Of a DNA stretch of 40,824 nt, positions 1-40,824 are shown piece after piece. The notes under the pieces were generated by a model. That model was not told the DNA's origin. It saw only the letters and a list, made by a program, of their open reading frames with translations, and searched no databases. Both the position numbers and the translations under genes were made by a program. Position 1 is the first letter of the stretch, and the number at the start of each line of letters is the position of its first letter. Source of the DNA: Phycisphaerae bacterium (GTDB taxonomy: Bacteria; Planctomycetota; Phycisphaerae; Sedimentisphaerales; Anaerobacaceae); contig JAGOLX010000055.1 in assembly GCA_017993835.1 (NCBI GenBank), positions 1 through 40,824 on the forward strand. The letters are read 5' to 3'.

Positions 1-2
1 AC

Positions 3-107
3 TACTTCCAGAAGCTCAACACGGCTCGCGTCGCACGATATCATCGCAAGGTGCTGGAATCCCTGGGATATAAAGTGATCCCACCGCAAGCCGACGAGGC
101 CGCGTGA
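3..107 (+). CDS. C-terminal fragment of an unidentified protein (cut by window start)
   Basis: An open frame enters from the left edge and ends at a TGA at 105-107, giving 34 residues that begin YFQKLNTARV and end ADEAA. The segment is basic in the middle (RYHRKVLESLGYK), as in many nucleic-acid-associated proteins, but 34 residues are too few to assign a family. It runs convergent to the TPR gene on the other strand. Nothing coding is apparent between its stop and 328; that gap holds one palindrome at 286-302. Confidence 0.45.
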   Translation, partial: YFQKLNTARVARYHRKVLESLGYKVIPPQADEAA

Positions 108-285
108 CGGGGTATTTTTCAGAGGAGGCGGGAATCCACGCCCTCTCCAACCGCAGAGGACCTGAGGGTCACAGAAGGATGGAGTCCTGCTATCGTTCGA
201 GTTGGCTGTCCTCTTCGTATCTTCCATCCCTCTGTGGCCGACCCGCATCTTGCCTTGGTGCGCTTGGAAGAGGCGACAGCGGTAG

Positions 286-302
286 GGCGTGCTCCGCACG
301 CC
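286..302. repeat. REP-like palindrome
   Basis: A perfect 7-bp inverted repeat, GGCGTGC-TCC-GCACGCC, preceded by GTAG. It sits 26 bases beyond the stop of the minus-strand TPR gene, in the convergent gap at 108-327. There is no T tract, so it is not a classic intrinsic terminator. The GTAGGG plus palindrome layout resembles the arms of the palindrome pair at 15115-15183, which suggests a REP-type repeat. Confidence 0.5.
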
Positions 303-327
303 GCTCAGCAGTGTCTCGCGATATGTG

Positions 328-1737
328 TCACTTGCCTTGGGTCGCCTCCCTCGCGGCGTTGAGGATTGGCTCAATCTGCCTGGCCAGCAAGACATAGCCA
401 TGCTTCGAAGCAAGCTGATACGCCTCCTCGGCAAACGCCAGAGCTTCGCGAACGCGTCCTGCCTGCTGGAGTACCGACGCTTGATTCGCCAATGATAGCG
501 CGAGACTTTCCACATTGCCCAACCGGCGGCTGATCTGCTCCACTTCCTTGAGGAGTGTCGTCGCCCGATCCAGGTCTCCGCGAGCTTTCAGGACCAAGGC
601 CTGGTTGCCGAGGCTCGCTTGCAGACCTACCAGATTTCCCAACTGTCGGCAGATTCGCTCCTGTTCCTTGAGGAGAGCCATCGCACCGTCCAGGTCTGCG
701 AGAGTCAACAAGATCCCGGCCCGGTTGCCGAGGTTAATTGACAGACTGTTGGCATTCCCTGTCTGTTGACAGATTCGTTCCTGTTCTGTCAGCAGATCCA
801 TCGCGGCCGCCAAGTCTCCGCGATTCATCAGGATCAACGCTTGGTTGCCGAGGACTCGCTGCAGGCCGCCGAGATTCCCCAACTGGCGGCAGATTCGCTC
901 GGCTTCTCTGTGCAGGGCCATTGCGCCCTCCATGTCTCCGCGATCCAGCATGATTAAGGCCTGGTTGCCGAGGCTGATTGACAGGTCGTTCAAATTGCCC
1001 CACCGACGGCCCATTTGCTCGTTCTCTTTATGCAGGGCCATCGCCCTGTCCAAATTGCCGAGTGCTTCGTGGAGGCAGGCGAGTTCGTTTCGCCATGCAA
1101 GTACGTGTTCTCTGAGTTGTTCATCCGGCTCTTGCCCGGCATCGGCAATTCGTTGCTCCAACTCCGCGATGCGGAAACGCTTCTCGTGGACGTCCAGGTT
1201 GCCGGCGAGGGTGACATTCCCGGCGTACTTGTCCTGTTGACCCGCGAAAGCGGTGGCTTGTTCGGATACGAACTCGAATTGATGGCTCACCCAGGACCAC
1301 AGGTCGCGGGCTTGGGCCATCAAGAGGGACATCACGTATTCCGGCAGCCAGAAGACGACGGGACATCGATAGGTGGCCTGCCATTGCTCCCGGCTGACGT
1401 TTAGATTCTGCAGGACTCGGTTCCTCTTGTCTTCAGCAGCGAGGGCCTTTTCCATATCTACAACAAAGACCGCTCGCGCCTGACCATTCCGTATTTGACG
1501 GCGGACAGTATCGAGGATGTCCTGCGCATCTTCCGGGATGCGCACGACCTCGATGCCTTGCACTTCGCCCGTCATGTACTTGATGACGTAATCTCGCAGG
1601 GCCGGACTGTTGCAGATCGCGACGCTCAGCGAGAAGGTGCCCTCCGAGAGTTTGAGCATGCGGCGCAGGGCATCGAGTTCCGCTCGCTGCTGGGCGGTCT
1701 GCTCGTACGGACGAGATGTCGTCTTGCTCTTGCTCAT
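328..1737 (-). CDS. TPR-repeat protein with N-terminal iSTAND-like domain, partner of the adjacent ATPase
   Basis: 469 residues from the ATG at 1737. That ATG overlaps the ATPase stop as ATGA, so translational coupling is likely; an in-frame ATG 14 codons upstream would run into the ATPase gene. Residues about 25-156 form an alpha/beta domain ending in FWLPEYVMSLL and DLWSWVSHQFEF. This pattern recurs in TPR proteins that accompany STAND-type ATPases and resembles the inactive-STAND (iSTAND) domain. Residues about 180-455 are TPR-like units of 40 residues with the core GNLxxLxxxLGNQALIL. The protein has no signal peptide or membrane segment. Inference: it is a cytoplasmic scaffold or sensor working with the ATPase, possibly in a conflict or signalling system. 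No effector domain is visible, so the function is unproven. Confidence 0.8.
   Translation of the reverse strand: MSKSKTTSRPYEQTAQQRAELDALRRMLKLSEGTFSLSVAICNSPALRDYVIKYMTGEVQGIEVVRIPEDAQDILDTVRRQIRNGQARAVFVVDMEKALAAEDKRNRVLQNLNVSREQWQATYRCPVVFWLPEYVMSLLMAQARDLWSWVSHQFEFVSEQATAFAGQQDKYAGNVTLAGNLDVHEKRFRIAELEQRIADAGQEPDEQLREHVLAWRNELACLHEALGNLDRAMALHKENEQMGRRWGNLNDLSISLGNQALIMLDRGDMEGAMALHREAERICRQLGNLGGLQRVLGNQALILMNRGDLAAAMDLLTEQERICQQTGNANSLSINLGNRAGILLTLADLDGAMALLKEQERICRQLGNLVGLQASLGNQALVLKARGDLDRATTLLKEVEQISRRLGNVESLALSLANQASVLQQAGRVREALAFAEEAYQLASKHGYVLLARQIEPILNAAREATQGK
481..1080 (-). repeat. 120-bp in-gene tandem repeats encoding the TPR units
   Basis: The motif TGGTTGCCGAGG or a close variant recurs at 481, 601, 721, 841 and 961, exactly 120 bp apart (40 codons). 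The units are diverged but keep long stretches of identity, as expected of a repeat array that expands or contracts by recombination. Confidence 0.8.
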
Positions 1738-3020
1738 TTCTTGCTTCGCTTGGGCAGCAGGGGATTCGGGGCGTACCATTCTGGATCATTTGGATATTGC
1801 AGGATGGCGCGGTTTGCGAGAAGCTCCATGCATAACGAATCGTTCCCAGTGGTGCGCTTGAGCTTGTGCGTCTTCTGGACTTGGTCGATGATCTTCCAGT
1901 GCTCCTCGCGGAGTTGTCTCGCATAGGAATGCGTGACCTTCTTTGCCACCGCATCGACTGTTGCCTTGCTCAGAGGCAAATCACCTTCGACCAGCGAATC
2001 TCGGATGATGGTGACGAGGACGCGGGGCTGCCCGCCGCTATACTCGATGATCCTGTCCCTCACATCGCCCTCGAAAACGTCTGCTTCCTCCACCTCGGCT
2101 TGTTTGATGCGTCGGGCGATGATCTCGCGGAATTTCTCGAATCCCGGCGTGTGCCTCTTGCCGGTGTGGTCGAAGATCTTGGTCATGGGGACGATCGGAA
2201 GCGACGTCATCCCATAGAGGTTGGCCATCTGTTGTCCCTTGCACGAGTACATGAGCGAGAGCGGGATCGTGCAGATCATGGGACATCGAAAAGCCGTAAG
2301 CTGGTCCCGTCTTGTCATGAAGAGGCGATCAGCCACCGAGCCATCCAAGTCAGGCTGGTGCAGCACCGAGAGCTTGTCCAGGTCGTCTGCGATGATCGCG
2401 ATGCCCACATAGCCTTTGTCTTTCTTGATTACCTCGCCGACGGCTTGGCCGAGGATGTCGTTTGCTGCTGCGATCAGACTGTCGGTTCTTGGTTCAAGGA
2501 CCTTGCGGATCTCGTGTCGCGTGCTGGGACTGCTCTTGATAGCCGCCGTGAACTTGACCAAGCCGCTCTCCAACTCCAGTGATTCGAACTTGACCTCACT
2601 GCCGAAGAATCCCTTGAATTCTTCCCATCGCTGCTTGAAGTAGCCCGGCTTCAGCTTGATTCCGAGGCGTTCTCGGAGTTGTTGGGCGACCTGACGCATG
2701 ATGGCCATAAGGATGTCGGGAAAATCGGCGTCGGTGGGATCGATATCTTCCAGGACCTGGCAGAAGACCGTGAAGAAACGACTTTCGCCGGTTTCGAGTC
2801 TGGCCTGCACCTGCCGTAGTTCCGTGCTCTTGCCGCTGCCGATGTGCCCGGCAAGAAGTTGGAAAATCGGTTTGTCTGCCAGGCGGATCTTCTTCGTGAG
2901 GCTTGTCACCAAGCCGGAACTGCCGCGGACATCGTCGAGCGGGACGTAGAGATTGCTGTTCGCATCGGACAAGGGGGCCGGGTCGAATGCCTGATAAACC
3001 TTCTTTATGTCCGCTGCCAT
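1734..3020 (-). CDS. STAND-like P-loop ATPase with C-terminal winged-helix-like tail
   Basis: 428 residues. Walker A is GHIGSGKST at residues 58-66. A hydrophobic strand with acidic residues, IAIIADDLDK (207-216), fits Walker B. YSGGQPR (327-333) fits the GxP motif that links the ATPase core to a winged helix in STAND NTPases. The tail, with LLANRAILQYP and EWYAPNPLL, resembles the last module of ATPases that pair with iSTAND/TPR proteins. The start ATG at 3020 has GGAG 7 bases upstream and lies behind a good sigma70-like promoter at 3088-3116. The gene overlaps the TPR gene by four bases. It probably acts as the nucleotide switch of a two-protein complex. A defence or regulatory role is inference from the architecture. 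Confidence 0.8.
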   Translation of the reverse strand: MAADIKKVYQAFDPAPLSDANSNLYVPLDDVRGSSGLVTSLTKKIRLADKPIFQLLAGHIGSGKSTELRQVQARLETGESRFFTVFCQVLEDIDPTDADFPDILMAIMRQVAQQLRERLGIKLKPGYFKQRWEEFKGFFGSEVKFESLELESGLVKFTAAIKSSPSTRHEIRKVLEPRTDSLIAAANDILGQAVGEVIKKDKGYVGIAIIADDLDKLSVLHQPDLDGSVADRLFMTRRDQLTAFRCPMICTIPLSLMYSCKGQQMANLYGMTSLPIVPMTKIFDHTGKRHTPGFEKFREIIARRIKQAEVEEADVFEGDVRDRIIEYSGGQPRVLVTIIRDSLVEGDLPLSKATVDAVAKKVTHSYARQLREEHWKIIDQVQKTHKLKRTTGNDSLCMELLANRAILQYPNDPEWYAPNPLLPKRSKK

Positions 3021-3086
3021 TTGCGTGCTCCATCTGTGAGGTTGACGGTCTTGGCGGTCTTCGCCGAGCGAACTCGTCTATGGTCT

Positions 3087-3148
3087 GAGTATAGCAGAAC
3101 TGCCTTGCGGCGTAAATGAAGCTTGTCGCCCGACGAATGTCCGCTGCT
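3087..3148 (-). repeat. 62-bp promoter cassette, copy 1 (upstream of ATPase gene)
   Basis: Near-identical to 3563-3624: both ends match almost perfectly and only the 17-bp promoter spacer has diverged. Each copy lies directly upstream of a minus-strand gene, so this is a duplicated regulatory unit rather than a gene duplication. Confidence 0.85.
3088..3116 (-). promoter_or_regulatory. Sigma70-like promoter of the ATPase/TPR operon
   Basis: Read on the minus strand, TTTACG is followed by a 17-bp spacer and TATACT. The -10 element ends 68 bases before the ATPase ATG. The same hexamers and spacing are kept in the second copy at 3564-3592 although the spacer differs, which argues for selection on the promoter elements. 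Confidence 0.7.
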
Positions 3149-3270
3149 CATCCATTCTCGCTGCCTTGCCTGTCGGCAATGGCCCTGTTGTGTCATGTCG
3201 CCAACACTTTCAAAGAGGATACAGGCGAGCGAAGCAGGCCGCAAGCGGATAACGGCCGAATTTCGCGGGG

Positions 3271-3316
3271 TCGATGGGACGCATGGGACCCGCGGGACCT
3301 GTGGGACTAGTGGGGG
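3271..3316 (+). repeat. 9-bp degenerate tandem array (GGGAC type)
   Basis: About five consecutive 9-mers with GGGAC at positions 4-8, for example GATGGGACG, CATGGGACC and CGCGGGACC. The array abuts the stop of the small gene at 3317. It belongs to the family also found at 3634, 3892, 4275 and 4424. Confidence 0.75.
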
Positions 3317-3556
3317 CTATGGCAGGTGCTCCAGGTCCGCGAGGTCCTGGTGTCGGCCGGAGGCAACCTCAAAAACTCTTTGAAGTCGGGTGGTAGCCGG
3401 ATCGTAGCCATAGACGATTTGACGCATCAATTCCAGGGCCTGCAACCGCTCTTGTGGCGTCTTGGACAGCCAATAGGCCTTCTCGTCCGAAGGGTCGCGA
3501 AGCGAGCCGACAGAGAAGGCGGTCTTGTCGATCTTTGCCGATGCGAGTCCGTCCAT
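3317..3556 (-). CDS. Small antitoxin-like conserved protein (orphan)
   Basis: 79 residues. The segment YWLSKTPQERLQALELMRQ followed by GYDPATTRLQRVFEV matches a small family that I recall as commonly encoded just before nucleotidyltransferase-type genes in toxin-antitoxin-like pairs. The ATG at 3556 has AAGG upstream and a sigma70-like promoter at 3564-3592. No downstream partner is present: the next 170 bases hold only a 9-bp repeat array and the other promoter cassette. It therefore looks like a surviving half of a pair. Recognition of the family is from memory, and the molecular function is not known from the sequence. Confidence 0.65.
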   Translation of the reverse strand: MDGLASAKIDKTAFSVGSLRDPSDEKAYWLSKTPQERLQALELMRQIVYGYDPATTRLQRVFEVASGRHQDLADLEHLP

Positions 3557-3562
3557 GACCTT

Positions 3563-3624
3563 GAGTATAACAGAACGACGAGATCACGTAAATGAAGCTT
3601 GTCGCCCGACGAAAGTCCGCTGCT
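3563..3624 (-). repeat. 62-bp promoter cassette, copy 2 (upstream of the small gene)
   Basis: Same length and ends as 3087-3148. The conserved blocks include the -10 region with CAGAAC beside it and a 38-bp block running from CGTAAATGAAGCTTG to GTCCGCTGCT. Confidence 0.85.
3564..3592 (-). promoter_or_regulatory. Sigma70-like promoter of the small antitoxin-like gene
   Basis: On the minus strand TTTACG, a 17-bp spacer and TATACT. The -10 ends only 8 bases from the ATG at 3556, so the transcript would be nearly leaderless. Confidence 0.65.
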
Positions 3625-3633
3625 GTTCTTGGA

Positions 3634-3687
3634 GATCGGGACCCATAGGACCGATTGGACGGATAGGACGGATGGGACTAATGGGAC
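3634..3687 (+). repeat. 9-bp degenerate tandem array, six units
   Basis: Six contiguous 9-mers: GATCGGGAC, CCATAGGAC, CGATTGGAC, GGATAGGAC, GGATGGGAC and TAATGGGAC. The array reaches into the 3' end of the four-helix-bundle gene and supplies its TAG stop on the minus strand. Confidence 0.85.
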
Positions 3688-4322
3688 TCATTCGATCCTC
3701 GGTTTCGCGGGGGCGGGCTGCTGGATTGCGAGCGGCGGTGCTGCGAGCGGGCTCGGTAGAGACGCTCGGTGAAGCCGCCTTCCTTGAGGAACTGGCGCTC
3801 CAGGGATTCGAGCTGGCGGTCGAGAAGATAGTTGGCCTGATGGATTACGCAGAGCAGGGTGTTCGCCGCGACCTCCGGCGGGGACTCCTCGACATATGAC
3901 TGATAGGACGAATAGGACCTATCGGACTTATAGGCGAGGTTCCGGATTACTTGTGCCTGCGGATGCTCCTTTGGCCAGATCGGCAGGCGGCGCTGGCGGA
4001 GAAAGTCCTCGTAGTCTTCGAGCAGTTCCTGGAGGCTGCCGCGAGCGACGCCGGTGAGTTTGAACTCGGTCTTCTTGGACGTGCCGGAATCTTGGCTGGC
4101 CTCCGCGATGTTCTGCTTGCCGCTGCGAGCGGCTTGCACCATCTGGTCGAAAGTGCGGGAGCGCGGATTGATGAAGCGGGCACAGAAAGCGTTTGTTGCG
4201 TCGAAGATGATCTCTGCGGCTTGGTAGGACTTCAGGTTGCGGTAGCCGCCGTGAGGAGGAATGATCCGATGCTCATGGTTCCCATCGGTCCCATCCGTCT
4301 TGTTCTTCCCATTCCGCTCCAT
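3678..4322 (-). CDS. Four-helix-bundle suffix-domain protein (S23-like), repeat-invaded
   Basis: About 214 residues from the ATG at 4322. A TTG at 4358, overlapping the mtaB stop as TTGA, is an alternative start giving 226. The core from IIPPHGGYRNLKSYQ through AARSGKQNIAEASQDSGTS and LTGVARGSLQELLEDYEDF is typical of the four-helix-bundle family related to the 23S rRNA intervening-sequence protein, with its suffix form. The family has no known enzymatic activity. Two stretches look foreign: KTDGTDG near the N-terminus and SDRSYSSYQSY in the middle. Both are translations of the 9-bp repeat arrays at 4275-4313 and 3892-3936. The C-terminal RGSNESH also ends inside an array. The frame is kept through all of them. 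Confidence 0.75.
   Translation of the reverse strand: MERNGKNKTDGTDGNHEHRIIPPHGGYRNLKSYQAAEIIFDATNAFCARFINPRSRTFDQMVQAARSGKQNIAEASQDSGTSKKTEFKLTGVARGSLQELLEDYEDFLRQRRLPIWPKEHPQAQVIRNLAYKSDRSYSSYQSYVEESPPEVAANTLLCVIHQANYLLDRQLESLERQFLKEGGFTERLYRARSQHRRSQSSSPPPRNRGSNESH
3892..3936 (+). repeat. 9-bp array inside the four-helix-bundle gene
   Basis: ACATATGAC, TGATAGGAC, GAATAGGAC, CTATCGGAC and TTATAGGCG in tandem. It is translated on the minus strand as a Ser/Tyr-rich insert without breaking the frame. Confidence 0.8.
4275..4313 (-). repeat. 9-bp array near the 5' end of the four-helix-bundle gene
   Basis: Minus-oriented copies of the same 9-mer (plus strand shows GGTTCCCAT, CGGTCCCAT, CCGTCTTGT, TCTTCCCAT). 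It encodes the KTDGTDG segment ahead of the conserved start of the domain. Confidence 0.7.
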
Positions 4323-4354
4323 GAGTGCGATGATAGCGTCACAGTCCGGAAGAA

Positions 4355-5797
4355 TCAAACGATTGTTCCGAGAATCGCGTCGCGGCCGTTCTGGTCGAGT
4401 CGGACGGCGACGATCTCGCCAGGCGAATAGGACGGATGGGACGGATAGGACTCATGAGACTGGTCCTCGCGTGGGCGTGTCCTATCCGTCCCATTGGTCC
4501 CATCCGTCTTATGTTGTCCTATCCGGACCTCGAAATAGCGTTCCGCCCGGCCGGCGGGGGAGCCGTCGACATTCTCCTCGATCAGGACCTGGGCGGTCTG
4601 GCCGAGGAACTGTGCCCGGAAGCGGGTCTGAAGCTCCCGGTTGAGGTCGCGGAGGGTCTTCGAGCGGGCCTTGATGACCGCCGGAGGGACTCGCGGCCGC
4701 ATTTTGGCTGCTGCCGTGCCTTTTCGCGGCGAGAAGGCGAAGACGTGCATCTTGGCGAAGCCGACTTCCCGGGCGAGGGCGACCGTTTCCTCGAACTCCG
4801 CATCCGTCTCACCTGGGAAGCCGACGATAATATCGGTCGTTATCGCAGGCCGGTCCAAGCGGTCCTTGACGAGTGCGACCCTCTCGCGGAACTCGTCGGC
4901 GCTGTAGGGTCGGGCCATCCTGTGAAGGACCGCGTTTGAACCCGATTGAAGCGATAAGTGCAGGTGTGGCATCATGTTAGGATGGGCACAGAACACGTCG
5001 AGCAGTCGCGGCGTAACGTCCGCCGGGTCAAGCGAACTGACGCGGATGCGGACCAGACCGGGGACCTGAGCGACTTGGTCCAGCAGGTCGGCCAAGTGCG
5101 GGTTCTCTTCGGTGGTCCACCGGCGACGTCGGACTGTGGTCTGGCCGTAAGCGCCGATGTGGACGCCGGTTATGACGATTTCCTTGTGTCCTGCGGCCAC
5201 GAGAGCCCTTGCTTCCGTGAGGATTTCCCCGGGATTCCTGAATCGAACAACCGGGCGGACCGTCGGTATAATGCAATAGAGGCACGGACCATCACAACCG
5301 TCCTGGATCTTGAGAAATGCACGAGTTTGGCCATGAAACGATGCGAGAGCCGGCAAATCCCGGCATAGATGTAAGTCGTTTTTGGACTTGACTTTGGCAC
5401 CGTTTTCTGGTCTAATGAGGGTGGCTGAAGGGTGATTCGAATCTGGGGTGGTTGATTCGGTGCGAGCCAGGCGGCTCAGGGTGGCCGGGAGTTCGCATCG
5501 GTCCTTGACAACATGGATGTTCTCCCCGACGACAGTGAGTTCGTCTGTCGGAGCGGCGGGCAGGCAGCCGCAAAGTACGATGGCTTGCGGGTTCTGTTTC
5601 CCGGCCTGGTGGAGCAGGTGGCGGCTCTTGGCCGAGGCGGTGTGAGTGACACAGCAGCTATTGACCACGACGAGTTCGGGCGAGTCCGCGAGGTCCACCC
5701 GACGCAGTCCGCAGCCTTCGAGAAGCTGGCGAATCTGCTGGCTTTCGTACTGATTCACTTTGCAGCCAAGTGTTAAGATGGCAAAGCTGGTCATCAT
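4355..5797 (-). CDS. mtaB: tRNA t6A37 methylthiotransferase MtaB-type (radical SAM)
   Basis: 480 residues. The UPF0004 domain carries cysteines at C12 (LGCKVNQYES), C48/49 and C76/78. The radical SAM triad CDGPCLYC lies at C168, C172 and C175, and a C-terminal TRAM domain follows. GVHIGAYG and the LHLSLQSGS region fit the MtaB branch, which converts t6A37 to ms2t6A37 in ANN-decoding tRNAs, rather than MiaB or RimO. The start is a double ATG at 5797. The TRAM domain is interrupted at about residues 430-457 by a hydrophilic insert (KTDGTNGTDRT to SHPSY) encoded by a 9-bp repeat array at 4424-4527; homologous TRAM sequence resumes at PGEIVAVRL. Without it the length would be a normal 450 or so. 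The cysteines are intact, so catalysis should be preserved. Its first bases face the pilM gene across a 79-bp divergent gap. Confidence 0.92.
   Translation of the reverse strand: MMTSFAILTLGCKVNQYESQQIRQLLEGCGLRRVDLADSPELVVVNSCCVTHTASAKSRHLLHQAGKQNPQAIVLCGCLPAAPTDELTVVGENIHVVKDRCELPATLSRLARTESTTPDSNHPSATLIRPENGAKVKSKNDLHLCRDLPALASFHGQTRAFLKIQDGCDGPCLYCIIPTVRPVVRFRNPGEILTEARALVAAGHKEIVITGVHIGAYGQTTVRRRRWTTEENPHLADLLDQVAQVPGLVRIRVSSLDPADVTPRLLDVFCAHPNMMPHLHLSLQSGSNAVLHRMARPYSADEFRERVALVKDRLDRPAITTDIIVGFPGETDAEFEETVALAREVGFAKMHVFAFSPRKGTAAAKMRPRVPPAVIKARSKTLRDLNRELQTRFRAQFLGQTAQVLIEENVDGSPAGRAERYFEVRIGQHKTDGTNGTDRTRPREDQSHESYPSHPSYSPGEIVAVRLDQNGRDAILGTIV
4424..4527. repeat. Inverted pair of 9-bp arrays inside mtaB
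   Basis: The left half reads GGACGGATG, GGACGGATA, GGACTCATG. The right half reads GTGTCCTATCCGTCCCATTG and then GTCCCATCCGTC, so the two halves can fold into a long imperfect hairpin. The whole block stays open on the minus strand and is translated within the TRAM domain. Confidence 0.85.
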
Positions 5798-5876
5798 GTG
5801 CTATAATGATATGACTGTGGGTCGATGTTAACAAGACCCACGAGTAATAGGCGTATCGATTGGCTGGAGGTTTCGA
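5798..5876. promoter_or_regulatory. Divergent promoter region mtaB / pilM-like
   Basis: Rightward, TATAAT at 5802-5807 is a perfect -10 element with a poor -35 region. Leftward, TTGTTA with a 17-bp spacer and TATCAT is possible for mtaB. The pilM-like start at 5877 has GGAGG six bases upstream. Confidence 0.55.
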
Positions 5877-8090
5877 ATGGCAGCAGCATCGGATGCGATT
5901 TGGGCGATTGACCTGGGGAACAACTCCCTCAAGGCGCTGCATCTGGTGGCGGTCGGGGACGTGGTTCAGGTGATCGGCTTCGACCACGTTCCGCACGGCA
6001 AGATCCTCTCGAGCAGCGGGGTCGGCGCCGCCGAGCGGGAAGAGCTGGTCGCGGTCAGCCTGCGACAGTTCGTCCAGCGCAACGATCTGGGCTTCGATCC
6101 GATCATCATCTCGGCGCCGAGTCAGAACAGCTTCGCTCGGTTCGTCACGCTGCCGCCGGTGGAGGCCAAGCGACTCCCGGAGATCGTGCGATTCGAAGCG
6201 GCCCAACAGATCCCGTTCGACATGAGCGAAGTGCAATGGGATTGGCAGCTATTAAGCGATCCGGAAAATCCAGAAAAGAAGGTGGGACTGTTTGCGATCA
6301 AGAACGACGTGGTCGGCGCGGTGATGGAGCCGTTCGATCGGGAGGAGCTGTCGGTCAGCTACGTGCAGATGGCGTCGATGGCCCTGTACAACTACCTGCT
6401 GTTCGACCGGCCGGACCTGGCGAGTTCCGACAAGCGGGGGACGGTGGTCGTGAACATCGGGGCCGACAGCACGGACCTGGTCGTCTGCACGGCCTCGGGC
6501 GTGTGGCAGCGATGCATCATGATGGGCGGCAACGCCTTCACCAACGCGATCGCCTCGACGTTCAAGCTCAGCTTCGAGAAGGCCGAGAAGCTCAAGCGGA
6601 CGGCGCCGGTGAGCAAGTACGCCCGTCAGATCTTCCAGGCGATGCGTCCGGTGTTCACCGATCTGGCGTCCGAGGTGCAGAGGTCTCTCGGCTTCTACAC
6701 GAGTTCGAATCCGGACGTGAAGCTGACTCGTGTGATCGCGATGGGCGGGGGGACGCGGCTCCGCGGGCTGGTCAAGTACCTCCAGCAGACCCTGCAGATT
6801 CCGGTGGAGAAGCCGGAGTCCTTCAAGCGTCTGGCCATCTCGCCGGGCGTGTCGGCCGCGAAATTCCACGAGAACGTGGGGGATTTCGCCGTTGTCTACG
6901 GCCTGGGTCTTCAGGGCCTGGGCATGGCGCGCATCGAGAGCAACCTGCTGCCCAGCACCGTGGCGAGGTCCATGGCCTGGGCCGGCAAGATGAAGTACTT
7001 CATCGGGGCGGCCCTCATGATGCTGGCGGTGTCTCTGTTGTGCCTGGGGCGGGTTGGCCTGGACCGGGTCAGCTACGCCAAGAGCGACGATACCCGCGCG
7101 AGGGCCAAACGCGTGGTTGCAGAGGCCGAGAAGGCTGTGACCCAGAACAGCGGCGTCAAGGGCCAGACGGACGAGTTCTTCGCCAGCATGAAGAAGCACT
7201 TCTCCGTCTTCCAGTACCGGGAGATGATCCCGGAGCTGTACCAGCTCATTCTGTCGGCCAGCCCGAACGCCAAGACCAATCCGAAAGACCGGGCGCTCTA
7301 CGACGCCTATGAGCGGGGCGACGTTGCGGCGGTCATGCAGATCCCGCGTCCCGAGCGCAAGCAGTTGTTCCTGACCACGCTGTCCATGTACTACTCCGAC
7401 GATCTGGCCACGGCCCAGTTCCAGCAGACCGCCACGATGCGCAAGACCCAGCGGCTGCAGGACGCCGAGGCGGGGGGAGGGTACGACGAAATGGACTACG
7501 AGTCGATCTACGGACCCGACTTCATGAAGATGAACCTCGGCGGCGCGAGCGATACGAAGGTCCCCGGCTTCACCGTCGTGATTGAGGGATACAGTCCCTA
7601 CAAAGAGATCGGCGACCTCCTGGACCCGCCGAACGTGAGGGAATACCCCGGTCGCTGGGGACTCGTCACTCGCCTGGAGAACCTCAAGCAGTTCCTCAAT
7701 CTGGACGTCAATGCCCCGTTTGAGATCTACGAGAAGGCGAACGCCGAGCAGTACAAGCTCGAAACGGGTCCCGTGGACCTGGAGGCGGAGTATCTGCCCT
7801 CGGGCGTCGGAGTCTTGACGTCCCTGTCGAGCCAGTCCGGCGACGTCGGCTTCGATGAAATGATCGTCGACGACAAGAGCCTGACTCTGCTCGATCCGGT
7901 CACCAAGGAGACGATCTGTGCCGAGACCGAGCTGGATCAGTTCGGAAAGCCCCGGCTCGACGCCCTCAGGAAGCCCGTCAAGCAGTACCGGGACTACTGG
8001 TTCAAGCTCCAGTTCAAGCTCAAATGGAACGGGGCGCCGCCCACCCCGGAGGGCGTCGGCGACAAGGACAAGAAGACGCGTCGTAGATGA
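5877..8090 (+). CDS. pilM: PilM-like type IV pilus/secretion ATPase with membrane-anchored PilN-like extension
   Basis: 737 residues. Residues 1-350 are an actin-like PilM/SHS2 domain: AIDLGNNSLKAL (phosphate 1), GADSTDLVV (phosphate 2) and MGGGTRLRGLVKYL (adenosine site). After a basic stretch a membrane segment follows at about 374-393 (FIGAALMMLAVSLLCLG), then roughly 340 residues of mostly extracytoplasmic sequence. Typical PilM is about 350 residues and soluble; PilN supplies the anchor and periplasmic part, so this protein looks like a PilM-PilN style fusion. Its likely role is the inner-membrane alignment platform of a type IV pilus or type II-like secretion machine. Two anchored proteins follow directly, forming an operon. 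The assembly ATPases PilB/PilT and a pilin are not in this window. Confidence 0.8.
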   Translation: MAAASDAIWAIDLGNNSLKALHLVAVGDVVQVIGFDHVPHGKILSSSGVGAAEREELVAVSLRQFVQRNDLGFDPIIISAPSQNSFARFVTLPPVEAKRLPEIVRFEAAQQIPFDMSEVQWDWQLLSDPENPEKKVGLFAIKNDVVGAVMEPFDREELSVSYVQMASMALYNYLLFDRPDLASSDKRGTVVVNIGADSTDLVVCTASGVWQRCIMMGGNAFTNAIASTFKLSFEKAEKLKRTAPVSKYARQIFQAMRPVFTDLASEVQRSLGFYTSSNPDVKLTRVIAMGGGTRLRGLVKYLQQTLQIPVEKPESFKRLAISPGVSAAKFHENVGDFAVVYGLGLQGLGMARIESNLLPSTVARSMAWAGKMKYFIGAALMMLAVSLLCLGRVGLDRVSYAKSDDTRARAKRVVAEAEKAVTQNSGVKGQTDEFFASMKKHFSVFQYREMIPELYQLILSASPNAKTNPKDRALYDAYERGDVAAVMQIPRPERKQLFLTTLSMYYSDDLATAQFQQTATMRKTQRLQDAEAGGGYDEMDYESIYGPDFMKMNLGGASDTKVPGFTVVIEGYSPYKEIGDLLDPPNVREYPGRWGLVTRLENLKQFLNLDVNAPFEIYEKANAEQYKLETGPVDLEAEYLPSGVGVLTSLSSQSGDVGFDEMIVDDKSLTLLDPVTKETICAETELDQFGKPRLDALRKPVKQYRDYWFKLQFKLKWNGAPPTPEGVGDKDKKTRRR

Positions 8091-8143
8091 CGAGGCCGAG
8101 GCGGCGTGTATGGCAAGCAAGCGAATCGTGGGCAGGTAGGCAG

Positions 8144-9487
8144 ATGAAATCACCGCAGATCAATCTCGAAACGGTCAAAGAACTCCTCAAGAAGCTCAGC
8201 TTCGTGAAGAAGAATCCCGCCGTACTGGCGCCGATCATCACGCTTCTCGTCGCCGCGCTGCTGTTCATCCCCACCACGCTCCTGAGCGCCAAGCTCAAGC
8301 GTACGATCAACGAGCAAAGCGTCAAGACGGCCACCGACATCGACAAGCTGATCAAGGACGTCAACGAGGCGGGCCAGGCCGAGGCCATGGAGGAGTACGT
8401 CGAAGCCTGTAAGCAGGACATGACGCAGATCGAGACCCTCATGAAGCAGATGACGATGCGCGAGCTGCTCGCCTACCAGGTCTTTCTGGACCCGAACGAG
8501 ACCTCGCCTCTGCTGTATGAGCCGGTCCGGCGGGAGTACCTGGCCGGGGTCGATGCCATGCTCGCGAGGATCGGGGCAGGAACCCCGCCTGCCGACGGGG
8601 AGATGGAAGCCGCGTTGAAGCAGGCCCCGCGGCGCTCCCTCTACGGCGGCGCCCGATCGGTCGGCATGGGATACGGGGGATACGGCGGTGGGGGTGGCAA
8701 GGGCGGCATCGCGGCCATCTACGCCCAACTGCCTTCGATGGAGCGGAAGATCATCGACAAGCTCTGCGAGGACAAGGCCCGCGGGGTCCGCGTCTATGCC
8801 AGTCCGGCCGACCTGGACGGGTACTCCTTCTGGACCGACTGGAAGTTCGAGGACAAGGACACCTCGCTTCGCCAGGCCTGGACCTGGCAGATGGGATACT
8901 GGATTCTCGAGGATGTGATCGACACGGTCGAGGCGATGAACCGGGACACCTCCAGTGTTCTGGAGGCGCCGGTCAAACGGATCATGAGCGCCAGCTTCAC
9001 GACGTCGTCGCAATCCGGCCGCAAGGTCGGAGGGCGGCGCGGCAAGTCGAAGCGCCAGTTGTCCAACGCCAAGACGATGCCGGTCTACGTGATCAATCAG
9101 GATACGGCCATCGCGGCGCCCCCGTGCACCGGCCGGTTCTGCAACGCGGACGTGGACGTCATGCACTTCAGCATCAGCGTGGTCGTGGACGCCGACCAGG
9201 TGGTGCCCTTCATCCAGGAGCTGTGCAGCGCCAAGACGCACAAGTTCTACGGCTGGGACGGCAAGGGCGACGAGCAGACCTTCAAACACAACCAGATCAC
9301 GGCGCTGGAGACCAACGTCACTCCGGTCGATCTGGAGGACGTGGACCACAGCACCTTCCGGTACGGCCCCGGCGTCGTGCTCACGCTGGACCTGATTTGC
9401 GAGTACATCTTCCCGCGGGCGGGGTATGACGAGATCAAACCTCAGTTGGTCCAGAACGACATCGCAGGCACGGAACTGACGCAGTAG
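8144..9487 (+). CDS. PilO-like membrane-anchored assembly protein
   Basis: 447 residues from the ATG at 8144, which has AGG just upstream. A start at 8087 would overlap the PilM stop as ATGA but adds a basic leader, so either is possible. It has a cytoplasmic N-terminus (LKKLSFVKKNP), one membrane helix at about 27-47, a coiled region after it, and a Gly-rich linker near 172-184 (MGYGGYGGGGGKGG). The C-terminus carries a ferredoxin-like fold pattern with FSISVVVDADQVVPFIQEL, reminiscent of PilO/GspM domains. The single N-terminal anchor and position after the PilM-like gene point to the PilO slot of the alignment complex. Sequence similarity to classical PilO is weak, so the assignment rests on architecture and context. 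Confidence 0.65.
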   Translation: MKSPQINLETVKELLKKLSFVKKNPAVLAPIITLLVAALLFIPTTLLSAKLKRTINEQSVKTATDIDKLIKDVNEAGQAEAMEEYVEACKQDMTQIETLMKQMTMRELLAYQVFLDPNETSPLLYEPVRREYLAGVDAMLARIGAGTPPADGEMEAALKQAPRRSLYGGARSVGMGYGGYGGGGGKGGIAAIYAQLPSMERKIIDKLCEDKARGVRVYASPADLDGYSFWTDWKFEDKDTSLRQAWTWQMGYWILEDVIDTVEAMNRDTSSVLEAPVKRIMSASFTTSSQSGRKVGGRRGKSKRQLSNAKTMPVYVINQDTAIAAPPCTGRFCNADVDVMHFSISVVVDADQVVPFIQELCSAKTHKFYGWDGKGDEQTFKHNQITALETNVTPVDLEDVDHSTFRYGPGVVLTLDLICEYIFPRAGYDEIKPQLVQNDIAGTELTQ

Positions 9488-9519
9488 AGTGATTCTCAAG
9501 GGAGCGATGGAATAAGGCT

Positions 9520-11718
9520 ATGAAAGACCTGCTGAAGAAAATTGGACGTTTCTGCGAGAACCATGTCGAGAAGATCGTCCTGGTGATTGTGGGCGCGGTT
9601 TGCGTCTGGCTGTTCTTCACCCGCGTGATCTTCAGTCCGAACGTCGTCGCGATCAAGGGAAAGAGCTTCACGCCGGGGCAGATCGACCGGTACGTGTACG
9701 AGGAGAAAGCGCAGGAGCTCAACGCGCAACTGCGGCGTAAGAAGACCGGCGACCGAGTGGCGTACACGCCGCGATTGACCGGACCGATCGATCCGTGCGA
9801 TAACTCGATTGCCGGCCTGTTCAATCGGTCCCTGCCCAAAGGGTTCGCCGGCCTGCTCGAGTCGCCGCTGGGCTTCATCGACACGACCGCGGTCCCCCGG
9901 CGTGCGGCTGCGCCGGCCGCTCGGATCGCAGAATCGTCAAGGCAATATCGCCTGCCGACCGTTCCGGATGTGACGGATGTCGCGGCGACCCACCTGCGCG
10001 CGACAGCCTACGTGCCCACGCAGCCGCTCACTGCCCAGACGAAGTACACCTCGTCCCCCACCGAGCCCAACGACATCGATCTGGTGACCGTCGAGGCCCG
10101 ATTCGACACCGCGGAACTGTACCGTCGCTTCCAGGCGAGCTTCAACGGGGTGGACGTGCAGAAGGAGGAGTGGCGAGATCCCTGTCTGGCCGATCCGACG
10201 TTTGCCGCGATCCAGTTGGAGCGCCAGGAACAGTTGGAGGACGGGTCCTGGGGCGCCTGGCAGGCGCTCCCTCGCAGTCGCGTCGAATCCAATCGGGACC
10301 TGTTCTCGGTGGTCGAGCGCGTGGAGGACCTGCCTGTGGGCGGGATGGGCGTTCGGATGATGCAGTATGAGCCCAAGATGGTCACCCTGAGTCTTCTTCA
10401 GCCGGAGAGCTACCAAATCGCCTCGGCGGAGGAGGACTGGTTGCCCCCCAGCTTCTACGGCAAGTTCAAGGAGCTCCAGAAGAAGGTGGAGGCGGAGGAA
10501 CGACGCGAGCAGAAGGAGCAGGAACGCGCCAAGGACGACCGTACGACCACCGATACCCGACGCGGCGACCTCCGCGGCGGAGCCGGAGGGACCGGCATGC
10601 AGGGGACCATGGGACGCGGGATGAGGGGACGCTCGGGGACCGGCGCCGGCGGCGACATGGGTCTGCGCGGTTCGCGGGGGAGCCGAGGAACTGCCCAGGG
10701 GGGCGAGCCTGGGATGCCCGGCAGCACCCGCACCCGAGGATCGAGGCGGACGGGCGCGGGCGACGAGATGTACGGCGACATGTACGGAGCTCGCGGGGTG
10801 GGACCCGACGGGCGAAGAAAAGCCTCAACGACCGAGGTCTACTACGATCTTCGCGAAGAGATGCTGAACTACCGCACCGATCTGTCCAAGCAGCCCAAGC
10901 CCACGCTGGTGTGGGTGTTCGACGACACCGCCGAGCCGGGCAAGACGTACCAGTATCGTGTCCGGGTGGGCGTGTTCAATCCGGTGGCCGGCACCGGACA
11001 GCTTGTCGAACGCGACAAGGATAAGGACAACCAGGTGATTCTCTGGAGCCGCTACTCGCAGATCGCCGGCCCGATCTCGATTCCCAGGATGGTCTATCTG
11101 TTCGCCAAAAGCGTTCAGGACAAGACGAAGACGGCCACCGTCGAGGTCGCCCGCTACACGATGGGCTACTGGCGGACGGAGGATTTTCAGGTCAAGCCGG
11201 GCGAGGCGATCGGCAAACCGGTCGAACCGAAGAGCAAGCAGACCGAGCGGGAAAAAGAGCGAGAGCGGGAGAGACGCCTGGCCATGATGAGCCCGGGCGG
11301 TCGCATCACCGACCCGCGCGGCGGCATGCTGGATGACCCGATGTACAGCATGGCGTCCGACCCGAGTCAAGCCAACCAGCCGAAGATCATAGACTACACA
11401 ACCGGTACAGTCCTCGTCGATCTGGTCGAGGTCAACGACTGGGCCGACGCGCCGAACCTGCGTCCTCGCATGTACCACGACATGCTGTACACGACGGATG
11501 GCACGCACATCGAACACATGCCGGTGAGCATGACGAACTGGCCGCGGGACTTGACCGATGCGTATCAGGTGGTCCAGTCCGAGAAACGCAGGGAACCCAA
11601 GCCCTTCCGCGCGTTCAGCACGAGCGCCCGAGGAGGTCGCAGCGGTATGCAGGACCCCTATGGCGGCGGCGAGGGCATGTACCCCGGCATGGAGGGTGGC
11701 GGACCCTACCCCTACTGA
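9520..11718 (+). CDS. Large anchored Gly/Arg-rich protein of the pilus-type cluster
   Basis: 732 residues with a membrane helix at about 19-38 (VLVIVGAVCVWLFF region), so the bulk is probably periplasmic. Residues about 325-430 are low complexity: a charged coiled segment and then a Gly/Arg/Met-rich stretch (GRGMRGRSGTG). A fibronectin-type-III-like segment follows near 465-490 (AEPGKTYQYRVRVGVF). The tail is Gly/Pro/Tyr-rich and ends GGGPYPY. The gene is 32 bases after the PilO-like gene in the same direction and probably in the same transcript. I do not recognise a named family. Position in a PilM-N-O set would make it the PilP slot, but its length is several times that of PilP. Confidence 0.65.
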   Translation: MKDLLKKIGRFCENHVEKIVLVIVGAVCVWLFFTRVIFSPNVVAIKGKSFTPGQIDRYVYEEKAQELNAQLRRKKTGDRVAYTPRLTGPIDPCDNSIAGLFNRSLPKGFAGLLESPLGFIDTTAVPRRAAAPAARIAESSRQYRLPTVPDVTDVAATHLRATAYVPTQPLTAQTKYTSSPTEPNDIDLVTVEARFDTAELYRRFQASFNGVDVQKEEWRDPCLADPTFAAIQLERQEQLEDGSWGAWQALPRSRVESNRDLFSVVERVEDLPVGGMGVRMMQYEPKMVTLSLLQPESYQIASAEEDWLPPSFYGKFKELQKKVEAEERREQKEQERAKDDRTTTDTRRGDLRGGAGGTGMQGTMGRGMRGRSGTGAGGDMGLRGSRGSRGTAQGGEPGMPGSTRTRGSRRTGAGDEMYGDMYGARGVGPDGRRKASTTEVYYDLREEMLNYRTDLSKQPKPTLVWVFDDTAEPGKTYQYRVRVGVFNPVAGTGQLVERDKDKDNQVILWSRYSQIAGPISIPRMVYLFAKSVQDKTKTATVEVARYTMGYWRTEDFQVKPGEAIGKPVEPKSKQTEREKERERERRLAMMSPGGRITDPRGGMLDDPMYSMASDPSQANQPKIIDYTTGTVLVDLVEVNDWADAPNLRPRMYHDMLYTTDGTHIEHMPVSMTNWPRDLTDAYQVVQSEKRREPKPFRAFSTSARGGRSGMQDPYGGGEGMYPGMEGGGPYPY

Positions 11719-11894
11719 GTTGTCGCAGAAGGTGTGACTGACCTCTTGTGCAGGCGGCATCGCTGCTTGCGCCGGGACGCTGTGTGGACTCTGTCATTCC
11801 TGCACTGCAGTGGCGCAACATCTTGTTTTCTTGGCAAGCATTTTGGTCTGATCCGGTCGTCGCCTGCCTGGCATCGGGACCGCACCGTATGACC

Positions 11895-12041
11895 GGGGGC
11901 GCTGCCCCAGGCCCCCCGGCATGTTTCGCCTTCCGCCAGCAGCATGATGGGCAGGCGTGTCGAGGGGCAAGTCCGGCGCTCCCGTTTCCCATGCTATTGG
12001 CCCAATGCGTCAAATGCCGGGGGTTTGGGGGCGGCGCCCCC
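11895..12041. repeat. Inverted pair of GC-rich palindromic repeats (REPIN-like)
   Basis: The left arm (11895-11922) starts GGGGGCGCTGCCCC and ends CCCGGCAT. The right arm (12014-12041) is its near reverse complement, starting ATGCCGGGGG and ending GGGGGCGGCGCCCCC. Each arm carries its own internal palindrome, with about 90 bases between them. Confidence 0.65.
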
Positions 12042-12111
12042 AAGAGACACGAGCGGACTTAAAACCCGATGAACCTGTGCTTTGGTTGCGGCCGAAGGCC
12101 GCTCCAAGCAC

Positions 12112-12164
12112 GCAGGAATCCCGGAATCGCAGCGTGCGGCGTGTCCCAGAAAGTGGATTCCCGC
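12112..12164 (+). repeat. 53-bp dispersed repeat, copy 1
   Basis: Matches 34201-34253 without gaps at roughly three quarters of positions, including GCAGGAATCC at the left and AAGTGGATTCCCGC at the right. Confidence 0.7.
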
Positions 12165-12499
12165 TCCTCTGGAAATAGGCGGACGGACAACGGAGCAAAA
12201 CGCGCCAAGTCGTGTACTGGACAAGACTTGTGTATGACGTGGCGAAGCGGCACCATTTCCATCCCCTTCGGGTGGGCCAATGGACCATGAACGGCTTCGC
12301 GCGAATGACAAGCCGGGAGGCGGAACAACGCTTCGGAAGCCTGGCGGAGTCCTCCGACACGACGGAGGGTGCGACAGCGCCTCGGGACTCTGGTGGAATC
12401 CCTCGACGCGGATCCACCGCGGGGTTTTATCTTCCATTCGCACACGCGGCGAGTACACTGAGGAGCGCCATAGGTGTTCTTGTTCTGTGGAGGTGACGA

Positions 12500-13687
12500 A
12501 TGGAACGTCGGTGTGGTCCCTGGCTGTCGGCGGTGGTCTTGCTGGTTTTGGCGGGGGCAGTCTGTGCCCAGGAGGTCGAGACGGGTCCGTACGCGAAATG
12601 GAGCCGGGGGCCCGGCGGGGGAACGGACTTCTTCCCCATCGCGGTCTGGCTCCAGAGTCCCCACAACGCCCAACGCTATCTGGCGGCGGGAATCAACGTC
12701 TATGTCGGCTTGTGGAAAGGCCCGACCGACGAGCAGTTGGCGCAGCTCCAGGCCGCAGGTATGCGCGTGATCTGCTCCCAGAACGACGTCGGGCTGCGGC
12801 ACCTGGACGATCCGACCATCATTGGCTGGATGCACGGGGACGAGCCCGACAACGCACAGTCGCTTGGCGAGGGCAAGGGATACGGCCCGCCGATTGTGCC
12901 GGAGGTGATCGTTGCGGACTATGAGCAGATCAAGTCGGCGGACCCGAGTCGGCCCATCCTGCTGAACCTTGGGCAGGGGGTCGCCTGGGACGGCTGGCAC
13001 GGACGCGGCGTCCGCACGAACCACCCGGAGGACTACCCCCTGTACATCCAGGGCTGTGACATCGCGTCGTTCGACATCTACCCGGTGGTGCACGACAAGC
13101 CGGCGGTGGCGGGCAATCTGTGGTACGTCGCCTACGGCGTCGAGCGCTTAGTCGGCTGGGCGCAGGGCCAGAAGATCGTGTGGAACTGCATCGAGTGTAC
13201 CCATATCGATAACGCGGACCACAAGGCCACGCCACAGCAGGTGCGATGCGAGGTGTGGATGTCGATCATCCATGGTTCGACCGGCTTGATCTACTTCGTA
13301 CACGAGTGGAAGCCGAAGTTCAACGAGGCGGCCCTGCTGAGCGATGCACAGATGCTGGAGGCAGTGAGCGGGATCAATCACCGGATCGCGGCGTTGGCGC
13401 CGGTCCTGCACAGCCCGACGGTCGTGGACGGGGCCAAGACGCAGTCGGCGAATCCGGAGATCCCCATTGCGACGATGGTCAAGAAGTGCGAGGGGGCGGT
13501 GTACCTCTTCGCTGTGGCGATGCGCGAGGGACAGACGCAGGCGAAACTCTCGATCCAGGGGCTGTCGGGCCGCCATGCGGTCGAGGTGCTCGACGAGGGA
13601 CGCACCCTGGAATCGACCGACGGCACGTTCGACGACGAGTTCAAGGCATGGGACGTTCACCTGTATCGAGTCCCGATTGCGAACTGA
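12500..13687 (+). CDS. Secreted glycoside-hydrolase-like TIM-barrel protein
   Basis: 395 residues. Signal peptide 1-23 with cleavage after VCA; GGAGG lies six bases before the ATG. The mature part starts with FFPIAVWLQSP and continues as alternating strands and helices typical of a (beta/alpha)8 barrel: AGINVYVGLW, GMRVIC, IIGWMHGDEPDNAQ (112 onward), SRPILLNLG, CDIASFDIYPV, QKIVWNCIEC, HGSTGLIYFVHEW. The acidic pair in HGDEPD sits where the beta-4 acid of clan GH-A enzymes lies, and the end of the barrel is followed by a small beta domain. It is probably an exported glycosidase or a relative, substrate unknown. It appears to be a single-gene unit, flanked by repeats on both sides. Confidence 0.7.
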   Translation: MERRCGPWLSAVVLLVLAGAVCAQEVETGPYAKWSRGPGGGTDFFPIAVWLQSPHNAQRYLAAGINVYVGLWKGPTDEQLAQLQAAGMRVICSQNDVGLRHLDDPTIIGWMHGDEPDNAQSLGEGKGYGPPIVPEVIVADYEQIKSADPSRPILLNLGQGVAWDGWHGRGVRTNHPEDYPLYIQGCDIASFDIYPVVHDKPAVAGNLWYVAYGVERLVGWAQGQKIVWNCIECTHIDNADHKATPQQVRCEVWMSIIHGSTGLIYFVHEWKPKFNEAALLSDAQMLEAVSGINHRIAALAPVLHSPTVVDGAKTQSANPEIPIATMVKKCEGAVYLFAVAMREGQTQAKLSIQGLSGRHAVEVLDEGRTLESTDGTFDDEFKAWDVHLYRVPIAN

Positions 13688-13800
13688 TGGTTTGCAGTGT
13701 GCCCGTGAGGGCATCTCTTCCAGGGCATCGAGGATAACGCCTCACGGCGTCACTACGAACCACGGCGGACGAACAGTCGGTCACTGACCCTGTGTGGTCC

Positions 13801-13903
13801 TTGTCATTCTGAACGGAGCGCAGCGGAGTGAAGAATTCGGCTCGCGATCGCGGGAGACTCCTCATTCGCGCACCAGATCCTTCGCTGTCGCTCAGGATGA
13901 CAA
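13801..13903. repeat. 103-bp element with terminal inverted repeats
   Basis: It starts TTGTCATTCTGAACG and ends CGCTCAGGATGACAA, near reverse complements of each other. The interior also pairs (AGTGAAG with the CTTCGCT region). It resembles a widely seen bacterial non-coding repeat and encodes nothing. Confidence 0.7.
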
Positions 13904-13946
13904 GTCGCCATATCTTGCAGCACGTGGTTGTCGCGCCGCGTCCTGG

Positions 13947-13974
13947 CCAATGGCAAATCGTAAATCGTCAATTG
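13947..13974. repeat. Heptamer array at the 3' end of the decarboxylase gene
   Basis: Four contiguous 7-mers, CCAATGG, CAAATCG, TAAATCG and TCAATTG. The decarboxylase stop codon (13968-13970, minus) lies in the last unit. Same register as the array at 32107-32148. Confidence 0.7.
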
Positions 13975-15101
13975 TGCAGGTGCAGGATCTTCGCGCCCTC
14001 GAAGCCGTTGAATTTCGTCGAGGAGGCGGTGCTGTAGGCGCCGATGTTCTCTGTGTAGAGGCACTCGCCGATCTGCAGGTCCGCGGGCAGTTGCTCGGAG
14101 AGGCTGACCTTGTCGAAGCTGTCGCAGGTGGGTCCGACGACGGCGCAGACCTCCATCGGGCCGGGGCGGAACGCCTGGAAATTGGGAATCCAGTGATCGT
14201 AGACGACGCCGGAGAAGGTGTGATAGACGCCGTCGTTGATGTGGTAGAAGACTTTGCCGTCGCGCCGGGCCTTGCCGATGATCTCCGAGACGAGCACCGC
14301 GGCGGTGGCCACCATGAACCGCCCCGGTTCCGCGATGATCTCGACGTCCTCGGGAAAAAGCCTCGTGCACTCGCTCTCGATGATCTCGCCGAGTTTGGCG
14401 AAGTCCGGCACGCGAGCATCGTAGGGGACGGGGAAGCCGCCGCCGATATCGACGATCTTGAGTGGGTACCCTTTCTTGCGGGCGTCGTGGAAGACCTGCG
14501 AGGCGATGTCCAATGCGACGGTGTAGTTGTCGAAGATCGTACACTGGCTGCCGACGTGGAAGCTCAGGCCCTCGACCGTCAGGCCCAGGTCGGCCGCTCG
14601 CGCGATCAGGGCGCGGGCGTCGCCGGGCTCGGCGCCGAATTTCGAGCTCATCTCGACCTGCGAGCCGATGTCGGGGACCTTGAGTCGCAAAACGACGCCT
14701 GCGGTATCGCAGTGCTCCTTGATCTTCGTCAGTTCGTCCGCGTTGTCGAACGTCACGAGCGGCTTGTACCGACGGATCTTGTCCAGCGTGTCCCGGTCCT
14801 TGATCGTGTTCGAGAAGATGATCTTGTCCCAGATGTAGAAGTCCTTGTCCTTCTCCTCGAAGTGGCGGATGTACTCGTACACCTGCATGAACTCGTTGTA
14901 CGAGGCGACGTCGAAGCTGGCGCCCTCGTCGAAGAGGGTCTTGACGATCTCGGGGTTCGAATTGGCCTTGACCGCGTAGTACGCCTGGACGCGGGGCAGG
15001 TGCCGTTTGAACGTGCGGTAGTTCTCGCGGATGCGGTCGTGGTCGATGATGAGCAGGGGAGTCCCGTGCTCCTTCGCCAGCGTGAGGGCTCGTTCTTTCA
15101 T
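13968..15101 (-). CDS. PLP-dependent ornithine/lysine-type decarboxylase (fold III)
   Basis: 377 residues from the ATG at 15101. An in-frame ATG at 15137 is rejected because the extra 12 codons translate a palindromic repeat arm. The alanine-racemase-fold barrel carries the PLP lysine in YAVKANSN (K45), and HVGSQ, GGGFP and EPGRF for cofactor phosphate binding. The C-terminal active-site loop GPTCDSFD with its cysteine is typical of eukaryotic-type ornithine decarboxylases and related ornithine/lysine decarboxylases, and differs from diaminopimelate decarboxylase. The expected product is putrescine (or cadaverine). It lies downstream of a deoxyhypusine-synthase-family gene on the same strand, which supports a polyamine role. 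Confidence 0.88.
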   Translation of the reverse strand: MKERALTLAKEHGTPLLIIDHDRIRENYRTFKRHLPRVQAYYAVKANSNPEIVKTLFDEGASFDVASYNEFMQVYEYIRHFEEKDKDFYIWDKIIFSNTIKDRDTLDKIRRYKPLVTFDNADELTKIKEHCDTAGVVLRLKVPDIGSQVEMSSKFGAEPGDARALIARAADLGLTVEGLSFHVGSQCTIFDNYTVALDIASQVFHDARKKGYPLKIVDIGGGFPVPYDARVPDFAKLGEIIESECTRLFPEDVEIIAEPGRFMVATAAVLVSEIIGKARRDGKVFYHINDGVYHTFSGVVYDHWIPNFQAFRPGPMEVCAVVGPTCDSFDKVSLSEQLPADLQIGECLYTENIGAYSTASSTKFNGFEGAKILHLHN

Positions 15102-15114
15102 TCTTGTCGTTTCC

Positions 15115-15183
15115 GTAGGGTGCGTAGTACGCACCATTTCATCGTCGGATGGGGTCCAAGATGGTGCGTGATACGCACCCTAC
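15115..15183. repeat. REPIN-like inverted pair of palindromes between two polyamine genes
   Basis: The left arm 15115-15137 (GTAGGGTGCG to GCACCAT) and right arm 15161-15183 (ATGGTGCG to CACCCTAC) are 23 bp each. They are reverse complements with two mismatches, separated by 23 bases. Each arm contains its own GGTGCGTA/TACGCACC palindrome. In RNA it would fold into a strong structure between the two genes of the unit. Confidence 0.8.
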
Positions 15184-15187
15184 AACT

Positions 15188-16372
15188 TCAAACTCCCAGT
15201 TTCTTCATGAGCGATTTGAGCTTCTCGACCTCTCGATTGTTTTCGAGGTAAGACTTGATGAGCTTCTCGTGCAGTTCCTGGCCGCGGTCGTAGAGGCGTT
15301 TGAGCTTCTTGGCCTTCGTCGTCTGGATCGTGTAGGCCACCATGATCGGCAGGGCCACCGTGACGTCGAGATAGGCGGTGACGGTCTCTTCGAGTTTCGT
15401 CGGATCGATCTTGCCCCAGCTCGCGGCCTCGGACGGCGGCGCCCCGGAGAGACCGCCGGTGTCGGGCCGGGCATCCGTGACGTTGATGTCGTAGTCCTGA
15501 CCGACCTCCGGGATCATCAGGACCTCCTGGATCTGCGGCTCGGTCTGGAGCATGAAGTTCTTGGGACTGCCCCCTCCGATGAGCAGGACGCCGGTCTTGC
15601 CCTTCTCGTAGTTCTTGGCGTTCAGGATGATGGCGGTCGTGTCGTTGACGTCGATGCTCGGATTGATCTTGAGCTTGAACTTGTCCAGCAGGCCTGCCGC
15701 CTCCGCGAGCAGCTCCAGGCCGGCCACGTTCATCCCGTGGGTCGAGTCGCCAGGCGACGAGGTGAACACGGGAATCCCGTTGCGGTAGGCCGCCGCGAGG
15801 ATGCTCACCTGGCCGATGCCGTTCTCCTGTTCGCACTCGTCGAGGACCTTGCCGAGGTGGTGGTAGAACTCCCGCGTGCCCATCTCCTTCTGGAACTCGG
15901 GTCGGACCAGGATCTCCCGCAGACGCCGGTCCGTCTCCATGAGCACGTCCTGGTAGTCGAACAGGATGTCGTAGATCCGCGTGACGCCCTTGTCCCGCAG
16001 GTCTGCGTCATCCACGTTGTGACTTCCGCGGAACATCGGCAGGTTGAACGCGAAGTGCAGATCGTGGTACATGTTCGCGCCCGTGGCGACGATCCAGTCC
16101 ACGAACCCGTGGTTCATCAGCGGGATGATCGCCGCGGGTCCGAGTCCCGCGGGCGTCAGGGCTCCCGCCAGGCTCATCCCGATCGTGACGTCCTCCTGCG
16201 AGTAGCGGTCGCGCAGCAGGTGGCAGGCGGCGCGGAGCCGGCCGCCGTTGTAGGCGTCCATGCAATCGACCAACTGCGCAATACTCGTCCCGGCGTCAAT
16301 CGGCGTCGGAAGAATCCGCTTGCCGCAAAGATACCGCATCTTGCCCGGGCACTGTGACTTGTCTTTTCCCAT
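15188..16372 (-). CDS. Deoxyhypusine-synthase family enzyme, probable polyamine (homospermidine-type) synthase
   Basis: 394 residues from the ATG at 16372 (AAAGGA 11 bases upstream). Longer in-frame starts are possible but add a basic leader with no family support. It has the DHS Rossmann-like core with NAD-binding segments (SLAGALTPAGLG, GIPVFTSSPGDST, GVLLIGGGSPKNF). The end motif SWGKI places the lysine that forms the enzyme-substrate imine in human DHS at K321, and K271 in GGGSPK aligns with the second conserved lysine. Bacteria lack eIF5A, so bacterial members are thought to transfer the aminobutyl group of a polyamine to a small amine instead, giving for example homospermidine. The neighbouring decarboxylase can supply putrescine. 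The C-terminal tail of about 45 charged residues looks helical. The exact substrate is inference. Confidence 0.85.
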   Translation of the reverse strand: MGKDKSQCPGKMRYLCGKRILPTPIDAGTSIAQLVDCMDAYNGGRLRAACHLLRDRYSQEDVTIGMSLAGALTPAGLGPAAIIPLMNHGFVDWIVATGANMYHDLHFAFNLPMFRGSHNVDDADLRDKGVTRIYDILFDYQDVLMETDRRLREILVRPEFQKEMGTREFYHHLGKVLDECEQENGIGQVSILAAAYRNGIPVFTSSPGDSTHGMNVAGLELLAEAAGLLDKFKLKINPSIDVNDTTAIILNAKNYEKGKTGVLLIGGGSPKNFMLQTEPQIQEVLMIPEVGQDYDINVTDARPDTGGLSGAPPSEAASWGKIDPTKLEETVTAYLDVTVALPIMVAYTIQTTKAKKLKRLYDRGQELHEKLIKSYLENNREVEKLKSLMKKLGV

Positions 16373-16963
16373 GATCGTATCGATCCTTTCAACCATCCAT
16401 CTGCGTCGCGTCGGCGCAGGCATCCCCCTGCCCACCGCACGGCGAGGCATTCTACACGACCGCCGCCGCGGCGCGAAGTCGCAACCGCGATTTTCTCGCG
16501 GCGCAGGACCTGCGACAGAAGAAATTCCGGAAAGGGTGTGAACAAAAGCAGAGACGCAGCGTAGCAGTATCTACATGGTGTGAGTGAAAGGCAGGCCGGT
16601 TCTTGATTCTTTATCGTTCGGTTTCGCACTCATATTCCTGGTTTCTTCGTTCATATATCCCGCCGGCCCAGCCCTTCGGCATACGAGTGGTTCTCCCGCA
16701 TCGAGGCAGAGCCGAGTCGTTCTGGAAGGGTTCACGCATGAGTCTTCATCTCCTCTTCTAAGATCCGTTGACGGGCCATCCTCGGCGTGAGTCCCAAGAC
16801 TGTGTTCTCGCCAGGGCACGCAGTGATCCCCAGTTGACCGACCACGTCCTCGGGCGGCGGTGGTTCACGGTCTCACTGCAGGCCCAGATATCGCGTTGTC
16901 TTCGCTACGGGCGCGTGACCCGGGCGTTATCATACGATCATCGATATTGGAAAGGACGGAGAA
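16373..16963. other. Divergent intergenic region, no gene seen
   Basis: About 590 bases between the DHS-family gene (minus) and the VIT/VWA gene (plus). Short open frames on both strands lack recognisable features. The right end carries AAAGGACGGAG before the next ATG. No convincing -35/-10 pair stands out. Confidence 0.5.
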
Positions 16964-19327
16964 ATGGGAACCAGAAGGAGTACACCGAAACAGTGGGGTC
17001 TGCCATCATGGTCGGCCTGCATCCTGGTGCTGCTGGCGGGATTATCCGGTCTGGCGTCGGCGCAGGACCCCTCCGACGCGGCCCTGCCGGCGAACGTCGT
17101 GATCCCCCACAGCCGTGCGTATGCGTACACGATGCAGCAGCAGGGGGCCGTCCGGATCACCCGGGTGGACGCCGCCATCCACATCCTCGACACGACGGCG
17201 ACAACCACCCTCGAGATCTCCCTGCGAAACGACGCTGCCACCCGGCAGGAGGCCAAACTCATCATCCCCATCGCCGATGAGGCGGTTGTCAGCGGTTTTG
17301 CCTACAGCGGCCAGAGCGATTCCCTCGCCGCGGAGGTTCTGCCCAAGGATGAGGCCGAGCGTATCTACAATCAACTGGTGGCGAAGATCCGCGATCCCGC
17401 TCTGGCCGAATTCATCGGCTACAACCTGATTGGCACGAGCGTCTTTCCCCTCGAACCCTCGGGCCAGCAGAAGATCCGTCTGACCTACGAGCACCTGCTG
17501 CGCACCGACGGCAGTCGGGTGGACTATTGCCTGCCTCGGACCGAGTCGCTGCAATATGAGGTCCCGTGGAAGATCACGGCCGTCGTCGAGAGCAACCAGC
17601 CGATCTCGGTCGTGTATTCGCCGAGCCACCTGGTCTACACCCATCGCGACAGTCCCACCCAGGTTACCGCGATCACCGACTCCGACGCGGAATTCACGCC
17701 GGGGCCGTTTGTGTTGAGTTGCCTGCTCGAAGGCGAGGGCGTCAATGCCTCCCTCCTGGCGTACCCCGACGAGGGCGCCGCCGACACAGGCTACTTCCTC
17801 GTGCTGGCCGGGACGCCCGCCAGGAGGCCCGACGACGTCAACGAGATCCCGCGCGAAGTGACGCTCGTGCTCGACCGCTCCGGCAGCATGGCCGGCGAGA
17901 AGATCAAGCAGGCCCAGGATGCGGCGGTTCAGGTCGTCACCGGCCTCGACGAGGGCGAAGCTTTCAACGTGATTATCTACAACGATTCCATCGGGATGCT
18001 TTCAACGCAGCCCGTGCCAAGGACAGCGGACAACGAGACCACCGCCCACAGCTACATCCGCGCAACCACCGCCCAGGGTTCAACCAACCTGCACGGCGCC
18101 CTGCAAACGGCGCTGGCCCAGCCCCCTACGCCGGGCATGCTGCCTCTGGTGCTGTTCCTCACGGATGGCCTGCCCACGTCGGGCATCACCGCCGAGACGG
18201 CGATCCGCGACCTGGTTGTCACCGCGAACCCCTTCGGGCGGCGTGTCTTCACGTTTGGGGTCGGCGTGGACCTGAACGCCCCTCTGCTCGACGGACTGGC
18301 CCAACTATCCCGGGCGCGTTCCTTCTTCGTGCTGCCGGGCGAGAGTGTGGAAGGGGCCGTGACGGATGTGTTCGAGAGCCTCACGGGCCCCGTCTTTGCG
18401 GACGCGACCCTGCTGATCCTGGACGCCGACGGCCAGGAGGCGGTCGGCCGGACCCAGGACGTTCTACCCGCCGTGTTACCCGACCTGTTCGAGGGCAATC
18501 GGCTCGTAGTGCTGGGCCGCTACATCGGCCTCGCGCCGCTGACTTTCGAATTCAGCGGCAACTTCCACGGCCAACCTCGCACCTTCTCGCATACGTTCTC
18601 GTTCGACGGCGCCGACCGCACCCACGGGTTCATTCCCCGTTTGTGGGCCAGCCGCAAGATCGCCGAACTGATCGGGACCATCCGGCTGTTGGGCGCCGAC
18701 CCCACCATCATGGCGGGTGATCCGCGGATCAAGGAGTTGGCCGAGACGATTGTCGCCTTATCGACCCAGTTCGGCATCATCACGGAATACACGGCGTTCC
18801 TCGCACGCGAAGGCACCGATCTGAGCAACGCCGCCGCGCTTCTGGGCCAGGCGACAACAGCCCTCTACAACACCGGCGCCGCCACGCGAGCGGGGAGCGG
18901 GGCCGTCAGCCAGAGTGTGAACCTGGCCGCACAGACGCAGGATGTTCTCAACCGCGACAGCAGCTACCTGAACTCGGAGATGGAGAGGACGCGAATCGTC
19001 AACTCGCAGCAGGCGAACGATCTGACGTTCTACTTCAAGGACGGTCGCTGGATCGACAGCCGGCTGGCGGAGATCCAGGATATCGTCACGCCGCACAGGA
19101 CCGTCGAGTTCGGCACGGATGAATTCCTCCAGATTGCGGCGGAATTGGCCGAGCAGAACCGCCAGGGTGCCCTGGCCTTCGCCCAGGACATTCTACTCAT
19201 GCTCAACGGCGAGATCCTGCTGATCGACATCCCGCCCGACGTCGAAGAAGAGTACAACCCCGTGGACCCCGAGACCACGGAACAGGGCAGCGGCACCGCG
19301 ACCACTACCCCGCGAAGAGGCAGATAA
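16964..19327 (+). CDS. Secreted VIT and von Willebrand factor A domain protein
   Basis: 787 residues. Signal peptide of about 33 residues ending LASAQ. Residues about 45-175 form a VIT (inter-alpha-trypsin-inhibitor N-terminal) domain, with HILDTTATTTLEISLRN, the IPIADEAVVSGFAY strand pair and a DEAERIYNQLV helix. A VWA domain follows at about 298-480, with an intact MIDAS start DRSGS at 304-308 and LFLTDG later. The remaining 300 residues hold a beta region, a helical linker (LWASRKIAELIG) and a disordered acidic/Thr-rich end. This domain order is known from bacterial surface or periplasmic proteins thought to bind protein partners through a metal ion. There is no sorting signal at the C-terminus. 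It appears monocistronic and is followed by a strong hairpin. Confidence 0.85.
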   Translation: MGTRRSTPKQWGLPSWSACILVLLAGLSGLASAQDPSDAALPANVVIPHSRAYAYTMQQQGAVRITRVDAAIHILDTTATTTLEISLRNDAATRQEAKLIIPIADEAVVSGFAYSGQSDSLAAEVLPKDEAERIYNQLVAKIRDPALAEFIGYNLIGTSVFPLEPSGQQKIRLTYEHLLRTDGSRVDYCLPRTESLQYEVPWKITAVVESNQPISVVYSPSHLVYTHRDSPTQVTAITDSDAEFTPGPFVLSCLLEGEGVNASLLAYPDEGAADTGYFLVLAGTPARRPDDVNEIPREVTLVLDRSGSMAGEKIKQAQDAAVQVVTGLDEGEAFNVIIYNDSIGMLSTQPVPRTADNETTAHSYIRATTAQGSTNLHGALQTALAQPPTPGMLPLVLFLTDGLPTSGITAETAIRDLVVTANPFGRRVFTFGVGVDLNAPLLDGLAQLSRARSFFVLPGESVEGAVTDVFESLTGPVFADATLLILDADGQEAVGRTQDVLPAVLPDLFEGNRLVVLGRYIGLAPLTFEFSGNFHGQPRTFSHTFSFDGADRTHGFIPRLWASRKIAELIGTIRLLGADPTIMAGDPRIKELAETIVALSTQFGIITEYTAFLAREGTDLSNAAALLGQATTALYNTGAATRAGSGAVSQSVNLAAQTQDVLNRDSSYLNSEMERTRIVNSQQANDLTFYFKDGRWIDSRLAEIQDIVTPHRTVEFGTDEFLQIAAELAEQNRQGALAFAQDILLMLNGEILLIDIPPDVEEEYNPVDPETTEQGSGTATTTPRRGR

Positions 19328-19365
19328 CGGACATCCGTTTTCCGGGGCGGAGCGAAGCAAAGGGA

Positions 19366-19411
19366 GGATCTGGGCCGCATACCCCAGGGGCATCCCCCAC
19401 GGCCCAGATCC
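19366..19411. terminator. Strong hairpin after the VIT/VWA gene
   Basis: A perfect 12-bp inverted repeat, GGATCTGGGCCG / CGGCCCAGATCC, with a 22-base loop that itself contains CCCCAGGGG. It lies 38 bases after the stop. No T run follows, so termination is plausible but unproven; it may instead be a dispersed palindromic repeat. Confidence 0.5.
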
Positions 19412-19508
19412 TTCGCCTTCGTTGTCGTCACCTGATAGGCGATAGCGGTGCTCGAATACATGCCTGAGGAGCCGTTGTCCTTCTTCCGCCAACGGTGCGA
19501 GCATCGGC

Positions 19509-19538
19509 TGCGAGTACGCCGCCGCCGGCCGGCGGCTG
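19509..19538 (+). repeat. 30-bp shared motif, copy 1
   Basis: Begins TGCGAGTACGCCGCC and ends CCGGCCGGCGGCTG. It is identical to 27350-27379 except for two bases. It lies in the non-coding stretch 19412-19770, which otherwise holds only a heptamer array. Confidence 0.7.
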
Positions 19539-19580
19539 TCTATTGACAGCCAGGACCATTCCGGGTATGCTGACCACGAG

Positions 19581-19615
19581 AATGGACGATTGATGATGGA
19601 TGATTGGCGATTGAA
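19581..19615 (+). repeat. Heptamer array
   Basis: Five contiguous 7-mers: AATGGAC, GATTGAT, GATGGAT, GATTGGC and GATTGAA, the same style as the arrays at 13947 and 32107. Confidence 0.7.
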
Positions 19616-19770
19616 CGACCAAGACCGCAGGGCGACAGCAGGTGTTTGTGTGCCCGGCGTCCTCTGGGACGAAGAGGGCGGTGGACAATACGGACAACTA
19701 TCGCATGATGGGTGGACAATGGATCTCGGGAGATTGACATGCGACATAGGAAGCGACTAGAAAACGGTAG

Positions 19771-20223
19771 CTATCCCGGGTATCCGTCAGTTCCTGCCGC
19801 GAGCAGAAGCTTCTTCTTTTCCGCATATTGGCTTCCTTTCGCCGCTGAATGCAGCGGTGTCATTCCTTCATGCGTCTTGGCGTTCGGATCAGCGCCCGCC
19901 GCCAACAAAGTAGAGACCGTCTTCTCCGTGCCGTGCTTGCAGGCCAAGTGCAGCGCGGTGTACCCATACTCATTGACAGCACGAACGTTCGCTCCACGAC
20001 TCAGTAACGCGATGACCGCCTCGTCATTGGCATACCGTGCCGCCTTGAGCAAGGGAGTCCAACCAGCGAGGTTCTGCGCTTCTAGACAATCGCCCACGTC
20101 CAGCAGAACCTCAATGGCTTCGACATGCCCTCCGACACACGCCCTGTGAATTGGGGATACCAGGGACAGCCACCTATTTGCATGGTTGACACGGTAGGGA
20201 GCGAGCGTGTAGACTGGGACCAT
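19771..20223 (-). pseudogene. Ankyrin-repeat gene, 5' truncated
   Basis: The open frame encodes about three and a half ankyrin repeats, recognisable from SPIHRACVGGHVEAIEVLL through GWTPLLKAARYANDEAVIALL, GYTALHLACKHGTEKTVSTLL and GMTPLHSAAKG. Homology stops abruptly upstream of SPIHRA at about 20160. There the sequence becomes a transposase-associated motif (20163-20179) and then antisense transposase. No ribosome binding site precedes the nearest ATG (20223), and a further ATG at 20304 lies inside the transposase remnant. The likely history is replacement of the ankyrin 5' end by the transposase unit. The remaining repeats would bind protein partners if expressed. Confidence 0.65.
20163..20179 (+). 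repeat. REP-transposase-associated motif at the insertion boundary
   Basis: GGGACAGCCACCTATTT lies 43 bases before the transposase ATG and exactly where ankyrin homology ends on the other strand. Motifs of this kind flank REP-associated transposase genes in many genomes (recalled, not searched). Confidence 0.5.
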
Positions 20224-20386
20224 GCCCAAAATTGCCCGAGCCATTGCGGTCGGATGTGCCCACCACATCATGCAACGCGGGAATGACCGCCAGGCGGTCT
20301 TCATGGTCGATGACGACCGGCGGGTGCGACCGTTGCCGATAGGTCCGCCGCGGAAGGAGCGGACAACGGGCCGGGATAAGGGGTAG
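20222..20386 (+). pseudogene. REP-associated tyrosine transposase (Y1/RAYT) N-terminal remnant
   Basis: The ATG at 20222 begins MPKIARAIAV and continues with HHIMQRGNDRQAVF, the hallmark N-terminus of Y1-family REP-associated transposases (HUH motif plus QRGN). After about residue 34 (DDDRR) homology is lost, and the frame ends at 20386 after 54 residues, against about 200-240 for an intact protein. The catalytic tyrosine is missing, so it cannot be active. It is evidence that such transposases once moved the palindromic repeats seen elsewhere in this window. Confidence 0.75.
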
Positions 20387-20408
20387 AGGACAATCAGACG
20401 GCCGGGGC

Positions 20409-20450
20409 GGGTTCTTCAAGGGGATGATCGACGATGTCCGCATCTACGAT
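20409..20450 (+). pseudogene. LamG-domain scrap
   Basis: The frame at 20409 reads GFFKGMIDDVRIYD, the signature end of LamG/concanavalin-like domains in planctomycete surface proteins. Nothing upstream or downstream extends it; it runs straight into a palindromic repeat. It is a remnant too short to function. Confidence 0.5.
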
Positions 20451-20455
20451 GAAAA

Positions 20456-20489
20456 CTGGATTCCCGTTTTCGCGAGAATGGCAATCCAG
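20456..20489. repeat. Short palindromic repeat
   Basis: CTGGATTCCC at the left and GGCAATCCAG at the right pair around a TTTTCGCGAG loop; it resembles the common CATTCCCGC/GCGGGAATG repeat family. Confidence 0.5.
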
Positions 20490-20563
20490 GGTCTTCGGGG
20501 ACCCCTGTTGTACACGAACGGATGGTCGTGCAGGCGTCGCCCTGACGAACTGCGAGCGGGGCC

Positions 20564-20592
20564 TTTACTTGGATTGGCAAATCGGGTAAAAT
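20564..20592 (+). promoter_or_regulatory. Sigma70-like promoter of the iorA operon
   Basis: TTTACT, a 17-bp spacer and TAAAAT, about 70 bases before the proposed TTG start at 20662. Confidence 0.6.
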
Positions 20593-20661
20593 GAATGGTC
20601 TTAATTGACGCATGTGGATCGTCCGATATCCTATATAGATGGTTTATCTCGGGAGAACAGG

Positions 20662-22419
20662 TTGAGGAGATTGCTCAGTGCCAACGAGGCCATCGCACGC
20701 GGCGCCTACGAATCGGGCGTGACCGTCGCGACGGGCTATCCAGGCACCCCGTCGACGGAAATCCTGGAGAATGTGGTTCAGTATAAAGGCGACGTCTACT
20801 GTGAGTGGTCGCCGAACGAGAAAGTGGCCTTCGAGGTCGCAGCGGCTGCGGCATGTGCCGGGGCGCGGTCCATCGTCACGATGAAACACGTCGGGCTCAA
20901 CGTCGCGGCCGACCCGCTCATGACGCTCAGCTACATCGGCGTCGAAGGGGGCATGGTCATCGTCGTCGCCGACGACCCGGGCATGCACTCCTCGCAGAAC
21001 GAGCAGGACACGCGGAATTACGCCCGCTTCGCGAAGATTCCGCTGTTTGAGCCCTCCGACAGTCAGGAGGCAAAGGATTTCGTCGCTGTGGCGATTCGCG
21101 TCTCGGAGGAGTTCGAGACGCCGGTGATCCTGCGGACGACCACGCGGGTCAGCCACTCGCGGAGCCTGGTCGAGCTGGGGGAACGGACCGCAAATCCCAA
21201 GACGATCGGCCTGGAGAAGAACCCGCCGCGATTCGTGCCGGTTCCGCTGTGGGGTCGTCCCATGCGGCGCAAGGTCGAGGAGCGGCTCACGCAGTTGAAG
21301 CAGGCTGCGGCAACCTCCCCGGTCAATCGGATCGAATGGCGGGACCGCTCGCTCGGGATCGTGACGCATAGCATCGCGTATCAGTACGTTCGCGAGGTCT
21401 GGCCGGAGGCGTCCGTGCTCAAGCTGGGCATGGCGTATCCCTTCCCGGACTCGCTTCTCAGCGAATTCGCGGCGGGCGTCGAAAAAGTGCTCGTCGTCGA
21501 GGAATTGGACGATTTCCTGCAGGAGCACATCAAGGCGCTGGGCATTCGCTGCGTGGGACGCGAGTTCGTGCCCGGCATCGGTGAGCTGTCCGTCACCGTG
21601 CTGCAGCAGAGTCGCGCCGCGATGGAAGGGCGTCAGCTCGCCCAGATTGCGGCGCCGAAATATACGGACGAGCTTCCCGCTCGACCTCCGGTCCTGTGTC
21701 CCGGCTGTCCCCATCGCGGGATCTTCCACGCGTTGGGCAAGCACGACGTGATTGTGACCGGGGACATCGGCTGTTACAGCCTCGGCACGTTCAAGCCGCT
21801 CAACCGGCTGGACATCATCCTGTGCATGGGCGGCGGCGTCTCGATGGCCCACGGCTTGGACAAGGCGGGCGATCCGCGAACCGTCGTCGGCATCGTGGGC
21901 GATTCGACCTTCTTCCACTCCGGCATCACCGGCCTGCTGGACATCGCCTACAACAAAGGCTGTTCGACCATCATCGTGGTGGACAACCGCACGACCGCCA
22001 TGACGGGACACCAGGATAATCCGGGCACCGGCCTGACGCTGATGGGCGAGAGCACCATCGCGGCGTCCATCGAGGAGATCGGACGAGCCTGCGGTATCCA
22101 GCGGGTCCGGACGGTGAACCCCTATGACAGCAAGCAGACGGAAAAAGTGATTGCCGAGGAAATCCACGCCAAGGAACCTTCGCTGGTCGTCTCCCGGGCG
22201 CCCTGTCCGCTGCGGGAGCACAAGCGGGTCGGACCGGTTCGACGGATCGATCCGGAGAAGTGCAAAGCCTGCAAGGCGTGTCTGAAACTGGGCTGTCCGG
22301 CCATTGACGGCGCCGGCGCCAAGCCGCGAATCGACGGATTCTTGTGCAACGGGTGCAGCCTGTGCGAACAGGTCTGCCGATTCGGAGCGATCACGGCCAC
22401 GCAGGAGGACGCGGAATGA
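20662..22419 (+). CDS. iorA: Indolepyruvate ferredoxin oxidoreductase alpha subunit
   Basis: 585 residues from a TTG at 20662 with GGGAG six bases upstream. This start places RRLLSANEAIARGAYE at the N-terminus as in the family; an in-frame TTG at 20605 would add 19 residues. It is a thiamine-diphosphate enzyme with its pyrimidine-binding part first (GYPGTPSTEI, DDPGMHSSQNEQDTR), then the TPP-binding part (CPGCPHRG, GDIGCYSLG, GDSTFFHSG). A C-terminal two-cluster ferredoxin domain has cysteines at 534, 537, 540 and 545 and at 562, 565, 568 and 572. With IorB it oxidatively decarboxylates aryl pyruvates to arylacetyl-CoA and reduces ferredoxin. It is translationally coupled to iorB through ATGA. 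Confidence 0.95.
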   Translation: MRRLLSANEAIARGAYESGVTVATGYPGTPSTEILENVVQYKGDVYCEWSPNEKVAFEVAAAAACAGARSIVTMKHVGLNVAADPLMTLSYIGVEGGMVIVVADDPGMHSSQNEQDTRNYARFAKIPLFEPSDSQEAKDFVAVAIRVSEEFETPVILRTTTRVSHSRSLVELGERTANPKTIGLEKNPPRFVPVPLWGRPMRRKVEERLTQLKQAAATSPVNRIEWRDRSLGIVTHSIAYQYVREVWPEASVLKLGMAYPFPDSLLSEFAAGVEKVLVVEELDDFLQEHIKALGIRCVGREFVPGIGELSVTVLQQSRAAMEGRQLAQIAAPKYTDELPARPPVLCPGCPHRGIFHALGKHDVIVTGDIGCYSLGTFKPLNRLDIILCMGGGVSMAHGLDKAGDPRTVVGIVGDSTFFHSGITGLLDIAYNKGCSTIIVVDNRTTAMTGHQDNPGTGLTLMGESTIAASIEEIGRACGIQRVRTVNPYDSKQTEKVIAEEIHAKEPSLVVSRAPCPLREHKRVGPVRRIDPEKCKACKACLKLGCPAIDGAGAKPRIDGFLCNGCSLCEQVCRFGAITATQEDAE

Positions 22420-23000
22420 ATAACACAGAGACGACAAGCGTGGTCCTGGTCGGCGTTGGTGGCCAAGGAATTCTCCTGGCCAGCGAGATCGTTGCACAGA
22501 CCGCGATGGTAGCCGGCTTCGACGTCAAGACGAACGAGGTTCACGGCATGGCGCAGCGTGGCGGATCGGTCGTCGCGCAGATTCGCTACGGTCGCCAGGT
22601 GCATAGTCCGCTGGTGAGCAAGGGCACAGCCAGCGTATTGGGGGCTCTGGAGCGGATCGAGGCGTTGCGATATGCGGATTTTCTGGCGCCGGGCGGCCTG
22701 GTCGTCGTCAACAGCCAGGTGATTACGCCGGTGACGGTCTCGATGGGGGCCGCACGGTATCCGGACGACGCCGAGGCGAAACTGCGCGACCAGTTCGATC
22801 GGCTGATCTATGTGGACGCCGGTGCGAAGGCAATCGAGCTGGGCAATATTCGCGTGGCGAACGTGATCCTGCTCGGGGCTCTGTCCACCGGTTTGGATCT
22901 TCCGCTCGACGCCTGGCGAACCGGTGTCGCGAACTGCGTGAAACCGCAATACAGAGACTTGAACGTGCAGGCGTTCGAGGTCGGGAGGAATCTGGCATGA
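22416..23000 (+). CDS. iorB: Indolepyruvate ferredoxin oxidoreductase beta (gamma-domain) subunit
   Basis: 194 residues; the ATG overlaps the iorA stop by four bases. GVGGQGILLASEI near the N-terminus and EVHGMAQRGGSVVAQIRYG are the hallmark motifs of the 2-oxoacid oxidoreductase gamma domain, which completes the active site with CoA-binding residues. The length is normal for stand-alone IorB. The stop overlaps the start of the next gene, again as ATGA, so three proteins are likely made in proportion. Confidence 0.95.
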   Translation: MNNTETTSVVLVGVGGQGILLASEIVAQTAMVAGFDVKTNEVHGMAQRGGSVVAQIRYGRQVHSPLVSKGTASVLGALERIEALRYADFLAPGGLVVVNSQVITPVTVSMGAARYPDDAEAKLRDQFDRLIYVDAGAKAIELGNIRVANVILLGALSTGLDLPLDAWRTGVANCVKPQYRDLNVQAFEVGRNLA

Positions 23001-24283
23001 GCGCGTTCTTTCAGGAGGCGCTGGAAACTGCATCCCTGGACGAGATCCGTTCTCTCCAGACGAGCCGGCTCAAGAAGATGGTTCGGCATGTGTACGAACA
23101 TAACGAGGTCTACCGCGAGCGTCTGGAGGAGCGAGGGGTTGGGCCCGACGGGGTTCGGTCGCTCGACGATCTTCGCAAGCTGCCCCCGATGGACAAGGAG
23201 CTGTTGCGGGAAACCTACCCGATGAAGCTCCTTTGCGTGCCGGCCAGCGAGATCATCGAGATGCACATGTCCAGCGGCTCGACGGGCACGCCGATCGTTA
23301 TGCCCTATACGAGAGCGGATTTGCAGCAGTGGGCGGAGTGCATGGCTCGCTGCTACTTCATGGCGGGCGCCCGGGCGAGCGACCCGGTTCAGATCACGCC
23401 GTCGTTTGGCCTGTTCAACGGCGGGTTCGGCATGTACCACGGCGCGAGGGCGGCGGGGTTGTTCATCATCCCGACCGGCGCGGGCAACACGCCGAGACAG
23501 ATCCGCCTAGCCCAGGACTTCGGCACTCGCGTCGTCACGGGCGTCGTCAGCTACGGAATCCGGATCATGGAGGTCCTGCAGGAGATGTCCGAGACGCTGC
23601 CCAAGCTCAAGATCGGCATCTTCGGCGCCGAGGTCTTCTCGGACTCGATGAAACAAAAGATGAAATCCGGCCTGGGCATCGATGTGTTCGACATCTACGG
23701 CATGACCGAGACCGGCGGCGTTGGCACGCTGGGCCAGGATTGCCCGGCCCATAACGGCATTCACGTCTGGGAAGACCACTACGTCCTGGAAGTGCTGGCG
23801 CCCAAGAGCGAGACGCCGGTCGCCGACGGGCAAGAGGGCGAGCTGGTGGTGACCTCGCTGACGCGGGAGGCGCTGCCGGTGATTCGCTTCCGCACGGGCG
23901 ACCTGACGCGGATTCTGAGCCGGGACAAGTGCGCGTGCGGGCGCACCCACGTTCGAATCGCTCCGATCACCGGGCGTGTGGACGACATGCTCATCGTCAA
24001 GGGGGTCAATTTCTTCCCGAAGCAGATCGAGCAGGCGTTGATGCAGATCCCGGGCGTCGGCGCCAACTACCAGATCATTCTCGAAGACGTCGACGGTGTG
24101 CGGGACGTCACCGTCAACGTCGAGGCCGAACCCCAGGTGACCGGCTTCACGGTGGAGAAGGTGCTGAAGGAAGCCTTGGGCTTCAGTCCCAAGGGCGATG
24201 TGTTCGCCGTCGGCGCGCTGCCGCGCCAGCAGGGCAAGGCCCAGCGTGTTTTCCGTAGAGACAAGGACGGGAACCTGACGTAA
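22997..24283 (+). CDS. paaK: Phenylacetate-CoA ligase family protein
   Basis: 428 residues, the usual length. The adenylate-forming core has the P-loop-like SSGSTGTP (92-99), YGMTE starting at Y234, RFRTGDL and a C-terminal subdomain with VDDMLIVKGVNFFP. A CACGRTH segment also seen in PaaK proteins is present. It activates an aryl acid with ATP and CoA. Tight coupling after iorAB is a common arrangement. The ligase may recover free aryl acids, or run with the oxidoreductase in the reductive direction to make aryl-2-oxoacids for amino acid synthesis. The actual acid cannot be told from sequence. Confidence 0.92.
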   Translation: MSAFFQEALETASLDEIRSLQTSRLKKMVRHVYEHNEVYRERLEERGVGPDGVRSLDDLRKLPPMDKELLRETYPMKLLCVPASEIIEMHMSSGSTGTPIVMPYTRADLQQWAECMARCYFMAGARASDPVQITPSFGLFNGGFGMYHGARAAGLFIIPTGAGNTPRQIRLAQDFGTRVVTGVVSYGIRIMEVLQEMSETLPKLKIGIFGAEVFSDSMKQKMKSGLGIDVFDIYGMTETGGVGTLGQDCPAHNGIHVWEDHYVLEVLAPKSETPVADGQEGELVVTSLTREALPVIRFRTGDLTRILSRDKCACGRTHVRIAPITGRVDDMLIVKGVNFFPKQIEQALMQIPGVGANYQIILEDVDGVRDVTVNVEAEPQVTGFTVEKVLKEALGFSPKGDVFAVGALPRQQGKAQRVFRRDKDGNLT

Positions 24284-24335
24284 CCGGGTCCCCCACAGAT
24301 AGGATCAACCCTGTATCCAGAAAGGGGAGAGAGCC

Positions 24336-25379
24336 ATGAACAAGCATGTGATTGCGGTGGTGGTTGCGGCGGCAGTGCTGTCGCTCCTTGCGTTCGGCTG
24401 CGTCAAGAAGGCCGGCCAAAAGGGCGGTTCCAGTCAGGCGAAGGCGATCAAGCTGACGTATGCGAACTTCCCTCCGGCCCCGACGTTCCCCTGCGTGCAG
24501 ATGGAGCGATGGAAGCAAGAGGTGGAGAAGCGCACCAACGGCAAGGTCGCGGTCGAGACCTATCCCGGCGGCACGCTGCTCGATGCGAAGGACATCATGG
24601 ACGGCGTCATCGGGGGCCAGGCGGATATCGGCTGTCTGTGCATGGCCTATCAGCCCGGGCGGTTCGCGGTCACCAACGCGACCTCGCTGCCCCTGGGGAT
24701 TCCCAATGCCAAGGTGGGCAGCCAGGTCCTCTGGGATGTGTACACCAAGTACCAGCCGGAGGAGTTCAAGGACGTGAAGGTCCTGACCATGTTCGCCTGC
24801 GCCCCGTCGAACATCATGTCGAGAAAGCCGATTCGGACCCTGGCCGACGTCAAAGGACAGGACCTGAGGGCCAGCGGCGGCGCCGCGGAGATCCTCCAGG
24901 CCTGGGGCGCCAATCAGGTCGGCATGCCGATGAGCGACGCGCCCGAGGCGCTGCAGAAGGGGACCGTGCAAGGTCTGTTCTCCTCCGTCGAAGTGATGAA
25001 GGACTTCAAGTTCGCGGAGCAGTGCAAGTTCGTCACGCTCACCGACACGGTGATCTATCCCTTCGCGGTCGTGATGAACAAGGCCAAGTGGGACAGCCTG
25101 CCGCAGGATGTCCAGAAAGTGATGGACGATCTGGCTATGGAGCAGTGCCTCTGGACCGGCGAGTACATGGACAAACACTGCGCCGAATCCCTCGAATGGT
25201 CGAAGACGGATCAACAGGTCGAGGTGATCTCGCTGTCTGCGGAAGAGAAGGCACAATGGGATAAGGCCCTGGAGCCGATGACCGCCGCCTGGATCGAGGC
25301 CAACACCCAGAAGGGTCTGCCTGCGGCTCAGATCGTCGCGGACATCAAGGCCTCCATTGCGGCCCATCGTGACAAGTAG
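24336..25379 (+). CDS. dctP: TRAP transporter solute-binding lipoprotein (DctP family)
   Basis: 347 residues with AAAGGGGAGAG before the ATG. A lipoprotein signal with LAFGC places the lipidated cysteine at 22, so the protein is anchored rather than free in the periplasm. The DctP fold is supported by LTYANFPP, MERWKQEVEKRTNGKV, PGGTLLDAKDIMDGV and the central ADVKGQDLRASGG, with the arginine that typically binds a substrate carboxylate. It is 52 bases after the ligase gene, consistent with a continuing operon, and probably captures an organic acid for the DctQM membrane proteins. Confidence 0.93.
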   Translation: MNKHVIAVVVAAAVLSLLAFGCVKKAGQKGGSSQAKAIKLTYANFPPAPTFPCVQMERWKQEVEKRTNGKVAVETYPGGTLLDAKDIMDGVIGGQADIGCLCMAYQPGRFAVTNATSLPLGIPNAKVGSQVLWDVYTKYQPEEFKDVKVLTMFACAPSNIMSRKPIRTLADVKGQDLRASGGAAEILQAWGANQVGMPMSDAPEALQKGTVQGLFSSVEVMKDFKFAEQCKFVTLTDTVIYPFAVVMNKAKWDSLPQDVQKVMDDLAMEQCLWTGEYMDKHCAESLEWSKTDQQVEVISLSAEEKAQWDKALEPMTAAWIEANTQKGLPAAQIVADIKASIAAHRDK

Positions 25380-25462
25380 TCTCCAGACCCGCCAGTCGTT
25401 CCGCGGGGAATCGCAGCGTAGAACGCGCGGCGGCGCACATTGCGACAAGGGAAGGAAGACCG

Positions 25463-25978
25463 ATGATCGAGTTCCTCGGCAGACTGGAGGGCTTTTTGCA
25501 GAAGGCGCTGCTGGCGGCGGGCGCCCTGTTCCTGCTGATCATGGTCGGCCTGACCAGCCTGGACATCAGCGTACGGGTTTTTGCATCGCCCATTCCGGGG
25601 GTCTACGAGCTGATGGGGTACTTCGGCGCCTTGGTTGTCGCTTGCTCGCTTGCGTATACGCAACGCCGTAAGGATCACATCGCTGTGGACATCCTCGTCA
25701 TGCACTACCCCAAGGTTGTGCAGCGAGCCATCGAGAGCGTCAATCGAGCCGCGTGCATGCTCTTCAGTGGGCTGGCCGCCTGGCAGATCGGCAAGCTGGC
25801 CACCACGTTGATGAAGAGCGGCGAACTGACCGAGACCCTGCGGATCGTCTACTATCCCTTCGCCTACGGGGTCGCTGCCGGGTTTGGTCTGCTGGCCGTG
25901 GTGTTCCTGGCGGAGTTGATCCGCAGTCTTGCCCCGGTCCGTGCGGAAGCCGAATCGGAACAGGAGCAGCCGGTATGA
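25463..25978 (+). CDS. dctQ: TRAP transporter small membrane subunit (DctQ family)
   Basis: 171 residues with GGGAAGGA before the ATG. Four hydrophobic segments are visible (about 15-37, 48-66, 90-108 and 132-152). The family pattern YELMGYFGALVVACSLAYTQRRKDHIAVDI follows the second helix, and that segment is given here only as a position marker near residues 50-78. The C-terminus is acidic and cytoplasmic. The stop overlaps the dctM start as ATGA, so the two membrane subunits are co-translated. Confidence 0.92.
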   Translation: MIEFLGRLEGFLQKALLAAGALFLLIMVGLTSLDISVRVFASPIPGVYELMGYFGALVVACSLAYTQRRKDHIAVDILVMHYPKVVQRAIESVNRAACMLFSGLAAWQIGKLATTLMKSGELTETLRIVYYPFAYGVAAGFGLLAVVFLAELIRSLAPVRAEAESEQEQPV

Positions 25979-27279
25979 GCGCCACAGTCGTTGGCATATT
26001 GGGCGTTGGGATTCTGATGCTGGTGCTGTTCCTGCTGGGCACGAGCGTCGGGTTTGCGATGGCCATCGTGGGTTTTCTCGGTTTCGCCTATCTCGTCTCG
26101 TTCGATGCGGCGTTGAACATGGTCGGCTCGACGCTGTGGTCCACCTTCTCCAAGTATGGTCTGACCGTGATCCCGCTGTTCATCCTGATGGGGCAGGTGG
26201 CGTTTCATTCTGGGGTCAACGAGCGTCTGTACAACGCGGCCTATCACTGGATCGGCCATATTCGCGGCGGGCTGGCCATGGCGACCATCGCGGCGTGCGC
26301 CGCCTTCTCCGCGATCTGCGGATCGAACACCGCGACCGCTGCGACCATGGCCACCGTGGCGCTGCCTCAGATGAAGAAATACCGTTACCATCCGATGCTC
26401 AGCGCCGGAGCAGTCGCGAGCGGGTCGACGCTGGGAGTTGTGATCCCGCCCAGCGTGGTGCTCATCATCATCGGACTGAGCACGGGACAGTCTATCGCCG
26501 AGCTATTCTACGGGGGAATTGGCGCGGGACTCGTTCTGACCGTGCTTCTGATCGCGACCGTGTACGTTCTGTGCCTGCTGTTTCCACAGTGGGGACCCGT
26601 CGGCGGCAAGAGCGCCTGGCGCGAGAGGTTCCTCTCGCTGTTCGGGGCCTTCGAGATGATCGCGCTGTTCTCCCTGGTTATTCTCGGATTGTACTTCGGG
26701 TTGTTCACGCCCACCGAGGCGGGCGCCGCCGGCGCGTTTCTGGCGATCCTGATTGCCGTGACCCGACGCAGACTGTCCTTCAAGAGTTTTCTGGCCGCCT
26801 TGAAGGATACGCTCCGCGCCTCCTGCATGGTCATCACCATTGTCGCGGGCGCCGTGATCTTCGGCAAGTTCCTCACGGTCACCCGCATTCCCAACGACCT
26901 GGCGGGCTGGGTGGCCGGGTTGCCGGTGTCGCCGACGGTGGTCCTGCTCATCGTCTTCGCCATGTACATCATCGGCGGCGCGGTAATGGACGCCTTGGCC
27001 TTGCTGATGATTACGATCCCGATCTTCTTCCCCCTTGCCGACCAACTCGGCTACGATCCGATCTGGTTCGGCGTGATGGTCACTGTGATTACGACGCTGG
27101 GGGCGATCACGCCGCCGGTCGGCGCGACGACCTATGTCGTGGCCGGCATGGCCAAGGAAGTCCCCCTCAAAGATGTCTTCAAAGGGGTTTCGTTCTTCCT
27201 CCCGGCCTATCTGGTCTGCATCGGCTTGTTGATGCTCCTCCCTGGGATCATCACGGCTCTTCCCGCTCTACTGCACTGA
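25975..27279 (+). CDS. dctM: TRAP transporter large membrane subunit (DctM family)
   Basis: 434 residues with about twelve hydrophobic helices. Family hallmarks are AAFSAICGSNTATAATM, GVVIPPSVVLIIIG, FTPTEAGAAGAFLA and GAITPPVGATTYVVAG. It forms the ion-driven channel that moves the substrate delivered by DctP. The ATG at 25975 is set by the four-base overlap with dctQ; a longer open frame upstream is antisensical to dctQ coding. It is the last gene of the iorA-dctM block. Confidence 0.94.
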   Translation: MSATVVGILGVGILMLVLFLLGTSVGFAMAIVGFLGFAYLVSFDAALNMVGSTLWSTFSKYGLTVIPLFILMGQVAFHSGVNERLYNAAYHWIGHIRGGLAMATIAACAAFSAICGSNTATAATMATVALPQMKKYRYHPMLSAGAVASGSTLGVVIPPSVVLIIIGLSTGQSIAELFYGGIGAGLVLTVLLIATVYVLCLLFPQWGPVGGKSAWRERFLSLFGAFEMIALFSLVILGLYFGLFTPTEAGAAGAFLAILIAVTRRRLSFKSFLAALKDTLRASCMVITIVAGAVIFGKFLTVTRIPNDLAGWVAGLPVSPTVVLLIVFAMYIIGGAVMDALALLMITIPIFFPLADQLGYDPIWFGVMVTVITTLGAITPPVGATTYVVAGMAKEVPLKDVFKGVSFFLPAYLVCIGLLMLLPGIITALPALLH

Positions 27280-27342
27280 CGCAGGACAAGCCGGGCCCAA
27301 CGCCATCGCGGCAGATTGTGAGAAGGAGGGAGCGATAGGGGG

Positions 27343-27410
27343 GCAACCCTGCGAATACGCCGCCGCCGGCCGGCTGCTGCTGTACATCCACCAGAATTCG
27401 CAGGGGTTGC
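27343..27410. repeat. Hairpin containing the 30-bp shared motif, copy 2
   Basis: GCAACCCTGCGAAT (27343-27356) pairs with ATTCGCAGGGGTTGC (27396-27410) with a single bulged base. The loop holds most of the motif at 27350-27379 that is shared with 19509-19538. Confidence 0.7.
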
Positions 27411-27917
27411 GAAGAGATCCGTCCGTTTGACGTCAACATCACGCCTCCGAAAAGCGCCTTATGCCTGGGGGTGCTGTCGGGAACGGCGCACAGGGGGTAC
27501 AGGTGCGCAGACACCCAGGGCGGCACTCCCCCTTTCTCTCTCGTGCAATGCTCCCCCTCACTGGGGTCAAGGCGAGGCATTCAGCGGCGGACTCCTGTGC
27601 TTGCGGAGTCAACCGGGGAATCGAGGCGATCCGGGTGTGGCGAAAGGGGAATCGGGTTCGCACCTGCACATCTCACGCCCTGGGTCCTGAGATTGAAGGA
27701 GTGCGGACCAGCCGTACTCGGACAACACACCGATCCACGAGCAGGGCATATGGGGACGTTCGGATCGTCCGATGGGGAGACCTCGCAGGCCGGGGGATCA
27801 GTAACCGGCCGACCGGAACAGCGAGAACGTCCCAGAATATCGCTCATTGGGCTTTGATGGAATGGGTGTTTTGGGATGGTGTGCCGTGTGTGTTGGCGCT
27901 AAAATGAGCAAAATCAG

Positions 27918-27947
27918 TGGACGCTTTGGTGTCAAGGTGGGTATACT
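27918..27947 (+). promoter_or_regulatory. Possible promoter of the beta-helix gene
   Basis: TGGACG, an 18-bp spacer and TATACT, about 50 bases before the ATG at 27997. Confidence 0.4.
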
Positions 27948-27996
27948 ATATGTCGATAGAGATCAACGGGTCGTTGTCTCTGGAGAAACTCATTGC

Positions 27997-30555
27997 ATGG
28001 AACGGCGTATGCGTAGAACCGGCGTATTCGTATTGACCTGCGTGTTCCTCACCGCCCCGGCAATACAGGCGAAGGTGCTCCGCGTCGGCAGCAGTCCCGC
28101 CGCGGGGTATCGGTCCATCGGCTCAGCGGTCAGTGCCGCCGCCGGCGGCGACGTTATCATCGTCGAGCAGGGCACATACAGAGGGGATGGGAATCGGGAC
28201 ATCGTGGTTTCCCAGAAGGCGATCACGATCCGCAGCATAGACCCGAACGATCCGGATGTCGTCGCGGCGACGGTCATCAACTGCGAGGGCACTGCGTCGC
28301 TCAATCGTCGCGCGTTCGATATCCTGTCGGGGGATGCCGCCCGTCTGGACCTGGAAGGGCTGACGATCACCAACGGCTACGGGCCTCTGAACGGCGGGAC
28401 CGTCCTGTGCCAAGGAGCCGAGTTTCGCGCCTACAACTGCACGTTTTCGAACAACTACGTTGCCGGCTGGGGCAGTGCCGTGAGCTGTCGTGACAGCCAA
28501 GTCTGGTTCGAGGGATGCCTGTTCTCGAACAACACTTGCGTTTCCACGGATCGGGGCGCCATCTTCTGTTCGACGAGCATCGCGGAGGTGGAGGGCTGCA
28601 CGTTCCAGTCCAATCGGGGCGGCGCCATCGTAGGTTTCGACAGCCAGGTCACGGCCAGTCGATGCGTCTTCGAGACGAATACCGCGGAGAACGGCGGGGC
28701 GATCTATAGTTGCGTCTCCTCGAACACGGCATTTTCCTCCGAGCTGGTTCTGCTCGGGTGCACGTTCACGGCCAACGCGGCCAGCGCCTCCGGCGGGGCG
28801 GTGCACGTGGTCGATTTCGCCCCCCAGATCGACGGCTGCACGTTCACCGCGAACACCGCAGTCCAGGACGGCGGCGCGATCCTGAGTTGTCGGGCGAGCT
28901 CCGTGCTGACGAACAACGTCTTCGTGAGCAACATCGCCGGCGGCCTCGGCGGCGGCATGCACAGTGTGTACAAGGGTGCGCCCCAGATCACGAACTGCAC
29001 GTTTGTAGCCAACGAGGCCTCCCAGGGCGGCGCGATCGCGGGCACGGGCAATGTACGTCAGGTCATCAGCCACTCCATTCTGTGGGACAACACGGCCGGC
29101 GTCGGCGAGTCGCTGTACCTGGCGCGTTTCGGTTTGGCCAGCGTCAAAGGCGGGACCGCCACGGTGGAATACTGCGATCTCGAGGGCGGCCAGAACGCCA
29201 CCTATGCGGAACTCGACTGCACGCTCACCTGGTCCGATGGGAACATCGACGTCGATCCGCTATTCACGGGGCCGGCATACGACGACTATCGTCTGTCGCC
29301 GGATTCGCCGTGCATCGACGTGGGCAATCCCGCTTATGCTCCCTCGTCCGACGTGGCGGATCGTGACGGCTATGCCCGCCAGTTCGGGACGGCCGTGGAT
29401 CTGGGCGCGTACGAGTTCCACGGTCTGAGCCCGATCTATCGCTTCTGGTCGCCGACGCTCGGCAAGTACTTCTACACGCTTCTCGGCGCCGAGCGGAACC
29501 ACGTTGTGAACTTGTACCCGTATGACTGGCACTACGTGGACGTCGCATACTACGCGTACTACCAGCCCATAGTGGACAGTCTGGTGCCGGTGTATCGATT
29601 CTGGTCTCCTGTCTATGAGTCGCATTTCTGGACTGTGAGTGAAGAGGAGTGCCAGCACGTCATCGAGACGTACCCGACGATCTGGACGTACGAGGGCATC
29701 GTGTTCTACGCCTTCCCCCAGGGCTCGCAACCCCTGGACACCTTTCCCGTCTACCGATTCTGGTCCAGCGACCTGACCTGCCACGCGTACACGATGGACG
29801 AGAATGAGAAGGACGATCTGATCGCGAACTACTCGGATCTCTGGGCGTTCGAGGGGGTCGCGTGGTACTCCTATCCCCAGGTGAAGGACCTCCGTGAAGT
29901 GTCTTATGCCTTCCGAGGCGGTTCCGAAGGCGCCTGGTGCATGTGTACGCTAGCCGCGACGATCGACGGCCAGGAGGCCCAGATCAGTTCAGCGGATGTC
30001 CGACTGACGCCAGCCTCCACCCAGATGCAGATGACCATCGACTTCCGCGGGCTGACCGTGACGCTGGACACGCTGTCCGTCCGAACGCAGACCATTGAGC
30101 ACACGACGGATATCACGCTGGCCGGTGAAGGCGTGACGATTCCGCTGGTCCTTTCGGCTCAGGCGTCGTTCAGGCTCCCGTCGGCACGCGGCCCGTACAC
30201 GGTGGATCCCACGACGCACCTATTTGCCGACTACCGGCAGAACAGCCAGAACCTCGCCGGCAAGGACAGTGTCTTCTCCTACAGCGGATCGGTCTTCCTG
30301 AACGGCCAGGAAACCCCGTTCAACCGCACGATGTCCAGCACGCGATTCGAGCTGGAGTCGGTCGGCGAGTTCGCGGCGTTGAGCCTGCTGCCCGACGGCC
30401 TCTACGCCGGCGTGCCGCTGACGTTCCAGTGGCATCGCCAGCAGACGCGGGACCTCTTGGCCGAGGCCCAGGTCGACGGTCGGCGCGTGCAGATCTACGT
30501 CGTCTACTCCTACGTCGGCACCCAGGGTCTGTGGGAAGGCGCGGTCGTTGAGTAG
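27997..30555 (+). CDS. Secreted right-handed beta-helix protein with three DUF5648 repeats
   Basis: 852 residues from the ATG at 27997, which puts a signal peptide (RRTGVFVLTCVFLTAPAIQA) at the N-terminus; an ATG four codons later is also possible. Residues about 35-470 are a parallel beta-helix, with repeated NCTF/GCTF-xxN and GGAI turns as in polymorphic outer-membrane-type proteins. They end with the DSPCIDVG and DLGAYE signature of choice-of-anchor beta-helix proteins. Three copies of a 52-53-residue DUF5648 unit follow, starting YRFWSP at 481, YRFWSP at 533 and YRFWSS at 586. The last 215 residues are beta-rich and unassigned. It is probably an exported carbohydrate- or surface-binding protein. 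It is preceded by 700 bases of non-coding DNA and appears monocistronic. Confidence 0.82.
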   Translation: MERRMRRTGVFVLTCVFLTAPAIQAKVLRVGSSPAAGYRSIGSAVSAAAGGDVIIVEQGTYRGDGNRDIVVSQKAITIRSIDPNDPDVVAATVINCEGTASLNRRAFDILSGDAARLDLEGLTITNGYGPLNGGTVLCQGAEFRAYNCTFSNNYVAGWGSAVSCRDSQVWFEGCLFSNNTCVSTDRGAIFCSTSIAEVEGCTFQSNRGGAIVGFDSQVTASRCVFETNTAENGGAIYSCVSSNTAFSSELVLLGCTFTANAASASGGAVHVVDFAPQIDGCTFTANTAVQDGGAILSCRASSVLTNNVFVSNIAGGLGGGMHSVYKGAPQITNCTFVANEASQGGAIAGTGNVRQVISHSILWDNTAGVGESLYLARFGLASVKGGTATVEYCDLEGGQNATYAELDCTLTWSDGNIDVDPLFTGPAYDDYRLSPDSPCIDVGNPAYAPSSDVADRDGYARQFGTAVDLGAYEFHGLSPIYRFWSPTLGKYFYTLLGAERNHVVNLYPYDWHYVDVAYYAYYQPIVDSLVPVYRFWSPVYESHFWTVSEEECQHVIETYPTIWTYEGIVFYAFPQGSQPLDTFPVYRFWSSDLTCHAYTMDENEKDDLIANYSDLWAFEGVAWYSYPQVKDLREVSYAFRGGSEGAWCMCTLAATIDGQEAQISSADVRLTPASTQMQMTIDFRGLTVTLDTLSVRTQTIEHTTDITLAGEGVTIPLVLSAQASFRLPSARGPYTVDPTTHLFADYRQNSQNLAGKDSVFSYSGSVFLNGQETPFNRTMSSTRFELESVGEFAALSLLPDGLYAGVPLTFQWHRQQTRDLLAEAQVDGRRVQIYVVYSYVGTQGLWEGAVVE

Positions 30556-30724
30556 GCCGGCCGCCGTGTGCAGATTCCGCTTGGGCCGCTGAGGCGTCCC
30601 TCCTCCCTTCGTGGGCTCCCGCGCGTCATCGGCGAGCCGCACCCCCTTTCTCCGACTTCCCGGTCACCACCTAGCGCCGTGAGAGGCCAGATGGGGTGAT
30701 CGCCCTGTCCGTCCGGAGAAAAGG

Positions 30725-30753
30725 TTGCAGGGGGAGGCGGTTTGTCGTAAGAT
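30725..30753 (+). promoter_or_regulatory. Sigma70-like promoter of ahcY
   Basis: TTGCAG, a 17-bp spacer and TAAGAT, 35 bases before the ATG. The short leader leaves no room for an S-adenosylhomocysteine riboswitch. Confidence 0.6.
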
Positions 30754-30788
30754 CCCGCTTTTGACTGAAGATTTGAAAGGATTTCCGA

Positions 30789-32048
30789 ATGAAATATGAT
30801 GTGGCTGACCTGTCGTTGGCGTCCGAAGGGAAACGGAGAATCCTGTGGGCGGACAATGACATGCCCGTCCTGGCGGCGATTCGAGATCGGTTCGCGAGGC
30901 AGAAGCCGCTCAAGGGTAAGAATGTTTCCGCGTGCCTGCACGTGACGGCCGAGACCGCCAATCTGGCCAGGGCGCTCAAGGCCGCGGGGGCCAATCTGGT
31001 CCTCTGTGCGTCGAATCCACTGAGCACGCAGGATGACGTGGCAGCCTCGATGACGAAGGACTTCGGGATTCCGGTCTACGCCATTCGCGGAGAGAACCGG
31101 GCCACCTACTACAAGCACATCAACGCGGCCATCGATCACAAGCCGGTCATTACGTTCGACGACGGCGCGGACCTGGTCAACGAGATGCACACGAAACGCA
31201 AGGCGGACGCCGGACGGATCATTGCCAGCATGGAAGAGACCACCACCGGCGTCATCCGTCTGCGGGCGATGGACAAGGAGGGCAAGCTCAAGTTCCCGGT
31301 GATCGCGGTCAACGACGCCAAGAGCAAGCACCTGTTCGACAACCGCTACGGCACCGGCCAATCCACCGTCGACGGCATCATTCGCGCGACCGCCTATCTG
31401 ATGGCGGGCAAGAACGTCGTCGTCGCCGGCTACGGATGGTGCGGGCGCGGCTTCGCGATGCGTGCCCGCGGGCTGGGCGCGATCGTCATTGTCACCGAGG
31501 TCGATCCGATCAAGGCGATCGAGGCGGCGATGGATGGGTTCCAGGTGATGCCGATGGCCCAGGCCGCCAGGGTGGGTGACCTGTTCGTGACGCTGACGGG
31601 CGACAAGCACGTGATCCGTCCCGAGCACGTTCGCGTGATGAAGGACCGTGCGACGATCGCGAACAGCGGGCACTTCAACGTCGAGATCGACATCCCCGGC
31701 ATGGCCAAGCTCAGCCGCAGGATCAACAAGGGCGTCCGTCGGAACGTCGATGAGTACGTCATCAGCAGCAAGAAACGCATCTATCTCCTGGGCGAGGGCC
31801 GTCTGATCAACCTGGCCGCGGCGGAAGGCCACCCCGCCAGCGTGATGGACATGAGCTTCGCGACGCAGGCTCTGCAGGCCGAGTGGGTCGTCAGGCACGC
31901 CGGCAAGCTCCAGCCCAAGGTGTACGACGTGCCCATGGAGATCGAGGAACAGGTGTGTGCTCTGAAGCTCAAGGCCATGGGGATCCAGATCGACAAGCTG
32001 ACGCCGGAGCAGGTGGCCTACCTCACCAGCAGCGGAGAAGGGACGTAG
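30789..32048 (+). CDS. ahcY: S-adenosylhomocysteine hydrolase
   Basis: 419 residues, the shorter form without the 40-residue insert of many bacterial enzymes. AAGGA lies 8 bases before the ATG. Substrate residues are in HVTAETANL, ITFDDGADL and EETTTGV; the catalytic lysine/aspartate pair is in NDAKSKHLFDNRYGTGQS. The NAD-binding loop is GYGWCGRG at 214-221. The C-terminal end with ALKLKAMG, which reaches the neighbouring subunit's cofactor, is present though it lacks the usual KPxxYRY end. It hydrolyses S-adenosylhomocysteine to adenosine and homocysteine, recycling the product of SAM-dependent methylation. Confidence 0.95.
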   Translation: MKYDVADLSLASEGKRRILWADNDMPVLAAIRDRFARQKPLKGKNVSACLHVTAETANLARALKAAGANLVLCASNPLSTQDDVAASMTKDFGIPVYAIRGENRATYYKHINAAIDHKPVITFDDGADLVNEMHTKRKADAGRIIASMEETTTGVIRLRAMDKEGKLKFPVIAVNDAKSKHLFDNRYGTGQSTVDGIIRATAYLMAGKNVVVAGYGWCGRGFAMRARGLGAIVIVTEVDPIKAIEAAMDGFQVMPMAQAARVGDLFVTLTGDKHVIRPEHVRVMKDRATIANSGHFNVEIDIPGMAKLSRRINKGVRRNVDEYVISSKKRIYLLGEGRLINLAAAEGHPASVMDMSFATQALQAEWVVRHAGKLQPKVYDVPMEIEEQVCALKLKAMGIQIDKLTPEQVAYLTSSGEGT

Positions 32049-32055
32049 GATCTGC

Positions 32056-32148
32056 CATTGACAATTTACTATTTGGCTTGGCTCGCCCGGGGGCCCGTGT
32101 CGCGATGCGATGGCGAATCGTAAATAGTAAATCGTGAATCGAAAATGG
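32056..32148. repeat. Inverted heptamer arrays upstream of the next gene
   Basis: The right array 32107-32148 has six contiguous 7-mers (GCGATGG, CGAATCG, TAAATAG, TAAATCG, TGAATCG, AAAATGG). The left part 32056-32076 carries the complement (CAATTTACTATTTG), so ATTTACTATTT pairs with AAATAGTAAAT. The ATG of the following gene lies in the last unit. Confidence 0.75.
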
Positions 32149-34058
32149 AAGACAAAGAACCTGAGAGGACACCCAAGGTCCCGAAGACCTTCCTGACCGT
32201 GGGCCCGACGTTGCACTATAGCCATCGGAACGTGCAGTTCTACTGGCTGCTGGCGGCGTTCATATTCTCGCTGGCGTGTCTGTTCTGGTCTCGGGTTGTG
32301 ACAGGCCAGTTCTGGGCGTTCGATTTCGCTTCGCAGGGGATATCGAGTTTCTGGGAGCTTGGACGCGGCACGAACACCGGGGTAAGTCTGTTCGAGTATC
32401 CCTGGCAGATCATCGTGCTGGGACTGCTCATGGGCATTCTGGCGGTGGTGCCCGTGCTGACCGCGCAGTTGATGAGCTTTGGGCACAGCTTCATCTTCGT
32501 GGTGGCGGTCTTTTTTCTCGGCAATCTGCCGGGGTTCGCTGTGTTTCTGATCGCCAGTTGTCTGGCCGCGGCGGCCCGTCCGCTTCGCTTCCGGTCCCGC
32601 ATCACGGCGATTGCCCTGTGCCTGGCGCCGCAACTGGCGTACTGGGGCGCTTTCGGCGGGGCGCGGGGCGTCGAGCCGCTTGAGTGGGGATTCTCGTTTG
32701 CGCCGTGGATCTGGGCCTGGCTGACTGGCATGACGATCGCCGGCCTGGTCCTCGGGATCGGGCACTACACGCGGTACAAGCCCGGCCTGATCTGGGTCTT
32801 CACGACGACCACCTTGGTGCTGGCCCTGGGCGTCTTCGTATGGAAGATCGGATTCGACGAGCTGGACTACCAGCTCCACGTCGCCAAGAACAACCCCGAG
32901 GAGGTGCTGGAGTTTCGAGACCACAGCATCCGCGAGGTCCTTGACCGGACCATTACCGACCCCAGGGAGAAGGAGTATCGCATGCGGTACTCCTATCCCA
33001 CGGAGCCGATCCCGCTGCGGGAGGAACTCAAGCGGGAGATCCAGATCGAGCTGATCGAGGACCGCTGGCCAAGCTGGTTGATCCTCTCGAATGATCTGCT
33101 GTACCAGGACAAGCGCGATTGGCTCAGCGCCGAGTACGACCGGTTCCTTCATCCGCCGCGACCTCGCTGGATGCCCGTGGCGGTGTACCGGGAGATCGTT
33201 GCCCGTCGGAACCGCAGCAGCCGGATGCCGATTGCCCTCTATTTCAAGGCCCTCCTCTTTGAGTACAGCCCGGATCTCCGGCGGATTCAGCAGGACGAGA
33301 CGTTGCACTTCTACAGCGACTATCCCCAGGAGCGGGCGTCGCGACTGTGGTTCCGCTTGTACAACGAGTTCGGGCGCAGTCCCGAGTCCGCGGAAGCCCG
33401 CTGGCGAGGGGCCCGACAGCTTGCCGGACAGAAGGAACTCAAGAGGGGCGCCGGCCTGCTCGACGAGGCGGACGCCTTGGCGCGCGAGCAGCTCGCGATT
33501 CGCGAGAGAACGGAGGCGACGACGACCGGCGACAGTCTGTTCAGTGCGTTTCAGCCGCCGGCGGATACGGTGATGACCTCGCAGAAACTGTGGGACCTGC
33601 TCCGTCGGATTCACGAACTGCGGTCCTTGATCGGCGAGGAGAACCTGGCCGGTCCGGAAGGCGCGATCGATCGACTGGCGGCCTTCATCCAGCTCAATCC
33701 GCACAGTCTCGACTACGAGAGACAGCTCGACGTGCTGTTGGCCAAGCTGGGGGAGAAGGACCCCCTGCGGGACAACCTGTTGCTGGAGAAGGCCAAGCTG
33801 ATCGTCGACGACCAGCGCCGGGCCGAGCGGCTCGGGGAACTGAGCCGGGAGTTCCAGAACACCGACGGCGGGATGCAGGCGTTGTACGAGCTGAGCCGCC
33901 TGACCCTGCGGCTCTATCAGCGCGATCCGCGGAAGGAAAACCTCGTCCAGGCGACGAACATGCTCACCAGTTTCCGGGACCTGTATCCCGAGAGCTTCTA
34001 TACGCCGCAAGTCAAAAAGAACCTCGACGAGCTGGCTGCCATCCTCAAGCCGCAATAG
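32145..34058 (+). CDS. Polytopic membrane protein with C-terminal alpha-solenoid
   Basis: 637 residues; family not recognised. The N-terminus is cytoplasmic and charged. About six hydrophobic helices follow between residues 30 and 245 (for example FYWLLAAFIFSLACLFW and IIVLGLLMGILAVVPVL). A soluble C-terminal domain of about 390 residues follows, with helical, TPR-like pairs (AEARWRGARQLAGQKELKRG, GGMQALYELSRLTLRLYQ, NLVQATNMLTSFRDLYPE). The ATG at 32145 has no Shine-Dalgarno sequence and lies within a heptamer repeat; internal starts would lose the first helix. Domain order suggests a membrane-bound scaffold. It stands alone between ahcY and a repeat region. Confidence 0.7.
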   Translation: MEDKEPERTPKVPKTFLTVGPTLHYSHRNVQFYWLLAAFIFSLACLFWSRVVTGQFWAFDFASQGISSFWELGRGTNTGVSLFEYPWQIIVLGLLMGILAVVPVLTAQLMSFGHSFIFVVAVFFLGNLPGFAVFLIASCLAAAARPLRFRSRITAIALCLAPQLAYWGAFGGARGVEPLEWGFSFAPWIWAWLTGMTIAGLVLGIGHYTRYKPGLIWVFTTTTLVLALGVFVWKIGFDELDYQLHVAKNNPEEVLEFRDHSIREVLDRTITDPREKEYRMRYSYPTEPIPLREELKREIQIELIEDRWPSWLILSNDLLYQDKRDWLSAEYDRFLHPPRPRWMPVAVYREIVARRNRSSRMPIALYFKALLFEYSPDLRRIQQDETLHFYSDYPQERASRLWFRLYNEFGRSPESAEARWRGARQLAGQKELKRGAGLLDEADALAREQLAIRERTEATTTGDSLFSAFQPPADTVMTSQKLWDLLRRIHELRSLIGEENLAGPEGAIDRLAAFIQLNPHSLDYERQLDVLLAKLGEKDPLRDNLLLEKAKLIVDDQRRAERLGELSREFQNTDGGMQALYELSRLTLRLYQRDPRKENLVQATNMLTSFRDLYPESFYTPQVKKNLDELAAILKPQ

Positions 34059-34183
34059 AAACGCCCAGGGACCGCGCCGCCCGCAGGTCGGTCACGATGT
34101 CACTCTGGGGGCCTGGGGGTTGTTCCCGGGTGCATGACCGCAGTTGCGACCTCCCGCAGAGTGACGAGACATTGCCGCGACTC

Positions 34184-34293
34184 TGTCATTCCTGCGTCAA
34201 GCAGGAATCCAGGAACCGTGGCATGTGACGGGTCCCAGGAAGTGGATTCCCGCCCCCGATCGGGTCGAGGGCAGGCTTTGCGCGGGAATGACA
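34184..34293. repeat. 110-bp repeat element with terminal inverted repeats
   Basis: It starts TGTCATTCCTGCG and ends CGCGGGAATGACA (one mismatch). Its interior (34201-34253) is the second copy of the 53-bp repeat at 12112-12164. It lies in the 414-bp gap 34059-34472, which holds no gene. Confidence 0.7.
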
Positions 34294-34377
34294 ATTCATG
34301 GTCCACCTGGACCTATATGGCACGAACGCGAGCGCGGTTATGCACCCCTGGGGGGGGGGCGTTGTTCGCACCTTTGT

Positions 34378-34405
34378 TTGACATTCGCCGGCCCGGTGGT
34401 ACGAT
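34378..34405 (+). promoter_or_regulatory. Sigma70-like promoter of the receiver-like/GGDEF pair
   Basis: TTGACA (consensus), a 16-bp spacer and TACGAT. Transcription from here would start near 34412, which excludes the in-frame ATG at 34404 and favours the start at 34473. Confidence 0.6.
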
Positions 34406-34472
34406 GGCAGTCATGGACGGTGTGTCAGCGCGGAGGAGTCGGCGCAATGATGGGCAGGCAGGGGAATCGGTG

Positions 34473-34961
34473 ATGACCGGAGGCAGTTCGGAACTGGATC
34501 CTTGTGTGGTGATTGTGGGCGACTCGCGCTGCGAGTTCGTTCGCGCGATGGTCCGCCTGGCGCGGGATTGCCAGATTCAGGCGGTGCGGTGCGAAGACGT
34601 GTATTTCGCAGTCGTCGCGATGGCCCGTGCGGGGGGGCGTCCCGTGTTCGTCGTGGGCGTGCTGCGGGAACTGGCCAGAGAGAAAGGCCGGTTCTTCCGC
34701 ATTGCCGAGGCGAACGCCCAGCGATGCTGCTGTCTGGTCGATCCCGATCCGTCGCTCGACGCGGAGGCCATCCTGGCCGCGATCCGCACGGGGATGTGTG
34801 TCGTTGGCGCCGTGGAGGAGGTCGAGCCGGTCCTGACGGATTGGCTGTCGGGCGGTGGACGGAGGAGCCGGCACAAGGGCCTTGACGGTCTGCGAGATGA
34901 GGACCTGCACGCCACGGAGGCCGAGCTGATCGCCCTCCTGGGACGCCAGGGGGAGGCGTAG
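34473..34961 (+). CDS. Degenerate receiver-like protein preceding a diguanylate cyclase
   Basis: 162 residues from the ATG at 34473 (GGGGAA upstream); earlier in-frame starts would lie at or before the promoter. It begins with a beta strand (CVVIVGDSR) and alternating helices and strands like a response-regulator receiver. The strand that should carry the phosphate-accepting aspartate reads VFVVGVL with no acid, so it cannot be phosphorylated in the usual way. The C-terminus is acidic and helical. The gene is one base from the GGDEF gene, which begins with a similar degenerate fold. Inference: it is a co-expressed partner or input module of the cyclase. Confidence 0.55.
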   Translation: MTGGSSELDPCVVIVGDSRCEFVRAMVRLARDCQIQAVRCEDVYFAVVAMARAGGRPVFVVGVLRELAREKGRFFRIAEANAQRCCCLVDPDPSLDAEAILAAIRTGMCVVGAVEEVEPVLTDWLSGGGRRSRHKGLDGLRDEDLHATEAELIALLGRQGEA

Positions 34962-34962
34962 C

Positions 34963-36021
34963 ATGGCGGATCGGAACGCTCGCCAGAGCAGCCGGGTGTT
35001 GCTGATCGGGGACGTCGGCACGGCCCTGCGGGATGTCCGCAATCCGGACCCGCGTCTGTGCGAGGTCCGCGACAACGTCCTGGATGGGATCGACGCCGCC
35101 GCCCGAGGCGCATTCCACACGGTCGCTCTCGTGGTGGAGAGCGTGGCAAGCCAACTGGGCTCCGTGCTGCGCGCCCTTCGCGCAGGCTCTTCCGCGAGAA
35201 TCGTCCTGTTGGCCCGGATGTGCGAGGAGCCGATCGTCCGACAGTGGACAAGCCCGGCGCCCGGCGAAGAGCGACTGGCGGACGAGTACTGCGTCTGTCC
35301 CGTCCGCCTGAGGACCTTGTTAGGAAGCGCCGGAGGGGACCAGGCAGCGCAGGTCCCGCAGGAACCGACACTCCCGGAAGTCGGGCCTTCCATCTCGACG
35401 CCGGCCTCGTCGGCTCCCTCGGGGTTGGAGGAGAGACGCGTCCGGCGCCTGGAGTGGCTGGCGACGACGGACGATCTGACCGGGCTGAAGAATCGCCGAT
35501 ACCTGCGGGAGTTCGGCCGGCAGATCCTGGATCGGGCCCGGCGGACCAACGGTCGCGTCACAATTCTGATGTTCGACATCGACAATTTCAAGCACTACAA
35601 CGACGTCTACGGTCACACGACCGGCGACGAAATCCTCCGTCAGGCGGCCATCCTGATGCGCCGATGCTGTCGTACTCACGACGTGGTCGGCCGCATGGGA
35701 GGCGACGAGTTCGCGGTGATTTTCTGGGATGATCCGCGTCGCGCCGGGGGCGACGTGCGGCGGGACAGGCGATCCGCCGCGGGCGAGCACCCGACCGAGG
35801 CCCTCTCCGTGGCCAGGCGATTCCAGCAGGCGTTCGGGAACGCCGATCTGCACCTGCTGGGCCCCAGGGGCGAGGGCGTTCTGACCATCAGCGGCGGACT
35901 GGCCAGTTTTCCCCGCGACGGCGAGACCGTCGAGCGGCTCTTCGACTGCGCCGACCGGGCCCTGCTCGAAGCCAAGCGCAGCGGCAAGAACCAAATCTAC
36001 CTGGTCGGCGAGCCGCAGTGA
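34963..36021 (+). CDS. Diguanylate cyclase (GGDEF domain)
   Basis: 352 residues with GGGGGAGG before the ATG. Residues 1-120 resemble a receiver-type alpha/beta domain without clear phosphorylation residues, and a Pro/Ser linker follows. The GGDEF domain starts at about 165 (WLATTDDLTGLKNRRYL). The active-site motif GGDEF is intact at 246-250, and the inhibitory c-di-GMP site RTHD lies at 237-240, exactly five residues before it. A 30-residue Arg/Gly-rich insertion after the active site (DPRRAGGDVRRDRRSAAGE) is unusual. The end is canonical (FDCADRALLEAKRSGKNQIY). It should make c-di-GMP from two GTP with product inhibition. No membrane segment. Confidence 0.92.
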   Translation: MADRNARQSSRVLLIGDVGTALRDVRNPDPRLCEVRDNVLDGIDAAARGAFHTVALVVESVASQLGSVLRALRAGSSARIVLLARMCEEPIVRQWTSPAPGEERLADEYCVCPVRLRTLLGSAGGDQAAQVPQEPTLPEVGPSISTPASSAPSGLEERRVRRLEWLATTDDLTGLKNRRYLREFGRQILDRARRTNGRVTILMFDIDNFKHYNDVYGHTTGDEILRQAAILMRRCCRTHDVVGRMGGDEFAVIFWDDPRRAGGDVRRDRRSAAGEHPTEALSVARRFQQAFGNADLHLLGPRGEGVLTISGGLASFPRDGETVERLFDCADRALLEAKRSGKNQIYLVGEPQ

Positions 36022-36108
36022 CGCCGCAAGGCGTTGGCTCTCTCGCGTGTGACCATGTGCCGCGCATGACCGTACAACCTCGCCGCATCGGGTCTTGCCG
36101 AAAATCGC

Positions 36109-36136
36109 TTGCCTTGCCCGCGGGATGGGCGATAAT
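36109..36136 (+). promoter_or_regulatory. Sigma70-like promoter of the lipoprotein gene
   Basis: TTGCCT, a 16-bp spacer and GATAAT, 78 bases before the ATG at 36215. Confidence 0.45.
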
Positions 36137-36214
36137 GCAGGAGATCTGGATCCTCGCGATGTTCGAGAGATCTGAGGTTGTGTGCGTTGGCTGAGAAGTG
36201 AAGGAGACCTGCGA

Positions 36215-36646
36215 ATGCGAAGAGGGATGTGCCTGATTGGGCTGCTGGCAACCGCGTGTGCAGGCTGCAAGTCCGACATTGTGACCACTGCCCATCTCAA
36301 GCAGATGGAGGAGAAATGTGTCTACATTGCTCCGCTGCAAAGCGAGGATCCCCAGGTCGGAGAGGTGATCCGCGGTGTCCTGGAGAAGGAGTTTCTTCGC
36401 AAGAGGATTGCCCTGTGCGACCCGAACAGCGCGACCGTGGTCCTCTCCGGCGCGACCTTCATGACCGTTCGAAGCAAGCGGAGCGGCCCATCGGGGTCCG
36501 TTCAGGCGTGTGAGAGCGTCTCCGTTACGGCCAAGGACCGCGACGGGAATATCCTGCTGTCGGCTTCCTACGACAACAGCAAGCGGGAGACGGTGAGCGA
36601 GTTCGCGAAGGAATTCGGTGCGGCCTTGGCCGTCAAGTTCCGCTGA
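36215..36646 (+). CDS. Small secreted lipoprotein-like protein
   Basis: 143 residues from the ATG at 36215 (AAGGAG eight bases upstream; an earlier in-frame ATG has none). The N-terminus RRGMCLIGLLATACAGC is a hydrophobic signal with candidate lipidation cysteines at 15 and 18. The mature part has KCVYIAPLQSEDPQVGEVIRGVLEKEFL and an alternating beta pattern, similar to small periplasmic lipoproteins with an LptE/LpoB-like or curli-assembly-like fold, but no family is certain. It is followed 47 bases later by a ceramidase-like gene on the same strand. Confidence 0.6.
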   Translation: MRRGMCLIGLLATACAGCKSDIVTTAHLKQMEEKCVYIAPLQSEDPQVGEVIRGVLEKEFLRKRIALCDPNSATVVLSGATFMTVRSKRSGPSGSVQACESVSVTAKDRDGNILLSASYDNSKRETVSEFAKEFGAALAVKFR

Positions 36647-36693
36647 GCGGATCCGACGTCGACGAGGCCCGCCCATCGCAAAGGAGCGGCAGC

Positions 36694-38061
36694 ATGAGAT
36701 CGAATCCGGTTGTTCAGGTCATTCTCTCAGTGTTCTTCTGTGGTTCCGTCGTGCTGGCCGGCACGTCCAAGCTGCCGGCGGGGGACGCGCCGCTGCACAT
36801 CGGCTGGTCCACGGTCGATATTACGCCGGAACGACCTATCGCCTTGGTCGGCCAACTGCACAAGCGGATCTCCCAGGGCGTTCTCGATCCGTTGACGGCC
36901 ACTGCGCTGGCGATCGAGACGCGAGACCAGGACGGCCGCCGCGAGCAGGCCATCCTCGTGTCCTGCGACGTGCTGTTCATCTGCAAGTCGATGCAGGACC
37001 GGGTCAAGGAGGCCCTCAAAACAGGCCTGCCGGATTTCGATGCGGACAAGCTGCTACTCAACGCCACGCACACGCACACGGGTCCCGGTTTTGCCGACGA
37101 GGACTTCGGGACCTTGTACGATGTCACCAACGACGCCGGCGTGATGAAGGCCTCTGAGTACGGGGATTTCTTCGTCCGACGAATTGTCCAGGTCGCCTCC
37201 GAGGCCTGGCGAAGTCGCAAGCCCGCCGGCATGAGCTGGGCGCTGGGACACGCGGTCGTAGGGACCAACCGCAGGGCACGCTACTTCGACGGCAAAGCGA
37301 TCATGTACGGCGCCACGAACCGGGCGGATCTCGCCAACATCGAGGGCTACGAAGACCACGGCGTGGAGATGCTCTTCTGCTGGGACCCCAGCGGCAGCCT
37401 GACCGGCGTCGTCATCAACATCGCCTGCACCTCGCAGGAGACCGAGCACCTGACCGAGGTTTCCGCCGATTTCTGGCACGACGTCCGCGTCGAGCTCCGA
37501 AAGAGAGTCCCTGGGGACATCCGTGTGTTCCCCCAGTGCGCGGCCGCTGGGGACCAGTCGCCGCATCGGCTCTATCGTTCGAAGGCCGAGGAAGCCATGA
37601 TCCGCCGGCGAGGTCTGTCCAATCGCCAGGAAATCGCCCGACGGATCGTCGACGCGGTCGAGGACGTTCTGTCGCTGGCTCGCCAGGACATTCGAACCCG
37701 CCCGCTCTTTCGACACGTGGTGGCTCGTGTGAATCTGCCTGGGGCGGATTCAACGCTCACGCCGTTCTATCGGACCGACACGATCTCGCCGGTCGAACTG
37801 CACGTGTTGCGGCTGGGCGACGTCGCGATGGCGACGAACCCCTTCGAGCTGTACCTCGACTACGGCGTGCGGATCAAGGCGAGAAGCCCCGCGATCCTGA
37901 CGATGCTGGTCCAGTTGTCCTGCCAGAATTGCGGCTACCTGCCGACGGCCAAGGGCGTCGAGGGTGGCGGCTACAGCGCCGACAAGTACGTCGTCGGTCC
38001 CGAAGGCGGCCAAGTCCTCGTGGACGAAACCGTCCGACAGATCCAGGCCCTCTGGGAATGA
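36694..38061 (+). CDS. Neutral/alkaline ceramidase-family secreted protein
   Basis: 455 residues with AAAGGAG before the ATG and a signal peptide ending VLAG. The mature start GWSTVDITPERPI and the zinc-site motif NATHTHTGPG (123-132) are characteristic of the neutral/alkaline non-lysosomal ceramidase N-terminal domain; the downstream GDQSPH also fits. The length is far below that of true ceramidases (about 650-700) because the C-terminal immunoglobulin-like domain is absent. Short versions are common in planctomycetes and probably hydrolyse other amide-type substrates in the periplasm or outside. Substrate unknown. Confidence 0.85.
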   Translation: MRSNPVVQVILSVFFCGSVVLAGTSKLPAGDAPLHIGWSTVDITPERPIALVGQLHKRISQGVLDPLTATALAIETRDQDGRREQAILVSCDVLFICKSMQDRVKEALKTGLPDFDADKLLLNATHTHTGPGFADEDFGTLYDVTNDAGVMKASEYGDFFVRRIVQVASEAWRSRKPAGMSWALGHAVVGTNRRARYFDGKAIMYGATNRADLANIEGYEDHGVEMLFCWDPSGSLTGVVINIACTSQETEHLTEVSADFWHDVRVELRKRVPGDIRVFPQCAAAGDQSPHRLYRSKAEEAMIRRRGLSNRQEIARRIVDAVEDVLSLARQDIRTRPLFRHVVARVNLPGADSTLTPFYRTDTISPVELHVLRLGDVAMATNPFELYLDYGVRIKARSPAILTMLVQLSCQNCGYLPTAKGVEGGGYSADKYVVGPEGGQVLVDETVRQIQALWE

Positions 38062-38161
38062 GAGGAAGTCGCGGCCCGGTGCGGACACGGGAAACTCCGC
38101 GATTGCTCGAATACTCCCGGCCTTCATGCGTCTATCCGACTGAAAGGACGGTGCGCTGCTG

Positions 38162-39073
38162 ATGTATGCAATCGAACTCGATGAGGTTCGCAAGTCGTTC
38201 GGATCGGTACGGGCGGTGGATGCCTTGAGCATTCGCGTGCCGCAGGGGGCCGTCTACGGCTTCCTCGGGCCCAACGGCGCGGGCAAGACCACGACGCTGC
38301 GGATGGTCATGGACATCATCCGCCCGGACAGCGGCCAGATCCGCATGTTCGACGAGCCCGCCTCCGCGACGGTTCGCGGTCGCGTGGGGTATATGCCCGA
38401 GGAACGCGGGCTCTATCGGAAGATGACCGCGGCCTCGGTCCTTCGCTACTTCGGTTCGCTTCGCGGCATGACCGCCGATCAGCTCGGGCAGCGGGTGCCC
38501 GCCTGGCTGGAGCGGATCGACCTGGCTGGGTACGCGAACAAGCGGGTCGAGGAACTCTCTCGCGGGATGCACCAGAAGCTCCAGTTCGCGGTCACGGTGA
38601 TCCACGATCCGGACCTGGTGATTCTCGACGAGCCGTTCTCCGGCCTGGACCCGGTGAACCAGGACCTGCTTCGCGAGATCATCGACGGGATGCGGGACGC
38701 AGGCCGGACCGTCCTGTTCTCCACGCACGGCATGCACGAGGCGGAGCAATTGTGCGATTTCATCGTCCTCATCAATCAGGGGAGGGTGGTGGTGGACGGG
38801 ACGCTGGACCAGATTCGGGCCGGCCATGAAGCCCACACCATTTCCATCGAACTGGAGGGCGACGCGGGATTTGTCGAGCGGCTGCCCCAGGTGATGGCGG
38901 TCAAGCACGACGCCCGGCGGCTCGATGTGACACTGCGGGACGGCGCCGATCCGCAGGACCTGCTCCGGGCGCTGGTCGAGCGGGCCCACGTACGGGTGTT
39001 CGAGATCAAACAGCCCTCGCTGCACGAGATCTTCGTGCGGCTGGTCGGAGGCGCCCATGTGGAAGATCGCTAG
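38162..39073 (+). CDS. ABC transporter ATP-binding protein (NatA-like)
   Basis: 303 residues, AAGGA upstream of the ATG. Walker A GPNGAGKTT at 36-44, Q-loop region YMPEERGLY, signature LSRGM at 132-136 (a variant of LSGGQ), Walker B LVILDEPFSG with GLDP, and the switch histidine in FSTHGMHEAE. A C-terminal domain of 70 residues ends EIKQPSLHEIFVRLV, as in NatA/DrrA-type exporters. The gene overlaps the permease gene by 17 bases. It powers an efflux-type exporter; NatAB extrudes Na+, but the substrate here is unknown. Confidence 0.93.
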   Translation: MYAIELDEVRKSFGSVRAVDALSIRVPQGAVYGFLGPNGAGKTTTLRMVMDIIRPDSGQIRMFDEPASATVRGRVGYMPEERGLYRKMTAASVLRYFGSLRGMTADQLGQRVPAWLERIDLAGYANKRVEELSRGMHQKLQFAVTVIHDPDLVILDEPFSGLDPVNQDLLREIIDGMRDAGRTVLFSTHGMHEAEQLCDFIVLINQGRVVVDGTLDQIRAGHEAHTISIELEGDAGFVERLPQVMAVKHDARRLDVTLRDGADPQDLLRALVERAHVRVFEIKQPSLHEIFVRLVGGAHVEDR

Positions 39074-40313
39074 AATCGCCCGTCGGGAGTTCCTCGATAC
39101 TGTCAAGACCCGGACCTTCCTCCTGAGCCTGCTGCTCATCCCCGTCCTCGTCGTGGGCATCATCTTTCTGAGCAAGAAGATGGTGGAGAGCGAAGGCGGG
39201 CCCCGCCCGTCGATCCGAGTGGGAGTGACCTCGGCGTCGGAGGACCTGTCCGCGCGAATCAAGATTGCCTTCGAGGAGCACAACAAGTCCCATCCGCAAA
39301 GCCCTCTGACCCTGAACTCCCTGCCGGCCGGCAGCGAGGAACAGGGCAAGGACAAGCTCCGACGCGGTGCACTCGACGCCTATGTCGTCCTGGAAGGCGA
39401 CCTGGAGGGCAAAGAAGGCACGGTGCAGTTCTACACCTACAAGCCCAAGGCCTCGCAGATCGACGCGATCTGGTCCGTGGAGCGACTGTTCCGCGACGCG
39501 GTGGTCAACCGCCGATGCGAGGCCCGCGGGATCGACCGGGCCATGCTGGCGGAGATCCAGAGCGTCCCGATCCGACGAGTCGAGCTGGGCGACGAGCAGG
39601 GGCGCGAGAAGGTTCAGAGCGACGGCCAGCGGGTCGCACGCATGATGGTTCCGTTCGCGTTCATGTACCTGATCTTCATCGGCATCGTCGGCATGGGCCA
39701 GCACATGATCAGCAGCATCATTGAGGAGAAGAACTCGCGGATCATCGAGATGCTGCTGTCCGCGATCAGCCCGTTCGAGCTGATGGCGGGCAAGATCCTC
39801 GGCCTGGCCGGCGTGGGATTGACGGTCATGGTCCTGTGGGGGCTGGCCGCCTACGGCGCAGCCGTCTGGCGAGGGATCAACGTCGATGTCGGCCTGGACC
39901 TGGTCGCCTACGGCCTGGTCTACTATGTCCTCGGCTTCATCCTGTTCAGCGCGATCCTGGCAGGCGTCGGCTCCGTCTGCAACACGATCAAAGAGACGCA
40001 GAGCCTCATGATGCCGATCACGCTGATCTTCGTCGTCCCGCTGATTGCCTGGCCGCAACTGGCCCGCGATCCGAACGGCGATCTGGCCCGCGTGTTGTCC
40101 TACATACCCCCGACGACGCCCATGCTCATGGTCCTGCGCCTGGCGAGCAGTCCCGATATCTGGTCGGGCGAAATCGTCATTTCGATCCTCGTCCTCGTCG
40201 TGGGCGTCTTCGTGACCATCTGGGCGGCGGCCAAGATCTTCCGCACTGGCATCCTCCTGTACGGCAAGCGTCCCGGCCCCCGCGAAGTCCTCCGCTGGCT
40301 GCGGGAGAAATGA
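39057..40313 (+). CDS. ABC-2 type permease (NatB-like)
   Basis: 418 residues. The first helix lies at about 20-40 after the amphipathic start WKIARIARREFLDTVKTRTFLLS, typical of NatB-type ABC-2 permeases. A large extracytoplasmic domain follows at about 45-195, then a bundle of five to six helices from about 197 to 400. The conserved IIEEKNSRIIEMLLSA and PFELMAGKILGLAG elements between helices contact the ATPase. The 17-base overlap with the ATPase gene indicates a two-component exporter. Confidence 0.92.
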   Translation: MWKIARIARREFLDTVKTRTFLLSLLLIPVLVVGIIFLSKKMVESEGGPRPSIRVGVTSASEDLSARIKIAFEEHNKSHPQSPLTLNSLPAGSEEQGKDKLRRGALDAYVVLEGDLEGKEGTVQFYTYKPKASQIDAIWSVERLFRDAVVNRRCEARGIDRAMLAEIQSVPIRRVELGDEQGREKVQSDGQRVARMMVPFAFMYLIFIGIVGMGQHMISSIIEEKNSRIIEMLLSAISPFELMAGKILGLAGVGLTVMVLWGLAAYGAAVWRGINVDVGLDLVAYGLVYYVLGFILFSAILAGVGSVCNTIKETQSLMMPITLIFVVPLIAWPQLARDPNGDLARVLSYIPPTTPMLMVLRLASSPDIWSGEIVISILVLVVGVFVTIWAAAKIFRTGILLYGKRPGPREVLRWLREK

Positions 40314-40403
40314 GCGAGCAGTCGATGGGGCTTGCTCCGCCAGACGGTTCCGGATATGCTGTGCCCCGATGCCGGGCCGATTTCCGGCGTTCGGGGATTG
40401 TCT

Positions 40404-40824
40404 ATGAGTGTGCTTGACGTCAGTCCGTTGACTTGGGAGGGGCTCCTGTGCTGCTTCCTTTCCGGCGCGATCGTCGGACTGGAGCGGCAATTGCGCGGCA
40501 AGCCTGTCGGGGTGCGGACCAGCACCCTGATCTGCACGGGGACCTACGTCTTTATCGCGATCTCGGAGAGCGTCGCCACCGGCGTCACCGACCCCTCTCG
40601 CATCATCGGCCAGGTGGTCACCGGGATCGGTTTTCTCGGCGCGGGCGTCATCCTGACCCGCCAGGGGATGGTTGTCGGCGTCACTTCCGCGTCGGCCATC
40701 TGGGTCCTGGCGGCCATCGGCGCCGTGATCGGGCTGGGATTCCCCTGGCTGGGCGTCAAGCTGGCGATCCTGACGGTGATCGTTCTCGTCGGCGTGGACA
40801 TGCTGGAGAACCAGTTCGAGAGCA
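40404..40824 (+). CDS. MgtC/SapB family membrane protein, N-terminal part (cut by window end)
   Basis: 140 residues are visible from the ATG at 40404. The family pattern is clear: LLCCFLSGAIVGLERQLRGKPVGVRT at the N-terminus (positions 14-39), then ICTGTYVFIAIS, VTGIGFLGAGVI and GVTSASAIWVLAAIGAVIG. These helices with the conserved arginine and GLERQ motif define MgtC/SapB proteins, inner-membrane proteins linked to magnesium limitation and control of the F-type ATPase in pathogens. The role here is open, and the C-terminal domain lies beyond the window. Confidence 0.9.
   Translation, partial: MSVLDVSPLTWEGLLCCFLSGAIVGLERQLRGKPVGVRTSTLICTGTYVFIAISESVATGVTDPSRIIGQVVTGIGFLGAGVILTRQGMVVGVTSASAIWVLAAIGAVIGLGFPWLGVKLAILTVIVLVGVDMLENQFES

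Follow-up and report, generated by a model that had tools for sequence, protein, structure and literature searches.

Arrays of 9-bp repeats within mtaB of a Phycisphaerae bacterium, and a dispersed repeat family associated with TIGR04258 four-helix-bundle proteins

The closest described parallel to the repeats studied here is the REP/RAYT system, in which dispersed, mostly extragenic palindromes accompany a gene that lies in cis and is flanked by inverted copies of the repeat. The type of repeat matches the clade of the gene, and the abundance of repeats in a genome follows its cognate gene (PMC2817692, PMC8266576). Palindromic repeats are also found in frame within unrelated protein genes, as is the case for the Rickettsia palindromic elements, or RPEs (PMC10969869). 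On the protein side, homology has been reported between the family PF05635 and Avd, an accessory protein of DGRs that is essential to their retrohoming (PMC10053308), and an IVP-type protein (23S rRNA IVP) is listed beside CRISPR adaptation modules (PMC10910872).

In this paper we analyse a stretch of 40,824 nt (G000:C48:1-40824), which we call the window, from a 6.37 Mb assembly, the source genome G000. Within it, an inverted pair of 9-bp arrays is read in frame as part of mtaB, beside a gene for a TIGR04258 protein. Like a RAYT gene, the TIGR04258 gene is flanked by inverted repeats of a dispersed type, and the type of 9-mer follows the TIGR04258 clade and the genome content, with exceptions in three genomes (G567, G571 and G545). 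Unlike a RAYT gene, however, it encodes no HUH Y1 (IS200/IS605-like) transposase but an S23/Avd-type four-helix bundle; in place of single palindromes of 20-40 bp there are tandem arrays of a 9-bp unit with free spacer bases; and the protein gene contains one of the arrays. The in-frame insertions in mtaB, murF and a DNA ligase gene resemble RPEs, but RPEs are elements of about 150 bp in one genus, whereas the mtaB pair of 9-mer arrays is about 96 bp long and its family lies mostly at gene ends in G000, reaches about 20 phyla and is tied to a protein family. TIGR04258 proteins share fold and family with Avd and the 23S rRNA intervening-sequence proteins (PF05635, TIGR02436), from which they differ by an extra suffix helix, by the 9-bp arrays and by having no reverse transcriptase that recurs among the neighbours within 1.5 kb. 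Several of their genes lie between effector genes and cas4-cas1, as in the CRISPR adaptation modules with a 23S rRNA IVP; yet the units here are of 9 bp and have no spacers, and most TIGR04258 loci have no nearby cas genes. In the open-licence literature we found no paper on 9-bp arrays paired with TIGR04258 proteins, and none on ‘four helix bundle suffix’. The pairing of repeat and protein could be new, with a logic analogous to that of REPtrons; a reader who weighs logic over parts could call it a variant instead.

The array pair in mtaB and the adjacent gene

The features of the locus are as follows.

4355..5797, minus strand: mtaB, a tRNA methylthiotransferase of 480 aa with an insert at residues 430-457 (TIGR01579; gap in orthologues)
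4427..4462, plus strand: array of four 9-mers ATRGGACNN, one arm of the inverted pair in mtaB
4479..4522, minus strand: inverted array GTCCYATNN of 4-5 units with one 10-bp junction, the other arm in mtaB
3678..4358, minus strand: P0002, gene of a four-helix-bundle-suffix protein (TIGR04258/TIGR02436), the putative cognate gene of the arrays
4272..4300, minus strand: array near the P0002 N-terminus, coding for KTDGTDG
3903..3931, minus strand: array internal to P0002, coding for the loop SDRSYSSYQSY just before the suffix domain
3732..3878, minus strand: TIGR04258 suffix domain of P0002, the fourth helix of the bundle
3638..3692, minus strand: array at and after the P0002 stop codon
3273..3314, minus strand: further degenerate array, downstream

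The original prediction placed a block of 9-bp repeats at 4424-4527, and the block is there exactly as described: the 9-mer ATRGGACNN forms two arrays that are inverted with respect to each other. The unit consists of a 7-bp core, ATRGGAC, and two free bases. From position 4427 the plus arm reads ATAGGACGG ATGGGACGG ATAGGACTC ATGAGACTG, the fourth unit having one mismatch, and the inverted arm (4479-4522) reads GTCCTATCC GTCCCATTG GTCCCATCC GTCTTATGTT GTCCTAT. A strict two-unit pattern matches six times in the window and not once in any of 100 shuffles; across the 6.37 Mb of G000 it matches 31 times, while the reversed control pattern has zero matches. As RNA, the array segment folds into a long hairpin of -50.6 kcal/mol (z = -5.9), and as DNA its fold has z = -4.1; Rfam has no match at gathering score in the window. 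In the spacer bases of facing units, complementarity in the hairpin register is not above that of a parallel control, so that the arms are not simply exact copies of one another. Such spacers are more easily reconciled with recognition of the core than with the copying of perfect hairpins, a reading of the base pattern that would hold under mobilisation and regulation alike. Elsewhere in the window, at 503-1044, there is a degenerate tandem repeat with a 120-bp unit, about 70-74% alike, within an open reading frame on the minus strand (328-1779).

The protein P0001 is assigned to MtaB by NCBIfam TIGR01579 (364.7 bits). Its reading frame stays open through both arms, which are read, as had been claimed, as residues 430-457 (KTDGTNGTDRTRPREDQSHESYPSHPSY), and the two arms code for different peptides. 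The insertion had been placed in the TRAM domain; a full-length, sub-threshold TRAM match over this region in a family homologue (13.6 bits) lends this placement weak support, although P0001 itself has no Pfam TRAM match. From the RYF motif to the conserved strand that follows, the G000 protein has 40 aa and the outgroups (sister genera and other family members) have 16-21 aa, which amounts to a net gain of about 20-24 aa. The block is absent from five sister-genus MtaBs and from other family homologues, as expected of an in-frame insertion of repeat DNA, and no homologue without the DNA repeat has the protein segment. Relatives do carry different numbers of units: among the congeners, G001 has a full, comparable inverted pair made of different units (RYF segment 39 aa), G008 has three units (23 aa), and G003, G005 and G002 have remnants (23, 17 and 17 aa, respectively). 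Given this pattern and the sister-genus MtaBs that lack the block, the mtaB insertion looks, from the sequences compared, like an event at the level of the genus that was followed by turnover. In the MtaB of a further congener, G007 (L042), the same C-terminal loop holds a 39-aa segment from an unrelated in-frame repeat, GTAGGGTGGGTTCTCAACC...GGGTAAGACCCCACCC.

It had also been proposed that a 9-bp unit can invade a gene without frameshift. The unit is indeed three codons long, but this is insufficient alone, since the lengths of spacer and junctions must also total a multiple of three; moreover, some reading frames of the array contain stops (ATAGGAC includes TAG). A single frame is common to all the in-frame cases seen, giving [R/G]-T-x and S-[Y/H]-x. 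Two of these cases, in other phyla, extend the suggestion that the repeats offer a possible route to new protein segments. In a Nitrospira MurF (TIGR01143, 416 bits across the insert), an inverted array is read as IYRTYRTYRSYKSYKSYKSYS in the middle domain. In an ATP-dependent DNA ligase from Amesbacteria, TYRTNRTHRTY separates the N-terminal domain from the catalytic one, and NRTNMTNRTN follows later in the sequence. Both are read in the same frame as in MtaB. Taken with MtaB, these predicted proteins indicate that repeats of this family enter housekeeping enzymes. Coding insertions would persist in surface loops, provided that they add a multiple of three bases in all and bring no stop codon into the frame, and the C-terminal loop of MtaB may be one such tolerated site.

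The P0002 gene lies immediately downstream of mtaB. Its suffix domain scores 85.1 bits against TIGR04258 (curated cut-off 40), and the protein scores 26 bits against the S23/IVP family TIGR02436 (cut-off 24); the match to Pfam PF05635 is below cut-off. The AlphaFold model of P0002 is a four-helix bundle (pLDDT 84.5) in which the array-coded loop connects helices three and four. Its best fold matches in the PDB are the S23/IVP structures 2gsc (Z 15.2, rmsd 1.9, 114 residues) and 2rld (Z 13.5); Foldseek alone gave no significant E-value for this model. P0002 matched no transposase family, and no catalytic domain was recognised in it. The S/T-Y-x pattern of the loop before the suffix domain is kept even in TIGR04258 genes without clear arrays.

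A topoisomerase-type zinc ribbon was found by Pfam at the C-terminus of two TIGR04258 proteins, one of the GATC clade (L204) and a second protein of G000 (L262), and its motif is also visible in the other GATC-clade sequences that were read to the end. Judging from this motif, the ribbon points to nucleic-acid binding. Proteins with such a C-terminus are L204, L241, L247, L248, L257, L260 and L262, of which L204 and L262 are those tested by Pfam.

Arrays and TIGR04258 proteins across genomes

Most arrays of G000 are found outside genes, in intergenic DNA or immediately behind a stop codon; their sites include the region behind miaB and that between selA and selB (gene names from translations). 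Between trpB and trpA (L026, 1440-1560), the TAG stop codon of TrpB lies within an array unit, cacATAGGTCC, so that it is an array that fixes where this biosynthetic enzyme ends. At the junction G000 carries an array of four units; G001, G004 and G005 keep one or two, and the other five congeners lack them altogether. Two congeners, G002 and G008 (L295, L297), have a different palindromic repeat at this junction, GCATGGGCGTCCCGCCCATGAG... Arrays occur in all nine genomes of the source genus and in few genomes outside it (19 of 148 relatives; 14 of 392 genomes of the phylum); the control pattern has almost no matches in the relatives. Arrays of three exact units, often as inverted pairs, were found in at least 117 stretches from named genomes of about 20 phyla, a figure to be read with the caution that the DNA pattern is not specific by itself, some matches being collagen-like G-P-M coding repeats (L163). 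Among the array loci compared, we saw no clean empty site with a target duplication.

Spread by viruses was considered and set aside. Many IMG/VR contigs match the array pattern, but the matches are repeated at multiples of 9 bp, which means that these contigs (L305-L384 and further ones) probably carry collagen-like Gly-Pro-Met/Ile coding repeats. Proteins related to the TIGR04258 protein are encoded on none of the viral contigs. In phage records the array pattern had zero matches; one Prevotella replicon matched.

Genomes with arrays tend to be those with TIGR04258 proteins. Across the 392 genomes of the phylum, TIGR04258 is found in 10 of the 14 array genomes as against 20 of the other 378 (5%; P = 1.2e-9); in the 148 relatives, which are partly the same genomes, the corresponding figures are 11 of 19 and 11 of 129 (P = 2.2e-6). 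The species are related, so these counts are not independent trials and the P values are optimistic. When array-bearing genomes were taken from many phyla, a TIGR04258 gene was present in 40 out of 50; 49 of the 50 array loci have none in the surrounding DNA examined (up to 8 kb). With one nearby gene in 50 loci, the association is thus one in trans. Both parts occur in the named strains Rhodopirellula sp. SM50 and Chlorobium ferrooxidans DSM 13031, which are not labelled as MAGs. Arrays without a detected TIGR04258 gene were found in 4 of the 14 phylum genomes, in G006 and in several g51 genomes. We also rejected adjacency of array and P0002 homologue as a general rule: only 3 of the 117 array stretches have a homologue in the surrounding DNA examined. 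The link is therefore one at the level of the genome, together with the arrays around the TIGR04258 gene itself.

For these latter arrays, we oriented and compared 80 TIGR04258 loci, with MtaB loci as a control. Period-9 arrays occur at 6.7 per 10 kb (64 of the 80 loci) as against 0.44 in the control loci, a difference of about 15-fold; at the TIGR04258 loci, other unit lengths reach at most 0.8 per 10 kb, apart from 18, which is twice 9. With the suffix domain as reference, the arrays peak at -600 to -400, -100 to 0 and +100 to +400; these three places lie upstream, immediately ahead of the suffix domain and shortly past the end of the gene. The position of the mtaB pair corresponds to the usual one of the upstream pair at other TIGR04258 loci; it is thus probably the upstream pair of the P0002 locus, captured in the reading frame of mtaB. 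Ordinary C-terminal codons of mtaB, however, lie between the arrays and P0002, so that the pair could also be a separate insertion and not the element's own flank.

Other TIGR04258 genes have other 9-mers at the same places, such as GATCNGNCN, GTCNGACNN, NTGGACNNN, AAGG(G)ACNN and ATGGGAANN, and more. In a search of 20 genomes, GTCNGACNN arrays were present in 6 and GATCNGNCN arrays in 8, with none in the rest, including G000; predicted matching paralogues were then found in G398, G463 and G524. No matching paralogue was found for the GATC arrays of G567 and G571 or the GTCNGAC arrays of G545, for which incomplete MAGs, gene loss or spread by another protein may account. Dispersed arrays are mostly of types that match the genome's own TIGR04258 proteins. 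We built a tree of 56 TIGR04258 proteins from which the array-coded columns had been removed, and called unit types by motif counts. GTCNGAC (11 proteins), NTGGAC (8), GATC (7) and AAGG(G)AC (3) each form one well-supported clade, and the tree requires 9 changes of unit type, where the minimum is 8 and the shuffled mean 31.1. A first tree that kept the array-coded columns gave the same picture. Since the clades cross families and phyla, unit and protein stay together through divergence or transfer.

A conserved neighbour was sought as a missing enzyme, and none recurs, except that in some planctomycetes the TIGR04258 gene adjoins CRISPR-Cas genes; within 1.5 kb of the TIGR04258 genes no reverse transcriptase is recurrent. 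TIGR04258 genes lie within CRISPR-Cas loci in L186, L187, L191, L192, L193, L194, L200, L205 and L230; in L187, for example, which is type I-C like, the gene has cas7 on one side and cas4-cas1 on the other, and in L205 cas12a takes the place of cas7. Several of the CRISPR-Cas loci have degenerate T-Y-x (9-bp) repeats in the start region of cas4.

Proposed recognition and mobilisation, and competing explanations

The analysis itself establishes three fixed places in cis, an association in trans, a match between unit and clade, turnover between close species and in-frame reading in three enzymes. The original prediction was right about the in-frame repeat insertion but missed that it is not an isolated invasion, belonging instead to a dispersed, protein-linked repeat family. 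On balance we favour the view that the mtaB block is one copy of a family of dispersed, hairpin-forming 9-bp arrays tied to a cis-linked TIGR04258 protein that recognises and spreads them. The protein would bind its cognate array, as hairpin DNA or RNA, and with additional catalytic help new copies of the arrays would arise, or be inserted, at other places, chiefly the ends of genes, in the way proposed for REPs and RAYT transposases. Several observations count against this view: the protein shows no recognisable catalytic domain, clean empty sites with a target duplication were not seen, some array genomes have no detected TIGR04258 gene or no matching paralogue, and the arms are not simply exact copies. 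We advance more tentatively, as somewhat less likely than not, that this is a new class of mobile repeat, in which a four-helix bundle with no known transposase domain recognises 9-bp hairpins and drives their spread, possibly with a Cas1-like integrase or a polymerase/reverse transcriptase; protein and unit would have co-evolved in about 20 phyla, and some copies would have become new loops of enzymes.

The main rival to mobilisation is regulation. The arrays could be scattered sites, such as operators, mRNA hairpins or terminator-like elements, to which a regulatory four-helix bundle binds on RNA or DNA, and they would have spread by ordinary mutation, recombination and selection. Their usual position in G000, right after stop codons or between genes, agrees with this, as do the strong hairpins, the zinc ribbon of some clades and the S23/Avd-type fold of the protein, given the part that Avd plays in retrohoming (PMC10053308); co-evolution of unit and protein clade fits recognition alone. 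However, the coding loops of MtaB, MurF and the ligase are poor regulatory sites, the trpB-trpA arrays are gained and lost rapidly between species, unit types are common to about 20 phyla, and we noticed no shared gene function at the array sites. We therefore consider regulation unlikely, at perhaps one chance among several.

Selection on the protein is far less credible as an account: here a functional coding repeat, either collagen-like or an S-Y-x loop, would be what is maintained and the DNA repeat a by-product. The collagen-like matches noted above (L163, and probably many of the viral contigs) are of this kind, and the S/T-Y-x pattern persists before the suffix domain where arrays are unclear; but most arrays of G000 are at gene ends or intergenic and occur in both orientations, and the mtaB arms encode different peptides that are lost in relatives. 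Least plausible of all, to the point that we give it hardly any weight, is plain slippage of tandem repeats, or chance low complexity in a GC-rich genome, with no partner protein. Unit numbers do vary and 9-bp units are compatible with codons, yet the 7-bp core stays conserved and the two free positions do not, the opposite of homogenisation by slippage. The inverted pairs and the near absence of control matches (zero in G000, almost none in relatives) speak against slippage too, and the fixed positions and protein-clade specificity seen in the cis, trans and tree comparisons contradict it.

If the association of arrays and TIGR04258 proteins is causal, it would provide a function, in the recognition or mobilisation of repeats, for a widespread family for which we found no described role, and likewise for some members of the S23/Avd fold family. 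A further consequence would be to reveal a dispersed-repeat system that follows a REP-like logic with an unrelated protein in about 20 phyla, and to offer a traceable path from non-coding repeats to new loops of housekeeping enzymes.
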